From positions 2,542,001-2,606,000 of the forward strand of contig NZ_JAZIFX010000001.1 of NCBI RefSeq assembly GCF_036634175.1: a DNA stretch of 64,000 nucleotides, in the 5' to 3' direction. Positions 1 through 64,000 of the stretch are shown piece by piece (within the stretch, counting starts at the first letter, position 1; each line of letters starts with the position of its first letter). The DNA comes from Streptomyces sp. P9-A2 (lineage in GTDB: Bacteria; Actinomycetota; Actinomycetes; Streptomycetales; Streptomycetaceae). The notes beneath the pieces are model-generated. The model searched no databases. It worked only from the letters and a program-made list of their open reading frames with translations, and was not told the DNA's origin. A program made the position numbers and the translations under genes.

Positions 1-450
1 GGTGCGCGGCCCGTGGGCGATGTCGCCGACGGGGCCGTAGGGCAGTGTGGTGGCGGGCCCTCCGTCGAGGGGGATCGCACGGGCCCAGGTGCGGCGCAGG
101 CTGGCCTGGCCGTGGGTGCTGAGCGCCAGGACCTTCCCGTCCGGGGTCCAGCCGCGCACCTGGGTCTTCATGCTCCCCCAGTGCGTCAGGCGCCTGCCGG
201 GGCCACCCTCGACCGGCGCGACGTGCACCTCGGGGGCGCCGTCACGGGTGGAGGTCCAGGCGACGGTGGTGCCGTCGGGCGAGATGCGGGGCGTCGTCAC
301 CGGCACGTTGTCGGCGCTGGCCCGCCAGGCGCGGCCACCGTCGAGCGGGGCGAGCCACACGTCGTCCTCGGCGGTGAAGGCGACCAACTCGCCGTGCAGA
401 TGCGGGAACCGGAAATAGGCGGCGGAGGCAATCGATGCAGGCTGTGTCAC
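1..450 (-). CDS. tricorn-type S41 protease homologue, N-terminal part (runs off window)
   Basis: This is the first 150 residues of a gene that continues left of the window. The GTG start at 450 reads MTQPASIASAAYFRFPHLHG. It is followed by beta-propeller style blades such as VAFTAEDDVWLAP and RISPDGTTVAWTSTRDGAPEV, with the ISPDGTxVA(F/W)TS signature of TolB/tricorn WD-like repeats. In the family this cytosolic protease degrades oligopeptides downstream of the proteasome; the propeller gates access and a C-terminal S41 domain, not seen here, holds the catalytic triad. A prolyl-oligopeptidase-like protein is the alternative, because only the propeller start is visible. Confidence 0.75.
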   Translation of the reverse strand, partial: MTQPASIASAAYFRFPHLHGELVAFTAEDDVWLAPLDGGRAWRASADNVPVTTPRISPDGTTVAWTSTRDGAPEVHVAPVEGGPGRRLTHWGSMKTQVRGWTPDGKVLALSTHGQASLRRTWARAIPLDGGPATTLPYGPVGDIAHGPRT

Positions 451-495
451 CCGGTCACCCTATGCAAGCGCGGTCGGCGTGGACAGGGGCTCGGA

Positions 496-1092
496 TCACT
501 TGCCCTCGACAGGGCGACAGGAGGGGTACTGGTCGCACCACACGGTCGTCGTGACGGTGACCGTGACGGTGGGTCGCGGGCCGCGGTCCGTGGGCTCGCC
601 CACCGCCGGCGGACTGGTGGCGTCGCAGTCGCCCAGGCCGTCGACCCGGAACACCTGTTTGCCGTCCACCTTCGCGGTGATGTCCCCGCGCACACAGGCG
701 CCGTTGACGGCGTGGGTGATCTTCCCGGTGACGGTGATCTCCTTGCCGCTCTCGGTCTCCCCGTCGCAGTCCACGGTAGCCACGGTCCTCGCGCTCGCGC
801 TCGCGGACCGCGACGACGCGCTCGCGTCGTTCCCGTAGGAGGCGGCGCAGTTGAGCCACCGCACGCCGTCCTTCTGGCGGTTGAGCTCCTCCGTGACCGT
901 CTCGTCGGTCGTGAGTGCCACCGCGGCCGAGCCGACCGAGCCCGGCTCGCACGCCACCGCCCCGCCCACGGCGGCCACGGCGAACCCCACGGCCAGTACC
1001 GGCCGCCGCCACCGTGCCCCTCGCCGGGTCCTTGACCACGACCTCGGCCGGGTCCCGCGCCAACTCCCTGTCAGTGCCCTCTTGGACGCCAT
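496..1092 (-). CDS. secreted or lipid-anchored hypothetical protein
   Basis: 198 residues from the ATG at 1092. The N-terminus is strongly basic (RGTRPRSWSRTRRGARWRR). A hydrophobic stretch (VLAVGFAVAAVGGAVAC, about residues 32-48) follows and ends in a Cys, so it resembles a Sec signal peptide or a weak lipobox. The mature part has six cysteines, a Ser/Ala-rich linker and a beta-rich stretch (ITVTGKITHAVNGACVRGDI), then a Thr/Val run and WCDQYPSC near the end. The even cysteine count suggests disulfides outside the cell. I do not recognise the family, and no clear ribosome binding site was seen, so the start is uncertain. Confidence 0.6.
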   Translation of the reverse strand: MASKRALTGSWRGTRPRSWSRTRRGARWRRPVLAVGFAVAAVGGAVACEPGSVGSAAVALTTDETVTEELNRQKDGVRWLNCAASYGNDASASSRSASASARTVATVDCDGETESGKEITVTGKITHAVNGACVRGDITAKVDGKQVFRVDGLGDCDATSPPAVGEPTDRGPRPTVTVTVTTTVWCDQYPSCRPVEGK

Positions 1093-1151
1093 GAACGGCA
1101 GCCTGCCACCGTCCCGGGCGTGACGGTAGGGCGCATACGGCCACCGCGCAC

Positions 1152-1157
1152 TACCGT
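1152..1157 (+). promoter_or_regulatory. leaderless-type -10 element for the gene at 1164
   Basis: TACCGT lies six bases before the ATG and no Shine-Dalgarno sequence intervenes. This is the TAnnnT-N6-start arrangement of Streptomyces leaderless transcripts. The same pattern recurs in front of seven other genes in this window. Confidence 0.5.
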
Positions 1158-1163
1158 GGGCGG

Positions 1164-1556
1164 ATGCGCAGCGAACGCCGGCTCAGAAGGCTCGTCGTGG
1201 ACGGTCCCGTCACTGGTGGGACAGCCGTCTATCTGTGGTCGGTGCGTCATCGGCACAGTACCGAGGACCCCTGTCAGGAGGTACTCACCCTGCATGGCGA
1301 CGGGAGGACGGCGCGCCTCGTGTTCCGGGGCGGCGAGGGGCGTTTCGTCCCCGACGGCTTCCTGCACTCGGGGTGCGTGGCCGTCAGTGGCCAGGGGACG
1401 CTGAACCTGCACGAGCCCGGTGTCGTACGGGCCTTCATCGACGAGGCGGCCCGGCGCGGGCTGCTCCCCGGGGCCGGATCCGGGCCCGGTTCCGCGGAGC
1501 TCGACGGCTGGGAGCTGTTCCCCGCGGTCGCCGCCGGCCGCGCGGCGGACGACTGA
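1164..1556 (+). CDS. conserved hypothetical protein
   Basis: 130 residues starting MRSERRLRRLVVDGPVTGG. The body reads as a beta-rich domain (TAVYLWSVRHRH, EVLTLHGDGRTARLVFRGG, CVAVSGQGTLNLHEPGVVRAFIDEA) with an acidic/Gly-rich C-terminus. No signal peptide or membrane segment is present, so a cytosolic location is likely. The ATG fits a leaderless transcript (TACCGT six bases upstream). It is divergent from the secreted protein at 496-1092, sharing about 70 bp of upstream DNA. I do not recognise a family or a function. Confidence 0.6.
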   Translation: MRSERRLRRLVVDGPVTGGTAVYLWSVRHRHSTEDPCQEVLTLHGDGRTARLVFRGGEGRFVPDGFLHSGCVAVSGQGTLNLHEPGVVRAFIDEAARRGLLPGAGSGPGSAELDGWELFPAVAAGRAADD

Positions 1557-1641
1557 CCGGGGCCCGGCAGCGCGGACCGTCAGGGGCCCGGGGCCCGGCA
1601 GCCCGGACCCGTCACGACCAGCGGCCCGACAGCCCGGCCCG

Positions 1642-2382
1642 TCACGACCAGCGGCCCGTGCGGGCCAGGAGTACGGCCGTCGCCGCGGTGCCGGCGGTGG
1701 AGGTGCGCAGGACGCTGCGGCCCAGGCGGTAGGGCTTGGCGCCGGCCTGCGCGAAGAGCTCCAACTCCTCCGGCGAGACGCCGCCTTCGGGGCCGACGAC
1801 CAGCACGATGCTTCCGGAGGAGGGGAGTTCGGCCCTCGCGAGGGGTTCGGTTCCGCTCTCGTGGAGGACGGCGGCGAAGTCCGCTTCGGCGAGAAGTGAC
1901 GCAACCTGTCGGGTCGTGGCCGCGTCCGCGACCTCCGGGAAGCGCGTACGGCGGGACTGCTTGCCGGCCTCGCGGGCCGTCGCCCGCCATTTGCCGAGGG
2001 ACTTCAGCCCGCGCTCGCCCCGCCACTGGGTGACACAGCGCGACGCCGACCACGGTACGACCGCGTCGACGCCGACCTCGGTCATCGTCTCCACGGCCAG
2101 CTCGCCCCGGTCCCCCTTGGGCAGGGCCTGGACGACCGTGAGCCGGGGCGACTCCACGGGTTCCTCGACGACGTCGCCGAGGCGCACGATCAGCCGGTCC
2201 TTGCCTTCGGTGCCGGTGACCTCGCCCTCGGCCCGGCGGCCGGCGCCGTCGGTGAGGACGACGGTCTCCCCGGCCCGCAGCCGTTTCACCGAGACGGCGT
2301 GCCGTCCCTCGGGGCCGTCGAGCACATGCCGGCCGGAGCCGTCCGTGCCGAAGTCGTCCACGACGAAGACCGGGGCGGTCAT
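1642..2382 (-). CDS. rsmE: 16S rRNA (uracil-1498-N3)-methyltransferase
   Basis: 246 residues, the usual RsmE length. The N-terminal PUA-like part (MTAPVFVVDDFGTDGSGRHVLDG) is followed by a C-terminal SPOUT trefoil-knot domain. The knot motif is LVVGPEGGVSPEELELF, and the YRLGRSVLRTSTAGTAA loop binds S-adenosylmethionine. The family methylates N3 of U1498 in 16S rRNA in the cytosol. Its ATG overlaps the stop of the upstream nitronate monooxygenase by four bases (2379-2382), so the two are translationally coupled. Confidence 0.93.
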   Translation of the reverse strand: MTAPVFVVDDFGTDGSGRHVLDGPEGRHAVSVKRLRAGETVVLTDGAGRRAEGEVTGTEGKDRLIVRLGDVVEEPVESPRLTVVQALPKGDRGELAVETMTEVGVDAVVPWSASRCVTQWRGERGLKSLGKWRATAREAGKQSRRTRFPEVADAATTRQVASLLAEADFAAVLHESGTEPLARAELPSSGSIVLVVGPEGGVSPEELELFAQAGAKPYRLGRSVLRTSTAGTAATAVLLARTGRWS

Positions 2383-3452
2383 CGGGCACCTCCCGCCGAC
2401 AACGCGTTCCGGGTGGCGGCGAGTTCGGCGGCCAGCACCTCCACCAGCTGCCCGGCGGGCAGCTCACGGGCCATCCGGTGGCCCTGTCCCGCCCACAGCG
2501 CCATGCCCTGCGGGTCCCCGGCGGCGGCCGCGGCCTTGCGCAGCGGGGCGGTCAGATGGTGGACGTCCGGGTAGGCGGCGGGCGCGTACGGGCCGTGCTC
2601 GCGCAGGAAGCGGTTGACCAGGGCGCGGGCCGGGCGTCCGGAGAAGGCGCGGGTCAGTTCGGTGCGGGCGTACAGGGGGTCGGTCAGCGCCCGCTTGTGC
2701 AGGGCGTGCGCGCCGGACTCGTGGGTGGCGAGGAACGCCGTGCCGAGCTGGGCCGCCGAGGCGCCGGCCGCGAGGACGGCGGCGATCTGGCTGCCGTGCA
2801 TGAGGGCGCCGGCCGCGACGACCGGGATGTCCACGGCTTCCCGTACCTGGCTGATCAGGGACAGCAGTCCGAAGCCGGCACCGTCGGCCTCCGGGTCGTC
2901 CCGGTGGGTGCCCTGATGGCCGCCGGCCTCGACACCCTGCGCGATCACCGCGTCGGCGCCCGCCTCCTGGACGGTCCGCGCCTCGTCGGGGGTGGTGGCG
3001 GTGGCCAGCGTGAACGTGCCGGCGCGACGCAGGGCGTCCAGGACGTCACGGGAGGGCACGCCGAAGTGGAACGACACCACCGGCACCGGGTTGTCGAGCA
3101 GGACGGCGAGTTTGGCGTCGTAGCCGTCGTCGCGGCCGCAGTCGGGGTCACCGAGCTCGGTGGAGTACCAGGGGGCCTCACCTGCCAGCTGGTGGGCGTA
3201 GACGCCGACGGCGGCGGGGTCGGCCGTCTCGGGCTGCGGCATGAAGACGTTGACGCCGAAGGGGAACCCGGTCAGCCCGCGCAGCTGTTTGATCTCCTGG
3301 TACATCCCGTCCGCGGTCTTGTACCCGGCGGCCAGGAACCCGAGTCCGCCCGCCTCGGACACGGCCGCGGCGAGCTGCGGCACGGCGACTCCACCCGCCA
3401 TCGGGGCCTGCACCACGGGGTGCCGGAGGAGGTCGGTGAAGGCCAAGGACAT
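2379..3452 (-). CDS. nitronate monooxygenase (2-nitropropane dioxygenase family)
   Basis: 357 residues forming an FMN-dependent TIM barrel. The N-terminal HPVVQAPMAGGVAVPQLAAAVSEAGGLGFLAAGYK is diagnostic. Also visible are ADAVIAQGVEAGGHQG (catalytic His region) and IPVVAAGALMHGSQIAAVLAAGASAAQLGTAF (phosphate-binding Gly loop). The family oxidises alkyl nitronates and may detoxify propionate-3-nitronate or related compounds. It is first in a two-gene unit with rsmE, downstream of dnaJ, in an arrangement common in streptomycetes. The physiological substrate cannot be told from sequence. Confidence 0.9.
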   Translation of the reverse strand: MSLAFTDLLRHPVVQAPMAGGVAVPQLAAAVSEAGGLGFLAAGYKTADGMYQEIKQLRGLTGFPFGVNVFMPQPETADPAAVGVYAHQLAGEAPWYSTELGDPDCGRDDGYDAKLAVLLDNPVPVVSFHFGVPSRDVLDALRRAGTFTLATATTPDEARTVQEAGADAVIAQGVEAGGHQGTHRDDPEADGAGFGLLSLISQVREAVDIPVVAAGALMHGSQIAAVLAAGASAAQLGTAFLATHESGAHALHKRALTDPLYARTELTRAFSGRPARALVNRFLREHGPYAPAAYPDVHHLTAPLRKAAAAAGDPQGMALWAGQGHRMARELPAGQLVEVLAAELAATRNALSAGGAR

Positions 3453-3494
3453 GACGGCATGTTGCCACGTCCTTCGGACATCTCCGAATTGGAT

Positions 3495-3640
3495 CAGGAC
3501 GGATCGGAGACAGATCGGGGGGGGCGGACCGGAGACGGATCAGGGAATGGACCGGGGGTGGATCAGGGAGCAGACCGGGGGCAGACCAGGGAGCGGACCG
3601 GAGACGGATCAGGGGGTGGACCGGAGACGGGCCGGAAACG
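3495..3640. repeat. degenerate purine-rich tandem repeat between dnaJ and the monooxygenase gene
   Basis: The 320-bp gap between dnaJ and the monooxygenase gene holds about ten loose copies of a 14-18-base unit built on GGACCGGAGACGGATCAGGG. Bases are strongly purine-biased on the + strand. No promoter was recognised, and the right part (3641-3773) shows nothing else. Confidence 0.6.
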
Positions 3641-3773
3641 GTTCGGGCCCGGATTCGAGGCCGACCCCGCCCTTGGCGCGGCACGCTTCCGGGAGGGTGC
3701 CGCGGAGACCTGGTCCGGTCCCCGCGGAAAGCACCCGCCCGTATGTCCGCCCGTCCGTATCCCTCAGCGCGTG

Positions 3774-4910
3774 TCAGCGCCCGTTGAAGGCGTCCTTCAA
3801 GCGGGAGAACAGGCCCTGCTGGCCCGGCTGGAACTGGCCCAGCGGCCGCTCCTCGCCACGGAGCTTGGCGAGTTCGCGCAGCAGACGCTCCTGCTCGACG
3901 TCGAGCTTGCCCGGGGTCTGCACCTCGACGTGCACGATGAGGTCGCCCCGGCCGCCGCCGCGCAGATGCGTGACGCCCCGGCCGTGCAGCGGGATCGACT
4001 GGCCGGACTGGGTGCCGGGCCGGATGTCGACCTCCTCCATGCCGTCCAGTGTCTCCAGCGGCACTTTGGTACCGAGGGCGGCCGCCGTCATCGGGAGGGT
4101 GACCGTGCAGTGCAGGTCGTCGCCGCGCCGCTGGAACATGTGGTGCGGCAGCTCGTGGATCTCGACGTACAGGTCGCCGGCGGGACCGCCGCCGGGGCCG
4201 ACCTCGCCCTCACCGGCCAGCTGGATCCTGGTGCCGTTGTCCACACCGGCCGGGATCTTCACCGTCAGGGTGCGGCGGGAGCGGATCCGTCCGTCGCCCG
4301 CGCACTCCGGGCACGGGTTCGGGACGACGGTGCCGAATCCCTGGCACTGCGGGCAGGGGCGCGAGGTCATGACCTGGCCCAGGAAGGACCGCGTGACCTG
4401 CGAGACCTCGCCCCGGCCGCGGCACATGTCACAGGTCTGCGCGGTGGTGCCGGGTGCGGCGCCCTCACCGCTGCAGGTGGTGCAGACGACCGCCGTGTCG
4501 ACCTGGATGTCCTTGGTCGTGCCGAACGCGGCCTCGTCCAGCTCGACTTCGAGGCGGATCATCGCGTCCTGGCCGCGGCGGGTGCGCGAGCGCGGACCGC
4601 GTTGCGACGCCGTGCCGAAGAACGCGTCCATGATGTCGGAGAAGTTCCCGAAGCCGCCCGCGCCGAAGCCGCCCGCGCCACCGCCGCCGGCCTGCTGGAG
4701 CGGGTCGCCGCCGAGGTCGTAGACCTGTTTCTTCTGCGGGTCCGACAACACCTCGTAGGCGGCGTTGATCTCCTTGAACCGTTCCTGCGTCTTCGGATCC
4801 GGGTTGACGTCCGGATGCAGCTCGCGGGCGAGTCGCCGGAAGGCCTTCTTGATCTCTTCCTGCGACGCGTCCCGGCGTACGCCGAGTACGGCGTAATAGT
4901 CGGTGGCCAC
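3774..4910 (-). CDS. dnaJ: chaperone DnaJ
   Basis: 378 residues with the complete type I DnaJ layout. The J domain has HPD at residues 32-34. A Gly-rich linker ([14 protein letters not shown]) follows. Four CxxCxGxG zinc repeats ([32 protein letters not shown]) precede the C-terminal substrate-binding domain. DnaJ stimulates the DnaK ATPase and delivers unfolded clients. GTG at 4910 follows the hrcA stop with no gap, so it is co-transcribed from the CIRCE-controlled promoter. This is the HrcA-linked paralogue (dnaJ2 in S. coelicolor) rather than the one in the dnaK operon. Confidence 0.95.
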
Positions 4911-5927
4911 TTACGACTCCGCCAGGATCTGTCCGACGTACCGTGCCACTGCGCGTACCGCTCCCATCGTTCCCGGGTAATCCATGCGTGTCGGTCCGAC
5001 CACGCCGAGCTTGGCAACAGCCTCGCCGCCCGAACCGTAGCCCACCGACACGACGGACGTGGAGTTGAGTCCCTCGTGGGCGTTCTCATGACCGATACGG
5101 ACGGTCACGCCCGGATCCTTCGCCTCTCCGAGCAGCTTGAGAAGCACGACCTGCTCCTCGAGCGCCTCCAGAACAGGCCGGATCACCAAGGGAAAGTCAT
5201 GTCCGAAGCGGGTCAGATTGGCGGTGCCGCCGATCATCAACCGCTCCTCGTTCTCCTCGACCAGTGTCTCCAGCAGAGTGGAGAGCACGGTCGAGACCGT
5301 ACCGCGTTCCTCGGGGTCGAATCCCTCGGGAAGGTCCTCGACCAGGGATGGTACGTCGGTGAAACGGCGGCCCGCGACACGGCTGTTGAGCCGCGCCCGC
5401 AGATCCGCCAGGGTCGCCTCGCCGACCGGCGCCGGGCAGTCGACCATGCGTTGCTCGACTCGCCCGGTGTCCGTGATCAGCACCAGCATGGCGCGCGCGG
5501 GCGCCATCGCGAGCAGTTCCACGTGCCGCACGGTCGAGCGGGTCAGCGACGGGTACTGCACGACGGCGACCTGCCGGGTGAGCTGCGCGAGCAGCCGCAC
5601 CGTGCGGGCCACGACGTCGTCCAGGTCGACGGAGCCCTCGAGGAAGTTCTGGATGGCGCGCCGCTCGGGCGCGGTCATCGGTTTGACGCCGGCGAGCTTG
5701 TCCACGAAGAGCCGGTAGCCCTTGTCGGTGGGGATGCGCCCGGCGCTGGTGTGCGGCTGGGCGATGAAGCCCTCGTCCTCCAGGGCCGCCATGTCGTTGC
5801 GCACGGTGGCCGGGGAGACGCCGAGGTTGTGACGCTCGGTGAGGGCCTTGGAGCCGACGGGCTCCTCGGTACCGACGTAGTCCTGGACGATGGCGCGCAG
5901 CACCTGGAGCCTGCGTTCACTGAGCAT
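4911..5927 (-). CDS. hrcA: heat-inducible transcription repressor HrcA
   Basis: 338 residues from the ATG at 5927 ([18 protein letters not shown]), placed 7 bases after GGAGGT. The open frame extends further upstream, but the CIRCE operator lies there, so the longer start is unlikely. The N-terminal winged helix ([35 protein letters not shown]) binds DNA. The rest is the HrcA sensor/dimerisation domain, ending [13 protein letters not shown]. HrcA represses groE and its own operon, and GroEL controls its folding state. It is immediately followed by dnaJ. Confidence 0.96.
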
Positions 5928-5965
5928 CACGCATACCTCCTCAAACCGTCCGCCCGGTACCTTCT

Positions 5966-5992
5966 CTGGCACTCTTCGCACGCGAGTGCCAG
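5966..5992. promoter_or_regulatory. CIRCE operator (HrcA binding site)
   Basis: A perfect 9-9-9 inverted repeat, CTGGCACTC-N9-GAGTGCCAG, sits 39 bases upstream of the hrcA ATG. It matches the actinobacterial form of CIRCE exactly, so hrcA-dnaJ should be autoregulated by HrcA. Confidence 0.95.
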
Positions 5993-6049
5993 ACTCCCCG
6001 CCCAGTGTACGACCGGGGGGTACTCCCCGGGCAAGGCCGGTCCCGCACC

Positions 6050-6097
6050 GTCCCGCACCGTCGCGCACCGTCGCGCACCGTCGCGCGGCGAAAGCCG
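6050..6097. repeat. 10-bp tandem repeat in the hrcA / metallo-hydrolase intergenic region
   Basis: Five consecutive copies of a CGCACCGTCG-type unit, the first two with C in place of G, lie between the CIRCE element and the divergent gene at 6118. They would form the distal promoter DNA of that gene. Confidence 0.7.
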
Positions 6098-6105
6098 TAG
6101 GCCGT

Positions 6106-6111
6106 TAGCGT
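6106..6111 (+). promoter_or_regulatory. leaderless-type -10 element for the gene at 6118
   Basis: TAGCGT is followed by six bases and then the ATG. No ribosome binding site is present. Confidence 0.5.
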
Positions 6112-6117
6112 CGCGGT

Positions 6118-6843
6118 ATGACGGTGGCTTGGGAAGAGTCGGGATGGGAACGGCTGGCGCCGGGAGTGGGGCGGTGCCGGCTTCCGGTGTGGGACTGCAC
6201 GGTGGGGCTCGTGGCCGGTACCGGCGCGGTGCTGCTCGTGGACGCCGGTTCGTCCCTGCGCGAGGGCGCGCGGTTGCGGGCCGAGGCGCAGGCGCTCGCC
6301 GGGCGGCGTGTGACGCATCTCGCGCTCACCCATCCCCACTTCGACCATGTGCTGGGGGCGGCGGTGTTCGCGGGCGCGGAGGTGTTCGGCGCGGTGGGCC
6401 TGGACACGGTGCTGGCGCGGGGCCGCGAGGAACTGTGCGCGGACGCGGAGCGCCACGGTCTGGACGCGCGGGCGGCCCGGGAGGCGGTGGACGCGCTGGT
6501 CCGCCCCCGGCACACGGTGTCCGGCGAGTGGACGCTCGACCTGGGCGGCGGACGGCGGGCACTCCTCGCGAACGTGGGCCCGGGGCACACGGCGCACGAT
6601 CTCGCGGTGCTGGTGCCCGGCGATCCGGATGTGGTGTTCTGCGGCGACCTGGTGGAGGAGTCCGGCGAGCCGCAGGCCGGCCCCGACGCCGTGCCGTCGC
6701 AGTGGCCGGGCGCCCTGGACCGGCTGCTGGCCCTGGGCGGCGAGGACGCGGTGTACGTTCCCGGCCACGGCGCGGCGGTGGACGCGGTGTTCGTACGGGC
6801 CCAGCGCGACGCCCTCGCGGCTCGCTTCGGCGTGTCGTGCTGA
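6118..6843 (+). CDS. MBL-fold metallo-hydrolase
   Basis: 241 residues of a metallo-beta-lactamase fold. The metal motif THPHFDH places ligands at H72, H74, D76 and H77. Further ligand regions are GPGHTAHDLAVLVPGDPDVVFCGDLVEE (His and Asp) and VYVPGHGAAVDA near the C-terminus. Enzymes of this subfamily are binuclear-zinc hydrolases of varied substrates (thioesters, lactones, phosphodiesters), and nothing here fixes which. The ATG has a leaderless promoter signature. It is followed 43 bases later by the DUF3097 gene on the same strand. Confidence 0.88.
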   Translation: MTVAWEESGWERLAPGVGRCRLPVWDCTVGLVAGTGAVLLVDAGSSLREGARLRAEAQALAGRRVTHLALTHPHFDHVLGAAVFAGAEVFGAVGLDTVLARGREELCADAERHGLDARAAREAVDALVRPRHTVSGEWTLDLGGGRRALLANVGPGHTAHDLAVLVPGDPDVVFCGDLVEESGEPQAGPDAVPSQWPGALDRLLALGGEDAVYVPGHGAAVDAVFVRAQRDALAARFGVSC

Positions 6844-6873
6844 GCCTTCGGCCGAACGGGGGGCCGCTTCTCC

Positions 6874-6879
6874 TATCGT
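6874..6879 (+). promoter_or_regulatory. leaderless-type -10 element for the DUF3097 gene
   Basis: TATCGT is followed by seven bases and then the ATG at 6887. No Shine-Dalgarno sequence is visible, so the DUF3097 gene probably has its own promoter rather than only read-through from the upstream gene. Confidence 0.5.
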
Positions 6880-6886
6880 CATCAGA

Positions 6887-7699
6887 ATGCGCTCGTACTC
6901 TCCTGATCTGACTCCTGGGTGGAAGAAGTCCCGGCCCGTCCCCGAGGTGCCGGCCGAGCCCGGTCTGGTCGTGGAGGAGCCCGGCAGCGGATTCTGCGGC
7001 GCGGTGATCCGCTGCGAGGCGGGCACGGTGACCCTGGAGGACCGCTTCGGCAAGCACCGGGTGTTCCCGCTGGAGCCGCGCGGCTTCCTGCTGGAGGGGC
7101 GCGTGGTGACGCTGGTGCGGCCCGCCGCCGGTCCGTCCCGGCCGACCCGTACGGCGTCCGGTTCGGTGGCGGTCCCGGGCGCACGCGCGCGCGTGGCGCG
7201 TGCCGGGCGCATCTACGTCGAGGGCCGGCACGACGCCGAACTGGTCGAGAAGGTGTGGGGCGACGACCTGCGCATCGAGGGCGTGGTCGTGGAGTACCTG
7301 GAGGGCGTCGACGACCTCCCGGCGATCGTCGAGGAGTTCGGTCCGGGCCCGGACGCACGGCTGGGGGTCCTGGTGGACCACCTGGTGCCGGGTTCGAAGG
7401 AGTCGCGCATCGCCGAGGCCGTCACCAGTGAGCACGCCCTGGTCGTCGGCCACCCCTACATCGACGTCTGGGAGGCGGTGAAGCCGTCGTCCCTGGGCAT
7501 CCCCGGCTGGCCCCGGGTGCCGCGCGGCCAGGACTGGAAGACGGGGGTGTGCCGGGCCCTGGGGTGGCGTGTGGCGAACACCGGCGAGGCGTGGCAGCAC
7601 ATCCTCGGCTCGGTGCGCTCCTACAGGGACCTGGAGCCGGCGCTCCTGGGCAGGGTCGAGGAACTGATCGACTTCGTCACGGAAAGCGGTGGGGCCTGA
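6887..7699 (+). CDS. DUF3097 family protein
   Basis: 270 residues starting MRSYSPDLTPGWKKSRPVPE. The conserved actinobacterial DUF3097 signature is clear: GRIYVEGRHDAELVEKVWGDDLRIEGVVVEYLEGVDDLPAIV, then LGVLVDHLVPGSKESRIAEAV and VVGHPYIDVWEAVKP. The VEGRHDAEL/DHL pattern resembles a Toprim-like metal site, so a nucleic-acid-related role is possible but unproven. The 3' end overlaps convergently with the Uma2 gene by 23 bases. Confidence 0.88.
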   Translation: MRSYSPDLTPGWKKSRPVPEVPAEPGLVVEEPGSGFCGAVIRCEAGTVTLEDRFGKHRVFPLEPRGFLLEGRVVTLVRPAAGPSRPTRTASGSVAVPGARARVARAGRIYVEGRHDAELVEKVWGDDLRIEGVVVEYLEGVDDLPAIVEEFGPGPDARLGVLVDHLVPGSKESRIAEAVTSEHALVVGHPYIDVWEAVKPSSLGIPGWPRVPRGQDWKTGVCRALGWRVANTGEAWQHILGSVRSYRDLEPALLGRVEELIDFVTESGGA

Positions 7700-8255
7700 C
7701 GCCCGGGAAGGTGCCGAATTCACTGGTGTCCAGGCCGATGCCCAGCATGTCGAGCGGCAGTCGATCACCGAAGTCCAGCTTCAGCTGTGCCTTGTAGTCG
7801 GCTGCGTCCCCCTCTCCGACGGGCATCGTGAGCAGGACGCAGTGCTCCATGATCGGGTCGATGATGAGGTACCCGGGAACCTTGCCGGCGGCGTAGATCG
7901 ACCGCTTGACGAGGTAATCCCGCACCACACTGGTCTTGGAGACGACCTCCACCACCAGCGTGATCAGCTCGGACGGCAGCAGCCGCCCTGCCTCGGGCGT
8001 GGCATCACGCTTGAGGACCACCAGATCCGGCACGGGCTCACTGGCCTCGTCGATGATGTCGACGTCCTGGGTCTGAAGGCGGGCCCACTGCTTGCGTGGG
8101 ATCTGGTCCAGGACGTCTTCCACGATCATGTTGTGCACAAGATCGGGACCGGCCATCATGACGATTTCCCCCCGGAGAAGCTCGACCCTGGCCCCCTCGG
8201 GAGGCTCGAACTCCTCGAAGAACCTGGTCATCCCACGCTCGTCCACAGCGGTCAT
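7677..8255 (-). CDS. Uma2 family (DUF820) restriction-endonuclease-like protein
   Basis: 192 residues from the ATG at 8255, which has GGAGGG eight bases upstream; an in-frame ATG at 8273 is the alternative. The Uma2 PD-(D/E)XK-like core is seen as VELLRGEIVMMAGPDLVHN, PVPDLVVLKR and ITLVVEVVSKTSVVRDYLVKRSIYAAGKVPGYLIIDP. The conserved E-x-D-L...E-V-x-S/K pattern is intact. These cytosolic proteins are abundant in streptomycetes and their biological role is unsettled. It sits alone on this strand between DUF3097 and hemW. Confidence 0.88.
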   Translation of the reverse strand: MTAVDERGMTRFFEEFEPPEGARVELLRGEIVMMAGPDLVHNMIVEDVLDQIPRKQWARLQTQDVDIIDEASEPVPDLVVLKRDATPEAGRLLPSELITLVVEVVSKTSVVRDYLVKRSIYAAGKVPGYLIIDPIMEHCVLLTMPVGEGDAADYKAQLKLDFGDRLPLDMLGIGLDTSEFGTFPGVRPHRFP

Positions 8256-8355
8256 CTCCGTGGCCCTCCACATCCGCCGCGTCCTTTTAGCGGCAGCCTA
8301 CGAACCAGGTTAGGGACCGAACCCGCGTTCCGTGGTGATTCACTCCGCCGAGTGA

Positions 8356-9588
8356 TCAGTCCACCAGATCCCTGACCACGGCGTCCGCCAGCAATCGTCC
8401 GCGCAGGGTGAGGGCCGCGCGCCCCTCCTCGTACGGGCCCGGCTGGAGCAGGCCGTCGGTGCGGGCCCTGCCGGCGGCCCGGAGGCCCTCCGCGCGGAGC
8501 AGCGACAGCGGGACGCCCTCCTTGAGGCGCAGTTCCAGCAGGATGCGCTCCACCCGGCGGTCCTCCTCGGAGAGAATCTCGCGCCCGGCACCCGGTGAGC
8601 GGCCCTCGGCCAGGGCCGCCGCGTACGCGCCGGGGTGCTTCACGTTCCACCAGCGCACCCCGCCCATGTGCGAGTGTGCCCCGGGGCCCGCGCCCCACCA
8701 GTCGGCGCCGCGCCAGTACAGCTCGTTGTGCAGGCAGCGGCCCGCGTCCGAGGTGGCCCAGTTCGACACCTCGTACCAGTCGAATCCGGCCGCCGACAGA
8801 ATCTCCTCGGCGATCAGATAGCGGTCGGCGTGGACGTCGTCGTCGGTCATCGGGACCTCGCCGCGCCGGATGCGGCGGGCGAGCTGGGTGCCCTCCTCGA
8901 CGATCAGGGCGTAGGCCGAGACGTGGTCGGGGCCCGCGCCGAGGGCCGCGTCCAGCGAGGCCCGCCAGTCGTCGTCGGACTCGCCGGGGGTGCCGTAGAT
9001 CAGGTCGAGGTTGACGTGCTCGAAGCCCGCCGCCCGCGCCTCGGCGACGCACGCCTCCGGACGGCCCGGGGTGTGCCTGCGGTCCAGGACCTTCAGTACA
9101 TGCTGCCGGGCGCTCTGCATGCCGAAGGAGATCCGGTTGAAGCCGCCCTCGCGCAGGGTGGCCAGATAGGCGGGGTCGACCGACTCCGGGTTCGCCTCGG
9201 TGGTGATCTCGGCGTCCGCCGCGAGCCCGAACTCGTCACGGATCGCGGCCAGCATCCGTACGAGGTCGTCGGCGGCCAACAGGGTCGGCGTACCGCCGCC
9301 GACGAAGACCGTGCGGACCTCGCGCGGGTCGTCGCCGAGCACCTTGCGGGCCAGGCGGACCTCGTCGGTCAGCGTGTCGGCGTAGTTGTCGCGGGACGCC
9401 AGGACTCCCCCGCTGCCGCGCAGCTCGGTGGCGGTGTAGGTGTTGAAGTCGCAGTAGCCGCAGCGGGTCGCGCAGTACGGCACGTGCAGGTAGAACCCGA
9501 GGGGGCGGTCGGCGGCCCCGGCGAGCGCGAACGCGGGGAGCGCGCCGTCGGCGGGGACGGGATCGCCGTCGGGGAGTGCGGAAGGCAT
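8356..9588 (-). CDS. hemW: radical SAM heme chaperone HemW (coproporphyrinogen oxidase-like)
   Basis: 410 residues from the ATG at 9588 (another ATG three codons upstream is possible). The radical SAM cluster motif CxxxCxxC is CATRCGYCDF near residue 40. The SAM-binding region is TVFVGGGTPTLL and the HemN-type second domain follows (ISFGMQSARQHVLKVLDRRHTP, LIYGTPGESDDDWRASLDAAL, HVSAYALIVEEGTQLARRIRRG). The family was long annotated as oxygen-independent coproporphyrinogen oxidase; members with this motif act as heme-insertion chaperones for respiratory enzymes. It stands next to the SpoIIE phosphatase gene on the same strand, 80 bases away. Confidence 0.9.
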   Translation of the reverse strand: MPSALPDGDPVPADGALPAFALAGAADRPLGFYLHVPYCATRCGYCDFNTYTATELRGSGGVLASRDNYADTLTDEVRLARKVLGDDPREVRTVFVGGGTPTLLAADDLVRMLAAIRDEFGLAADAEITTEANPESVDPAYLATLREGGFNRISFGMQSARQHVLKVLDRRHTPGRPEACVAEARAAGFEHVNLDLIYGTPGESDDDWRASLDAALGAGPDHVSAYALIVEEGTQLARRIRRGEVPMTDDDVHADRYLIAEEILSAAGFDWYEVSNWATSDAGRCLHNELYWRGADWWGAGPGAHSHMGGVRWWNVKHPGAYAAALAEGRSPGAGREILSEEDRRVERILLELRLKEGVPLSLLRAEGLRAAGRARTDGLLQPGPYEEGRAALTLRGRLLADAVVRDLVD

Positions 9589-9668
9589 GTGCTCCATTGT
9601 CCCGCACTGGTCCCGGTCCTTTCCCGCGTCTCCTTTCCGCCCCTCCTTTCCGCTCCGCGTCGCGGGTG

Positions 9669-11879
9669 TCAGTCCGCCTGGAGCACGAGCAGGGCGAGAT
9701 CGTCGGCCGGCGGCCGCTCGCCGAACTCGTGGACGAGCTGATGGATGCGTTCCGCCGTCAGCTCGGCGTCCAGTCCCACGCACCCGGCCAGCGCCGTGGC
9801 GAGCCCGTCCCCGTCGTCGAACTGGCGGGAGCCGGAGCGCCGCTCGGTGACGCCGTCGGTCACGCAGAGCAGGGTGTCACCGGAGCACAGCTCGAAGGTC
9901 TCGCTGGTGTAGGTGGCGTCCTCGACGACCCCGAGCAGGGTCTGCGGCTGGGCGACGGTACGGACCGTCCCGTCGGGCGAGAGCAGCAGCGGCAGGGGGT
10001 GCCCGGCGGAGCCGAGGGTGACACGGGCACGAACACGGCCGCCGCCGGCATCGGCACCGCCGCCGTCTCCGTTGCCTTCCTCACCTTCGTCTTCGACGAG
10101 GGTGAGCTCGCCGTAGAGGAGGGACAGGAAGCGGGTCTGGGGTCCGTCCCCGGGTGCGGTCGGGCGGGCGCCGGCGGCGACGAGGGCACGGGCGGCGGCG
10201 TCGGCGGCTTCCGTGGCGTCGTCCAGGAGCAGCTGGTTGACGCGGTCGAGGACGTCGGCGACGCGGTAGCCCTCGCGGGCGAGCAGCCGCAGCCAGGGGC
10301 GGGCCAGCCCGATGACGACGGCGGCCTCGGGGCCCTTGCCCTGGACGTCGCCGATGGCGAAGCACCAGCGGCCCTCACCGGCCTGGAACAGGTCGTAGAA
10401 GTCGCCGCTCGGTCCCCCCTTGTCGAGGGGCTCGTGGACGAACGCGGAGCGCAGGCCGGGGATCTCGGCGACGGCGCCGGGCAGCAGCCCACGCTGGAGC
10501 ACGGCGGAGATGGTGGCCTGGCGCGCGTACTGCCGGGCGGCGCCGATGGCGAGCGCCACGCGCCGCCCGAGATCCTCCACCAGCCCGGTGACCTCGTCCG
10601 GGAACCGCCCGATCCCGGCCCGCCCGATCACCAGTGTCCCCAGCGGCCGCCCACCGGCGACGAGACGGTAGGCGAGGGCGGTACCGAGGGCGGTGCCTGG
10701 GGCGGTGCCTGGGGTGGTGCCTGGGGTGGCCACGGAGACGCCGTAGTCGTACGGCAGGGTGTCGTACGACACTTCCGGCAGGCCGAAAGGCGTCTCCGGC
10801 AGACCGAAGCCCTCCGGCAGACGGCCGAGTCCGGCCTGCGGCGGGTCGAGCGCCTTCTCGGGCCAGGGGTAGCCGAGCGGGCCGGGGCACAACGGGTCGG
10901 AGAGAGGCGGCGGATTCTGCTCGAGCGCCCTGCTCAGTTCCTCGACGCGGCTCTCGTCCGCGTGCCAGACCCGGACGAGGCGGGGCCCGCCGGCCCGTGA
11001 CCCGTCGCTCCAGTCGCCATGGCCGGTGCTCTCGTCCTCCAGCCACACCGCGCACCAGTCGGCCAGCCGCGGCACGATCAGCTGCCCGGTGAGCGCGGCG
11101 ACGAGATCCTCGTCGAGCTGCCCGGCGAGCAGGTCGGACGCCTCGGCCAGGAACGACAGCGCCCCGCGCCCCAGCCAGGCCCCGTCCCGCCGGTACGGCC
11201 GGGACGCACGCCATGCCTCCCCGTCGGCCCCGTCCCGCGCAACGGGGACTCCGGCCCCGCGCGGTAGCCCCGGCTCCGACTCCCCCTCGTACGCGTACGC
11301 CTCGATCCAGTCGTCCGCACCTGCCGATTCGTCGATGCCGTCCGAGTCGCCCACGTCGTCCGTGCCGTCCACCGCGAGGCCCCGGGCCGGGATACGGGCC
11401 CAGACCGACTTCGTGTGCGTGCCGGGCCGGTAGGTGATCCCCCAGGCTTCGGAGAGCGCGGCCACGAGCCGCAGACCGCGCCCGTGGTCGGCGCTCTCGG
11501 GGCCCTCGCCGGGCGGCGCGTCCGACTCGCTGTCGCGCGGGGAGCGGGAGGGGTGGCGGTCGGCGACCTCGATGAGGAGCGCGCCGGTCTCCGCCTCGAG
11601 CCGGCAGCTCAGCCGTACCTCGGTCCCGGCGTGCACGACGGCGTTGGTGACCAGTTCGCTGGCGATGAGCGTGGCGTCGTCGCCGGCCCGGGTGGTGAGG
11701 TGCTCGGCACCGGGCAGTGCGCTTTCCGTCCACTCGGCGAGCGCCGCCCGCACCAGGGCCCGCGCGGACCCCGGGGCGAGAGGGCCGCCGGTCAGGGTCG
11801 CGTCCGCCCGCGCATAAGCCCGCGTGGACGCCTCCGAGGCGACACACGAGGTCTCCCGTTGCGTCGGAATGGCCCCCAT
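9669..11879 (-). CDS. PP2C-type SpoIIE phosphatase with N-terminal ATP-binding (anti-sigma-like) domain
   Basis: 736 residues from the ATG at 11879, chosen because GGGAG lies 6 bases upstream; the frame is open to 12002. Residues 35-160 form a GHKL kinase-like domain (LIASELVTNAVVHAG, LLIEVADRHPS, HGRGLRLVAALSEAWG). A GAF-like sensor region follows. The C-terminal 220 residues are a PP2C/SpoIIE phosphatase (GGPSGDFYDLFQAGEGRWCFAIGDVQGKGPEAAVV, TLLCVTDGVTERR). The protein probably both phosphorylates and dephosphorylates anti-anti-sigma partners. A short Gly/Thr/Pro repeat (about 10675-10725) lies in the linker. No membrane segment is seen. Confidence 0.88.
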   Translation of the reverse strand: MGAIPTQRETSCVASEASTRAYARADATLTGGPLAPGSARALVRAALAEWTESALPGAEHLTTRAGDDATLIASELVTNAVVHAGTEVRLSCRLEAETGALLIEVADRHPSRSPRDSESDAPPGEGPESADHGRGLRLVAALSEAWGITYRPGTHTKSVWARIPARGLAVDGTDDVGDSDGIDESAGADDWIEAYAYEGESEPGLPRGAGVPVARDGADGEAWRASRPYRRDGAWLGRGALSFLAEASDLLAGQLDEDLVAALTGQLIVPRLADWCAVWLEDESTGHGDWSDGSRAGGPRLVRVWHADESRVEELSRALEQNPPPLSDPLCPGPLGYPWPEKALDPPQAGLGRLPEGFGLPETPFGLPEVSYDTLPYDYGVSVATPGTTPGTAPGTALGTALAYRLVAGGRPLGTLVIGRAGIGRFPDEVTGLVEDLGRRVALAIGAARQYARQATISAVLQRGLLPGAVAEIPGLRSAFVHEPLDKGGPSGDFYDLFQAGEGRWCFAIGDVQGKGPEAAVVIGLARPWLRLLAREGYRVADVLDRVNQLLLDDATEAADAAARALVAAGARPTAPGDGPQTRFLSLLYGELTLVEDEGEEGNGDGGGADAGGGRVRARVTLGSAGHPLPLLLSPDGTVRTVAQPQTLLGVVEDATYTSETFELCSGDTLLCVTDGVTERRSGSRQFDDGDGLATALAGCVGLDAELTAERIHQLVHEFGERPPADDLALLVLQAD

Positions 11880-12058
11880 GGGCAGCTCCCGGACTGTTCG
11901 TACGAATACACCTCGATCAATACCGTCAGGGTGACAGACCGACCCTACCCATAAGCAACGAGTTACCGAAGTGGACCACCGAGAGCGGGAACAGTGCCCC
12001 ACACCCGGTCAGGAACTGGCCGAAAATCGATCACTTTCGAGCAATCACGTCGGAACGC

Positions 12059-12436
12059 TCAGATGCGCTGAACGTAGGGAGCCCGCCACGCGGGCGAAGG
12101 GTCCGCGCCGAGCTCCGTCCAGTATTCGCGGCCGCTGGTGATCAGACCGTCGTGAACGGTCCAGAAGGACGCCACCCGGTGAACGCCCATCGTGTCGTGC
12201 GGGACCTCGACCTCGGAGACCACGTCGTCCCCGGACGACACGATGCGCAGGACGTCGATCGACCATCCCTCCGGGTACTCCGCGTTGATCCGCACGTAGT
12301 TCTCCCGGCCGAGGATGCGCTCACCGCTGACCGGCCACTCCACGACGACATCGGCTGCCAGCAACTCGCCGACGCCTTCCCAGTCCCGGTCCTGCATGCG
12401 ACCCCAGAGCATCCGAACAGTGGCTGCAGATTCCAT
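12059..12436 (-). CDS. SnoaL-like / NTF2-fold protein
   Basis: 125 residues from the ATG at 12436 (MESAATVRMLWGRMQDRDWEG). The open frame continues upstream, but that part is antisense to a DUF4291 remnant. The sequence is a typical alpha+beta cone: helix 1-2 with RDWEGVGELLAADVVVEWPVSGERILGRENYVRIN, then strands VEVPHDTMGVHRVASFWTVHDGLITSGREYWTE. Such small proteins include polyketide cyclases, isomerases and ligand binders, and the active-site acid cannot be assigned by eye. It marks the left edge of the accessory island. Confidence 0.78.
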   Translation of the reverse strand: MESAATVRMLWGRMQDRDWEGVGELLAADVVVEWPVSGERILGRENYVRINAEYPEGWSIDVLRIVSSGDDVVSEVEVPHDTMGVHRVASFWTVHDGLITSGREYWTELGADPSPAWRAPYVQRI

Positions 12437-12530
12437 GACCGCATCCTGCACCGCACCACTGACAGCGGGGTCGGGCTCCCGCCACCGTAATTCGATGGCG
12501 TGCGCGCACCAGCGTGCCCACCCTGTTCCC

Positions 12531-12674
12531 GTGACAGAACCCAAGTACCGGATCCGCGCCCTGCACACGGACTCCACGATCACCGTCCACCAGGCGTACC
12601 CGCCGGAGATCGGCCTGCCGGCGGCCGGGGAAGGCCGTTTCCCCCCGGTGCGGCAACGGGACCGGATGACATGA
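12531..12674 (+). pseudogene. DUF4291 remnant 1 (N-terminal third)
   Basis: From GTG at 12531 the frame reads MTEPKYRIRALHTDSTITVH, then QAYPPEIGLP and QRDRMT before a TGA at 12672. This matches the first ~45 residues of the intact DUF4291 protein encoded 280 bp downstream (RGIRALHTASTITVYQAYAP). Homology stops at the MTWIKP codons, where the sequence changes to the shared repeat at 12666-12699. It is a truncated, presumably non-functional copy. The 282-bp gap from here to 12956 holds nothing else I can name. Confidence 0.85.
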
Positions 12675-12699
12675 GCCATCAAGCCGCGTTCACAGACCT
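12666..12699 (+). repeat. 34-bp island repeat, copy 1
   Basis: This begins in the last codons of DUF4291 remnant 1 and includes ATCAAGCCGCGTTCACAGAC. It matches 31 of 34 bases of copy 2 (16008-16041, opposite strand). A third, partly inverted copy lies at 18494-18540. Confidence 0.8.
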
Positions 12700-12956
12700 T
12701 GCACGTCTCCGGGCACCTGACGACGGCCACACGTAGCTGATTGCCCTGGTTGGAACGAACCGGGGGGCGTCTTGTGCGATAGGGATCGCCTCAGCACCGC
12801 AGACCACGAATAGCCGCCCTTTGTGAATCCGGTGTCTGAAGAAGGTGGCCATGAGACCGGCAACTCGCACGGTGCTGCGGCTGGTGTGCTCCGCTGTAGC
12901 GAGCAGCGGTCGAAAATCGGTGGCCACCTGAGCCGGCCGCCCCCACGCTGTACGCC

Positions 12957-13550
12957 ATGGAAGAACCGCACCGCGGGATCCGCGCGCTCCACACGGCATC
13001 CACGATCACCGTCTACCAGGCGTACGCCCCGGAAATCGGACTGCCTGCCGTCCGCGACGGCCGCTTTCCGCCCGCGTGGCTGCGGGATCGCATGACGTGG
13101 ATTAAGCCCAGCTTCCTGTGGATGATGTACCGCTCCAACTGGGGCACGAGCACCGGGCAGGAGACCGTTCTTGCTGTGGAGATCGCTCGCGACGGCTTCG
13201 ACTGGGCGCTGCGCCACGCCTGTCTGTCGAGCTACGTCCGCGGGCTGCACCCTGATCGAAGCACCTGGCAGCGCGACCTCAAGCGCGCACCGGCCCGTGT
13301 CCAATGGGATCCCGAACGCGATCTGAACCTACGTCCCCTGTCGTACCGCTCGCTGCAACTCGGGCTCTCGGGTGAGGCCGCGACGCGTTACGCGGACGAG
13401 TGGACCCTGTCCATCAGAGACGTGACACCACTCGCCCGCGAAATCCGCACGCTCGTCAGTCGCGGCGATACGGCCTCCGCGACACGGCTGCTTCCCCAGG
13501 AACAGCGATATCCCGCCAGCGACGAACTGCTGGCCCACCTGTGTCCCTGA
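12957..13550 (+). CDS. DUF4291 family protein (intact copy)
   Basis: 197 residues, the full family length. Conserved blocks are RGIRALHTASTITVYQAYAPEIG, DRMTWIKPSFLWMMYRSNWGT, QETVLAVEIARDGFDWALRHACLS, VQWDPERDLNLRPLSYRSLQLGLSGEAATRYADEW and ITDVTPLA-like IRDVTPLAREI. It is a cytosolic alpha/beta protein; I know of no established function, although conserved Trp, Met and Arg residues suggest a ligand pocket. Three damaged relatives lie within 10 kb, making this the probable parent or the last survivor. The IS607-type element begins just downstream. Confidence 0.9.
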   Translation: MEEPHRGIRALHTASTITVYQAYAPEIGLPAVRDGRFPPAWLRDRMTWIKPSFLWMMYRSNWGTSTGQETVLAVEIARDGFDWALRHACLSSYVRGLHPDRSTWQRDLKRAPARVQWDPERDLNLRPLSYRSLQLGLSGEAATRYADEWTLSIRDVTPLAREIRTLVSRGDTASATRLLPQEQRYPASDELLAHLCP

Positions 13551-13659
13551 CCAGCGATCCGAACAAGGGGAGGTCGGCATCGCTCAGGGGTTGTAACTGC
13601 TCTCGAATGAGTGTTCATAAGTGTCTTTTAGGTGTTATGAGTGCTGTATGGTCTCGTGT

Positions 13660-14238
13660 ATGAACCTGACGGAATGGGCGCGCGCACAGGGAATCGCCCC
13701 GCGTACCGCGTATCGCTGGTTCCGTGAGGGCACGTTGCCGGTCCCTGCGGAGCGAGTGGGGCCGCGCACGATCCTGGTCAACATCGACGCGAACACCTCA
13801 CCCTCGGCGACAGGTGGTGTGGGCCTGTATGCCCGCGTCTCCTCTCACGATCAGAAGGCCGACCTGGAGCGGCAGACCGCCCGCTTGTCGGCGTGGGCCG
13901 CAAAGGCCGGACACCAGGTCGTCCGTGTCGAATCCGAGATCGCCTCGGGCATGAACGGCGCCCGTACCAAGGCGCGTCGCCTGCTGGCCGACCCGAAGGT
14001 GACCACCGTGGTGGTGGAACACAAGGACCGCCTCGGCCGCATGAACGTCGAACTCGTCGAAGCCGCACTGTCCGCCACTGGCCGCCGACTCGTTGTCCTC
14101 GGTGACGGCGAAGTCGAAGACGACCTGGTACGCGACATGGTGGAGGTACTGACCTCGTTCTGCGCCCGCTTGTACGGCCGCCGCAGTGCGAAGAACCGTG
14201 CCGAGAAGGCCCTGGAAGCGGCTGCCGCCGATGAGTAA
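13660..14238 (+). CDS. tnpA: IS607-family serine recombinase / transposase TnpA
   Basis: 192 residues from the ATG at 13660 (MNLTEWARAQGIAPRTAYRW). The N-terminal MerR-like helix-turn-helix (residues 3-40) recognises DNA. The catalytic serine-recombinase domain has YARVSSHDQKADLERQ, with the nucleophile Ser at residue 61 or 62. It also has ESEIASGMNGARTKARRLL, VVVEHKDRLGRMNVELVEA and the LTSFCARLYGRRSAKNRAEKALE tail. This HTH-before-catalytic order is the IS607 signature. The coding region ends eight bases inside tnpB. Confidence 0.93.
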   Translation: MNLTEWARAQGIAPRTAYRWFREGTLPVPAERVGPRTILVNIDANTSPSATGGVGLYARVSSHDQKADLERQTARLSAWAAKAGHQVVRVESEIASGMNGARTKARRLLADPKVTTVVVEHKDRLGRMNVELVEAALSATGRRLVVLGDGEVEDDLVRDMVEVLTSFCARLYGRRSAKNRAEKALEAAAADE

Positions 14239-15868
14239 GAAGCAGATCCGTACCCTCGACGATCCGTTCGTCGCCCCCGGCCCGTCCGGGGTGGCGATAC
14301 GTGACCGCCTCAAGCAGCTCACTCCAGAAGACGAGAAGGTGTTGCGCCTGGTCGGCGGACACCTGGGGCGCCTGGCATCGCTGGACCTCAAGCAGCGGTG
14401 CTCCGACGGCCTGGAGCACAACAGTGACATGTGGGCGGCCCGTAAGCAGGCACTGACGGCCGAGTCGTCCTCACGCTGGGCCGGGAGCATCACGAAGGCG
14501 ACCCACGATCAGTGGGCGCTCTCCCGGCGTTGTCAGCTTGCGCACCTCCAGGGCCTTGAGGCCGGTGCGCGGACGCTGATGCACCGCCTGTCGCAGCCCA
14601 TCGGGGAGAAGGGAACCAAGCGGGCTCCGGGCGGCTACCGGTCGAAGGGAGAGTGGTTTTACAAGTCCCGACGCCTGGCGGTCCTGGAGCACCGTCTCGA
14701 CGTGGCTCGCGCTGAGCGTGAGGCCGGCGTCGTGCACGTCGTTCGCGGCGGCAGGCGGATGCTCAACACCCGGCACAACCTGGAAAAGGCCGGGCTCACC
14801 GAGGATCGGTGGCACGAGCGTTGGGAGGCCGAGCGCTGGTTTTTCGCCGCCGACGGCGAATCCGGGAAGCGGTTCGGGAACGAGACGATCCGCGTCACCC
14901 CGGACGGCGAGGTGTCCATCAGGCTGCCGGCACCGCTCGCCCACCTGGCCAACAGCAAGCATGGCCGGTACGTGCTCGCCTCGAAGGTCGCCTTCGTCCA
15001 CCGGGGCGGCGAGTGGCGCGACCGCATCGAGCAGAACCGGGCCGTCGCCTACCGCGTCCACCTCGACGTGCGGCGCGGCCGCTGGTACCTCACCGCCTCG
15101 TGGACCAAGCCCGTCGTCAAGACGGTTCCGCTGGAGACCGCCCGCGCCCGGGGCATGGTCGGTGTGGACACCAACGCCGACCACTTCGCCGCCTACCGGC
15201 TCGACCGGCACGGCAACCCGATCGGCTCTCCGCGCCGCTTCGCCTACGACCTGTCCGGCACCGCAGAGCACCGCGACGCCCAGATCCGGCACGCCCTCAC
15301 CCGGCTCCTGCACTGGACCAGGCAGACCGGCGCGCAGGCGGTCGGGATCGAGAACCTGGACTTCGCCGCCGAGAAGACCCGTGAGAAACACGGCCGCAAG
15401 AAGCGGTTCCGGCAGCTCATCTCCGGCATGCCCACCGGCAAGCTCAAGGCCCGCATCGTGTCCATGGCCGCCGAACACGGCATTGCCATCGTCGCCGTCG
15501 ACCCGGCGTACACCTCCATGTGGGGCGACCAGCACTGGCGCAAGCCCCTCACCGGCAAGACCCGTCACATGACCCGCCATGACGCCGCCTCGGTGGCGAT
15601 CGGCAGACGCGCCCTCGGGCACCCGATCCGGCGACGGACGGCACCGCCCCGGCATCACCAGAGCGATGGTGCCGGGCATCGGACCGTCCAGGCCGATCGT
15701 GGTGACCGAGGACGTGAGGAAACCCGCCACCCCGTCACGGAACGTGCACAGGATGCACGCCGCCGGACAGGGACAACCAGAACGCGGGAGACCAGCACAT
15801 CCAACACCGTTCGGGATGCGCGCAGTTCCGGGACGTGGGTCCAAGACCCACTCCTGGACACTGTTTAG
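14231..15868 (+). CDS. tnpB: TnpB-type RNA-guided nuclease of an IS607 element (zinc-finger-less variant)
   Basis: 545 residues from the ATG at 14231, overlapping tnpA by eight bases. RuvC-like catalytic residues are D313 (GVDTNADHFAAYR), E374 (AVGIENLDFAAEKTR) and D451 (TRHDAASVAIGRR), so the D-E-D triad is intact. The region that normally carries the CxxC...CxxC zinc finger reads VDPAYTSMWGDQHWRKPL and has no cysteine. The protein is longer than typical TnpB (about 400 residues) and has a very basic C-terminal tail. Known TnpB proteins cut DNA guided by an RNA made from the element's right end. The hairpin at 15827-15858 lies in that position. Confidence 0.9.
   Translation: MSKKQIRTLDDPFVAPGPSGVAIRDRLKQLTPEDEKVLRLVGGHLGRLASLDLKQRCSDGLEHNSDMWAARKQALTAESSSRWAGSITKATHDQWALSRRCQLAHLQGLEAGARTLMHRLSQPIGEKGTKRAPGGYRSKGEWFYKSRRLAVLEHRLDVARAEREAGVVHVVRGGRRMLNTRHNLEKAGLTEDRWHERWEAERWFFAADGESGKRFGNETIRVTPDGEVSIRLPAPLAHLANSKHGRYVLASKVAFVHRGGEWRDRIEQNRAVAYRVHLDVRRGRWYLTASWTKPVVKTVPLETARARGMVGVDTNADHFAAYRLDRHGNPIGSPRRFAYDLSGTAEHRDAQIRHALTRLLHWTRQTGAQAVGIENLDFAAEKTREKHGRKKRFRQLISGMPTGKLKARIVSMAAEHGIAIVAVDPAYTSMWGDQHWRKPLTGKTRHMTRHDAASVAIGRRALGHPIRRRTAPPRHHQSDGAGHRTVQADRGDRGREETRHPVTERAQDARRRTGTTRTRETSTSNTVRDARSSGTWVQDPLLDTV
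15827..15858 (+). ncRNA. candidate omega-RNA (reRNA) 3' stem-loop or terminator overlapping the tnpB 3' end
   Basis: A two-part stem: GTGGGTC-CAA-GACCCAC is perfect, extended outside by seven more pairs (TCCGGGA with TCCTGGA, one G-U) after a single bulged C. It lies in the last codons of tnpB, where TnpB guide RNAs are encoded. A plain transcription terminator is the alternative. Confidence 0.45.
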
Positions 15869-16007
15869 GAACGGTTACATGGCAGCACAGGCTCACTGGG
15901 ACGGAGGGCAAGCCAGATGACCTCCCGCCTCAGGGCCGCTGTCCGTCCCACCCGCGAGGCGAGGTACACGCTGGCAGCCGTTCTCGGTCATGCGAGCAGC
16001 ATGGATG

Positions 16008-16041
16008 AGGTCTGTGAACGCGGCTTGATGACCCACGTCAT
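16008..16041 (-). repeat. 34-bp island repeat, copy 2
   Basis: Reverse-strand copy of the repeat at 12666-12699 (three differences). Here too it is fused to the broken end of a DUF4291 fragment, directly after the codons for DRMTW. Confidence 0.8.
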
Positions 16042-16213
16042 TCGATCTCGCTGCCAGGCTGCGGGGAAGCGGCCCTCCCGGGCTGCGGGCAGGCCGATCT
16101 CCGGTTGGATAGGCCTGGTGGACGATGACCGTGGAGTCGGTGTGGCGGGCGCGGATCCGGTGCTTGATTTCTCCCACGGTGACAGCGTGCGGAACCTGTT
16201 CGACGCGCGCCAT
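16023..16213 (-). pseudogene. DUF4291 remnant 2 (N-terminal third, frameshifted)
   Basis: Reading left from the ATG at 16213 (or GTG at 16177) gives EIKHRIRARHTDSTVIVHQAYP. After a one-base insertion near 16105 the match continues in another frame as PEIGLPAAREGRFPAAWQRD, then RMTW. Homology then ends at the shared 34-bp repeat, as in remnant 1. The gene is therefore both frameshifted and truncated. The 180 bp between here and the next gene (16397) show nothing recognisable. Confidence 0.82.
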
Positions 16214-16396
16214 CGAATTATCCGGGCACTCAGTCGCGTTCCGCGCCACGCGTAGCGACGGTGCAGCCGTCGACACCCCGACCACCACGTCACTATGCGT
16301 TCCACGGTCCAGCGACGGCGGCCCGGCCGACGCGACCCCTCGACGTCTCGACGGGCCGCGTGAGGTGCCGTCACCATCCGGGCCGAGGCGTACGGG

Positions 16397-16903
16397 TCAG
16401 GCTCGGGGTGGCAGGACTCGCGCGGGGCCCGCTCCGGCGGGGCCTCGCAGCTCGGCCCAGACGGTCTTGCCGGAGGGGTGACGGGGTGTGACCCCCCACC
16501 GGGCAGCGAGTGCGTTCACGAGGAGCAGTCCCCGACCGTGCTCGCCGGTCGGGCACGAGGTCTCCGCCGGGGCGGGCAGCCGCTCGCCCCGGCAGTCGGC
16601 GACCTCGACCCGCAGGGTGCTCACGCAGCTTCCGGGGAGCGGGGTGAGGGTCATCGTGAGCAGGAAGTCCCGCCCAGGCACGACACCGTGCGTGACCGCG
16701 TTCGCGGCGAGTTCACCGACGACCAGTGCGGCGGACTCCAGATGTTCGCTGCCCGTGGCCCACCCCCAGTCCGACAACTTCTGGACCGCCAGCAGGCGTG
16801 CGAGGCGCGCCCCGTGCCGCGTCGAACTGAGCTGCCGGCTGAAGCGCGCGGGAGGGGACGCGATGGGAGACGAGAGGCGATGGTCACCGATTTCATACTT
16901 CAT
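16397..16903 (-). CDS. ATP-binding protein (anti-sigma factor-like GHKL domain)
   Basis: 168 residues from the ATG at 16903 (MKYEIGDHRLSSPIASPPARF); a start six codons upstream is possible. It is a single HATPase_c/RsbW-like domain: VVGELAANAVTHGVVPGRDFLL (N box), LRVEVADCRGERLP (G1) and GEHGRGLLLVNALAARWGV (G2). It is divergent from an HTH-DUF5753 regulator and a DUF397 gene, the classic streptomycete trio related to the whiJ/abaA loci. The trio is thought to tune development or antibiotic production, but partner specificity is unknown. Confidence 0.88.
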   Translation of the reverse strand: MKYEIGDHRLSSPIASPPARFSRQLSSTRHGARLARLLAVQKLSDWGWATGSEHLESAALVVGELAANAVTHGVVPGRDFLLTMTLTPLPGSCVSTLRVEVADCRGERLPAPAETSCPTGEHGRGLLLVNALAARWGVTPRHPSGKTVWAELRGPAGAGPARVLPPRA

Positions 16904-17039
16904 GTGACAGAGCGTGTCCAAGTGGTCGTACGCTGACCAGAGGAATCATCGGTACCACAGGCGCCTGTACCGCCGCTGACGGTTGCGTGTCCGTACTGAC
17001 GGAAGTAACCGTGCGGCGCGCGAGCGAGTTGGGGGACGA

Positions 17040-17930
17040 GTGACGACATCAGGATCCCGGCAGAACGACACCGGAAACCACCCTGCTGACACTCCGGAGG
17101 ACGCAGACGGCCTGCTCGACCTGAACCGGGCCGTGGGCAGGCAGGTCAAACTGCTGCGGGAACGGGCAGGCATGACCCAGAAGGAGTTGGGCGACCGGCT
17201 GGGGTACAGCGAGGACCTCGTCTCCTCCCTGGAGCGCGGCCGGAGAACGCCTCAACCGGAGTTCCTCGACGCGGTGGACGGCCTGCTCGACGCCGGAGGG
17301 ATGCTGAAGGCGACGAAGGAGGACGTCGCGCGGGCGGAAGCCCGTGCCCGGGTCCGCCACCCGGCGTGGTTCCGGGACTATGCGCGGCTGGAGGCGGAGG
17401 CGGTAGAGATCAACTTCTACAACAACCACGACATCCCCGGGCTGTTCCAGACCGAGGGGCGCACCCGCGCCTTGTACGAGATGCGCAAACCTCTGCTCGA
17501 CGAAGAGATGATCGAACAACGCGTGGCCTCACGCATGGACCGCCAGGGAGTCCTGACCCGACGTCCCCTTCCCATACTGACCGTGGTGATCGAAGAGGTG
17601 GTACTCCGTCGACCGCTGGGAGGGCGCGAGGTCCACAAGAAGCAGTTGGGCCGACTGCTCGAACTCGGACGGCTGCGTACCGTCGAGTTGCAGGTCATGC
17701 CCACGCACCGGACCGAACACTCAGGCATGGGAGGCTCGTTCACCCTGCTGATGCCGAGGGGGAAGCCGCAGGTGGCGTATACGGAAGTGCAGACCTCCGC
17801 ACGGCTGGCCACAGAGCTGGACGAGGTCCGTATCCTGGCCGCACGCTACGGCAGCATCAGGGCCCAGGCGCTCACTCCGCGAGAGTCTCTGACCCTGATC
17901 GAGAGGATGCAGACGGAAGATGCGCACTGA
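17040..17930 (+). CDS. helix-turn-helix regulator with C-terminal DUF5753 (WhiJ-like)
   Basis: 296 residues from the GTG at 17040, preceded by GGGGGAC; the frame extends to 16983 but lacks a better start. The N-terminal XRE-type HTH (residues 30-85) reads LRERAGMTQKELGDRLGYSEDLVSSLERGRRTPQPEFL. DUF5753 follows (RHPAWFRDYARLEAEAVEINFYNNHDIPGLFQTEGRTRALYE ... TERSGMGG-like EHSGMGGSFTLLMP). Such regulators act with the adjacent DUF397 protein. The coding region overlaps the DUF397 gene by 11 bases. Confidence 0.92.
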   Translation: MTTSGSRQNDTGNHPADTPEDADGLLDLNRAVGRQVKLLRERAGMTQKELGDRLGYSEDLVSSLERGRRTPQPEFLDAVDGLLDAGGMLKATKEDVARAEARARVRHPAWFRDYARLEAEAVEINFYNNHDIPGLFQTEGRTRALYEMRKPLLDEEMIEQRVASRMDRQGVLTRRPLPILTVVIEEVVLRRPLGGREVHKKQLGRLLELGRLRTVELQVMPTHRTEHSGMGGSFTLLMPRGKPQVAYTEVQTSARLATELDEVRILAARYGSIRAQALTPRESLTLIERMQTEDAH

Positions 17931-18114
17931 GAGCCGTCGACGACTTGTCTGGCACAAGAGCAGCTACAGCGGTAACGAAGGCGGCGAGTGCGTCGAAATA
18001 GCCGTCACCCCGGGAACCGTCCACGTCCGCGACTCCAAGGACCTGGACCGACCGCAGCTCACCGTCCACGCGGCCGGCTGGACCGCGTTCGTGAACTTCG
18101 CGACGGACCGCTGA
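17920..18114 (+). CDS. DUF397 protein (small partner of the HTH regulator)
   Basis: 64 residues, MRTESRRRLVWHKSSYSGNE followed by GGECVEIA, the DUF397 signature W-x-K-S-S-Y-S-G-x-x-G-x-C-V-E-V/I, then VHVRDSKD and WTAFVNF. It is the usual small cytosolic partner of DUF5753 HTH regulators, forming a toxin-antitoxin-like or co-regulator pair. Translation is coupled to the upstream gene by an 11-base overlap. Confidence 0.93.
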   Translation: MRTESRRRLVWHKSSYSGNEGGECVEIAVTPGTVHVRDSKDLDRPQLTVHAAGWTAFVNFATDR

Positions 18115-18135
18115 GCCCTCCCCAAGACCTGTCCG

Positions 18136-18365
18136 GAAAAGCGTGAGCACTTCGGCCACCACTGCCCATATTCCGCTCATTTGAGCGCTTAAGTGACATT
18201 AGGTCGTGGGCTGCTCACGCCTCTCGCGTGCCCGAGTGCATCTCGTCAATGAGGTGCCGGTACTCGTCTGCTCGCGCTCGGCCACAGGGGCGCTTCAGCC
18301 TCAGGCTCAGGCTGATCTCGCCATGCTCGATGTCGCGGAGCGGGAAGCGGGTTTCCCTCCCTCCG
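18136..18365 (-). pseudogene. decayed copy of the fadD 3' end plus its downstream flank
   Basis: On the reverse strand 18221-18365 resembles the last ~45 codons of fadD (24012-24140): HGEIS, RLKRP and EYRHLIDEMHSGTREA can be read in pieces, with frame breaks. 18136-18220 resembles the sequence downstream of fadD (23828-23925), including AAAAGCGTGAGCACTTCGGC. By eye roughly four of five bases agree. About 75 bp present at the intact locus between the two parts are missing here. It is a duplication remnant, not a functional gene. Confidence 0.75.
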
Positions 18366-18493
18366 GGAAGACCCTCGCCGTCGCGACGAGCAGTGAAGTG
18401 TCTCTGTGGACCCGTCGAGCCGAGCGCAGCAACGGCAGCAACGCCCAGCGCTGACCGGTCCGCGACCCGGGCTCCGCACCCGAGCGAGCCAAG

Positions 18494-18540
18494 AGGTCTG
18501 TGAACACGCCTTGACGTGGGGCATCAAGCCGCGTTCGCAA
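18494..18540. repeat. 34-bp island repeat, copy 3 (inverted double copy)
   Basis: 18494-18514 matches the reverse form of the repeat (AGGTCTGTGAAC...CTTGA) and 18511-18540 matches the forward form (GACGTGGGGCATCAAGCCGC...). The two head-to-head partial copies make an imperfect hairpin immediately left of the IS21 element. Confidence 0.7.
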
Positions 18541-18684
18541 TCCGTTCCGCAGATGGAAACCGGTGGAACGGGAAGGCGGGCTGTCGGCGTCGTCTGAACG
18601 GTGACCCTCTGGCGGCGGATCAAAACTGACTCACTTCGTGGCATCCATACCAACCTGATCTTGATTGGAGATCGGGAGGAGAGG

Positions 18685-19965
18685 GTGATCCAAGTGGAGG
18701 ACTGGGCAGAGATCCGCAGGCTGCACCGGGCCGAGGAGATGCCGATCAGGGCGATCGCAAGGCATCTGGGCATCTCGAAGAACACCGTGAAGCGGGCGCT
18801 GGCCACCGACCGGCCGCCGGTGTATTCCCGGCCGCTGAAGGGCTCGGCGGTCGACGCGGTCGAGCCGCAGATCCGTGAGCTGCTGAAACAGACCCCGACG
18901 ATGCCGACGACGGTGATCGCGGAGCGGATCGGCTGGGACCGCGGGATGACGATCCTCAAGGACCGCGTCCGCGAGCTGCGGCCCGCCTACCTCCCCGTCG
19001 ATCCGGTCTCGCGCACCACCTATCAGCCCGGCGAGCTGGCCCAGTGCGACCTGTGGTTCCCGCCGGTCGACATCGCGCTCGGCTATGGCCAGTCCGGGCG
19101 GCCACCGGTGCTCGTGATGGTCTCGGGCTATTCGAGGATCATCGCCGCGCGGATGCTGCCGAGCCGGACGACAGGTGATCTGATCGACGGTCACTGGCAG
19201 CTGCTGACCGGCTGGGGCGCGGTGCCGAAAATGCTGGTCTGGGACAACGAGGCCGGTATCGGCCAGGGCAAGGTCACCGCCGACTTCGCCGCCTTCGCCG
19301 GACTCCTCGCGGTCAGGATCTTCCTCTGCCGGCCCCGTGACCCAGAAGCGAAGGGGCTGGTCGAGAGGGCCAACGGCTACCTCGAGACGAGCTTTCTACC
19401 CGGCCGCACCTTCAGCGGACCCGGCGACTTCAACATCCAGCTCGAACAGTGGCTGGCCATCGCCAACCGGCGCATCCACCGCACCCTTGGCACCCGCCCC
19501 ATCGAGCGGTGGGACGCCGACCGGGCCGGCATGCTCGCCCTCCCACCCGTCGACCCGCCCCGCTGGTCGCGCTTCTTCACCCGCATCGGACGCGACCACT
19601 ACATCCGCGTCGACACCTGTGACTACTCCGTGCACCCCCTGGCGATCGGCAAGAAAGTCCAGGTCACCACCAGCACCGAGGAAGTCGTCGCCACCCTCGC
19701 TCCCGGCGGGGCCGTCGTGGCCCGCCATGCCCGCTGCTGGGCCAAACACCAGACCATCACCGATCCCGACCACGCCCGCACCGCCGCTGCCCTGCGCGGT
19801 GAGTACCGCCACCACACCGCGGCCCGGGCCGCCCGACTCCGCGCCACGGCCGCCGCCGACCACCTGGTCGACGTCGAGCAACGCGAACTGACCGACTACG
19901 ACCGCGTGTTCACCCTCATCGAGGGCGACGCCGGCCGCGACGAGACCGGGGACGGGGTGTCCTGA
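18685..19965 (+). CDS. istA: IS21 transposase IstA
   Basis: 426 residues from the GTG at 18685 with GGGAGGAGA just upstream. The N-terminal helix-turn-helix (IRRLHRAEEMPIRAIARHLGISKNTVKRAL) contacts the ends. The DDE integrase core shows LAQCDLWFPP (D122), MLVWDNEAG (D187) and RPRDPEAKGLVERANGYLE (E at about 221), followed by the Mu-transposase C-terminal barrel region. The stop is directly followed by the istB ATG, as is usual for the family. Confidence 0.95.
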   Translation: MIQVEDWAEIRRLHRAEEMPIRAIARHLGISKNTVKRALATDRPPVYSRPLKGSAVDAVEPQIRELLKQTPTMPTTVIAERIGWDRGMTILKDRVRELRPAYLPVDPVSRTTYQPGELAQCDLWFPPVDIALGYGQSGRPPVLVMVSGYSRIIAARMLPSRTTGDLIDGHWQLLTGWGAVPKMLVWDNEAGIGQGKVTADFAAFAGLLAVRIFLCRPRDPEAKGLVERANGYLETSFLPGRTFSGPGDFNIQLEQWLAIANRRIHRTLGTRPIERWDADRAGMLALPPVDPPRWSRFFTRIGRDHYIRVDTCDYSVHPLAIGKKVQVTTSTEEVVATLAPGGAVVARHARCWAKHQTITDPDHARTAAALRGEYRHHTAARAARLRATAAADHLVDVEQRELTDYDRVFTLIEGDAGRDETGDGVS

Positions 19966-20799
19966 ATGGCCCGCACCACCACCAAGCCCACCGCCTCCTC
20001 GCAGAAGACCGGCAACGGCCGGACCGGCGAGCAGACCGCATCCGACCTGGCCTTCTACTCCCGTGCGATGAAGGCCCCGGCCCTGCTGGACGCCGCCGAG
20101 CGCCTCGCCGAGCGGGCCCGCACCGAATCCTGGACCCACGCCGAGTTCCTGGCCGCCTGCCTGCAGCGCGAAGTCGCCGCCCGCAAGAGCCACGGCGGCG
20201 AGGCCCGCATCCGCGGCGCCCGTTTCCCCGCGATCAAGACGATCGAGGAACTCGACGTCACCCATCTGCGCGGCCTGACACGACAACAGCTCGCGCATCT
20301 GGGCACGTTGGACTTCATTACCGGCAAAGAGAACACAGTTTTCCTGGGACCACCGGGGACGGGAAAGACCCATCTGGCGATCGGGCTCGCGGTCCGCGCC
20401 TGCCAGGCCGGCCACCGCGTCGCATTCGCCACCGCCGCCGAATGGGTCGACCGCCTCGCCGCCGCCCACCACGCCGGAAACCTCCAGGCCGAGCTCACCA
20501 GACTCGCCCGCTACCCGCTGATCGTCGTGGACGAGGTCGGCTACATCCCCTTCGAAGCCGAGGCCGCGAACCTGTTCTTCCAGCTCATCTCGAACCGATA
20601 CGAACGCGCGTCCGTGATCGTCACCAGCAACAAGCCCTTCGGACGCTGGGGAGAGGTATTCGGCGACGAGACAGTGGCCGCCGCGATGATCGACCGCCTC
20701 GTCCACCACGCCGAGGTCCACTCCCTCAAAGGCGATTCCTACCGCATGCGTGGACGGCAACTCGGCCGGGTCCCCACCGCCACAACAGAAACCGACTGA
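19966..20799 (+). CDS. istB: IS21 helper ATPase IstB
   Basis: 277 residues. The DnaC-like AAA+ ATPase has Walker A GPPGTGKTH (residues 128-136), Walker B LIVVDEVGYIP (185-195) and sensor-1 SVIVTSNKPFGRW. IstB multimerises on target DNA and recruits IstA. It is adjacent to istA with no gap. The N-terminal 35 residues are Thr/Lys-rich and probably disordered. Confidence 0.95.
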   Translation: MARTTTKPTASSQKTGNGRTGEQTASDLAFYSRAMKAPALLDAAERLAERARTESWTHAEFLAACLQREVAARKSHGGEARIRGARFPAIKTIEELDVTHLRGLTRQQLAHLGTLDFITGKENTVFLGPPGTGKTHLAIGLAVRACQAGHRVAFATAAEWVDRLAAAHHAGNLQAELTRLARYPLIVVDEVGYIPFEAEAANLFFQLISNRYERASVIVTSNKPFGRWGEVFGDETVAAAMIDRLVHHAEVHSLKGDSYRMRGRQLGRVPTATTETD

Positions 20800-20875
20800 A
20801 CCACCACCAACCACACGCCACACGGGTCACGGTTCAACCGACCAGGATGGGTCCGCGTTCAACCGCCGCCGACAC

Positions 20876-20914
20876 GGGCACGCTCACCGGTGCGCGGCAC
20901 GGGTGAGCGTGCCC
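20876..20914. terminator. 13-bp perfect hairpin downstream of the membrane protein gene
   Basis: GGGCACGCTCACC pairs perfectly with GGTGAGCGTGCCC across a 13-base loop, five bases beyond the stop of the gene at 20919. There is no U-run, as is common in streptomycetes. One side abuts the IS21 target duplication. Confidence 0.75.
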
Positions 20915-20918
20915 CACG

Positions 20919-21398
20919 TCACGGACTGGCTGTGCCGAGCGGGCGTCCGCCGGCCGGGCCCGCGTCGTTGCCTACGAGGTCTGCGTTCCGGCCCCACCTC
21001 CACGGGACGAGCTGAAGAGCGCCGAACACCACCTCGACGCCAAAGAACAGCCACAGGATCCGCGACGCGCCGTGGACCAGTGCGTATGCCTGCCACGTCG
21101 CGAACAGGGTGCGCGCGATGCCGTCGAACAGTCCGTGCTCCGGCAGCGGCCCGACGATGCGCAGAACGGCCCAGACGACCACCACCGAGCCCATCAGGTT
21201 GGCGAACAGGGTCTGCCACAGGTCGGGTTCGGGTAAAGCGCCGAGCCCGAGTGCGCTGCCGCCCGATGACAGCGCGTCGTGTACCAGCGCGTAGGTCCAC
21301 GGGGTTGCGAATCCCGCCGTGACGACCAGGTCGTACCAGGCGCTCGTGCGTACGACGCGGAGGTAGGCGGGGTGCGTGGGGACGCGAAGACGGCTCAC
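20919..21398 (-). CDS. integral membrane protein, divergent to a MerR regulator
   Basis: 159 residues from the GTG at 21398, with GGAG seven bases upstream; the longer frame to 21536 runs through the shared promoter. About four hydrophobic helices are visible: WYDLVVTAGFATPWTYALVHDAL, LFANLMGSVVVVWAVLRIV, ARTLFATWQAYALVHGA and ILWLFFGVEVVFGALQLV. I do not recognise a named family; the topology suggests a small transporter or DoxX-like protein. Divergence from merR with overlapping promoter DNA makes it the likely MerR target. Confidence 0.75.
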   Translation of the reverse strand: MSRLRVPTHPAYLRVVRTSAWYDLVVTAGFATPWTYALVHDALSSGGSALGLGALPEPDLWQTLFANLMGSVVVVWAVLRIVGPLPEHGLFDGIARTLFATWQAYALVHGASRILWLFFGVEVVFGALQLVPWRWGRNADLVGNDAGPAGGRPLGTASP

Positions 21399-21437
21399 GA
21401 TGAGGCTCCTGCTGGTCCGGTGGCGGCGATGCCTCAC

Positions 21438-21467
21438 GCTAAACAGTGGAGTACGGTCCAAGGTCAA
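21438..21467 (-). promoter_or_regulatory. candidate MerR-controlled promoter
   Basis: On the reverse strand TTGACC (21467-21462) is followed after 18 bases by TTTAGC (21443-21438). The overlong spacer contains the imperfect palindrome TGGACCGTACTCCA, as expected for a MerR-type operator between -35 and -10. Confidence 0.45.
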
Positions 21468-21489
21468 GCTCGGCATCCGACGGAGGGGC

Positions 21490-21957
21490 ATGCGCATCGG
21501 GGAGCTCGCCGCGCAGGCAGGCATGACCAGAGACACGATCCGGTTCTACGAGAAGGTCGGCCTTGTCGAAAGCCGGCGTCTGTCCAACGGGTATCGCGAC
21601 TTCCCGCCCGAGACGGTGGCCTGGCTGCAGTACATCCGCACTGCGCAGGCGCTCGGATTCTCCCTGGCGGAGATCGCGCGGACCGGCGAGAAATTACGCG
21701 AGGCACCGGACACCGCGGTAGCGCTGTCCGCGCTCTTCGAGGAGAAGATCCAGGTCATCGAAACCCGTATCACCGAACTTGCCGCACTGCGGGCCGACCT
21801 GGCCGCGCGCGTCGGTACTGGATGCCCCCTGCGGACGTCCGGCCGGTCCGCCGGAGCAGCGGATCGAGGGCGTCACGGCTCCGGGCGGTATGTAGCGACC
21901 GACGGGATTGATCGACCGGGCGGGCAAGCCGATCACCATGGACATGCGCGGGATTGA
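21490..21957 (+). CDS. MerR-family transcriptional regulator
   Basis: 155 residues from the ATG at 21490 (MRIGELAAQAGMTRDTIRFY). The winged-helix domain includes EKVGLVESRRLSNGYRDFPPE and a helical dimerisation region (LFEEKIQVIETRITELAALRADLAARV). A single Cys follows (GTGCPLR), so a CxxC-type metal or redox site is not evident and the effector is unknown. The last ~40 residues are low-complexity and overlap a 14-bp direct repeat (21903-21916 and 21949-21962), so the natural C-terminus may have been lost. Confidence 0.85.
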   Translation: MRIGELAAQAGMTRDTIRFYEKVGLVESRRLSNGYRDFPPETVAWLQYIRTAQALGFSLAEIARTGEKLREAPDTAVALSALFEEKIQVIETRITELAALRADLAARVGTGCPLRTSGRSAGAADRGRHGSGRYVATDGIDRPGGQADHHGHARD

Positions 21958-22026
21958 TCGACGACTGCCGGTAGTCCCGGCGGTCCGTCCAGGGCTCGCT
22001 CCGCGAGAAAGGGCTGTGAGCACGGT

Positions 22027-22271
22027 TCGACATGGATCGAGCCGTCGTTCCGTGGATGATGTACCGCTGCGGACGGGGCACCGAGGAAGGCCAGGAAACC
22101 GTTCTCGCCGTCGAGGCCACCCGGGAAGGCTTCGAGTGGACCCTGGAACACGCCTTCCTGTCCCACCACGAGCACGGGCTCCGCGCCGACCTCACGAAGG
22201 GCCCTCTGCCCGGGCACGGGGAGGTGGGCCGGCAGAAGGTACGCACAGGGCCGATTAGGTTGGGCGCATGA
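22027..22271 (+). pseudogene. DUF4291 remnant 3 (middle segment)
   Basis: The frame from 22032 gives VPWMMYRCGRGTEEGQETVL, then AVEATREGFEWTLEHAFLSHH. This aligns with residues ~48-90 of the intact protein (FLWMMYRSNWGTSTGQETVLAVEIARDGFDWALRHACLSSY). DNA similarity starts at GACATGGAT, the same MTWIKP point at which remnants 1 and 2 stop, and fades after about 22200. Both ends of the gene are missing. The frame happens to run into the start of the next gene. Confidence 0.83.
22256..22261 (+). promoter_or_regulatory. leaderless-type -10 element for the gene at 22268
   Basis: TAGGTT is followed by six bases and then the ATG. No Shine-Dalgarno sequence is seen. Confidence 0.5.
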
Positions 22272-23629
22272 CGAGCCTCGCTCATCCGCAACTGTCCGGG
22301 CTGGGGCGGAACCCGGCGGCCCCGCAGGATGTACTGGTGCGCTTGGCCGCACACGCGGCCGGCCGACATGGGATATCACTGCGTCGCGGGCGGCTGGCGG
22401 ACGCGGTCGTCGAGGCTCTGCTGACGCACGGCGGCAGGGGAACCGCGACAGGCCTCCACGGGGACCGGCTCTCCCCGGCGATGCGCCGCAGGGTCGCCGA
22501 GCATCCAGATCCGGCGATCCGTGACGCGTACCCGGACTTCGTCCGAGGCACGGTGGACCTTGGGGTTCCGCTCGGCATCGACGCCTTGGAGGAAACCTAC
22601 GGCCGGCCCCGGGCGGTACTCGCCGGCGCGCCGAGCCCGAAGCTGCGCGCCGCGGTCGCACGCAGCTGGCACGACCGGCCTCCCACCGTGCAGGAGGGGC
22701 TGCTCGCCGACCCGGATCCACAGGTCCGCGCGGCCGCCACCGAGCACAAGCAGCCTGGTGTCCCGCCCGAGTGGAGGGACCGTTGTCTTGCCGACCCGGC
22801 CGTGCGCGCCAACGTGGCACGCTACGTCCCCCTCGCCTCGGACCGGTTCGCACAGCTCATGCGGAGCGAGGACGAGACGGTCCATCAGGCCGTCGCCGGA
22901 AACCCGCATCTGTCGGCGGAGATGGTGGCCCGGCTCCTGGACATCGATGATCCGTTCGTGCGCGTCGCGGTGGCGCAGAGCCGCCATGTGGACGCCGAAA
23001 CCCGGGACGGACTGTACGCGCTCGTGGAAGCCGAGCTCGCGGACGGAAACATCGAGGCCGAGGTGGCTCTGAGCTGGAACTTCACCGGGCCGGACTGGCT
23101 GCGCGATGTGCCCCTCGAGGAACGGATGACCTACCTGGACTGCCCGTACGCGGCATTCCGGCGCGTACTGGCCTCCTGCCACGACCTGCCCGAAGAGGCA
23201 TGGCACCGGCTGGACAACGATCGGGAGCTCATGGTCCGCCGTGCTGCCGCCCGTCGACCGGATGCACCACCGGAAGTCCTGGAACGGCTGGTCCGCGCCC
23301 ACGGCGACGTGTTCCACATCCGACCACTGCTCGTCGATCACCCCAACTTCCCTCGTCACACACTGCACACGTTCGTCGACGAACCCAGCCCGAACGCACG
23401 CTACGTCGCCCTGCAGGACCCGGAACTGCCCGTGGCATCCCTTCAGCGACTCGCCGGCGATTCCGAACCCTTCCTGCGTCGCGGGGTCGCCCGTCATCCC
23501 AACGTCACGGAAGCGCTGCTGGAGCAACTGCTGTCGGACAGGGATCCCGAGGTCGTCGACGACGCCGCTGCCAACTCCGCGCTGCGGCTCTCGCCGATGC
23601 ACCGAATCCTCGCCACTGCCGGCTTGTGA
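22268..23629 (+). CDS. variant leucine-rich repeat (LRV) / HEAT-like repeat protein
   Basis: 453 residues made of about a dozen ~24-residue helical repeats, for example VHQAVAGNPHLSAEMVARLLDIDDPFVRVAVAQS and LRRGVARHPNVTEALLEQLLSDRDPEVVDDAAANS. The VRxAVAxNPxLPxExLxxLLxDxDxxVR consensus is the LRV/HEAT-like superhelix common in streptomycetes, probably a protein-interaction scaffold in the cytosol. No enzymatic domain is attached. It is on the island side of fadD, and its 3' end faces fadD convergently with about 380 bp between. Confidence 0.82.
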   Translation: MTSLAHPQLSGLGRNPAAPQDVLVRLAAHAAGRHGISLRRGRLADAVVEALLTHGGRGTATGLHGDRLSPAMRRRVAEHPDPAIRDAYPDFVRGTVDLGVPLGIDALEETYGRPRAVLAGAPSPKLRAAVARSWHDRPPTVQEGLLADPDPQVRAAATEHKQPGVPPEWRDRCLADPAVRANVARYVPLASDRFAQLMRSEDETVHQAVAGNPHLSAEMVARLLDIDDPFVRVAVAQSRHVDAETRDGLYALVEAELADGNIEAEVALSWNFTGPDWLRDVPLEERMTYLDCPYAAFRRVLASCHDLPEEAWHRLDNDRELMVRRAAARRPDAPPEVLERLVRAHGDVFHIRPLLVDHPNFPRHTLHTFVDEPSPNARYVALQDPELPVASLQRLAGDSEPFLRRGVARHPNVTEALLEQLLSDRDPEVVDDAAANSALRLSPMHRILATAGL

Positions 23630-23827
23630 TTCCAGACAGCACGAGGCGCGCCCTCACTCCCCAGAGCCGCCGCGAGGCCGCGGACCTGCCGGGCAGCCGT
23701 CACCACCGGCCCGACCCTGCCCTGGAGTTCGGGCGTAACGGACCACTGAGCCTCCCCAGGGTGTGTCCGGGAAGCACGCCACTGGACCACACTGTCCGTG
23801 CTGTGCAAGGAGCCCCGAAGCCTCCAG

Positions 23828-23925
23828 CCATGCGTCAAAAGCGTGAGCACTTCGGCCGTTCCTGCCCACGCGCCGCTCGTTCGAGTGCTCAAGTGGCATT
23901 GGGCTGCCGGCTGCTCACACTCTTC
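23828..23925. repeat. fadD-downstream flank with a relative at 18136-18220
   Basis: In the 382-bp gap between the LRV gene and fadD this stretch (AGCGTGAGCACTTCGGCC ... GGCTGCTCAC) is matched by a diverged copy inside the island. GAGCACT and AGTGCTC can pair as a loose hairpin. The rest of the gap (23630-23827 and 23926-24011) shows no gene. Confidence 0.65.
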
Positions 23926-24011
23926 CGCAGGGCCTCCGCTTCCGGCTCCGCGGTTCCGAGAGCGCGCGTTCCGCCCCGGTGCTCACGTCCTGCGGGGGCG
24001 TCCCGTGCGGC

Positions 24012-25886
24012 TCACGCCTCGCGGGCGCCCGCGTACATCTCGTCGATCAGGTGCTTGTACTCCCGCTCGACCACCGGGCGCTTCAGCTTCAGGCTCGGGG
24101 TGATCTCGCCGTGCTCGATGTCGAGGTCGCGGGGCAGGATGCGGAACTTCTTGATGGTCTGCCAGCGCTGGAGGCCCTCGTTGAGCTGCTTGACGTAGCC
24201 GTCGACCATCTCGACCGTGGCGGGCGCGGCGACGATCTCCGCGTAGGGCTTGCCCCCCAGGCCGTTCTCCTGGGCCCAGGGCGCGAGGGCCGCCTCGTCG
24301 AGGGCGATGAGGGCGGTGCAGTAGTTCCGGTCGGCGCCGTGTACCAGGATGTTGGAGACGTACGGGCACACCGCCTTGAACTGTCCCTCGACCTCGGCGG
24401 GCGCGATGTACTTGCCGCCGGAGGTCTTGATGAGGTCCTTCTTGCGGTCGGTGATGCGCAGGTAGCCGTCGGGAGAGAGCTCGCCGATGTCGCCGGTGTG
24501 GAACCAGCCGTCGGACTCCAGGACCTCGGCGGTCTTCTCGGGCAGGTTGTGGTAACCCTCCATGATGCCGGGGCCGCGCAGCAGGATCTCGCCGTCGTCG
24601 GCGACGCGCACCTCGGTGCCGGGCATCGGCTTGCCGACGGTGCCGGTGCGGTAGGCCTCGCCGGGGTTGACGAAGGAGGCCGCGGAGGACTCGGTGAGGC
24701 CGTACCCCTCCAGGATGTGGATGCCGGCGCCGGCGAAGAAGTAGCCGATCTCGGGGGCGAGGGCCGCCGATCCGGAGACGCAGGCGCGCAGGTTGCCGCC
24801 GAACGCCTCACGGATCTTGGCGTAGACGAGCTTGTCGGCGACGTTGTGCTTCGCGGTGAGGCCGAAGGGGGCACTGGCGGTGCCGGTGCGGCGGAAGTTG
24901 TCCTGGGTGACCTTGGCGTACTCGCGGGCGACGCCGGCGGCCCACTGGAAGATCTTGTACTTGGCGCCGCCGCCGGCCCGTGCCTTGGCGGCCACCCCGT
25001 TGTAGACCTTCTCGAAGATGCGAGGGACGGCCGCCATGTAGGTCGGCTGCACCACCGGCAGGTTCTCGATGATCTTGTCGACGCGGCCGTCGACGGCGGT
25101 GACGTGGCCGACCTCGATCTGTCCCGAGGTGAGTACCTTGCCGAAGACGTGCGCGAGCGGCAGCCACAGGTACTGCACGTCGTCCGGCCTGACCAGCCCG
25201 GTCGTGGCGATCGCCTTCGCCATGTACGACCAGTTGTCGTGCGGCAGGCGTACGCCCTTGGGGCGGCCGGTGGTGCCCGAGGTGTAGATGAGGGTGGCCA
25301 GCTGGTCCTTGGTGAGCGCGGCGACCCGCTCCTTGACCAGCCCGGGGTCCTTCTCCAGCCGGGCCGCCCCCCGGCGCTCCAGCTCGGCGAGGCTGATCAC
25401 CCAGTCGTCCGTCTGGACGCCGTCCGTGTCGATGACCACGACCTGGCCGATGTGGGGCAGCTCGGCGCGCTTCGCCACCGCCTTGGCGACCTGCTCGGCG
25501 TTCTCCGCGATCAGCACCCGGCTGTCGGAGTCCGACAGGATGTAGGCGGACTCCTCGAGGTTCGTCTGCGGGTAGACGGTGGTGGTGGCGGCGCCCGCGC
25601 ACATGATTCCGAGGTCGGCGAGGATCCATTCCACCCGGGTGGCGGAGGCGAGCGCCACCCGCTCCTGCGGGTTCACGCCCAGCTCGATCAGTCCGGCCGC
25701 GATGGCGTTGACCCGCTCGGCGGCCTCGGCCCAGGTGAGCGACTTCCAGTCGTCGGGGCCCTCGCCGGTGGCGGACGGGACGGGGTAGCGATATGCCTCG
25801 GCGTCCGGTGTGGCGGCGACACGCTCCAGGAAGAGGGTCGCCACGCTCGGCGGCCGGTTCTCGATCAAAGTCTGTGTGTCGCTCAA
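24012..25886 (-). CDS. long-chain fatty-acid--CoA ligase (AMP-dependent synthetase)
   Basis: 624 residues starting at TTG (25886) with a strong GGAGG five bases upstream. Adenylate-forming motifs are complete: TLIYTSGTTGRPKGV (P-loop), GYGLTESSA, GWFHTGDIG, and ITDRKKDLIKTSGGKYIAP with the catalytic lysine. It activates fatty acids to acyl-CoA via acyl-AMP at the inner face of the membrane. The length and internal insert match bacterial FadD15/long-chain synthetases. The last ~45 codons have a decayed copy at about 18.2-18.4 kb. A palindrome 105 bases upstream may bind a regulator. Confidence 0.92.
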   Translation of the reverse strand: MSDTQTLIENRPPSVATLFLERVAATPDAEAYRYPVPSATGEGPDDWKSLTWAEAAERVNAIAAGLIELGVNPQERVALASATRVEWILADLGIMCAGAATTTVYPQTNLEESAYILSDSDSRVLIAENAEQVAKAVAKRAELPHIGQVVVIDTDGVQTDDWVISLAELERRGAARLEKDPGLVKERVAALTKDQLATLIYTSGTTGRPKGVRLPHDNWSYMAKAIATTGLVRPDDVQYLWLPLAHVFGKVLTSGQIEVGHVTAVDGRVDKIIENLPVVQPTYMAAVPRIFEKVYNGVAAKARAGGGAKYKIFQWAAGVAREYAKVTQDNFRRTGTASAPFGLTAKHNVADKLVYAKIREAFGGNLRACVSGSAALAPEIGYFFAGAGIHILEGYGLTESSAASFVNPGEAYRTGTVGKPMPGTEVRVADDGEILLRGPGIMEGYHNLPEKTAEVLESDGWFHTGDIGELSPDGYLRITDRKKDLIKTSGGKYIAPAEVEGQFKAVCPYVSNILVHGADRNYCTALIALDEAALAPWAQENGLGGKPYAEIVAAPATVEMVDGYVKQLNEGLQRWQTIKKFRILPRDLDIEHGEITPSLKLKRPVVEREYKHLIDEMYAGAREA

Positions 25887-25987
25887 GACATCCTCCGGGG
25901 CCCGCGACGGTGCGGCTGGCTCAGATGCGGCTGGTGTACGACTGACGTGCGGGTGGTGATCGGCTGGTTACACTCACGTACCCTTGT

Positions 25988-26003
25988 TTAACTCGCGAGT
26001 AAC
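25988..26003. promoter_or_regulatory. operator-like palindrome upstream of fadD
   Basis: ACTCGCGAGT is a perfect 10-bp palindrome in an AT-rich patch (TTA on the left, AAC on the right) in the 400-bp fadD-lepA gap, about 105 bp before the fadD start. TetR-type regulators of lipid genes often use such sites. The gap also holds a CCCCGGGAA-type purine/pyrimidine repeat at 26215-26275 and otherwise nothing recognised. Confidence 0.45.
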
Positions 26004-26286
26004 CGTCGGGCAGGGACAGAGTAAAGGCCCACCGGCGGCTGCGTAAGGGGCCACGGCCTGTCACTTCGCACAGAGATCCCTTTGACGCGTCACAACGGAA
26101 CCGACGACGGGCCGGCCACAGGACCCCGCCCACGGGCCGGCCGCGAACGCGGAAGGGCCCGCCGTGCGTGCGCACGACGGGCCCCGCTCCGCCCGGAAGC
26201 GGCCGGAATCGCTCCCCCGGGAACCCCCGGGAACCCCCGGAGCCCCCGGTGACCCCCGGCGGCCCCAGTGACCCACAGCAGCCCGG

Positions 26287-28155
26287 TTACTTCTTGCCCT
26301 TGCCCGATCCCGCGTTCTCGTCGCTGGAGAGAACGGCGATGAATGCCTCCTGCGGGACCTCCACGGCACCCACCATCTTCATCCGCTTCTTGCCCTCCTT
26401 CTGCTTCTCCAGCAGCTTGCGCTTGCGCGAGATGTCACCGCCGTAGCACTTGGCGAGGACGTCCTTGCGGATGGCGCGGACGGTCTCGCGGGCGATCACC
26501 CGGGAACCGATGGCGGCCTGGACGGGCACCTCGAAGCCCTGCCGCGGGATCAGCTCCCGCAGCTTGGCGACGAGCCGCACGCCGTACGCGTACGCCTGGT
26601 CCTTGTGGGTGATCACCGAGAAGGCGTCCACCTTGTCGCCGTGCAGCAGGATGTCGACCTTGACCAGGCTGGAGGACTGCTCGCCCGTGGGCTCGTAGTC
26701 CAGCGAGGCGTAGCCGCGGGTCTTGGACTTCAGCTGGTCGAAGAAGTCGAAGACGATCTCCGCGAGCGGCAGCGTGTAGCGGATCTCGACCCGGTCCTCG
26801 GAGAGGTAGTCCATGCCGAGCAGGGTGCCGCGCCGGGTCTGGCACAGCTCCATGATCGCGCCGATGAACTCGGTGGGCGCGAGGATCGTGGCCCGCACCA
26901 CCGGCTCGAAGACCTCGTCGATCTTCCCCTCGGGGAACTCGCTCGGGTTGGTGACGATGTGCTCGGCACCGTCCTCCATGATCACGCGGTACACCACGTT
27001 GGGCGCGGTGGCGATCAGGTCGAGCCCGAACTCGCGCTCGAGGCGCTCACGGATCACGTCGAGGTGCAGCAGGCCCAGGAAGCCCACGCGGAAGCCGAAC
27101 CCGAGGGCCGCGGACGTCTCCGGCTCGTAGACCAGGGCCGCGTCGTTGAGCTGGAGCTTGTCCAGCGCGTCGCGCAGCATGGGGTAGTCGGAGCCGTCCA
27201 TCGGGTACAGGCCGGAGAAGACCATGGGCTTGGGCTCCTTGTAGCCGCCCAGCGCCTCCTCGGCCCCCTTGTGCTGGCTGGTGATGGTGTCACCGACCTT
27301 GGACTGGCGGACGTCCTTCACACCGGTGATGAGGTAGCCCACCTCGCCGACGCCGAGACCGTCGGAGGACAGCATCTCCGGCGAGTTCGTACCGATCTCC
27401 AGCAGCTCGTGCGTCGCGCCCGTGGACATCATCCGGATGCGCTCGCGCTTGTTGAGCTGGCCGTCGATGACCCGGACGTACGTCACGACGCCGCGGTACG
27501 AGTCGTAGACCGAGTCGAAGATCATCGCGCGGGCCGGGGCGTCCTTGACGCCGACCGGGGCGGGAATCTCGGCGACCACCCTGTCGAGCAGCGCCTCGAC
27601 GCCGAGCCCGGTCTTGGCGGACACCTTCAGCACGTCGTCGGGCTCGCAGCCGACCAGGTTGGCGAGCTCCTCGGCGAACTTCTCGGGCTGCGCGGCCGGC
27701 AGGTCGATCTTGTTGAGCACCGGGATGATCTTGAGGTCGTTCTCCATCGCCAGGTACAGGTTGGCGAGGGTCTGCGCCTCGATGCCCTGCGCGGCGTCCA
27801 CCAGCAGGACCGTGCCCTCGCAGGCGGCGAGCGACCGCGACACCTCGTAGGTGAAGTCGACGTGCCCCGGCGTGTCGATCATGTTGAGGATGTGCGTGCT
27901 GCCCTTGTCGTGAGTGGGCGCCCACGGCAACCGCACCGCCTGGGACTTGATCGTGATGCCGCGTTCGCGCTCGATGTCCATGCGGTCGAGGTACTGGGCG
28001 CGCATCTGCCGCTGCTCGACCACACCGGTCAGCTGGAGCATCCGGTCGGCGAGCGTGGACTTTCCGTGGTCGATGTGCGCGATGATGCAGAAATTGCGGA
28101 TCAGAGCCGGGTCGGTACGGCTCGGCTCGGGCACGTGGATGGGGGTCGCGGGCAC
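26287..28155 (-). CDS. lepA: elongation factor 4 (LepA back-translocase GTPase)
   Basis: 622 residues from the GTG at 28155. GTPase motifs in order are [30 protein letters not shown] and SAKTG. The EF-G-like domains II, III and V follow, then the LepA-specific C-terminal domain ([26 protein letters not shown]). It acts on the ribosome during translation stress or biogenesis. The C-terminus ends [13 protein letters not shown]. It is divergent from rpsT, as in many actinomycetes. Confidence 0.97.
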
Positions 28156-28257
28156 GCAGGGTCCTGATTCTTGAGGCGTCCGCAGTGTCTGCGGTCTCGG
28201 GTCGGATCGGATCTATACGTAGCTTCCATGGTCCCACGGGCGAGGGGTGTGGCGCCC

Positions 28258-28385
28258 CTGGTGGGAAACAGAAGCCCGGCCGGTGCCGGACCGGGCCTGT
28301 GCCGGACCAGAGCCGTGCCGGACCGGGCCTGTGCCGGAGCCGTGCCGGACCGGAGCCGTGCCGGACCGGCGGGGCCGGGTTTGGG
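28258..28385. repeat. degenerate tandem repeat upstream of rpsT
   Basis: Seven or more copies of a GTGCCGGACCGG/AGCC unit of 11-16 bases lie in the 357-bp lepA-rpsT divergent spacer. They lie just upstream of the proposed rpsT promoter. Confidence 0.65.
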
Positions 28386-28410
28386 CCGCTCGTCGGACCG
28401 CTGGTAACGT
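28381..28410 (+). promoter_or_regulatory. candidate rpsT promoter
   Basis: TTGGGC and TAACGT are separated by 18 bases about 100 bases before the rpsT start, directly after the tandem repeats. The match is moderate and was chosen by eye. Confidence 0.35.
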
Positions 28411-28512
28411 GGGGCGTTGTGTCTCTTGCCCTCTCGGTGCGGGGCACGTCTCAAGAAATTCACCGGTCCGGGACCCGTGCGGCCCCGGACCAGAACCTGT
28501 AGAGGCTCATTC

Positions 28513-28779
28513 GTGGCGAACATCAAGTCCCAGATCAAGCGGAACAAGACCAACGAGAAGGCCCGGCTGCGCAACAAGGCCGTCAAGTCCTCTCTGAAGA
28601 CCGCGATCCGCAAGGCTCGTGAGGCCGTCGCCGCGGGCGACGCCGAGAAGGCCGCCGAGTACCAGCGCGTCGCCGCGCGTCAGCTCGACAAGGCCGTCTC
28701 CAAGGGCGTCATCCACAAGAACCAGGCCGCCAACAAGAAGTCGGCGCTGGCTCACAAGGTCGCGCCCCTCAAGGGCTGA
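28513..28779 (+). CDS. rpsT: 30S ribosomal protein S20
   Basis: 88 residues from the GTG at 28513 ([20 protein letters not shown]), the exact family length. The three-helix bS20 fold is clear: [52 protein letters not shown]. It binds 16S rRNA in the 30S body. The frame opens further upstream, but only this start gives the canonical N-terminus. It is convergent with holA across a very strong hairpin terminator. Confidence 0.98.
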
Positions 28780-28915
28780 ACCACTCGCTGATCTGATCGG
28801 ATTCGATCCGACCGCCGGCAGGACCCAGGGCGGGCCCTCTCTCTCCGCCCCCGACCGGCACCCCGAGCCTGTACGCGGCCTGCGTTCGCCACGCGGGTAC
28901 GGGCTCCGAGCTTCA

Positions 28916-28968
28916 CCGAGGACCCCGCTCCGCCCGCCCTTCCCCGGGCGGCGGAGCGGGGTCCTCGG
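28916..28968. terminator. bidirectional terminator between rpsT and holA
   Basis: A 23-bp stem (CCGAGGACCCCGCTCCGCC... with GGGCGGCGGAGCGGGGTCC...) with one bulged C and a six-base loop, followed by CTTTG. It sits between the convergent rpsT and holA genes and can serve both. Confidence 0.92.
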
Positions 28969-29032
28969 CTTTGCACGGAGCAGTGGCACAGGGCGAGCAG
29001 TGGTACGGAGCAGTGGCACGGGCCAGAACGTC

Positions 29033-30022
29033 CTACGCCCGGCCCTTCGACCTGGCCGCGCGGGCGATGATGACGACCGCCTTCTCCAGGGCGTACCCCG
29101 GGTCCTGCCCGCCGCCCTTGACTCCGGCGTCCGCCTCGGCCACCGCGCGCAACGCCACGGACACGCCGTCGGGGGTCCAGCTCCGCATCTGCTGCCGCAC
29201 CCGGTCGATCTTCCACGGCGGCATGCCCAGCTCCCGCGCCAGATCGGCCGGTCTGCCCCCGCGCGCCGACGACAGCTTCCCGATCGCCCGTACACCCTGG
29301 GCGAGCGCGCTGGTGATCAGCACCGGTGCCACCCCCGTCGCCAGCGACCAGCGCAGCGCCTCCAGCGCCTCCGCCGCCCGCCCCTCGACCGCGCGGTCGG
29401 CGACCGTGAAGCTCGACGCCTCGGCCCGCCCGGTGTAGTACCGGCCGACGACGGCCTCGTCGATCGTGCCCTCGATGTCCGACGCCAGCTGGGACACGGC
29501 CGCCGCCAGCTCCCGCAGATCGCTGCCGATCGAGTCGACCAGCGCCTGGCACGCCTCCGGTGTGGCCGACCTCCCGGTGGCCCTGAACTCGCCCCGCACG
29601 AAGGCCAGCCGGTCCGCCGGCTTCGTCATCTTCGGGCAGGCCACCTCCCGCGCCCCCGCCTTGCGCGCCGCGTCGAGCAGGCCCTTGCCCTTGGCGCCGC
29701 CCGCGTGCAGCAGGACGAGCGTGATCTCCTCGGCGGGCGCCCCGAGGTACGCCTTCACGTCCTTGACGGTGTCGGCCGACAGGTCCTGCGCATTGCGCAC
29801 GACCACGACCTTGCGCTCGGAGAAGAGCGAGGGACTGGTCAGCTCGGCGAGGGTGCCGGGCTGGAGCTGGTCCGGAGTGAGATCGCGTACGTCCGTGTCG
29901 GCGTCGGCCGCCCTCGCGGCGGCCACCACCTCCTGCACGGCACGGTCGAGCAGGAGGTCCTCCTGGCCCACGGCGAGCGTCACCGGGACGAGAGGGTCGT
30001 CTTGAGCTGTCTTCCTGGCCAT
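29033..30022 (-). CDS. holA: DNA polymerase III subunit delta
   Basis: 329 residues from the ATG at 30022 (MARKTAQDDPLVPVTLAVGQ). The clamp-loader delta AAA+-like fold is recognised by EDLLLDRAVQEVVAAAR, SLFSERKVVVVRNAQDL, EITLVLLHAGGAKGKGLLDAARKAGA and the C-terminal collar region (GMPPWKIDRVRQQMRSW). Delta opens the beta clamp within the clamp loader. It ends KVVIIARAARSKGRA-like. It lies between rpsT (convergent) and a small gene on the same strand upstream. Confidence 0.93.
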   Translation of the reverse strand: MARKTAQDDPLVPVTLAVGQEDLLLDRAVQEVVAAARAADADTDVRDLTPDQLQPGTLAELTSPSLFSERKVVVVRNAQDLSADTVKDVKAYLGAPAEEITLVLLHAGGAKGKGLLDAARKAGAREVACPKMTKPADRLAFVRGEFRATGRSATPEACQALVDSIGSDLRELAAAVSQLASDIEGTIDEAVVGRYYTGRAEASSFTVADRAVEGRAAEALEALRWSLATGVAPVLITSALAQGVRAIGKLSSARGGRPADLARELGMPPWKIDRVRQQMRSWTPDGVSVALRAVAEADAGVKGGGQDPGYALEKAVVIIARAARSKGRA

Positions 30023-30080
30023 CGCGACAAGCATCGCACGCACCACTGACGGCGATGGTCGTCGACCTCACGACGCCGGG

Positions 30081-30335
30081 TCAGGGCTCTTCGCGCCAGC
30101 CGTCCCACTGAGCCGCGAACTCGTCCAGCGCACCGGGGTCCAGCCGTTCCCTCTCGTCGCGCAGGACGACGAGCCACTGGGCGTCCTCGGCGTCGTCCTC
30201 ACCGGCAAGGGCGTCCCGGACGAGCTGCGGCTCCTCGTCGACGCCGAACCGCTCACCCAACTCCTCCACCACCGCTTCCGCGGCATCCCGGTCGGGCAGC
30301 ACCAGCACATGTCTCACATCGCTCACGGCAGCCAT
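30081..30335 (-). CDS. small acidic conserved hypothetical protein
   Basis: 84 residues from the ATG at 30335 (MAAVSDVRHVLVLPDRDAAE). The sequence is acidic and alpha/beta: AVVEELGERFGVDEEPQLVRDALAGEDDAEDAQWLVVLRDERERLDPGALDEFAAQWDGWREEP. No signal peptide or cysteines are present. It looks like a RelE-free, ribonuclease-E-inhibitor-like ferredoxin-fold protein (RraB/'regulator' type), but this is only a resemblance. It is upstream of holA on the same strand. Confidence 0.7.
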   Translation of the reverse strand: MAAVSDVRHVLVLPDRDAAEAVVEELGERFGVDEEPQLVRDALAGEDDAEDAQWLVVLRDERERLDPGALDEFAAQWDGWREEP

Positions 30336-30441
30336 TGTGTCGGGCACCCGGCGGACGGCGAAGACCGGGCCGTCCGGTCACCTTCCAGCCGCCGCCCGGC
30401 CGTCGCCCGGTCGCCGTCCGGTGCCGCCGACGGGTTCCCGA

Positions 30442-30712
30442 TCAGCCGGCCCGGTGGGGATTCCTCACGGTCGGCACCTGGGCGAGGCGGATCGCGAACC
30501 GGTCCCGGTAGTACGCGAGTACCTCCTCGTCCGTCCCCAACTCCCGTTCCTCCCGCGTACCGGTCGCCGTCGTCGTGGTGACCCGGCGGCCGGCGAGCGT
30601 GATCCTCCCTCCGTCCTCGGTGACCCGAGAGCAGACGAGCGACCGGGTGAAATGCGACTGCGGCGAGGTGCTGTGCCACCACACCCCGGCCACGAAGTCG
30701 CCGGGCCCTCAG
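30442..30712 (-). pseudogene. arylamine N-acetyltransferase, C-terminal fragment
   Basis: About 85 residues ending at 30442: HSTSPQSHFTRSLVCSRVTE, then GRITLAGRRV and TDEEVLAYYRDRFAIRLAQVP. This matches the end of NAT enzymes (hTSP.SHFTr...crR...G..tL.gr...e....f...vL...Fgi.l). The catalytic Cys-His-Asp part, encoded further right on this strand, is missing: at about 30712 the sequence switches to AT-rich foreign-looking DNA. The gene is therefore beheaded and inactive. Confidence 0.75.
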
Positions 30713-31990
30713 GCTTTACGCCATTGTTACCGCCACGTCTATGGCGTCCAGATGCGTGGGCGATTCTTCCCCCTTCCAGTGTTGCGCATGACGATCAGCA
30801 TATTGGTGATCCAGGTGCGCTCAGGATCTCACATTGTTCCCTCAGTTACCAATTTCTCAAGCTTTGGCATTGCCTTCCCAAGCTGGCGTCAATTACAAGT
30901 GCCATCAGATCTCCACCCTGCAGTTTTAGCAAAATAATCTTACAGATTACCGACCGTCATATTCATACCATGCGACGGGTGATATAATGCCAAGGCGTGA
31001 AACACAAAATACCGGGAGCCAAGCCCAGGATTATTTGGGCTCTCTCGCGGCGCTCACTGCCTTCCAGCGTGTTCAGTCAGCACGATCATCATGTGAAGAT
31101 GAGTTGAGGTTCCTCATTTGGTCTATGAATTAAGTGCTGAAAGATGTGAAAATCTTTTGCATCATGTTGAGTTATGGTTTGGGCGACATCGACGCCATTA
31201 TATGGAAGTAAATCTTTGCTTTGCGCATCGGGTGACTACCGCGTTTAAGCATCATGTCGTAACCGAGACCTGGTTATCTCAGATGTGACTCCAGTTTGGT
31301 TCATCTCAGATCAACATTCCACAGTTAAGACATCCACGCGTTATAATATTAGTGCGCATTTATCATTTTATCGTTGTTTGCGATTCTCATTCATCACTAT
31401 TAACGGCCGTTTTTCAGTTGCCGTAAGGTCCGCTCCGTTTTCCAATTTGTTTCCACCAGCACAGCGATGTACTCATGGCGGAGTGCCATGAGTGCATGCC
31501 GGCAGATCAGTGACCGGAGCTTTCCATTATTCTCACGGGATGAGATCCGATATGTTAGTTGCTGCGGAAGTGAGCAGCCTGGGCGTCGAGCGTCGCAGTC
31601 TTTTTGCGGCGAAGCCTAACGAGCCGCTGTTTGATGGATTTCTCCATGTCTGATGTTTGGCATGCGCGAGCCGCGACTCCGGACGGGTGTTTTACTCGGG
31701 TCAGTTCAGCGCTCGCCGGAGCATTAAGCGCAAACGTGATGTTCAGTGGTGGCCACCACCTCAAGATTACACGGTTTTATGTTACGCCACTTTCACCTGA
31801 CGTTATATCTGGTGGTATGATCGTGCGAAATCGCCGGCGAAGCTTTGATCGGCGGGCGATCTTCTGGATGCGTGGTCTTTGTAGCAGCCACCAGAAAAAA
31901 TATCACGTGCGGGTACCGAGCGACCGCCATGCGGCGCTGGTCGGCGTGAGATGATTAACCACGTTCCAGTGGTTCCGGTTGCCACAGAAG
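30713..31990. other. AT-rich insertion of foreign composition, no convincing genes
   Basis: Roughly 1.28 kb with about half A/T, abruptly bounded on both sides by normal high-GC coding DNA. It holds TATAAT-type hexamers (for example 30983-30988), short hairpins (ACTCATGGC/GCCATGAGT at 31471-31493; AGCCCA/TGGGCT at 31022-31041) and only short open frames without family resemblance. It interrupts two genes, the 3' end of comEC and the 5' end of an NAT gene. No terminal repeats, transposase or integrase were seen. Foreign acquisition or an assembly/cloning artefact are both possible. Confidence 0.8.
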
Positions 31991-34044
31991 CTGGCGGCGT
32001 GCGGGGCCGGGTCCGGACCGGCGTCCACGACCACACCGGTGTCCTCGCCCGCCGCCAGCACCATCGCGTCGCCCTGCCCCACGTCGCACATCACCATCCG
32101 CCAGCCCGGCGGCGGCCAGCCCGTGACCGCACGGGTCAGCGGTGGCGGCTGCACCACCAGCAGGACCAGGAGCAGGGCGCAGGCCCCGCACCACCAGGGG
32201 TGCCGCAGCAGTCTCCGGCCGACCGGCAGGAGGACCAGGGTGAGAGCCCCGAGCAGTGCCGCCCCGGCCCAGCCGCCCGGCCAGTCGACCCCGGCGCCGG
32301 GCAGCGCCGCCCCGGTCCGGGCGATCCACGCGATCCACTCCGCGGGCCAACTCGCGCACCAGGCCAGCGCCTTCGCCACCGACAGCGCCGGCAGGGCGGT
32401 GGCCAGAGCCAGGAAGCCCAGCACGGTGGCCGGGGCGAGCGCGAACTCGGCGAGGAGGTTGCACGGTACCGCCACCAGGCTCACCCGCGCCGACAGCACC
32501 ACGACCACCGGCGCGCACACCGCCTGCGCGGCACCCGCCGCGGCCAGCGCCTCCGCGAGCCGTGGGGGCATTCCGCGCCGTCGCAGCCCAGTGCTCCAGC
32601 GCGGCGCGAGGGTGAGCAGGGCGCCGGTGGCCAGCACGGAGAGCAGGAAGCCGTAACTGCGGGCCAGCCACGGGTCGTAGAGGACCAGCAGCAGGACGGC
32701 CGTCGCCAGCGCCGGGATCAGGGACCGGCGGCGGCCGGTGGCGAGCGCGAGCAGCGCGACGGATCCGCAGGCGGCGGCCCGCAGCACGCTCGGGTCCGGC
32801 CGGCACACGACGACGAAGGCGAGCGAGAGCGCCCCGCCGAGCAGCGCGGTCGTACGCAACGGGAGACCGAGGCGGGACGCGAGCCCACGGCGCTCGGCAT
32901 ACTGCGCCAGCCCCGGCGGGCCGAGGAGCAGGGCGAGGAGGATCGTGAAGTTCGCCCCGGAAACAGCCAGGGTGTGCGTGAGGTCGGTTTCCCTGAACGC
33001 CTCGTCCAGTTCCGGGGTGACGCGTGAGGTATCGCCCACGACCAGTCCCGGCAGCAGGGCGCGCGCGTCCGCCGGCAGCCCGTCGGTCGCCGCCCGCAGT
33101 CCGGCGCGCAGCCGCCCGGCCAGCCGCTGCGGTGCCGACGGCTCCCCCACCGTCTTCGGCCCGTCCGTTCCCCTGACGCGCAGCACGGCCGCGAACCGGT
33201 CACCGCCCGCCGTCGCGGGTACGAGCCGGGCCTCGACCCGCAGCCGGGTGGACGGCAGCAGCCCCAGCCACGGCGAATTTCCCTCCGGGCCCCGCGCCCG
33301 CTCCTGCCCGTCGTCCCGTGTGACGGGACGGGCCGAACGCGCATCGACGATCATCAGCACCGGCGCCCGGGTCGCCACCTCCGCTCCGTCCCTCGCCGTC
33401 TCCACCCGCCGCACGTCGGCCTCGATGAGAACGGCAGTCGGGACCACATGGCTGCCGCCGGCCCGCGGCCGACTGAGCCGGGGGTCGGCGGTGAGTTCGA
33501 CCTCGGCGGTGACCGAGGCGTACTCCCGCGCCAGCTCCGGCACCGGCCCCCGCCGCAGATCGGCACCGTGCAGACCCGCCGATCCGGCGGCAGCGGCGAC
33601 GCACAGCAGCACCGCGGCTCCGGAAACCCGCGACCGGACCCGTCCACGTGCGCGTCCCGGCACCGCGGGTCCCGGAGCCGTCCGCCGGCTTCGCACCGTG
33701 AGGAGGACTCCGGCCAGGAGCAGGGAGGCGATCACTGTGCTCGTCACGAGGCCGGGAGGGGTGTGCAGCATCACCGCCGCCGTGGCCCAGGCCGCCAGCG
33801 CGGGTGGTACGAGCCGCAGGTCGGCCGGTCCCTCCTGCCGGGGATGGGAGGCCCCGAGCCGCTTCCCGGAGGCGGCGTGCACGGCCGGCCGGGCGGTGGC
33901 AGCGGGGTCCGTGGGGTCCGTGGGAGCGACGTGCCCCGTATGCGTCCGCCCGGGGTCCGTCGTGTCCGTCCGGCTCCTCACGCCCGCCACGCCCGCCACG
34001 CCCGTAGCACCCGTCACGCCCGCCATGCCCGCCACACCCGTCAT
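31903..34044 (-). pseudogene. comEC: ComEC/Rec2 DNA-uptake channel protein, truncated C-terminus
   Basis: From the ATG at 34044 the frame gives an N-terminal low-complexity leader rich in GVAG/GVTG, several membrane helices and the competence domain (LPADARALLPGLVVGDTSRVTPELDEAFRETDLTHTLAVSGANFTI ... LAWCASWPAEWIAWIARTGAALPG). It then starts the metallo-beta-lactamase part (MVMCDVGQGDAMVLAAGEDTGVVVDAGPDP). At about 31990-32005 the sequence leaves the family, just before the expected THFHADH metal motif, and ends in foreign DNA at 31903. The channel may still fold but lacks the nuclease-like domain. ATG overlaps the comEA stop by four bases. Confidence 0.85.
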
Positions 34045-35270
34045 GGCCGTACGAGATTCCGCAGGTCCGCGAAGCGGCGGTCGCCGATGCCGTTCACTTC
34101 CCGCAGTTCGTCCACCGAGCGGAAACCACCGTTGCGGGTGCGGTAGTCGAGGATGTGCTGGGCCAGTACGGGGCCGACCCCCGGGAGGCCGTCCAGCTGG
34201 TCCAGCGTCGCGATGTTGAGGGACACCGGTGTCGCGGCTCCGGCGCCCGGTGCCGTTCCGGCCGGGCCGCCCGCCGCCGGTGCCGGACCGACTCCCGGCG
34301 CCGATGCCGGTGCCGGGCCACCGACGATCAGCTGCTCCCCGTCCACGAGGAAGCGGGCCCGGTTGAGCCCTTCGGTGCTGGTTCCGGGCCGTACTCCGCC
34401 CGCCGCCCGCAGCGCGTCCGCGACCCGTGAGCCGGCCGGGAGACGGTGGACCCCCGGGTCGCGCACCTTGCCGCCGACGTCGACCACGATCTCGGGCAGC
34501 GCCGTACCCGCGCCCGCCACGCCCGTGCCCGTACTCGTGCCGCCGGCCTCGTCAGCGGCTCCCGCCGAGGCCACCGGCGGGCTCTCCGTTCCGTTCCCGC
34601 GGTGGGGCACGGCCGCCCCGACCACCTCCGGTGCCCGCACGGGCTGCGTCCGCCCGGCCCAGAAGTGCTGCACCGCGAACCCCACCGCCACCACCAGCAC
34701 CACCGACAGCGCGACCACGCTCCGCCGTTCCAGCCCGCACCGCGTCCGCACCCACAACGGCAGCCGTTCCCTCAACGCGAGCCCCACCCGACCGGTCGGC
34801 CGACGCTCCCCCGGCACCACCGGGTCCGGGGCGACCGGCTCGGGAACCTCCTCCCACGTCCGCCCGCCCCCGACGTCCACATCCCCCTCGGTCGCGACCG
34901 TGCCCCTCCGGGATCGCGCCACCGGCTCGTCCCCGTCATCCACGGCCCAGTTCGGCACACCCCGGGCACGCCCGGCCCCTCCGACGCCCCGGCTGTCGCG
35001 TCCGGCCGGTTCCCCGAACAGCGCCTCCGCCCTGCGCCGAAGCTCCTCCGCCGAGGCAGCACGGTCCCGTCCGTCCCGGAGCCGGTACGCGCGCCGAGCC
35101 CGCCCGCCGGGCCTCGGCCCGGTCCCCATGGCGATCCCGGCCCCGGCCCCGACAGTGGCCGGCCGACGGTGCCGGGCGCGGCCGTCGGACGCGGGCGCGC
35201 GGCCCGGGCCACTGGTCGCCGCCGCCGAACGTGAAAGGGAACGCGAACGTGATTGTGATCGAAGTGCCAT
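34041..35270 (-). CDS. comEA: ComEA-type helix-hairpin-helix DNA-binding protein
   Basis: 409 residues if ATG 35270 is the start (a GTG six codons upstream and an internal ATG are alternatives; no clear ribosome site was seen). A long basic N-terminal cytosolic region is followed by one membrane helix (SVVALSVVLVVAVGFAVQHFWAG). An SLBB domain comes next (IVVDVGGKVRDPGVHRLPAGSRVADALRAAGG), then two HhH motifs (LNIATLDQLDGLPGVGPVLAQHILDYR, FRSVDELREVNGIGDRRFADLRNLV). ComEA binds incoming DNA outside the membrane. It overlaps comEC by ATGA. Confidence 0.88.
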   Translation of the reverse strand: MALRSQSRSRSLSRSAAATSGPGRAPASDGRARHRRPATVGAGAGIAMGTGPRPGGRARRAYRLRDGRDRAASAEELRRRAEALFGEPAGRDSRGVGGAGRARGVPNWAVDDGDEPVARSRRGTVATEGDVDVGGGRTWEEVPEPVAPDPVVPGERRPTGRVGLALRERLPLWVRTRCGLERRSVVALSVVLVVAVGFAVQHFWAGRTQPVRAPEVVGAAVPHRGNGTESPPVASAGAADEAGGTSTGTGVAGAGTALPEIVVDVGGKVRDPGVHRLPAGSRVADALRAAGGVRPGTSTEGLNRARFLVDGEQLIVGGPAPASAPGVGPAPAAGGPAGTAPGAGAATPVSLNIATLDQLDGLPGVGPVLAQHILDYRTRNGGFRSVDELREVNGIGDRRFADLRNLVRP

Positions 35271-35387
35271 GCCAGGAGGATCGGGCACACCACCGCATTC
35301 GCGATGATCTTGCTTGATTCCCGTGGATTACTGCCTGGTTGTGGACAACTCCCTCACCCGCACGGGCCTGCGCAGGCCCGTGCGGCC

Positions 35388-36233
35388 TCACCGGGCCGAG
35401 ACCACGACCCCCAGCAGGCCGGGCCCCGTGTGCGCCCCGATCACCGCGCCGACCTCACTGACGTGCAGCTCGGTCAGCCCGGTCACCCGCACCTTCAGCC
35501 GGTCCGCGAGGGCCGAAGCACGTTCCGGGGCGGCGAGATGGTGGACGGCGATGTCGACGTCGGCGGCGCCCGCCCGCTCGGCCGCGATCTCCTCCAGGCG
35601 GGCGATGGCCTTCGACGCCGTGCGTACCTTCTCCAGGGGTTCGATACGGCCGTCGGTCAACTGGAGCAGCGGCTTCACGGCGAGTGCCGACCCCAGCAGG
35701 GCCTGCGCGGCCCCGATACGGCCGCCCCGGCGCAGATAGTCCAGGGTGTCGACGTAGAAGTAGGCGGCGGTGCCGACGGCCCGTTTCTCCGCGGCCGTGA
35801 CGGCCTCGTCCACGCTGCCCCCCGCCTCCGCGGCCTCCGCCGCCGCGAGCGCGCAGAATCCGAGCGCCATGGCGATCATGCCGGTGTCCACCACCCGCAC
35901 CGGCACCGGCGCCTCCCGGGCCGCGACGACCGCCGCGTCGTAGGTGCCGGAGAGTTCGGCGGAAAGGTGGAGGGAGACGATGCCCGTGGCGCCGGCCTCG
36001 GCGACCCTGCGATAGGTCTCGGCGAAGACCTCGGGGCCGGGCCGGGACGTCGTCACCGGCCGCCGCTTCTGGAGGGCCTGGGCGAGGGAGCGAGTGGAGA
36101 TCTCGGTGCCCTCCTCGAGCGCTCGGTCGCCGAGGACCACGGTCAGAGGGACCGCCGTGATGCCGTGCCGCTTCATCGTCCGGTCCGGAAGGTAGGCCGT
36201 TGAGTCGGTGACGATAGCGACATGGCGGGACAT
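35388..36233 (-). CDS. DegV family fatty-acid-binding protein
   Basis: 281 residues with the DegV layout: HVAIVTDSTAYLPDRTMKRHGITAVPLTVVLGD at the N-terminus, TSRPGPEVFAETYRRV, IVSLHLSAELSGTYDAA and VRVVDTGMIAMALGF. The lipid-binding domain follows, including YFYVDTLDYLRRGGRIGAAQALLG. In Gram-positives DegV/FakB proteins bind fatty acids and present them to a kinase (FakA); no kinase gene is visible here. The ATG has a leaderless -10 (TAACCT, seven bases upstream). It is 155 bp upstream of comEA. Confidence 0.93.
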   Translation of the reverse strand: MSRHVAIVTDSTAYLPDRTMKRHGITAVPLTVVLGDRALEEGTEISTRSLAQALQKRRPVTTSRPGPEVFAETYRRVAEAGATGIVSLHLSAELSGTYDAAVVAAREAPVPVRVVDTGMIAMALGFCALAAAEAAEAGGSVDEAVTAAEKRAVGTAAYFYVDTLDYLRRGGRIGAAQALLGSALAVKPLLQLTDGRIEPLEKVRTASKAIARLEEIAAERAGAADVDIAVHHLAAPERASALADRLKVRVTGLTELHVSEVGAVIGAHTGPGLLGVVVSAR

Positions 36234-36240
36234 GAGCTGG

Positions 36241-36246
36241 AGGTTA
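36241..36246 (-). promoter_or_regulatory. leaderless-type -10 element for degV
   Basis: TAACCT (reverse strand) lies seven bases before the degV-family ATG. No Shine-Dalgarno sequence intervenes. Confidence 0.45.
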
Positions 36247-36319
36247 CCTGGCGTACCGCCCTCTGGGCAGCCCGGCCCCGCCCGCCGGGTGGGGCCGTGT
36301 CCGGATCAGTGCGCCCGGA

Positions 36320-37096
36320 TCAAGTGGTGCTCTCCGGGCGGGGCTTCTTCTGCCACGGGTAGGTGGGACGCGGCGCGGCCGGTGTGATCGCGGGCCGCGC
36401 CGGTTCGGACGCGGGTTCCCGCGCGGCGTCGGACCGCGAGGTGTCCGGCCGGGTCCGACCGGCCGCCGGGCCGTCCGGGGCATGTGCTTCGGGCCGGCTC
36501 GGGGGCGAGGACGCCGACGTGGCCGCGGGCCCGGGTGCGGGCTGCCGGCCGGTGGTCGTCCAGTGCCGCAGGGCGCCGCTCTCGAGGTCGATCTGGGTGC
36601 TGAGCGAGTCGAGGTCGTCGTCCGCGAAGTGCTGGGCGCGGTCGCGGGCCGCCCAGCGCAGGGAGTCCGCCGACCGCGCGATGCGGTGGGTTCGCTCACG
36701 CAGCTCGGGCAGCCGCTTGCCGAGGGTGCCGCGGTCCGGTTCGGACTCCAGGCGCTTCAGTTCGGCGTCCAGTTCGTGCCCGTGCGCGCTGAGCCGCTCG
36801 AAAAGGCCGAGGGATTCCTTGAGGGACTGGTCCTCCGAGGCTCCGGACTGCAGCGCGTCCTGGGTGGCGCGCATGGACGTCCGCAGCTTGAGCCTGAGTT
36901 GGGCGATCTCACCGGCAGGGCCGGACTGGGCGAAGGACTTGACCTTCAAGGTGTGGTCCTCGACCGTGCGGCGGGCCTGGGTGAGGTGACGGTCCGCACT
37001 GCGCTTGGCGGCGCCGACGACCTTCACGGTGGCGTACACGCCCAGTATGACGAAGAGCATGAAGAGGAGGGCCATTACTGCGATCGCTGCTTCCAC
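36320..37096 (-). CDS. membrane-anchored coiled-coil protein, hypothetical
   Basis: 258 residues from the GTG at 37096, chosen because GGAGGAG lies four bases upstream (the frame opens to 37132). One N-terminal membrane helix (AAIAVMALLFMLFVILGVYATVKVV) is followed by about 130 residues of heptad-like helix (RSADRHLTQARRTVEDHTLKVKS ... ELDAELKRLESEPDRGTLGKRLPELRERTHRIARSADSLRW). A Pro/Ala-rich disordered tail ends in WQKKPRP. The layout suggests a cytosolic coiled coil hung on the membrane. I do not recognise a named family. It is downstream of leuS, behind a terminator. Confidence 0.72.
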   Translation of the reverse strand: MEAAIAVMALLFMLFVILGVYATVKVVGAAKRSADRHLTQARRTVEDHTLKVKSFAQSGPAGEIAQLRLKLRTSMRATQDALQSGASEDQSLKESLGLFERLSAHGHELDAELKRLESEPDRGTLGKRLPELRERTHRIARSADSLRWAARDRAQHFADDDLDSLSTQIDLESGALRHWTTTGRQPAPGPAATSASSPPSRPEAHAPDGPAAGRTRPDTSRSDAAREPASEPARPAITPAAPRPTYPWQKKPRPESTT

Positions 37097-37162
37097 GAGA
37101 CTCCTCCTCCGGGCCCTGGGGCCGCCCTCCACACACCGCGCCGTTCTTCCACGGTAAACGCT

Positions 37163-37205
37163 ACGGGCAGGCCCGGAGTTCCGGAGGAACCCCGGGCCTG
37201 CCCGT
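37163..37205. terminator. hairpin terminator downstream of leuS
   Basis: A 20-bp stem with one mismatch (ACGGGCAGGCCCGG... paired with ...CCGGGCCTGCCCGT) around a GGA loop. It lies 88 bp after the leuS stop and upstream of the next gene on the same strand. Confidence 0.88.
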
Positions 37206-37232
37206 AGGGGATCACCCCGAAGCCGCAGCCCA

Positions 37233-37268
37233 CGACCGGCCGACCGGCCGACCGGCCGACCGGTCGGC
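37233..37268. repeat. 8-bp GACCGGCC tandem repeat
   Basis: Four consecutive GACCGGCC units and a partial inverted unit lie between the leuS stop and its terminator. The unit is nearly self-complementary, so the transcript can form several alternative hairpins. Confidence 0.8.
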
Positions 37269-37292
37269 CGTCGCGGCCCCGGGCCTACGCCG

Positions 37293-40172
<2,880 letters not shown>

Positions 40173-40229
40173 GATCCTCAAAGCTCCATCGATCGTCTGC
40201 GCCCACGGCTGCTGCGACATTCGGAAATG

Positions 40230-40254
40230 AAAAATCCCCTCGCGCAGGAGGGGA
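40230..40254 (-). terminator. leuS attenuator terminator
   Basis: On the reverse strand GAGGGG-type stem (TCCCCTC/GAGGGGA, 7 bp, six-base loop) is followed by AUUUUU, a canonical intrinsic terminator and rare in this GC-rich genome. It lies between the leader peptide (40301-40339) and the leuS start, 58 bases upstream of it. Confidence 0.85.
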
Positions 40255-40255
40255 C

Positions 40256-40310
40256 GCCGCACCGATTCCGACCGACTGGTTCGACCACGGTCGGGACTGA
40301 TCAGTGCGGC
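40256..40310 (-). promoter_or_regulatory. leuS leader alternative RNA structure
   Basis: GCCGCAC within the last codons of the leader peptide (40310-40304) is complementary to GTGCGGC (40262-40256), directly before the terminator. Inside it CCGACCG pairs with CGGTCGG. Ribosome position on the leader would decide whether the first arm is free, as in transcription attenuation. Confidence 0.55.
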
Positions 40311-40339
40311 TCGCTAAGCAGAAGGCGTACGGCACGCAT
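40301..40339 (-). CDS. leucine leader peptide of leuS
   Basis: ATG at 40339 encodes [12 protein letters not shown] and a TGA: twelve residues with three consecutive leucine codons (CTT CTG CTT, two of them CTT, which is rare in this genome). It ends 46 bases before the intrinsic terminator and about 130 bases before leuS. Stalling at the leucine codons when charged tRNA-Leu is scarce is expected to prevent the terminator. No strong ribosome binding site is seen, so the transcript may be leaderless. It is inferred from sequence only. Confidence 0.75.
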
Positions 40340-40509
40340 GGCGCCAGGGTACCGCAGGCCCGGAGCGCACCGCGACGCACTTCGCCGCGCCCGCGGGAAG
40401 CACTCCACCCGACCAATTTTCTGAATATCAGTCAAAACTTACTCCGCGTAACATCCCCTATGGGGCATTACAGCAGCCGGATTGTCTTTTGATAACAGCG
40501 CAATAACTC

Positions 40510-40540
40510 AAACCTCGTACTCCCCGGTACAACGAGGTTT
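40510..40540 (+). promoter_or_regulatory. hairpin in the leader of the membrane protein gene at 40697
   Basis: AAACCTCGT and ACGAGGTTT form a perfect 9-bp stem with a 13-base loop. It lies in an unusually AT-rich part (40415-40515) of the 357-bp spacer between the leucine leader and the gene at 40697. An operator or 5'-UTR structure is possible; the promoters themselves were not pinned down. Confidence 0.45.
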
Positions 40541-40696
40541 AGAGTGCGCCCCGGGACCGCTTCTCCCGAACGTTCGGAGTTCCCCCATGAACCCTCGTCC
40601 AGACAGCAGCCCGCCGCCCGTTCAGGGCCGGTCGGCTGCCGGTCGGTCGTACCCGCATGCCGTCGTTCTTTCCGTCGTGACGTGGGGAGGTAGGGC

Positions 40697-42016
40697 ATGA
40701 GGCCGGACGACAGCACGGCGGACGACTGGTTCGCCGAGTTCCTCAACTTCGGCGTGGGCGTTCTGTCGCTCGTTTGCCTGAGCTGCTCGGTGATCTGGGG
40801 ACTGGTCGCCCAGGACCGGGTCCTGCTCGGTCCGCGCCAGCGCATCCTGGCGCAGGCGGTGCACCGGACGACCGCGGTCGCCTCGGTCGCCTTCCTGCTG
40901 GTGCACATCGGCATCAAGCTGGCCCTGGACCACACGACGTGGATCGCCGCGGTGATCCCCTTCGGCCTGCTCCTCACCGACGACGAGGCGGTGACCGGCA
41001 GGTCCTTCCTCATCGGCCTGGGCACCCTGGCCGGAATGCTGATGATCTTCGTCGGCATCACCGGCGTCCTGCGCAACCGCTTCGCCTCGCCGGCCCCCGT
41101 CGCGGCCCGCTGGCGCGCCATGCACATGCTGGCCTACCCGGCCTGGTGCGCCGCGCTGGTGCACGGGCTCTACGCGGGTCGATCGGCGAAGCCGATCTTC
41201 CTGATCCTGTACGGCCTGTCCCTGCTCGGCGTCATGGCGGCCCTCTTCCTGCGCGCCTCCCCGGCGCGGGTCAAGCGCAAGGTCGCCGACCGGGTCACCG
41301 CCGTGCTCGGCCTCGCCGAACAGCAGGGCCGCGACAAGCTCGACGAGAGCCGGGCCCGCTCCGCGGAGGCGTCGTCTCCCGGGTACGAGGGCGGCGGCAG
41401 ACGGGACTCCCGGCCCCGTTCCGAGCGCCCCGCGCCGGCCGCCCGGCCGTTGTACGAGACCGCCGAACGCGTCGCACCGCCGGCCCCGGACCCCGCGAAC
41501 GGCTTCGCGGCCGCCTACCGCGCGGTCTCCACCCCGCCCCAGCCGCAGCAGCCCCTCTACGCCGACCAGACCGCCCGCATGGAGCTGCCTCTGGACATGC
41601 AGCCCACGCAGGCCGTCCCCACCTTCGACGGCCAGATGATGGGCGGCCAGGCGATGGGCGGGCCGACCATGGGCGGACAGACCATGGAGGCACCGCGTGT
41701 GGACGGCCCCTCCAGCACCTCGGGCAGCTGGCCCGTCCCGTCCCCGCCGCCGGTCGGCGAAGCCCCGCCGTCGGCCTACGACCCGCTCCAGGACACCGGA
41801 TACAGCATCCCCACCTACGACAATTCGGCCGCCTCCGGCTACGGCTCGAGTGATGTGCGCGACACCGGTGAGTCGAACGGCCTCTACAACGCGTACAACC
41901 CGAGTGACACGTACAACAGCGGTCCCGCCACTGATCCATCTCCCGGTGCGTCGTACGACTTCGACGCACCGGGATCGGGCGAACCTTGGAACACGCCTTC
42001 CGGAGGCTTTAAGTGA
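40697..42016 (+). CDS. membrane protein with paired histidines (cytochrome b / ferric-reductase-like), disordered tail
   Basis: 439 residues from the ATG at 40697, with GGGAGGT upstream. About five membrane helices lie in the first 200 residues. Two helices carry spaced histidines: H56 and H70 (13 residues between), and H143 and H156 (12 between), the pattern of two b-type hemes in ferric-reductase-like or cytochrome b561 folds. Residues 200-439 are Pro/Gln/Ser/Tyr-rich and disordered, with a MGG-x repeat (MMGGQAMGGPTMGGQTM). The stop overlaps the start of the NuoF-like gene by four bases, so the two products probably work together. Confidence 0.8.
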   Translation: MRPDDSTADDWFAEFLNFGVGVLSLVCLSCSVIWGLVAQDRVLLGPRQRILAQAVHRTTAVASVAFLLVHIGIKLALDHTTWIAAVIPFGLLLTDDEAVTGRSFLIGLGTLAGMLMIFVGITGVLRNRFASPAPVAARWRAMHMLAYPAWCAALVHGLYAGRSAKPIFLILYGLSLLGVMAALFLRASPARVKRKVADRVTAVLGLAEQQGRDKLDESRARSAEASSPGYEGGGRRDSRPRSERPAPAARPLYETAERVAPPAPDPANGFAAAYRAVSTPPQPQQPLYADQTARMELPLDMQPTQAVPTFDGQMMGGQAMGGPTMGGQTMEAPRVDGPSSTSGSWPVPSPPPVGEAPPSAYDPLQDTGYSIPTYDNSAASGYGSSDVRDTGESNGLYNAYNPSDTYNSGPATDPSPGASYDFDAPGSGEPWNTPSGGFK

Positions 42017-43620
42017 ACGAGGCTCTGCCCGACGTACCCGAAGTCCGCGTCGTCGGGCTTCCCCAGCTCACGTCGGGCTTCGACCTTGTCGACCGGCTCG
42101 ATCTCCCCATGCACCTCAAGGTGCACGGGCCACTCGAACCCATGGGCGGCGAACAGCTCGCCCAGCTCTCTGAACGCATCAACCTCAGGGGACGCGGCGG
42201 CGCCGGCTTCCCCTTCCACAAGAAGCTGCGTTCGGTCGCCGAGACGGCGATCAAACGCGGCGTCCGGCCGGTCGTCGTCGTCAACGGCAGCGAGGACGAA
42301 CCGGCCTGCCGCAAGGACACGGTGATGATCAACCGTGCTCCGCATCTCATCCTGGACGGCGCACTGCTGTGCGCCGAGGCCATGGGTGCCCGCACGCTCG
42401 TGGTGGGGGTCACCCGGGAGTCCACCAAGCGCTCCATGGAGGCCGCGCTCGCCGAACGGGGCCTCAACAACGGGCGCCGGTCCGCGATGCGCGCCCGCGT
42501 GCAGCTCAACCCGGTGCGCATGGTCACGGGCGCCGCGGCCTCACTGATCCGCTCCATCGACGGTGGTCCGGCGATCCCGCCGGGCCGCAAGGTCAGCGCC
42601 TCGAAGAACGGTGTGGGCGGCGCGCCCACCCTGCTCTCCAACGCCGAGACCTTCGCGCAGCTCGCCATCGCCGCCCGCATCGGCCCGGAGCGCTACTGCA
42701 ACACCGGCTTGTACGACGAGCCGGGCACCGTCATGCTCACGGTCTCCGGGGCGGTCGCCCGCCCCATGGTGATCGAGGTCCCGACGGGCGTACCGCTGCG
42801 TTACGTCCTCCAGCTCGCCGGCGCGCCGCCGATGCCGCAGGGCGTGCTCACCGGCGGCTACCACGGCAAGTGGATCGACGCGGCGACCGTCAACGAGGCG
42901 ATCGTCTCCCGCAACTCCCTGGACGCGGTGGGCGGCGCGCTCGGCGCGGGCGCGATCCTGCCGATCAGCCAGGACACCTGTCCACTGGGCGAGTCCCTGA
43001 TGGTGGCGAAATGGCTGGCCGAGGAGAGCGCCGGCCAGTGCGGCCCCTGCTACCTGGGCCTGCCGGCCGCCGCGCGCGGCCTGGAGGACATCCTCAACGG
43101 CGGCGGCCCGGCCGCCCTGGAGGCCGTCAAGCAGGTCGCCAAGAGCGTGAAGCGGCGCGGCGCGTGTTCGCATCCGGACGGCTCCGCGATGTTCCTGGAG
43201 TCGACCGTCAAGGCGTTCACCGACGACCTCACCGCCCACGTCATGGGCAACGGCTGCGGGCGCCCCGTGGAGGGCGTGCTGCCGCTCTTCGAGGGCGGCA
43301 GGGCCCCTACGGGCATCCCGGGCGGGGGCGGGGAGGAGAACGGCCCCAGCCGCCAGAAGATCTTCGTCGACTGGACGCTGTGCCGGGGCCACGGCCTGTG
43401 CGCGGACATCCTCCCCGAGGTCTTCCAGCTCGGCGCGGACGGCTTCCCGACCGTCGCCCAGGCCCAGGTGCCACGCGACGCGGAGGCCAAGGCGATGCGC
43501 GCGGTGCGCCGCTGTCCGGCGCTGGCCCTGCGCGTCGAGGAGGGAGCGCAGTCCAAGGCGCCCTCCCGCAATCTGCCGGTACTCTCCCAGGGCCGCGGCC
43601 GGCGAGCGCTGGGCCGCTGA
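42013..43620 (+). CDS. NuoF-like flavo-iron-sulfur protein fused to a ferredoxin
   Basis: 535 residues from the GTG at 42013. The NuoF FMN/NADH fold shows LRGRGGAGFPFHKKL, VNGSEDEPACRKD and an SLBB-like part. The iron-sulfur region reads EESAGQCGPCYLGLPA ... GACSHPDG; compared with NuoF SCGxCxPC the first Cys is Ala. The C-terminus is a small ferredoxin (DWTLCRGHGLCADILPEVFQ ... RRCPALAL; C-x5-C plus CP). It is coupled to a diheme-like membrane protein by a 4-base overlap. It could pass electrons between NAD(P)H or ferredoxin and membrane heme; direction and partners are unknown. Confidence 0.87.
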   Translation: MNEALPDVPEVRVVGLPQLTSGFDLVDRLDLPMHLKVHGPLEPMGGEQLAQLSERINLRGRGGAGFPFHKKLRSVAETAIKRGVRPVVVVNGSEDEPACRKDTVMINRAPHLILDGALLCAEAMGARTLVVGVTRESTKRSMEAALAERGLNNGRRSAMRARVQLNPVRMVTGAAASLIRSIDGGPAIPPGRKVSASKNGVGGAPTLLSNAETFAQLAIAARIGPERYCNTGLYDEPGTVMLTVSGAVARPMVIEVPTGVPLRYVLQLAGAPPMPQGVLTGGYHGKWIDAATVNEAIVSRNSLDAVGGALGAGAILPISQDTCPLGESLMVAKWLAEESAGQCGPCYLGLPAAARGLEDILNGGGPAALEAVKQVAKSVKRRGACSHPDGSAMFLESTVKAFTDDLTAHVMGNGCGRPVEGVLPLFEGGRAPTGIPGGGGEENGPSRQKIFVDWTLCRGHGLCADILPEVFQLGADGFPTVAQAQVPRDAEAKAMRAVRRCPALALRVEEGAQSKAPSRNLPVLSQGRGRRALGR

Positions 43621-43627
43621 CACGGGT

Positions 43628-43662
43628 CCGTGCGGGCCGCCCCTCAGGGGCGGCCCGCACGG
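43628..43662. terminator. hairpin terminator after the NuoF-like gene
   Basis: A perfect 16-bp stem (CCGTGCGGGCCGCCCC with its complement) and a TCA loop, eight bases after the stop codon. Confidence 0.92.
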
Positions 43663-43680
43663 CCGCGCTTCCGACAACGC

Positions 43681-43720
43681 GTAGAGGGCGGATCATCCGA
43701 TCGGATGATCCGCCCTCTAC
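43681..43720. terminator. 40-bp perfect palindrome between tRNA-Ala and the NuoF-like gene
   Basis: GTAGAGGGCGGATCATCCGA is followed immediately by its exact reverse complement. It lies five bases downstream of the tRNA gene on the tRNA strand. It probably terminates the tRNA, though its perfection without a loop is unusual and fits a protein-binding site as well. Confidence 0.75.
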
Positions 43721-43725
43721 TGCTG

Positions 43726-43798
43726 TGGAGCTAAGGAGAATTGAACTCCTGACCTCCTGCATGCCATGCAGGCGCTCTACCAACTGAGCTATAGCCCC
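43726..43798 (-). tRNA. tRNA-Ala (anticodon GGC), copy 1
   Basis: 73-nt cloverleaf on the reverse strand: acceptor GGGGCTA/TAGCTCC (one G-U), D arm GCTC...GAGC, anticodon arm CCTGC-ATGGCAT-GCAGG with anticodon GGC, T arm AGGAG-TTCAATT-CTCCT and discriminator A. CCA is not encoded. The sequence is identical to copy 2 at 44544-44616. Confidence 0.96.
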
Positions 43799-43923
43799 AG
43801 GTCACATCCCGCCCGGTTGCCCCGGCGGCGACGCCAACTTTACACGGTCATCCGGGCCCGACACCACATCGATTCCGTTGCGCCCCGTTCTGTCCGTATT
43901 CTCACCTCAACCGCAACGCGCGG

Positions 43924-44157
43924 TCACGCGGTCACGAACGAATAGAAGCGTTTGAGCGTGCAGTGCTCCTCGAGGAGCCGGCCGTAGATCGGTTCCCCTT
44001 CGAGCTCGCGGTAGGTCTCGATCGGGTCGCCTTTTATGATCAGCGCCCGCGCGCACTCCTCGCACCAGTACTGGTAGTCGGGATTGACCGGCTCCATGTC
44101 CCGGACGATCGGCGTGCCTCTGCGGCACCAGTCGCACCTTCGCCTGTGGGCACCCAT
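43924..44157 (-). CDS. small zinc-ribbon protein
   Basis: 77 residues, starting MGAHRRRCDWCRRGTPIVRD. Two CxxC knuckles (C8/C11 and C32/C35, in CDWC and WCEECARAL) form a predicted zinc ribbon, followed by an alpha-helical tail (IETYRELEGEPIYGRLLEEHCTLKRFYSFVTA). No membrane segment is present. I do not recognise a named family; nucleic-acid or protein binding is plausible. Its ATG is three bases after the stop of the second small gene (44161), so the two are one transcription unit between the tRNA-Ala copies. Confidence 0.75.
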   Translation of the reverse strand: MGAHRRRCDWCRRGTPIVRDMEPVNPDYQYWCEECARALIIKGDPIETYRELEGEPIYGRLLEEHCTLKRFYSFVTA

Positions 44158-44160
44158 CGC

Positions 44161-44334
44161 TCAGCTCCAGCTGTGGCCGCAGGCCGTACATACGTAGGAG
44201 ACACCGCCGTTGCCACCGAGGACCGGGGCCGTGTCTGCGGAACCGGAGGAAGGACGGCGGAGTCGGGTCGAGGTCCGTCGTGTCAACACCCCGCCGAAGA
44301 GGTGGTCGACCTCCCCGTGGATGCTCGCAGGCAT
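44161..44334 (-). CDS. very small CxxC protein
   Basis: 57 residues from the ATG at 44334, with GGAGGGAG six bases upstream. MPASIHGEVDHLFGGVLTRR is followed by a Ser/Gly linker and a C-terminal single knuckle YVCTACGHSWS, half of a rubredoxin-type zinc ribbon. It could dimerise around metal or complete a site with the 77-residue neighbour. I do not know the family. The longer frame to 44388 lacks a ribosome site. Confidence 0.7.
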   Translation of the reverse strand: MPASIHGEVDHLFGGVLTRRTSTRLRRPSSGSADTAPVLGGNGGVSYVCTACGHSWS

Positions 44335-44498
44335 CAACAACTCCCTCCCGTCGGGCCGCGCCCCCTTCCGGCCGTTTGATTCTGCCACGGCCGGACCAAT
44401 ACGGTCAGCGACGCCGGGGTACCGGTCGGGATACGGCCGGGCGTCTCACAGAGGTATACGCCCGTCGGCGTCTCCCCGCTCAACCAGGGACAACGAAA

Positions 44499-44527
44499 GA
44501 TCCCGCCCTCGTACCGAGGACGGGATC
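44499..44527. terminator. hairpin downstream of tRNA-Ala copy 2
   Basis: GATCCCGcCCTCG pairs with CGAGGaCGGGATC across a short loop, and on the tRNA strand it is followed by CTTTCGTT. It ends the second tRNA transcript. Confidence 0.8.
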
Positions 44528-44543
44528 TTCGTCATGTGATCTG

Positions 44544-44616
44544 TGGAGCTAAGGAGAATTGAACTCCTGACCTCCTGCATGCCATGCAGGCGCTCTACCA
44601 ACTGAGCTATAGCCCC
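44544..44616 (-). tRNA. tRNA-Ala (anticodon GGC), copy 2
   Basis: Identical in all 73 positions to the gene at 43726-43798, with the same strand and orientation, 818 bp away. The flanking AGCTCCACAG bases are also shared over a few positions, as expected for a duplication. Confidence 0.96.
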
Positions 44617-44720
44617 GAGTGTTCTTCCCGCTCGGCGGGCGAACAAGAAGAACTTTAGCCTGCGACCTGCCGGAAAGTGAAATCCGGCCCCCGGGCCACG
44701 CCCGGGGTTCAGGGCAGGCC

Positions 44721-45015
44721 CTAGGGCCTGTCCGGCGGATCATGCCGGAGACGTGGGGTCTGGCACGCTCTCCCCCGAGCTCTTCGAGCAGGGGGGACCC
44801 CCAGCGGCGTTGTCGTCGGTTGCCGACTCCCCCACTCTCGACTGCGCTCGAGCGGGAGGGACCCCCATGCGCGGGAGGGACCCCCATGCGCGGGAGGGAC
44901 CCCCATCGCGTCGGCGCCCTCCTCCGCCTTGCAGCTGAACGCACCAGACCCCACTTGTCCCAGATGGACGGACACCGCCGATTACCTCCGACTTGATCCG
45001 CCGGACAGGCCCTAG
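44721..45015. mobile_element. MITE with 22-bp perfect terminal inverted repeats
   Basis: A 295-bp non-coding element. CTAGGGCCTGTCCGGCGGAT (plus CA) at 44721-44742 is exactly inverted at 44994-45015. CTAG at both tips may be or contain a duplicated target. Inside are three direct copies of a 19-bp GCGGGAGGGACCCCCAT-type unit (about 44869-44916) and GC-rich hairpins. From memory, ends of this type occur on IS5-like elements of streptomycetes, so a transposase in trans is likely. The right tip supplies the stop codon of the neighbouring gene. Confidence 0.88.
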
Positions 45016-45689
45016 TCGTCGTCGCCGAGCACCGGTTCCGGCAGGGTGCCGGCGTTGTGCTCGAGCAGCCGCCAGCCCAGGGCGCCCTCGCCGAGGACGG
45101 ACCAGCAGCAGTTGGTGAGCCCGCCCAGGCTCTCCCAGCTGCGCGGGTCGAGGCCGATCAGCCGGCCGATGGTGGTACGGATCGTGCCGCCGTGGCTGAC
45201 CACCACGAGTATGCCGTCGTCCGGGAGCTTGTCCGCGTGCCGGAGCACCACCGGAGCGGCGCGGTCGGCGACCTCGGTCTCCAGTTCGCCGCCGCCCCTG
45301 CGCACCGGCTCGCCGCGCTTCCAGGCGGTGTACTCGTCGCCGTACCTGGCGATGATCTCGTCGTGCGTCAGGCCCTGCCAGACGCCCGCGTAGGTCTCCC
45401 GCAGGGCCTCGTCGTGGACCGGCTGCAGGCCGGTGAGGGCGGCGAGTTCCGCGGCGGTGTCGGCGGCCCGCCTCAGGTCGGAGGCGATGATCGCGTCGGG
45501 CTCGAGACCGGCGAGGAGGCGGGCGGCCCGGCGCGCCTGGGCGACGCCGGTCCCGGTCAGCTCCACGTCGGTACTGCCCTGGAAGCGGCGCTCCACGTTC
45601 CAGGAGGTCTGGCCGTGCCGCCACAGGATGACGCGACGGCCCCGGCTTCCGCCGGAGCCGAACGTCTCAGCGGCAGGGCTCACCGCCAC
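45012..45689 (-). CDS. histidine phosphatase family protein (phosphoglycerate mutase-like)
   Basis: 225 residues from the GTG at 45689. The catalytic motif VILWRHGQTSWNVERRFQG has the RHG phosphohistidine, with ASDLRRAADTA and the second His in VVVSHGGTIRTTI. Members remove phosphate from sugars, nucleotides or cofactors; the substrate is unknown. It overlaps the rsfS 3' end by ten bases. The TAG stop (45012-45014) lies inside the CTAG tip of the MITE, so the last residues (LGDDD) may have been reshaped by that insertion. Confidence 0.9.
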   Translation of the reverse strand: MAVSPAAETFGSGGSRGRRVILWRHGQTSWNVERRFQGSTDVELTGTGVAQARRAARLLAGLEPDAIIASDLRRAADTAAELAALTGLQPVHDEALRETYAGVWQGLTHDEIIARYGDEYTAWKRGEPVRRGGGELETEVADRAAPVVLRHADKLPDDGILVVVSHGGTIRTTIGRLIGLDPRSWESLGGLTNCCWSVLGEGALGWRLLEHNAGTLPEPVLGDDD

Positions 45690-46126
45690 TCACCACCCGG
45701 CTCCACGGTCTCCTCGGCCTCCTTCTGCCGGGCGTGCTCGGCGGCCTTGCCGCGGGTGGCCACGGCGTCCTCGGGCAGCTCCAGTTCGGGGCAGTCCTTC
45801 CACAGCCGCTCCAGGGCGTAGAAGACGCGCTCCTCGCTGTGCTGGACATGGACGACGATGTCGACGTAGTCGAGCAGTACCCAGCGGGCCTCGCGGTCGC
45901 CCTCGCGGCGGACCGGCTTGGCGTCGAGCTCCTTGCTGAGCCGCTCCTCGATCTCGTCGACGATCGACTTGACCTGACGGTCGTTGGGCGCGGAGGCCAG
46001 CAGGAAGGCGTCGGTGATGGACAGCACGTCACTGACGTCGTAGGCGACGATGTCGTGCGCGAGCTTGTCGGCCGCGGCCTGGGCAGCGGTGGAGACGAGC
46101 TCGATGGAACGGTCGGTTGCGGTCAC
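45680..46126 (-). CDS. rsfS: ribosomal silencing factor RsfS
   Basis: 148 residues from the GTG at 46126 (MTATDRSIELVSTAAQAAAD). The RsfS/Iojap core is clear: DIVAYDVSDVLSITDAFLLASAPNDRQVKSIVDEIEERL, PVRREGDREARWVLLDYVDIVVHVQHSEERVFYALERLWKDCP. The C-terminal 30 residues are acidic and disordered. It binds uL14 on the 50S subunit and blocks subunit joining under starvation. It lies downstream of the LCP gene and nadD, the usual bacterial nadD-rsfS neighbourhood. Confidence 0.95.
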   Translation of the reverse strand: MTATDRSIELVSTAAQAAADKLAHDIVAYDVSDVLSITDAFLLASAPNDRQVKSIVDEIEERLSKELDAKPVRREGDREARWVLLDYVDIVVHVQHSEERVFYALERLWKDCPELELPEDAVATRGKAAEHARQKEAEETVEPGGEWR

Positions 46127-46256
46127 TACAAGGCTTTCGCTCGGCGGTCGTTTGCCTTCAAGGGTCTCACGGACCGCCGGGCGCGCCCCACGCGTTTCGG
46201 GGTGGGCCCGGCCGGACGCCCCGTGAGGGCTTCCGGCCGGGCGTACCGCGGTCCGG

Positions 46257-48158
46257 TCAGGTGCCCGGCTCGTAGTCCTGGCCCAGGACCACCGAGACCC
46301 TGGCGTTCCCGGAGACCTTGCCCTTGGTGACGGACTCGGTGGGCAGTCCCAGGGTCTTGGCCACCTCGGAGGCGTTCTCCTTGTCGGCGTCGTCCGCGTA
46401 GACGACCTCGGAGGCCGCGGCCGCGGTGGCGGTCCCGCCCTCCAGGAAGGTGAAGCCGCCGTTGAGGAGCACGACCCTGGCCTTCTCGGTGTTGTCCGCG
46501 ACACCGGTGGCGTTGCGCACGGAGACGCTGACGGCCGCGTCCTTGTCGGGGCTCTTCGCGGTGCCGCCGAGCACCTCCTTGACCACGCTGTCGCTCGTCT
46601 CCGCGGTGAGCGTGCCGTCGTCCTGGACCGGCAGCAGCGTGGTGCCGTGGTCGCCGCCCTTGGCCAGGTCGGCGAGCCGGGCGAGGAAGGAGCCGAGGTC
46701 CTTGTCGGTCAGGGGCGGCTCGATGATCTGCCCCAGGGTCTGGATGGTGGTCGTCGCGGCGCCCGCGTCGGACGTCATCTTCCGCAGCACCCCCTGCATG
46801 ACCTGCCCGAACCGCTCCAGCTGGGCGTTCTGCGCCTCGCCGGAGGCACGGTGGGTGGCGTAGGCGACGGCCGCCTTCCCGCTGAGGGTCTGGCCCTTCC
46901 CCTTCCTCACCAGGGGGGTCTCGCCCTTCTTCTTCGCGTCCGGGTCGGGCACGTCGGCGTCGGTGTCGATGACGATGTTGCCGATCAGGTCGACGAGGTT
47001 CTGCAGATAGGGCGTGTCCAGCCGCCAGGTGCCCTCGATGTCGGTGCCGAGGGCCGTGTCGAGGGCGCTCCGGGTGCCGCCGGATCCGTCGTCCTCGACC
47101 GACTTGGCGAGTGTGGTGGTGGTGCCGTCCTCCGCGGCGAGGGCCAGGGAGTTGGGCAGCAGGACGGTGGTGCCCTGCTTGGTGGTGGTGTTGTCGACGA
47201 GCAGCGCGGTGGCGGTGCCGCCCCCCTTGGTGTCGTGCAGGTGGACCACGAGGACGTCCCGCTTCTGGGCGCCCGCGGCCGTCGTGGTGCCCGTACCGGT
47301 GTCGGAGCCGGACAGGCCGGGGAGCTTTCCGGCGTACCAGAGGTAGCCGACGCCGCCGGCCGCGACCAGGGCGAAGACCACGACCAGGGCGACGACCCGG
47401 CTGCGTGCGCGGCGTTTGGCCTCTTCGCGGCGCTCGGTGCGGTTCTCGGTGAACTGCAGCCAGTCGATGACGTCCTCGGAGTCGCCGTCCGGTTCCTCGA
47501 CGAAGGCGAACTGCTCGGTGCGGTATTCCCGTTCGGGCGTCTCGGAGTCCGCGGCCGGGCGGTCGTCACGGTCGTCACGGTCGTCACGGTCGTCGGGTCC
47601 GTCATAGCCGTCGGGGCCGGTTCCGTCGTCGGCCGGGCCGGGCTGCTGCGGGATGTGCGCGGTCTGTTCGGCGACCCGGGGCTGCTGCCCGGTGCCGCCC
47701 TGCGCGGTCTGCCCGTAGGAATCACCGTAGGGGTCGCCGTAGGGGTCGTACGGGGCGGCCGTTCCGCCGCCCTGGGGGGTGCCGTAGCCGCCCTGGGCCC
47801 CGTAGGGGTCGTAGGAGGGCGTCTGCGACTGCTGCCCCGTCCCGGTCCCGGCCCCGTAGGGGTCGTAGGACTGCGGGGGGTGTTGCTGCGAGCCGCCTCC
47901 GGGGACGTACGGGTCGTAGTCGTAGCCGCCGTCGTAGCCCTGCCAGCCCTGCCCGTACGGGTCCTGCTGCCCCTGCTGCCCGTACGGGTCCTGCTGCCCC
48001 TGTGACCGGTACGGATCGTACGGCTGCTGCGGGGCCTGCTGGGCCGTTGCCTGGGTGTCGGCCTGGCGGTAGACGGGCCGGCCGTACTCGTCGTAGCCCA
48101 CGAGCCCGTAAGGATCGTCCCCTCCGTCGCCGTATCCCGCGTCGTATCGGTCGTTCAC
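46257..48158 (-). CDS. LytR-type wall protein with LCP-like and LytR_C domains
   Basis: 633 residues from the GTG at 48158 (GAGGGG five bases upstream). The N-terminal ~190 residues are a Gln/Pro/Tyr/Gly-rich cytosolic region with repeats of DPYG and QGQQDPYG. One membrane helix (VVALVVVFALVAAGGVGYLWYAG) follows, then an extracellular LCP-like domain (VLVVHLHDTKGGGTATALLVDN ... AVAYATHRASGEAQNAQLERFGQVM). The end is a LytR_C domain (VSVRNATGVADNTEKARVVLLNGGF). LCP enzymes attach wall polymers to peptidoglycan, which suits the polymer genes at 57-64 kb. It is 16 bp from nadD. Confidence 0.88.
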   Translation of the reverse strand: MNDRYDAGYGDGGDDPYGLVGYDEYGRPVYRQADTQATAQQAPQQPYDPYRSQGQQDPYGQQGQQDPYGQGWQGYDGGYDYDPYVPGGGSQQHPPQSYDPYGAGTGTGQQSQTPSYDPYGAQGGYGTPQGGGTAAPYDPYGDPYGDSYGQTAQGGTGQQPRVAEQTAHIPQQPGPADDGTGPDGYDGPDDRDDRDDRDDRPAADSETPEREYRTEQFAFVEEPDGDSEDVIDWLQFTENRTERREEAKRRARSRVVALVVVFALVAAGGVGYLWYAGKLPGLSGSDTGTGTTTAAGAQKRDVLVVHLHDTKGGGTATALLVDNTTTKQGTTVLLPNSLALAAEDGTTTTLAKSVEDDGSGGTRSALDTALGTDIEGTWRLDTPYLQNLVDLIGNIVIDTDADVPDPDAKKKGETPLVRKGKGQTLSGKAAVAYATHRASGEAQNAQLERFGQVMQGVLRKMTSDAGAATTTIQTLGQIIEPPLTDKDLGSFLARLADLAKGGDHGTTLLPVQDDGTLTAETSDSVVKEVLGGTAKSPDKDAAVSVSVRNATGVADNTEKARVVLLNGGFTFLEGGTATAAAASEVVYADDADKENASEVAKTLGLPTESVTKGKVSGNARVSVVLGQDYEPGT

Positions 48159-48174
48159 CGGTGCCCCTCTCGGC

Positions 48175-48939
48175 TCACTCGCCGCGGTACAGCTCACGCT
48201 TGGCGATGTAGCGCACGACCCCGTCCGGCACCAGGTACCAGACGGGATCTCCCTTGGCGACTCTCGCACGGCAGTCCGTCGAGGAAATGGCCAGGGCGGG
48301 AACCTCGACGAGCGAGACGCCCCCCTCGGGCAGGCCCGCGTCGGTCAGATGATGGCCGGGCCTGGTGACGCCCACGAAGTGCGCGAGGGAGAACAGTTCC
48401 TCGCTGTCCCGCCAGGTGAGGATCTGCGCGAGGGCGTCGGCTCCGGTGATGAAGAACAGGTCTGTGTCGGGGTTGAGCGCGCGCAGGTCACGCAGGGTGT
48501 CCACGGTGTAGGTGGGCCCGCCGCGGTCGATGTCGATCCGGCTCACCGAGAACTGCGGGTTCTCGACGGTCGCGACGACCGTCATCAGGTAGCGGTCCTC
48601 GGCCGCGGAGACCAACCGGTGGCTCTTCTGCCACGGCTGCCCGGTGGGGACGAAGACCACCTCGTCGAGGTGGAACCGCGCGGCGACCTCGCTGGCCGCC
48701 ACCAGGTGCCCGTGGTGGATCGGGTCGAAGGTGCCGCCCATGACGCCGAGGCGGCGCCTGCCAGGCTGCGGCGGGCCGTTGCCCGGGCCGCCGGCCCGGC
48801 GCGGCGCCGGACGGTGCTCGGCGCCGCTCACCGGCTGCCTGGCCGTGCCCTCGGCCCCCGCCCCGGTCGTGACTGCGGCCTCGATCGGTTCCCCGGCCGT
48901 GTCATCCACCGGACCGGTAGGCATGTCCTGCTCTCCCAT
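48175..48939 (-). CDS. nadD: nicotinate-nucleotide adenylyltransferase
   Basis: 254 residues from the ATG at 48939 ([20 protein letters not shown]); ATG 48924 with GGGAG upstream is an alternative. The catalytic HIGH-type motif is [21 protein letters not shown], with [26 protein letters not shown] and the [29 protein letters not shown]-terminus. It transfers AMP from ATP to nicotinate mononucleotide in NAD synthesis. The first ~65 residues are low-complexity. A large open frame continues upstream through the 8-bp minisatellite, but it is not coding. Confidence 0.95.
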
Positions 48940-49010
48940 GCGTGCAGACCCTACCGGCCCTCCCTGAACGCTCCGGCCGCCAGGTGCACCCTTTGGCCAC
49001 GCCCGAACGG

Positions 49011-49162
49011 GATCCGGGGATCCGGGGATCCGGGGATCCGGGGATCCGGGGATCCGGGGATCCGGGGATCCGGGGATCCGGGAGTCCGGGAGTCCGGGAG
49101 TCCGGGAGTCCGGGAGTCCGGGAGTCCGGGAGTCCGGGAGTCCGGGAGTCCGGGAGTCCGGG
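49011..49162. repeat. 8-bp minisatellite: nine GATCCGGG then ten AGTCCGGG
   Basis: An uninterrupted 152-bp tandem array of two related 8-bp units that switches once from GATCCGGG to AGTCCGGG at 49083. It lies between nadD and a tiny membrane-protein gene and ends four bases before the latter's stop codon. Such arrays change length by slippage. Confidence 0.97.
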
Positions 49163-49166
49163 GAAT

Positions 49167-49331
49167 CTACCGGTCGCGGTTGAAGCGGGTCGTGATCAGC
49201 AGCAGGAGCAGCAGGCCGGCCAGGACGCAGCCGCCGACCAGGTAGGGGTTGAGGCTCTCGTGGTTGCCACTGTGCTCTCCGCCCTCGGCGGCGAGGGTGA
49301 CCAACTGGGCAGCGGCGCTGTGGAAGCTCAT
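49167..49331 (-). CDS. 54-residue single-pass membrane protein
   Basis: ATG at 49331 encodes [20 protein letters not shown], then [15 protein letters not shown], a membrane helix ([13 protein letters not shown]) and the basic end RFNRDR. The N-terminus outside and the Arg-rich end inside fit a tail-anchored or type I mini-protein. It is conserved next to nadD in streptomycetes as far as I recall; no function is known. It is too short for routine gene finding. The stop codon is four bases from the 8-bp minisatellite. Confidence 0.82.
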
Positions 49332-49489
49332 CTTCGGCAGTACCTATCACGTGTGGGCGGGATAAAGACGTCGGCTCATCGTATGCGGGCGTCTTCGCGC
49401 CGATCACTCCGACTCCGCCGTTGCGGGCCCCGGCCGCCTCTCCGGTACCTCCCCGCGCCTCCCCGGCGTCCCTCCGTCGCCTCCACGGT

Positions 49490-49545
49490 CGTCTTCCCAC
49501 CGGTCTTCCCACCGGTCTTCCCACCGGTCTTCCCGCCGGCTCTTC
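49490..49545. repeat. 12-bp tandem repeat (TTCCCACCGGTC)
   Basis: Four to five consecutive TTCCCACCGGTC units lie in the 503-bp spacer between the mini-membrane gene and the M48 protease. The remainder of that spacer (49332-49489 and 49546-49834) shows CCACCGGTC-type purine/pyrimidine bias but no gene. Confidence 0.85.
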
Positions 49546-49834
49546 CCGAGCGGGTGGGCCGGCAGGGTCACGCAACCATCCCGCGGTCCTGATCGTCCTT
49601 CCCGGAGAGCCGGGCGGCTCGGGAACGACACTCCACACGCGCGCTCCCGGCCTCGTTGCTCTTCCGCTCCACCGGTCCGCTCCACCGGTCTGCCGGTCCG
49701 CGCCTTCTCCACCTAGGCTGGGCCCCGCCCCGGGGCGGTCGAAGGACCGAACAGGGGACCGCCGAGGGACGGTACCGGTAACCGCGAAGATCACAACGGA
49801 CCGCGAAGGTCACACAGACGCACATGGGGGACAC

Positions 49835-50974
49835 ATGTCCGACGGCCATCAGCACAACGGGCACGAGAAGGTGCCGAGCAGGCAGCGCAGGCGTTTCCCC
49901 GGAATCTCCTCGCGTGCGTACGAACACCCCGCCGACCGCTCCGCCCTGGTGGCGCTGCGCAAGCTGACCGGTTTCGACACGGTCTTCAAGGCTCTGAGCG
50001 GCCTGCTGCCCGAGCGCAGTCTGCGGCTGCTCTTCCTGTCCGACTCGGTGCGCGTCTCGGAACGGCAGTTCGCGCACCTCAACGTCATGCTGCGGGACGC
50101 CTGCTACATCCTGGACCTGGAGAAGGTCCCGCCGATGTACGTGAAGCAGGACCCGACGCCGAACGCGATGTGCATCGGCATGGACGAGCCGATCATCGTG
50201 GTCACCACGGGGCTGGTCGAGCTGCTCGACGAGGAGGAGATGCGGGCCGTCGTCGGGCACGAGGTCGGGCACGCGCTGTCCGGGCACTCTGTGTACCGGA
50301 CCATCCTGCTGTTCCTGACGTCCCTCGCGGTGCGGGTGGCCTGGATCCCGCTGGGCAGCGTCGCGGTCATGGCGATCGTGACGGCGCTGCGCGAGTGGTT
50401 CCGCAAGTCGGAGTTGTCCGCGGACCGTGCGGGGCTGCTGGTGGGCCAGGACCCCCAGGCCTCGATGCGCGGCCTGATGAAGATCGCCGGCGGCAACCAC
50501 CTGCACGAGATGAACGTCGACGCGTTCCTGGAGCAGGCCGAGGAGTACGACGCCGGGGGCGACCTGCGCGACTCCGTGCTGAAGATCCTCAACGTGCTGC
50601 CCCGCTCCCACCCGTTCACCACCGTCCGGGCCGCCGAGCTGAAGAAGTGGGCGGAGACCCGCGAGTACCAGCGGGTCATGGAGGGCCACTACCCGCGACG
50701 CGACGAGGACAAGGACGCCTCGGTACGGGACTCCTGGCGCGACTCGGCGAGCAGTTACGCCGGCGACGTGAAGAACTCCAAGGACCCGCTGATGAAGCTG
50801 GTCAGCGACATCGCGGGCGGCGCCGGCGACCTGGGGGGCCGGGTCCGCCGCGGCTTCGGCGGCTTCACGTCCTCGGGACCGGGGTCCGCGCAGGCGCCGG
50901 GCGGGACCCGGGAGCCGGGCACGTCGTCGGACCCGGACGCCGGGGACGACCGGCCGCCGCGCGACGGCGCCTGA
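49835..50974 (+). CDS. M48 family metalloprotease (HtpX/Ste24-like)
   Basis: 379 residues from the ATG at 49835 with GGGGGAC upstream. The zinc motif is AVVGHEVGHALSGH (H142, E143, H146), with the third ligand in SELSADRAGLL at about residue 198. Two hydrophobic segments flank the active site (YRTILLFLTSLAVRVAWIPLGSVAVMAIVTAL), placing it at the membrane. The C-terminal 100 residues are hydrophilic and Gly/Pro-rich. Such enzymes clear misfolded membrane proteins. It faces the next two genes convergently. Confidence 0.9.
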   Translation: MSDGHQHNGHEKVPSRQRRRFPGISSRAYEHPADRSALVALRKLTGFDTVFKALSGLLPERSLRLLFLSDSVRVSERQFAHLNVMLRDACYILDLEKVPPMYVKQDPTPNAMCIGMDEPIIVVTTGLVELLDEEEMRAVVGHEVGHALSGHSVYRTILLFLTSLAVRVAWIPLGSVAVMAIVTALREWFRKSELSADRAGLLVGQDPQASMRGLMKIAGGNHLHEMNVDAFLEQAEEYDAGGDLRDSVLKILNVLPRSHPFTTVRAAELKKWAETREYQRVMEGHYPRRDEDKDASVRDSWRDSASSYAGDVKNSKDPLMKLVSDIAGGAGDLGGRVRRGFGGFTSSGPGSAQAPGGTREPGTSSDPDAGDDRPPRDGA

Positions 50975-50984
50975 GACGCGGGCG

Positions 50985-52055
50985 TCACACCCTGGGCTGT
51001 GCTGCCGCCGCCAGCGAGCCGCACAGGGCCGGGGTGCCGTCCGTGGCGTACGGGTCGGTGCCGGCGGGTCCGCCCTCCTTGGCCGTGCCGCCCGCCAGCA
51101 GGGGGCGCAGACGGCTCGTGGAGTCCTCGGCGCAGGACAGCGGGCCGGCCTGGACGTGGGAGACGACGAGCTGCGTCTGGTGCAGGCGCAGGTCCTCGCG
51201 GTCGAAGCGGAAGTGCAGTTCGCGCCGGACGGTGAACAGCGACACCCGGGCTCCCTGGCCCGCGTCGGCCGGCCGCAGCGCGTACACCGAGGTGTGGTCC
51301 GCGGTGACCTCGAGGGTGCCGGAGTCGGCCTCGGACGCCTGCAGGGTGCCCCGGACGCGGATCCTGCGGTCGGCCAGCTCCGTGCGGGAGGGATCGAAGC
51401 GGACGAGCCATCCGGTGGGCGCGTGCCGCCCGTCCGGGGCCGGCCGGGTGAAGCTCCGGTCGAACTGGTCCTGCTGGTCGACGCCGAGCAGGACGCGTAC
51501 GGAGCGGGTCTCCCCGCCGGTGAGCACCTGGGGGTCGAGGGCGGACCGGACGATGTAGTCCTTCGCGGTGAGCAGCGCCGTCACGACCTGCCCGTCCGAG
51601 AAGTGCTCGGTACGCCGGGATGCCGGGAGGGGCACCCCCTTCGCCCCGACGCTGAACTGCGCCGCCGGGCTGCTGTCGTACAGCCGTTGGGAATCGGTGG
51701 TGCCGGGCACCTTGCCCTCGGGGGCGAGCGGGATCACGGTCATGCGCAGCGACTCGGCGGCCTCACCGGCGCCGGGCGCCCGGGATGGATGGCGTACGCC
51801 CATGTAGATCGCGGTGCCGAAGGCCATGGCGATCAGCACCACGAGGAGCAGCACCTGCCGGGACAGGCCCCGGTGCCGGGGCGGCCGGCGGCGCACGGCG
51901 GGGGCGTGGTCGGTGATGCGCTCCTGGGCGGAGAACTCCTGAAGGCGGGCAGCCCGGACAAAGGTCTCGTCGAAGACGACGGACCGGTACTCGTCCTCGC
52001 CACCTCCGGGGGTGCCCTCGGGTGCTCCTCCGGGTGGGTCCGCAGGCCCTGCCAT
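50985..52055 (-). CDS. single-pass membrane protein, related N-terminally to the next gene
   Basis: 356 residues from the ATG at 52055. The cytosolic start has EDEYRSVVFDETFVRAARLQEFSAQERI, a motif shared with the neighbour (GPVVFDEAFIGAAVVHEPTAVERL). A membrane helix (VLLLVVLIAMAFGTAIYMGV) and a ~250-residue extracellular beta-rich domain follow (RLYDSSPAAQFSVGAKGVPLPA, VRVLLGVDQQDQFDRS). Two late cysteines could form a disulfide. The family is not named to my knowledge. A leaderless -10 (TACTCT) lies six bases before the start. Confidence 0.8.
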   Translation of the reverse strand: MAGPADPPGGAPEGTPGGGEDEYRSVVFDETFVRAARLQEFSAQERITDHAPAVRRRPPRHRGLSRQVLLLVVLIAMAFGTAIYMGVRHPSRAPGAGEAAESLRMTVIPLAPEGKVPGTTDSQRLYDSSPAAQFSVGAKGVPLPASRRTEHFSDGQVVTALLTAKDYIVRSALDPQVLTGGETRSVRVLLGVDQQDQFDRSFTRPAPDGRHAPTGWLVRFDPSRTELADRRIRVRGTLQASEADSGTLEVTADHTSVYALRPADAGQGARVSLFTVRRELHFRFDREDLRLHQTQLVVSHVQAGPLSCAEDSTSRLRPLLAGGTAKEGGPAGTDPYATDGTPALCGSLAAAAQPRV

Positions 52056-52061
52056 ATCTTC

Positions 52062-52067
52062 AGAGTA
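52062..52067 (-). promoter_or_regulatory. leaderless-type -10 element for the gene at 52055
   Basis: TACTCT (reverse strand), then six bases, then the ATG. The neighbouring paralogue has the identical hexamer at the same spacing. Confidence 0.5.
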
Positions 52068-52165
52068 GGTCGCGGGAGGCCCGTGTAAACACCGTGGCGT
52101 GCGCCAAGTCGTGGCGGCTTCCCGGCTCGGGCGGACGGCCTCGCCGCCCGCCCGCACGACGAGCC

Positions 52166-52750
52166 TCAGGGGCTGCTCGGGATCACCGTGACGTCCGGCC
52201 GGGAGTAGTCGGCGGAGGCGGACGGAGCCGCGCCGCCGCCCTGCTCCAGGCCGGTCGAGGCGGGCGGCGGCACCGGGTCCTGCCGGTTGTTGGCGGAGGA
52301 CCCCCGGTAGACGGCCGAGAAGGCGAGCGCGACCATGCCGACGCCCATCACCAGGGCGAGCATCCAGGCGACCGGGCGGTGCCAACGGACCTGTCTGCCG
52401 TACGGCCCCGGGGAGCCGTAGTCGTCCTCCGGGGTGTCGGGGCCGTCGTCCCCGCCGGTGAGGTCGTCACCGGCGCCGTCGTCCCGGTGGCGGCGGCCGT
52501 ACCATCCGTGACCGTCGTACCGATCGGTCGTCGGGCGGGTGCGGTGGGCCTCCGCCTCGGAGGCCTCGGCTCTGGCCTGCGCGGCGGCGAGGAGGCGTTC
52601 GACGGCGGTCGGCTCGTGGACCACGGCCGCGCCGATGAAGGCCTCGTCGAAGACCACGGGGCCGAACTCCTCGTCCGACACTCCGCGGTCGTGGTCGTCG
52701 TCGGGCTCCCCGCCGTCAGGGAACGGCGTGCCCCCCACGTCCTCCGGCAC
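52166..52750 (-). CDS. single-pass membrane protein (SCO2584-like)
   Basis: 194 residues from the GTG at 52750. I chose this start over the ATG nine codons upstream because TACTCT lies six bases before it, as in the neighbouring gene. An acidic cytosolic part carries the motif FGPVVFDEAFIGAAVVHEPTAVERLLAAAQARAEA. A membrane helix (WMLALVMGVGMVALAFSAVY) and a short Pro/Ser-rich external tail follow. The syntenic S. coelicolor protein has, as far as I recall, been linked to the spore-wall synthesis complex. The shared VVFDE motif suggests a common cytosolic partner. Confidence 0.78.
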   Translation of the reverse strand: MPEDVGGTPFPDGGEPDDDHDRGVSDEEFGPVVFDEAFIGAAVVHEPTAVERLLAAAQARAEASEAEAHRTRPTTDRYDGHGWYGRRHRDDGAGDDLTGGDDGPDTPEDDYGSPGPYGRQVRWHRPVAWMLALVMGVGMVALAFSAVYRGSSANNRQDPVPPPASTGLEQGGGAAPSASADYSRPDVTVIPSSP

Positions 52751-52756
52751 CCCTCC

Positions 52757-52762
52757 AGAGTA
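52757..52762 (-). promoter_or_regulatory. leaderless-type -10 element deciding the 52750 start
   Basis: TACTCT on the reverse strand, then six bases (GGAGGG), then GTG at 52750. A longer start at 52777 would place the hexamer inside the gene. Confidence 0.5.
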
Positions 52763-52825
52763 GACCGGAGGGGTCATTTTGGGCAGACGGTACGGAAATT
52801 CGTCCGTCCGCCCCCGCGGTGTGGG

Positions 52826-54112
52826 TCAGCGGCGGACGTGCCCGTCGCCGGTCACGATGTACTTGGTGCTGGTCAGCTCCGGCAGGCCCATCGGCCCCCG
52901 GGCGTGCAGCTTCTGCGTGGAGATGCCGATCTCCGCGCCGAAGCCGAACTGGCCGCCGTCGGTGAACCGGGTGGAGGCGTTGACGGCGACGGTGGTGGAG
53001 TCCACCAGTTGGGTGAACCGGCGGGCCGCCTGCTGCGAGGTGGTGACGATGGCCTCGGTGTGGCCGGAGGTCCACAGCCGGATGTGCTCCACGGCCCGGT
53101 CGAGCGAGTCGACGACGGCCGCGGCGATGTCGTGGGAGAGGTACTCGGTCTCCCAGTCCTCCGTGGTGGCCTCCACGACCGTCGCCGCGGAGTCCTTGGC
53201 GTATGCCATCACCCGCTCGTCGGCGTGCACGGTGACCCCGGCTTCGGCCAGGGCCTCCAGGGCGCGCGGCAGGAACGCGGGGGCGATGTCCTGGTGGACC
53301 AGGAGGGTCTCGGCGGCGTTGCACACGCCGACCCGCTGGGCCTTGGAGTTGACCAGGATCTCCACGGCGGTGTCGAGGTCCGCGTCGGCGTCGACGTAGA
53401 CGTGGCAGTTGCCGGTGCCGGTCTCGATGACCGGGACGACCGACTCCTGGACGATCGTGTTGATCAGGGAGGCACCGCCGCGCGGGATGAGGACGTCGAC
53501 CAGGCCGCGGGCGCGCATCAGCTCGCGCACGCTGTCCCGGCCCTCGCCGGGCACCAGCTGCACGGCGTCGGCGGGCAGCCCGGCGCCGCCCACGGCGTCG
53601 CGCAGCACCCGGACCAGTGCGGTGTTCGACCGGTACGCGGAGGACGAGCCGCGCAGCAGGACCGCGTTGCCGGACTTCAGGCACAGGGCGGCGGCGTCGA
53701 CCGTGACGTTGGGGCGGCCCTCGTAGATGATCCCGACGACGCCGAGCGGCACCCGGACCTGCCGCAGGTCGATGCCGTTGGGCAGGGTGGAGCCGCGGAC
53801 GACCTCGCCGACCGGGTCGGGCAGCGCGGCCACGTCCCGCACGTCGGAGGCGATCGCGCGCACCCGCTCCGGGGTGAGGGTGAGCCGGTCGATCATGCCC
53901 TCGCTGATGCCCGCCTCACGTGCCTTGGCGACGTCCTGGGCATTTGCTTCGACGATCTCGCTCGCCCGGACCTCCAGCGCGTCCGCGACGGCGAGCAGCG
54001 CGTCGTCCTTCGCCGCGCGTGGCAACGGCGCGAGGGTGGCGGCGGCCCCCTTGGCCCGGTATGCGGCCTGGTTGACCGGAGACATCGAGTCGTATGGCGA
54101 AAGCGTGGTCAT
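52826..54112 (-). CDS. proA: glutamate-5-semialdehyde dehydrogenase (gamma-glutamyl phosphate reductase)
   Basis: 428 residues from the ATG at 54112 ([20 protein letters not shown]). ProA signatures: [48 protein letters not shown], and the catalytic cysteine in [15 protein letters not shown]. The C-terminus is [26 protein letters not shown]. It reduces gamma-glutamyl phosphate with NADPH in proline synthesis. proB lies about 1 kb upstream on the same strand with one gene between. A leaderless -10 precedes it. Confidence 0.97.
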
Positions 54113-54118
54113 GGGGGA

Positions 54119-54124
54119 AGGGTA
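54119..54124 (-). promoter_or_regulatory. leaderless-type -10 element for proA
   Basis: TACCCT (reverse strand) lies six bases before the proA ATG, with no Shine-Dalgarno sequence. Confidence 0.5.
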
Positions 54125-54263
54125 GTGCGGCCGGAGGGCCTGATCACCGGTATCCCGAACCCCGAGACACCGGGAGCCGTGACCGGCCGGTACACGGGAG
54201 CCGTGGCCGCCGGTACAAAGGGCCGTGGTCGCTCGCGGAGGGCCGAACCGATCCCCCGGGTCG

Positions 54264-54312
54264 GAACGGATGCACCCCCACCGACGTCGCCGGCGCCGGG
54301 CCGTAGCCCGCG
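54264..54312 (-). repeat. partial duplicate of the 3' end of the gene at 54550
   Basis: 49 bases (GAACGGATGCACCCC ... CCGTAGCCCGCG) repeat 54553-54601 with three differences, same orientation. 54553-54601 is the last 16 codons of the next gene, so the 437-bp spacer holds a decayed copy of that gene end. Confidence 0.85.
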
Positions 54313-54399
54313 CTCCTCTTTGCGCCTCGACCGGCGCCGCTCTCGCGTATGCGGTGGCGCGCCGTAGGGGTTGCTCAGTTGCTGGTTGCGGTGCGTGGC

Positions 54400-54540
54400 C
54401 GTATGTGGTGGTTGCGGGCCGTGGTCGCCGTCCGTGCTCGCCGTCCGTGGTTGCGGGCCGTGCTCGCCGTCCGTGGTTGCGGGCCGTGCTCGCCGTCCGT
54501 GCTCGCCGTCCGTGGTTGCGGGCCGTGGTCGCGATCGGCC
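54400..54540. repeat. compound minisatellite (GTGGTTGCGGGCC / GTGCTCGCCGTCC units)
   Basis: About five copies of a ~27-bp compound unit built from GTGGTTGCGGGCC and GTGCTCGCCGTCC alternate between proA and the next gene. One unit is duplicated out of phase. Confidence 0.88.
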
Positions 54541-54549
54541 GCTGTCGGT

Positions 54550-55032
54550 CTAGAACGGATGCACCCCTACCGGCGTCGCCGGCGCGGGGCCGTAGCCCGC
54601 GGCGATGCGCTGGTGGTAGGTGACCCGGTCGATGACCTCCAGGCCGACGATCTCCCAGGGCGGCAGTCCCGCGGTCTGCCGGTGCTCGCCCCACAGCCGC
54701 AGCGCCACGGCGGCGGCGTCGTGCAGGTCACGGGCCTCCTCCCAGTAGCGGATCTCCGCGTGGTCCTCGGCGTACCGGCTGGTCAGCAGGAAGGGGTGGT
54801 CGTGAGCGAGCTGTTCCAGGGCGCGGCGGACCTCGGTGATCGGCGCCCGGCCGCCGGAGACGCTGAGGGTGATGTGCCACAGACGCGGGAGGTCCCGGGA
54901 CTCGCCGCTCTGGAACCGGTCGCCCGCCGCGACACTGGCCAGTGCGCGTTCCTCGCCGACCGCGCGGGAGCCGGCACCACCGCGGGACGTCGTCGTCCCA
55001 GGGCGCACTCGTCTCACGACGGCCTCCTTCAC
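54550..55032 (-). CDS. conserved hypothetical protein
   Basis: 160 residues from the GTG at 55032. After a basic N-terminus the core reads [96 protein letters not shown]. This is a ferredoxin-like alpha/beta pattern with paired Arg and Trp positions. No signal or membrane helix is present. The family is conserved between proA and proB in streptomycetes as far as I recall, with no known role. The gene end is duplicated 290 bp downstream. Confidence 0.75.
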
Positions 55033-55153
55033 GCACAGGCCGGCCCCTGAGGCCGGGCAGATGTGTTCCCTGGAACAAAGTGGAGCAGGCCGCCGGGCGT
55101 CGTGGGGCGGTTTTGCGGAACGTCCACCACGGGGGGCGCGCGATCCGGCACAT

Positions 55154-56281
55154 TTACGGATGCAGGACCACCAGATCGTCCCTGTGTACGACCTCGCGTT
55201 CGTACTCGGGGCCGAGGTCCCGGGCGAGGTCGTGGGTGGAGCGGCCGATCAGCCGGGGGATCTCTTTGGCGTCGAAGTTGACCAGGCCGCGGGCCACCGG
55301 CCGCCCCGCGCGGTCCCGCAGCTCGACCGGGTCGCCCGCGCTGAACTCGCCTTCGACGCCCGCGATCCCGGCCGGCAGCAGCGACTTGCGGCGCTCGACG
55401 ACCGCGCGCACCGCGCCGTCGTCGAGGGTGAGCGAGCCCTGCGGGGTGGACGCGTGCTGGAGCCACAGCAGCCGGTCGGCGGAGCGCCGGCCGGTGGGGT
55501 GGAAGTAGGTGCCGGTGTCCGCGCCGGCGAGGGCGTCCCCCGCGTGGACGGTGCTGGTCAGTACGACCGGGACGCCCGCGGCGGCGGCGATCCGGGCGGC
55601 CTCGACCTTGGTGACCATGCCGCCGGTGCCGACGCCGGCCTTCCCGGCGCTGCCGATCTCGACGTGGGCGAGGTCCTCCGGGCCCCGCACCAGCGAGATC
55701 CGCGAGGTGCCGGGCCGGGCGGGGTCGCCGTCGTACACGCCGTCCACGTCGGACAGCAGGACCAGCAGGTCGGCGTGGACCAGGTGGGCGACGAGGGCGG
55801 CGAGGCGGTCGTTGTCCCCGAAGCGGATCTCGTCGGTGGCGACGGTGTCGTTCTCGTTGACGACCGGGAAGGCGCCCATCGCCAGCAGCTTGTCGAGGGT
55901 GCGGGAGGCGTTGCGGTGGTGGGCGCGGCGGCTCATGTCGTCGGAGGTGAGCAGCACTTGGCCGACGCGGACGCCGTAGCGGGCGAAGGATGCGGTGTAG
56001 CGGGCCATCAGCAGACCCTGGCCGACGCTGGCGGCGGCCTGCTGGCGGGCGAGGTCGCGCGGTCGCCGGGTGAGGCCCAGGGGGGCGAGCCCGGCGGCGA
56101 TGGCACCGGAGGAGACGAGGACGAGTTCGCGCTCTCCCCCGGACCGTACTTTGGCGAGCACGTCGACGAGTGCGTCGACCCGGTCGGCGTCCAGGCCGCC
56201 CGCCGCGGTCGTCAGCGACGAGGATCCGACCTTGACGACGATCCTGCGGGCCTCGCCCACGGCCTGCCTTGCCCCTGCCAC
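55154..56281 (-). CDS. proB: glutamate 5-kinase
   Basis: 375 residues from the GTG at 56281 (MAGARQAVGEARRIVVKVGS); the frame opens further to 56374 but the family normally begins here. The amino-acid kinase domain shows RIVVKVGSSSLTTAAGG, ELVLVSSGAIAAGLAPLG, VVNENDTVATDEIRFGDNDRLAALVA, LLSDVDGVYDGDP and GTGGMVTKVEAARIAAAAG. The C-terminal PUA domain reads SLLPAGIAGVEGEFSAGDPVELRDRAGRPVARGLVNFDAKEI. It phosphorylates glutamate, the first proline step, and is usually feedback-inhibited by proline. Confidence 0.96.
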   Translation of the reverse strand: MAGARQAVGEARRIVVKVGSSSLTTAAGGLDADRVDALVDVLAKVRSGGERELVLVSSGAIAAGLAPLGLTRRPRDLARQQAAASVGQGLLMARYTASFARYGVRVGQVLLTSDDMSRRAHHRNASRTLDKLLAMGAFPVVNENDTVATDEIRFGDNDRLAALVAHLVHADLLVLLSDVDGVYDGDPARPGTSRISLVRGPEDLAHVEIGSAGKAGVGTGGMVTKVEAARIAAAAGVPVVLTSTVHAGDALAGADTGTYFHPTGRRSADRLLWLQHASTPQGSLTLDDGAVRAVVERRKSLLPAGIAGVEGEFSAGDPVELRDRAGRPVARGLVNFDAKEIPRLIGRSTHDLARDLGPEYEREVVHRDDLVVLHP

Positions 56282-56911
56282 CTGGTGTGCCGTCCCCTCG
56301 CGTCTGACGCGTGTCGATCGATCGCTCACCGGGAAATCTACGGGAAGGGGCGGTGCGGTGCGCTGCCGTTTCACGCTGCGGACCGCACCGCGGAACCGGT
56401 TCGGGCTCCGCGAGCGGCTGCGTCCTCAAGACTGCCGGGCACGGAGAAGCGCACCGTACGTCCGGGTCCGAGCCGGCTCGTCGCATGGCCGGGCGGCCTT
56501 CCAGCGCGTGTTCATGGGTGAACCTACTCGAAACAACTCAGCCACTGAACCCACGCTGGAGCAAGGCGCGGACTCCCTGGGAATCGAGGAGTCACGGCCA
56601 CACCACAGCAGACGGGTGCCTGAAGCCGGAATCGGCCAACCCCGGTCATTCCCCCCGCACACGGCGCGGATCGACCTTCACCGGCTCCGGCTCTTCCTCC
56701 GTCCTCACCGCCCGGCCTGAAACGGGATCAGCATCACGCTCATCCGGATCACCGTGACCTGCTTGAGAGGAAATGCCCGCTCGGTCCTGACTGTCGGGGA
56801 GCGGTGACGGGTCATAGCAGTTCACGGTCGGGCCGGCAGGTGGACACGCCCGTGTCGTCCGGGGGTCGGTGCACGTTAATCCCCAGACGTCCTTCGTGTG
56901 ACGACTTTGGA
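56282..56911. other. 630-bp divergent spacer upstream of proB and the wall-polymer genes
   Basis: No coding frame with family resemblance was seen. It holds a hairpin GCGGTGCG...CGCACCGC (about 56350-56395) and, towards the right, AT-richer DNA that must contain the promoter of the gene at 56912. The promoter hexamers were not pinned down. Confidence 0.5.
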
Positions 56912-59098
56912 GTGACCGCAGTGCACGTACCTCTTCCCCTCCGATGGTTCGCGGCAGGACTTCCTCACCGACGAACCGCCCTGAAAGCGTGTGTCGCCAC
57001 CGCTCTCGTGGGAGCCGTCGTGGCGCAGGCCGTCGGAGCCCTGCTCGCGAACGTCCCGCTGCTGCTCACCGCGACCGTCGTGTCCCTGGCGGTCGAGGGC
57101 GTCCTGTACCGGTGGCAGCCCGGCATGCTGCCGTTGTTCGTCAAGGCGCACGCGGACATCACCGTCCGCCACCTGCTGCGGGACCTGCTGCTGGTGGTGG
57201 GTCTGCTGCGGCTCACCGAACAGCACCGGGAGGCCCAGTACACTCCGCTCGTCGCCGGTCTGCTCGTCTTCTACGCGCTGCACTGCGCGATCCAGGCCGT
57301 GTCCGTGCTGGTCCGCCGCACCCGCACGCCGCCGGTGCTGACCCGGAACATCGACGCCTCGGTCCTGCGGCTGCCCCCCGCCCCGGCCGCGCTGCTGCGC
57401 CGCCCCGGACATCGGCTGCTGCTCCTGGGCCTGCCCGCGACCGCCGGCCTGGCCACGGCGGCGGTGACCCGGGAGTCCTTGCCCGCGGCGGCCGGGGTCG
57501 CGGTGTCGGTCGTGCTCGCGGCGGCCGGCCTGGGCGCCCTGCTGATGCGGCTGCTGCCCTCCCGGCGTCCGGCGGGCGAGCAGGAGGTGCTCGACTGGTT
57601 CGACGCCTGGCTGGCCGAGTACCGGCCCACGGTCGGCCTGTACTTCTCCGGCGGGGTGTCCTCCGCCTACCAGGCCAACATGTGGCTGGAGACGATGAGC
57701 AGACTCGACGGACGGCCCGTCGTCATCCTGCGCGAACGGTTCATGACGGCGAGGATCGCGACGACCGACCTCCCCATCGTGTGCCTGCCGAAGGTGTCCA
57801 CCCTCATGCGGCTCGAGCACTCCACGCTGCGGGTGCTCATCCACCCGTCGAACTCCGGCAAGACCTCGCAGGTGCTGCGCATCCCCACGATCAAGCATGC
57901 CTTCGTCAACCACGGAGAGAGCGACAAGCTGTCGTCCTGCAACCCGTACGCGAAGGCCTACGACGAGGTGTGGGTGGCCGGCCCCGAGGCGCGTGAACGG
58001 TACGCGCGGGCCGGGGTCGGGGTCGAGGACAAGGACGTGGTGGAGATCGGGCGTCCCCAACTGGACGCCGTACGACCCTGGTCGGGCCCGCCGGCGGCCG
58101 GCGCCCGGACCACCGTGCTGTACGCGCCGACCTGGGAGGGATGGGACGGCGACCCGGGCAACACCTCGGTGATCGCGGCCGGGGAGAACCTCGTACGGGT
58201 GCTGCTCGCGGACCCGGGTGTGCGCCTGCTGTACAAGCCGCACCCGCTGACCGGCTCGGTGGAACCCGCGGCGGGCGCCGCCGACCGGCGCATCCGGGAG
58301 CTGATCCGGGCGGCGAACCGGGAGCGGCCCTCGGCATCCGCGCGACCCGCGCGATCCGCCTCGGAGCTGGACCGGCTCACGGCCGAGCTGGACCGGCTCA
58401 CGGCGGCCGGGGTCCGGGAAGGCGCCGACCAACTGGAGCGGATGCTGGCCCAGTCCGTCCCACCGCCCGGCCGGGCCGAGGCGGTGGCGAGGGCCACGGC
58501 GGCCTGGGAGGAGGCCTACTGGGCGTCGCTGCCGGAGGCGGAGCACCAGATCGTCACAGGCGTACGGCCCGCCCTGTACGCCTGCTTCAACATCGCCGAC
58601 CTGCTGGTCAGCGATGTGTCCAGCGTCATCAGCGACTTCCTCGCCAGTGGCAAACCGTACGCGGTGGCGAACACCAGCGGGCTGTCCGAGGACGCTTTCC
58701 GCGCCGCGTTCCCGACGGTGGCGGCGGCGACCGTGCTGCTCCCGGACGCGGGCGGGGTGCCGGCTCTGCTGGAGGCGGTCCGGCACCCGGAGAAGGACGA
58801 ACTGGCGGACGCCCGTACGGAATTGAAGCTGCGGCTACTGGGCCCCGACGAGCCGACGTCACAGGAGCGCTGCAACGCGGCCCTGCGCGACCTGTCCGCG
58901 GCGGCCCTGGACACCAGGGCACACCGTGACCGGGCCGGGGCACGGCACCCGCGACCGCAGCGGCTCGCGGAGGACCTGCCCGGTCCCCGTCGGGATTCCG
59001 ACGCCGCCCCGGGTGCCGGCACGCACTCCGGCACCGCGGCCGACGCGGCTGCGGCGAGGCCCGTCACGCCGCCGTCGCGGTCGGTGCCTCCGGGGTGA
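56912..59098 (+). CDS. membrane-anchored CDP-glycerol glycerophosphotransferase-like enzyme, paralogue A
   Basis: 728 residues from the GTG at 56912 (the frame extends to 56804). The N-terminal third has four to six membrane helices. The rest is a TagB/TagF-like GT-B fold: VDWFDAW-type LDWFDAWLAEYRPTVGLYFSGG, VVILRERFMTARI, IKHAFVNHGESDKLS, TVLYAPTWEGWDGDPGNTSVIAAGENLVRVLL, LYKPHPLTGS and FNIADLLVSDVSSVISDFLASGKPYAVAN. These are the family's nucleotide and polyol-phosphate binding blocks. It should add alditol-phosphate units to a wall polymer at the inner membrane face. It is closely related to the gene at 60533. Confidence 0.88.
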   Translation: MTAVHVPLPLRWFAAGLPHRRTALKACVATALVGAVVAQAVGALLANVPLLLTATVVSLAVEGVLYRWQPGMLPLFVKAHADITVRHLLRDLLLVVGLLRLTEQHREAQYTPLVAGLLVFYALHCAIQAVSVLVRRTRTPPVLTRNIDASVLRLPPAPAALLRRPGHRLLLLGLPATAGLATAAVTRESLPAAAGVAVSVVLAAAGLGALLMRLLPSRRPAGEQEVLDWFDAWLAEYRPTVGLYFSGGVSSAYQANMWLETMSRLDGRPVVILRERFMTARIATTDLPIVCLPKVSTLMRLEHSTLRVLIHPSNSGKTSQVLRIPTIKHAFVNHGESDKLSSCNPYAKAYDEVWVAGPEARERYARAGVGVEDKDVVEIGRPQLDAVRPWSGPPAAGARTTVLYAPTWEGWDGDPGNTSVIAAGENLVRVLLADPGVRLLYKPHPLTGSVEPAAGAADRRIRELIRAANRERPSASARPARSASELDRLTAELDRLTAAGVREGADQLERMLAQSVPPPGRAEAVARATAAWEEAYWASLPEAEHQIVTGVRPALYACFNIADLLVSDVSSVISDFLASGKPYAVANTSGLSEDAFRAAFPTVAAATVLLPDAGGVPALLEAVRHPEKDELADARTELKLRLLGPDEPTSQERCNAALRDLSAAALDTRAHRDRAGARHPRPQRLAEDLPGPRRDSDAAPGAGTHSGTAADAAAARPVTPPSRSVPPG

Positions 59099-60293
59099 CC
59101 TTCTCGGCGGGGGCCAGCAGGCGGCGGGCCCGGCGGGCGACGCGGCGCAGGACGGTGGGCGTGCCGCCCTCCCGGTAGCCGGGGAAGGCGCGGGCCTCAC
59201 GGGGCTCGGCGAGGTAGACGGCGTCGGGGATGCCCGCCGCCCGGTCACGGAAGTGCGGATACCCGAGGTAGAGGCGTCGGCCCCGCCGTTCCAGGAGGGG
59301 CGGCGCCTGCTTCTTCGACGCCGTGAACCTCACCGCTTCGATGAGGAGTTCGAGCCGCTGTTCGGCCACCAGGTGCAGCCGCAGCCGCTCCCCGACCTTC
59401 AGATGCCGGGCGACGCCCTCGGTCCAGTGGGCGTCCGTCAGCGGCTTCGCCAGCTCCAGTTTGCGCCGCCGCACCCGGTCGCCGTCCTTGAGGAATCCGG
59501 GGCCGAACTGCGGGAGCAGGGTGATGGTGAAGGGCCGCACCATCAGCCTGTCACGCCGGGGGCCCTCCGGGACGAGGCCGGCGATCAGGTTCATGAGAAG
59601 TCGGGCGGAATCGAACCGCAGGGCATAGCCCCCGCTCTTGGTCACGTGCTTGCCGTCGTCGCGGCCCACCAGGTAGTAGCAGGTGTGGTCGGCGACCACG
59701 GAGACGCCGTCCGCCCTGAGGTACGCCTCCATGGTGAACAGCGCGTCCTCGCCGGTGTAGAGCGACTCGTCGAACCGTATGCCGTGCCGGTCCAACAGGG
59801 CGCGGCGGAACAGCTTCTGTGCGCTGAGCGTGTACATGATGTTGGAGGAGTGCACGTCGGTGCGCTCCACCGTACGGCCGAACATCGACTTCGGGGCGCC
59901 GCGGTCGACGCCCTCGATCCGCCCCAGGACGACATCGGTGCCGGCCCGGTCCGCCATGGCGACCATCCGCTCGAGGGCTTCGGGGCCCAGCCGGTCGTCG
60001 GCGTCCAGGAAGAAGACGTACCGCCCGCGGGCCCTGTCCAGTCCGACGTTGCGCGGGCCGCTGGGACCGCCCGAGTTCGCCTGCCGGAGCACGGTGACGC
60101 GCAGGGGCGCACGCTCCGCGAACTCCTCCAGGTACTCCCCCGTGCCGTCGGTCGAGCCGTCGTCGACGGCGACGACCTCGATGCGCTGCGGACCGATGGT
60201 CTGCGCCTCCACGGAGGCGAGGCAATCGACCAGGTACGGCATCGCTTCGTACGCCCCGATGACCACGGTGACGTCAGGCTGCGCCACGGTCAC
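59064..60293 (-). CDS. family 2 glycosyltransferase
   Basis: 409 residues from the GTG at 60293 with GGGGGAAAC upstream. The GT2 core shows VTVVIGAYEAMPYLVDCLASVEAQT, VVAVDDGSTDGTGEYLEEF, ANSGGPSGPRNVGLDRARGRYVFFLDADDRLGPEALERM (DAD metal/nucleotide motif) and YTGEDALFTMEAYLRAD. The C-terminal half is a TagX/TarP-like extension with no membrane helix. It probably glycosylates the wall polymer made by its neighbours. The 3' end overlaps the convergent paralogue A by 35 bases. Confidence 0.9.
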   Translation of the reverse strand: MTVAQPDVTVVIGAYEAMPYLVDCLASVEAQTIGPQRIEVVAVDDGSTDGTGEYLEEFAERAPLRVTVLRQANSGGPSGPRNVGLDRARGRYVFFLDADDRLGPEALERMVAMADRAGTDVVLGRIEGVDRGAPKSMFGRTVERTDVHSSNIMYTLSAQKLFRRALLDRHGIRFDESLYTGEDALFTMEAYLRADGVSVVADHTCYYLVGRDDGKHVTKSGGYALRFDSARLLMNLIAGLVPEGPRRDRLMVRPFTITLLPQFGPGFLKDGDRVRRRKLELAKPLTDAHWTEGVARHLKVGERLRLHLVAEQRLELLIEAVRFTASKKQAPPLLERRGRRLYLGYPHFRDRAAGIPDAVYLAEPREARAFPGYREGGTPTVLRRVARRARRLLAPAEKVTPEAPTATAA

Positions 60294-60449
60294 GTTTCCC
60301 CCTTGTTATGGGATATTTCCCTCTGTATCGCCTCATTCGCTACTTGGTTAGACGGGTGTTCGAGGTAGGAGGTTGCTTCAAACTCCCGTTCAAGTGGTCT
60401 ACACCCCAAGGGTGTTGGGGAGACTCGGCCAACGGCTGCCCGTACAGAA

Positions 60450-60488
60450 GGGCTCGGCTCCGAGGAGTTGTTCCTCGGAGCCGAGCCC
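60450..60488. terminator. hairpin terminator between the two polymer genes
   Basis: A perfect 17-bp stem (GGGCTCGGCTCCGAGGA and its complement) around GTTGT. On the reverse strand it lies downstream of the gene ending at 60533 and upstream of the GT2 gene. A GTGTCCGG tandem repeat (60497-60530) adjoins it. Confidence 0.92.
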
Positions 60489-60532
60489 TGTCAGGTGTTC
60501 GGGTGTCCGGGTGTCCGGGTGTCCGGGGCCGG

Positions 60533-62650
60533 TCAGTTCGCTCCGGTACCGTCCGTCTCGCCGGTCACCGACGCCGCCTGTGCGGGCAGCGCGTCCGCCG
60601 GCTCCACGTCCGGGCCGCCGACCACGGTCCGGGACTCCTGGCCGAGGTTGCGCGTCTCGGCCTTCCGGGCGAGCCGCGCGACCGCGGCGTTGAACTGGTC
60701 GATGGAGGCCGGCTCGTCCGAGCCCAGCAGGTAGCGCTTGAGTTCGTCCCGCTCCCCGGCCAGCGGATCGGCCTGCGGGTCGCGGACCGCCTCGAGCAGC
60801 TCGGCCAGCCCGGTCGCGTCATTGGACAGGACCACCGCGGCGCGCACCGCCGTGTTCTGCCGCTTGAACTTCTCCGCCCCCAGCCCGGCGGAGTCGGTGA
60901 CCGCGTACGGCTTGCCGCTGGCGATGAAGTCGGAGACCACGCTGGAGATGTCGGAGACCATCGCGTCGGACACGTTGAAGCAGTCGTACAGGCGCGGCTG
61001 GGCCTCCGTGATGACGCGGTGCTCCCAGTCGGGGAAGGAACTCCAGTACGCGGTGTTCCACTCGGCGCGCAGCCGGGCGGTCTCCTCGTGCAGCGCCACG
61101 TCGATCAGGCCGTCGCGGCTGGTCTCGGCCTCGTCCCCCTTGTCGGTGGAGCCGGCCAGGTCGGCCAGCCGGGCCTCGATACGGGCCAGCTCGGCCCGCG
61201 CCCGGTCCTGCGCCGCCGTGTCGACGGTGAAACGGGCGTCGGCGGCGCGCTCGGCCGCGGCCTGTTCGATCAGCTCGGTGATCCGCCGGTGGGCGGCCTT
61301 GGCCTGCCCGCTGCGGGTGCCGGTGAAGGGGTGCGGCTTGTAGAGGACGCGGACCGCGGGGTCGGCCGCGATCAGCCGCTTCACGATGTTCTCGCCGGCC
61401 AGCAGGAGCGAGGTGTTGCCCGGGTTGTCGTCCCAGCCCTCCCAGGTGGGGGCGTAGAGCACCGTCGGGCGGTGGTCCTCGGCGGAGCCCGCGGCCGTGG
61501 CCTGCCAGGTCTCGATGGGGGCCAGTTGCGGGCGGCCGACCTCGACGATGTCGTCGTCACGGACGCCGACGTCGGCGATGGCATAACGGTCGCGGCCCGC
61601 GCGGCCGGCCGTCCACACCTCGTCGTAGACCTTGCTGAACGGGTTGACGCTGGCGATCTTGTCACTGTCGCCGTGCCCGACGAAGACGTGCTTCATGGTC
61701 GGCACGCGCAGCAGGTGGATGTTCTTGCCGACGTTCGCCGCGTACAGCGCGACCCGCACCGTGGACAGGTCCAGGTTCATCAGGTGCACCCCTCCGGGCA
61801 CGCAGATGACCGGCACCGTGGCGGGGGCCAGGTTGGTCAGTATGGCCCGCTCGCGCAGGATGACCAGCGGCCGGGTGTCCAGCTGCTCCATGGTCTCCAG
61901 CCACATGTTGACCTGGTACACGGAGTCCCTGGAGCCGGAGAAGTACAGCACCGTCTCGGGCCGGTACTCGCGCAGCCAGTCGTCGACCGCCACCAGAACC
62001 TGGTCGGCCTTCGGCGGTATCCGTTGGCCCCGCACGTAGGGCACCAGGGCCAGCACGTAGGCGAGGCTCAGGACCACCGTGATGCCGATACCGACGAAAC
62101 CGAGGAGGGCCGAGTCGAGGGCCGCGGCGAGCAGTATGCCGCCGACCGCCGCCAGGTCGAGGTGGAGCATCTTCTCCGCGGCGCGGTGCGTCAGCGCGCG
62201 CGGCGGCGCGTCCGGGATCCGGATACGGGACGCCAGGTCCACGTTGCGGGTGGCCACCGGCATGCGCCGGCGGCTGCGGATCAGTGTAGTCAGCGCGCCG
62301 TGCGGGGCCTGAAGGCCGTAGAACGCGATGAAGCAGGCGATCGCCCCGTAGTAGATCAGGTTGTCCGCGAGGGACATCCGGGCCAGCAGCAGGATCAGCA
62401 GCAGCTGGCGGATCAGGAAGCGGATCGACAGGCCCGCCCGCACCTTGCTGAGGCGGTTGACCAGGTAGCTGCCCCTGCGGTGCAGATAGTGGTCGGCCAG
62501 GTAGGTCACGGCGGCCGCTGCGGCGAAGGCGGGAACGCTCGGGACGAGCGCGGCCAGCATGAGGCAGGGGAAGCCCAGCATCACGAGGACCGCTGCGGCC
62601 AGCTCGGCCGCGCTGCCCACCCGGGCGACGCGAATAGCGGTGGATATCAA
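60533..62650 (-). CDS. membrane-anchored CDP-glycerol glycerophosphotransferase-like enzyme, paralogue B (SCO2590-like)
   Basis: 705 residues if the TTG at 62650 is the start (AGCAGG eight bases upstream); no ATG or GTG suits better. N-terminal membrane helices include AAAVLVMLGFPCLMLAALVPSVPAFAAAAAVTYL. The same GT-B blocks as paralogue A follow: DWLREYRPETVLYFSGSRDSVYQVNMWLETMEQLDTRPLVILRER, MKHVFVGHGDSDKIASVNPFSKVYDEVW, TVLYAPTWEGWDDNPGNTSLLLAGENIV and VSDAMVSDISSVVSDFIASGKPYAV. The two genes are likely polymerase and primase, or two polymer types. Confidence 0.87.
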   Translation of the reverse strand: MISTAIRVARVGSAAELAAAVLVMLGFPCLMLAALVPSVPAFAAAAAVTYLADHYLHRRGSYLVNRLSKVRAGLSIRFLIRQLLLILLLARMSLADNLIYYGAIACFIAFYGLQAPHGALTTLIRSRRRMPVATRNVDLASRIRIPDAPPRALTHRAAEKMLHLDLAAVGGILLAAALDSALLGFVGIGITVVLSLAYVLALVPYVRGQRIPPKADQVLVAVDDWLREYRPETVLYFSGSRDSVYQVNMWLETMEQLDTRPLVILRERAILTNLAPATVPVICVPGGVHLMNLDLSTVRVALYAANVGKNIHLLRVPTMKHVFVGHGDSDKIASVNPFSKVYDEVWTAGRAGRDRYAIADVGVRDDDIVEVGRPQLAPIETWQATAAGSAEDHRPTVLYAPTWEGWDDNPGNTSLLLAGENIVKRLIAADPAVRVLYKPHPFTGTRSGQAKAAHRRITELIEQAAAERAADARFTVDTAAQDRARAELARIEARLADLAGSTDKGDEAETSRDGLIDVALHEETARLRAEWNTAYWSSFPDWEHRVITEAQPRLYDCFNVSDAMVSDISSVVSDFIASGKPYAVTDSAGLGAEKFKRQNTAVRAAVVLSNDATGLAELLEAVRDPQADPLAGERDELKRYLLGSDEPASIDQFNAAVARLARKAETRNLGQESRTVVGGPDVEPADALPAQAASVTGETDGTGAN

Positions 62651-62804
62651 CGGAGAAACCTGCTCTTGGAGGGGGGAGTGCGGGTTTGTACCTGTGGGTA
62701 ATTCGTTGACGACGGACTCAGGCCCCCGCGAACACCCGCGCAGGAACTGCGTAAACGGGAGGCCGCAGAGGCCTGAATTACCGAATTCTATTTGCCGCCA
62801 ATTA

Positions 62805-64000
62805 TTACACGCCGTCCTGACGGTCCAGCACCGACGCGAGTGCCTGCTCGAAGCCGCTGGCACGGGCCGCGCCCGCCGTCGGGTCCTGCTGCCGCACGTC
62901 GATGACATGGCCGGTGAGCTCGGAGAGCAGCACGTCCAGGGACGTACGGGCCACCGCCTCCGAGGACAGCAGACTGCCCGCCGGCTCCTGGCCGAAAGCC
63001 TTGGTCCGCATCGGCGTGGCGGTGCGCTCCGGGTTGACGCAGTTGACGCGGACACCCTCGCCGGCCCACTCGTCGGCCAGCGCCTGGGTGAGGTTCACCA
63101 TCGCGGCCTTGGTGGAGGAGTAGAGGCTGTACTCGGCGCGCCCCCGGGTGTAGCTGCTGGAGGTGTAGAGCAGCAGCTGGCCCTTGCTCTCGGCGAGGTA
63201 CTTGTAGGCCGACCGGGCGATCTGCACGGGGGCCAGGTAGTTGACCTTCAGCGCCTCCTCGATGGTGGCGTTGTCGGTCTCGGCCAGCTTCCCGATGCGC
63301 AGCACACCGGCCGTGTTGACGACGTAGTCGATGCGGCCGGTCTCGGCGTACGCCTTGGACAGCGCGTCGTCGACCTCCTCCGGGTTCTCCACGTGGGTGC
63401 CGGTGGTGGAGCGGCCGAGCGCGTACACCGTGGCGCCGTAGGACTCGGCGAGCTCGCAGATGTCCTTGCCGATGCCGTACGAACCGCCGAAGACGACGAC
63501 GGTCCTGCCGGTGAGCAGCTCGCGATAGGCGGCCTCCCCCATCTGCTCGGGGGTGGCCGTGGAGGCGAGCTGGAACAGCTTGTCGGCGATGAAGACGTCG
63601 ACCGGCTGGGTGACCTTCATGTTGTACTCGTCGCCCGCGACGACGTGGATCGGCACGTCGGGCAGGTACTTGAGTACGACCGAGCAGTCGTCCGTGGCCT
63701 GGAAGTTGGGGTCGTTGGCGGCGACCTCGTAGGCACGGCGGATCGTGGACAGCTTGAACGCCTGCGGGGTCTGGCCGCGGCGCAGCCGGGCGCGGTCCGG
63801 GATCTCGGTGATGAACTCGCCGTCGTCGCCGTGGGTCCGCGTGACGATGATGGTGTCGGCGGACGGGATGGCCACGTCGACGGCCTGGTAACGCTCCAGG
63901 GCGCTCACACAGTCGTCGATGACGCGCTGCGACAGCAGGGGGCGGACGGCGTCGTGGAAGAGGACGTTGCGGTCCTCGCCCTCGGCCAGGCCCTCGCCGA
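62805..64000 (-). CDS. bifunctional cytidylyltransferase / SDR oxidoreductase (TarIJ-like), 5' end beyond window
   Basis: The C-terminal ~398 residues. Upstream of 63908 the frame continues to the window edge (DRNVLFHDAVRPLLSQRVID), so the start is outside. The first part is the end of an IspD/TarI-like cytidylyltransferase (RRGQTPQAFKLSTIRRAYEVA, ATDDCSVVLKYLPDVPIHVVAGDEYNMKVTQPVD). A short-chain dehydrogenase follows (TVVVFGGSYGIGKDICELAESYGATVYALGRSTT, VVNTAGVL, YSLYSSTKAAMVNLTQALADEW with YxxxK). It would reduce and activate an alditol phosphate to the CDP form used by the two transferases. The stop is TAA at 62805. Confidence 0.88.
   Translation of the reverse strand, partial: GEGLAEGEDRNVLFHDAVRPLLSQRVIDDCVSALERYQAVDVAIPSADTIIVTRTHGDDGEFITEIPDRARLRRGQTPQAFKLSTIRRAYEVAANDPNFQATDDCSVVLKYLPDVPIHVVAGDEYNMKVTQPVDVFIADKLFQLASTATPEQMGEAAYRELLTGRTVVVFGGSYGIGKDICELAESYGATVYALGRSTTGTHVENPEEVDDALSKAYAETGRIDYVVNTAGVLRIGKLAETDNATIEEALKVNYLAPVQIARSAYKYLAESKGQLLLYTSSSYTRGRAEYSLYSSTKAAMVNLTQALADEWAGEGVRVNCVNPERTATPMRTKAFGQEPAGSLLSSEAVARTSLDVLLSELTGHVIDVRQQDPTAGAARASGFEQALASVLDRQDGV

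Follow-up and report, generated by a model that had tools for sequence, protein, structure and literature searches.

A leucine-codon leader, protector stem and terminator kept before leuS in many actinomycete families suggest ribosome-mediated transcription attenuation

In the window, i.e., the whole 64,000-nucleotide stretch of Streptomyces sp. P9-A2 DNA that we analysed, the leucyl-tRNA synthetase gene leuS and the elements described here all lie on the minus strand, in the order -10 box, leader, terminator, leuS as read from the sequence. A preceding sequence-only reading had described a 12-codon frame with three consecutive Leu codons about 130 bp before leuS, as well as a U-tailed terminator between this leader and the gene. 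Both were found as described, the frame at 40339-40301 with 128 nt separating its stop codon from the leuS start codon, and the terminator at 40254-40230. The features of the locus, with the basis of each assignment in brackets where it applies, are as follows.

40346..40351, minus strand: -10 box TACCCT, 6 nt 5' of the leader ATG (sequence)
40301..40339, minus strand: leader frame ATG CGT GCC GTA CGC CTT CTG CTT AGC GAG CCG CAC TGA, 12 codons plus stop codon
40316..40324, minus strand: three consecutive Leu codons, CUU CUG CUU, codons 6-8 of the leader (sequence)
40316..40318, minus strand: third Leu codon, CUU, the proposed control codon, beginning 8 nt before segment 1
40301..40310, minus strand: segment 1, 5' arm of the protector stem, GCCGCACUGA, comprising the last leader codons and the stop codon (covariation)
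40268..40294, minus strand: hairpin between segments 1 and 2, CCGACC...GGUCGG (lineage-specific)
40256..40265, minus strand: segment 2, 3' arm of the protector stem, UCGGUGCGGC (covariation)
40230..40254, minus strand: intrinsic terminator UCCCCUC-CUGCGC-GAGGGGA-UUUUU (sequence, folds), with stem 40254-40248/40241-40235, loop 40247-40242 and U5 at 40234-40230
40242..40247, minus strand: terminator loop CUGCGC, candidate segment 3, with a possible partner GUGCGG at 40262-40257
40173..40190, minus strand: conserved box GATGGAGCTTTGAGGATC, including the probable leuS ribosome-binding site (similarity among relatives)
37293..40172, minus strand: leuS, leucyl-tRNA synthetase (LeuRS), 959 aa, ATG at 40172, with 76-94% identity to 33 Streptomyces and Kitasatospora loci

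We took the ATG at 40172 as the leuS start; a 989-aa variant of the leuS open reading frame starts at an in-frame upstream GTG within the leader. Box GATGGAGCTTTGAGGATC varies little among the named Streptomycetaceae loci, many family loci have a closely similar one, and its strong conservation in Streptomycetaceae spans more than a ribosome-binding site alone needs. A second mini-ORF before leuS (AUG GAG CUU ...) was considered and rejected; since its AUG is missing in some relatives (L021, L192, and L193), we assign the box to the ribosome-binding region. Elsewhere in the window, two tRNA-Ala genes with anticodon GGC are located on the minus strand at 43725-43798 and 44543-44616, ~0.75 kb apart.

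The spacing of the -10 box suggests that the leader transcript of the window is leaderless. Among 100 diverse leaders, TANNNT occurs 6-7 nt 5' of the start codon in 87, and an in-frame start codon is present in 96. A count in raw letters back from segment 1 finds a Leu codon beginning exactly 8 nt before it in all 100 leaders, and the codon at that position was CUU in 93 of them. By comparison, CUU accounts for 28/3236 Leu codons (0.9%) in the LeuRS stretches behind 108 fetched leaders, and for 19/1179 Leu codons (1.6%) in 27 mechanically chosen open reading frames of the window. We propose from these sequence counts that the third Leu codon, CUU, is the sensing (control) codon. Rare Leu codons reportedly matter in the Salmonella leu leader (Carter et al. 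1986). At the 3' end of the frame, 14/96 leaders have a stop codon that starts 2 nt ahead of segment 1 and overlaps it by one base only, the first of segment 1, which indicates that segment 1 is conserved as RNA and not as peptide. The last leader residue of the window is His rather than Arg, owing to a linked double change (GCAC/GTGC) that leaves the stem intact; at those stem bases the other 33 named loci carry GCGC with GCGC or GCGT.

The sequence-only reading had further noted that a complementary pair, GCCGCAC/GTGCGGC, links the last leader codons to the base of the terminator. This pair (40310-40304 with 40262-40256) proved real, and the full protector pairing amounts to 10 bp including the stop codon, GCCGCACUGA/UCGGUGCGGC (40310-40301 with 40265-40256), of which one is U-G; a single base separates segment 2 from the terminator. 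To assess covariation we used alignment A2 of 100 leaders. It takes in the window, 18 of the 30 family loci, and 81 of the class loci linked to LeuRS, of which there were 89 before 8 from a single genus were dropped; the 33 named Streptomycetaceae loci entered alignment A1 only. With protector, middle hairpin, and terminator stem taken together, 97.9% of cells in A2 were paired, double changes occurred in 18/23 pairs, and 201 cells were changed on both sides, versus 39 ± 10 in shuffles and 13-24 when partners were slid. As A2 had been fitted to the structure, we repeated the test of the 1:2 stem without an alignment, using the Leu codons and the terminator as anchors (3/108 loci escaped the anchor) and scoring four variable stem bases. 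These were fully paired in 91/105 loci, whereas 2000 between-species swaps averaged 58.5 and never exceeded 68. The pair types include GCGC/GCGC, GCGT/ACGC, GCAC/GTGC (that of the window), GTGC/GCAC, GCAT/ATGC, and GCGA/TCGC. Within Streptomycetaceae, double changes were seen at 3 pairs (7 cells), the support being limited there because the sequences agree so well. The pairs of the middle hairpin are gapped in 62-67 of the 100 diverse leaders. Comparison of these sequences shows that the protector stem (1:2) is real and overlaps the last leader codons and the stop codon.

The leader is kept far beyond Streptomyces, so that the conservation on which the sequence-only reading had made its proposal depend is borne out by both the Leu codons and the covarying 1:2 stem. 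Among 80 leuS loci, all 33 from Streptomyces and Kitasatospora show the window's order of -10 box, leader, and terminator, even though the leader search in these named loci demanded three consecutive Leu residues. Of the 47 named loci outside Streptomycetaceae, 5 gave a strong match (Blastococcus, Prauserella, Lentzea, Kibdelosporangium, and Amycolatopsis); those of Mycobacterium, Mycolicibacterium, Nocardia, Corynebacterium, and Bifidobacterium gave none at E below 0.001. Two covariance models were employed for wider searches, i.e., R1, built from the 33 named Streptomycetaceae loci and the window, and R2, built from the 100 diverse leaders. The window's own genome holds one R1 match at E <= 0.001, and an exact 21-base pattern likewise occurs once. 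Within the family Streptomycetaceae, R1 matched 392/394 genomes drawn, representing 17/17 genera, with a single match in all but one. In the class draw, R1 matched 135/393 genomes and 43/122 genera (44 of the genomes belong to the window's genus and 91, with 93 matches, to other families), and R2 matched 172/393 genomes and 59/122 genera, the 44 from the window's genus included; the remaining 221/393 class genomes had no R2 match. Two genomes missed by R1 (G404 and G424) do have the leader. A draw across the phylum gave matches in 30/346 genomes, 5 of the 30 lying outside the class. Taken together, sequence comparison shows that leader, protector stem, and terminator have been conserved jointly ahead of leuS across many actinomycete families.

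We also asked whether the leader belongs to a catalogued RNA family. At the gathering score, Rfam gave no match to the window leader and only the two tRNAs in the window, and for 20 other loci it returned one tRNA and nothing else; at a permissive threshold, the window leader yielded only a chance-level match to the uxuA RNA on the opposite strand (14.9 bits). A T-box or another Rfam family is thus not supported for the window or the 20 other loci. These results bear on the idea that the RNA senses tRNA directly, through a T-box or something similar, and that the short frame is incidental: although most Firmicutes synthetase genes are under T-box control according to the text of PMC1262725, the Rfam searches and the conservation of the Leu codons at fixed spacing both speak against it, and we regard it as extremely unlikely.

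The genes behind the leaders were identified by tblastn for LeuRS. All 93 R1 matches outside the family were fetched, and LeuRS followed in 89; it also followed in 16/16 newly R2-matched class loci, which were chosen among the stronger R2 matches (E up to 5.6e-9; of the weaker matches only L237 and L238 were fetched), and in 3/7 of a set composed of the five non-class loci from the phylum draw and two further class matches. Overall, LeuRS lies behind 108/116 of the matches fetched from outside the family, and the remaining 8 precede, by NCBIfam, leuC (4; L169, L172, L173, and L238), leuA (3; L174, L235, and L237), or acetolactate synthase (ilvB; 1; L236), i.e., all 116 precede a leucine-related or branched-chain biosynthesis gene. 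The leuA leaders (L231, L174, and L237) and the leuC leaders (L169, L172, L173, and L238) carry a Leu run ending CUU AGC with GCCGCG behind it, and the covariance models used for leuS pick them up as well, for the most part weakly; L231, the leuA leader of the window's own genome (C1:2524687-2524777, minus strand), scores 14.2 bits (E 3.2). From their sequences, the leuS, leuA, and leuC kinds of leader may share a kinship. Two loci from outside the class have a short leader with a terminator, L235 before leuA and L236 before acetolactate synthase, the L236 leader having many Ile, Leu, and Val codons.

This resemblance raises the question of whether leuS could be under translational or dual control in the manner of the leuA LEU element, in which the Leu run or the protector would sequester the leuS ribosome-binding site until a stalled ribosome freed it. 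The model matches to leuA and leuC leaders with their similar CUU-AGC...GCCGCG run, including the weak match in the window's own genome, would fit such control, as would the conserved box directly before the leuS start and the pairing of leuA Leu codons with the leuA Shine-Dalgarno box given in the text of PMC1262725. Against this stands the strong U-tailed terminator kept in leuS leaders, the leuA leader being without one in the account of PMC8079986, and we judge translational or dual control unlikely.

The identity of the LeuRS behind the 108 leaders to the window LeuRS is two-peaked, with 67 loci at 38-45% and 41 loci at 63-75%; since leaders precede both LeuRS types, the leader goes with both types of enzyme. 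Both LeuRS types occur in one genome (G564, listed contamination 2%), where they stand behind separate leaders, L084 and L132. In two genomes of the window's genus (G350 and G357; loci L221 and L222), the attenuator is absent by R1, and no Leu-rich leader was seen upstream of the best LeuRS match, which is a divergent LeuRS with ~51% identity in the best segment. By sequence, these two genomes look as though they had lost or exchanged enzyme and leader jointly.

Folding predicts the terminator at -12.0 kcal/mol, and its outermost pair varies with compensation in the 100-leader alignment. In equilibrium folds with segment 1 masked, the terminator still formed in all maskings of 5/5 sequences tried. 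A simple equilibrium switch is thus not supported for the sequences and maskings tried, and any antitermination must be kinetic. A terminator predicted in every masking state of the five sequences would also suit a constitutive arrangement, in which terminator and stem merely lower leuS expression with no response to leucine. That arrangement leaves unexplained the invariant position of the Leu codon, the near-invariant rare CUU, the covariation seen in a stem that codons help to form, and the presence of the same kind of leader before leucine biosynthesis genes; we consider it very unlikely.

For ribosome-mediated attenuation, which we prefer, the question is what would compete with the terminator, and the candidate is pairing of segment 2 with the terminator loop. 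The 2:3 hairpin (GUGCGG at 40262-40257 with the loop CUGCGC) is predicted at -5.1 kcal/mol, versus -12.0 for the terminator, and appears in the window and in most of the ten sequences printed when the RNA is folded before the terminator 3' arm. In co-transcriptional folds of 100 leaders, segment 2 paired upstream at 0.35 per base, versus 0.27 with the loop, on average. By pairing probability, the native 2:3 value was reached in 1/200 shuffled loops and 0/200 shuffled segments; by ensemble free energy, shuffles were as low in 155/200 (loops) and 200/200 (segments). When 2:3 partners were swapped across the class, the native ones did no better (-4.67 versus -4.70 kcal/mol for the swapped pairs, 124/200 as low), and a second swap test between species gave p 0.11 by pairing probability and 0.81 by free energy. 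In Streptomyces, 2:3 pairing is kept in 98.5% of cells without any two-sided change, and relative to a close relative (L028) the window differs in segment 1, segment 2, and the loop together. Since class-wide covariation was not significant, segment 2 and the terminator loop are kept as a possible antiterminator, a candidate suggested by these models.

Three features of ribosome-mediated attenuators were thus observed, namely a leader frame with consecutive Leu codons, a terminator between leader and leuS, and a protector pairing. The claim that the locus holds the full set for attenuation stands as far as leader, terminator, and pair are concerned, but was overstated, as the pair protects the terminator and no antiterminator had been named. 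On the strength of the sequence comparisons, we consider it highly probable that leuS is controlled by ribosome-mediated transcription attenuation, presumably in dependence on leucine. In this mechanism, RNA polymerase would start at the leader ATG, and a ribosome would load on the 5'-terminal start codon. If leucyl-tRNA were plentiful, the ribosome would finish quickly and leave, segments 1 and 2 would pair, the terminator would form, and leuS would not be transcribed; release must be fast, since segment 1 would likewise be covered by a ribosome still sitting at the stop codon. If charged leucyl-tRNA were scarce, the ribosome would stall within the Leu run, chiefly on the third codon, CUU. 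As we infer from the known size of the ribosome footprint, a ribosome holding this codon in its A site would reach with its front edge over roughly the 5' half of segment 1 and thereby block the 1:2 stem. Segment 2, then free, may form a short-lived pairing with segment 3, the terminator loop, which would trap the terminator 5' arm and permit read-through into leuS; the nature of the antiterminator is the weakest step of this mechanism.

Beyond the single locus, the data may describe an ancient leader family of the actinomycete class, absent from Rfam as tested, with CUU fixed near the protector as the sensing codon, standing before two LeuRS types, shading into leuC, leuA, and acetolactate synthase leaders, and forming a module largely independent of the enzyme; to this broader picture we give about as much credence as doubt. 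If it is true, this family would respond to how far a single isoacceptor is charged, or else to slow decoding by wobble. Synthetase control by a leader ribosome appears common before leuS in the class, beyond a few Streptomyces, and the near-fixed CUU makes it possible to test cleanly whether codon choice in attenuators follows isoacceptor charging. The alignments are deep enough for proposing a new RNA-family entry, and the window locus confirms a published prediction.

Enteric attenuators (leu, trp, his, and pheST) decide between protector and terminator on the one hand and antiterminator on the other by a ribosome stall at control codons. Compared with these, the leuS leader is apparently leaderless, and its antiterminator does not clearly pair with the terminator 5' arm; the his leader is described in PMC3896937. 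Ribosome-mediated attenuation of leuS, the best reading of the locus as the sequence-only reading had held, is not new, having been predicted in 2005: by comparison, Seliverstov et al. (PMC1262725) put forward candidate classical leuS attenuators in S. avermitilis and S. coelicolor, and likened them to pheST of gamma-proteobacteria. Gene, genus, and a leader frame with Leu codons are the same as here, and antiterminator and terminator hairpins are stated there; the differences are that two species are covered and that the text gives neither a class-wide spread nor the CUU position. Their antiterminator may correspond to our 1:2 stem or to the 2:3 pairing. A 2021 study (PMC8079986) reports leuL2 of S. 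lividans TK24, which, as described there, encodes a 12-residue leader, is leaderless from its own start codon, and is followed by a terminator, i.e., a hairpin and a uridine stretch, with leuS behind; a transcription start downstream of the leader, which would have spoken against the sequence-only reading, is thus not what is described for this homologue. The leuL2 peptide ends in Arg whereas that of the window ends in His, and the compensating segment 2 base of the window departs from the 33 named relatives as well.

The leuA LEU element shares with the leuS leader a leaderless leader and a Leu run (PMC1262725 and PMC8079986), and the leuA leader of the window's own genome likewise ends CUU AGC, then GCCGCG. 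It differs in that, in the accounts given in these two papers, it forms a pseudoknot with the leuA ribosome-binding site and lacks a typical terminator, whereas the leuS leader has one. For the S. coelicolor ilvB leader, the text of PMC1262725 cites earlier work in which changing possible control codons had no effect. The passages on leuS, where any, that we drew from PMC4833913, PMC8914203, PMC3896937, and PMC11995493 do not deal with attenuation, and no published class-wide leuS attenuator or fixed CUU was found in the literature searched, most subscription journals lying outside its reach. The attenuator of the window is already known in kind and almost in letter; what is added here, by sequence comparison, is the class-wide spread and the near-fixed rare CUU leucine codon.
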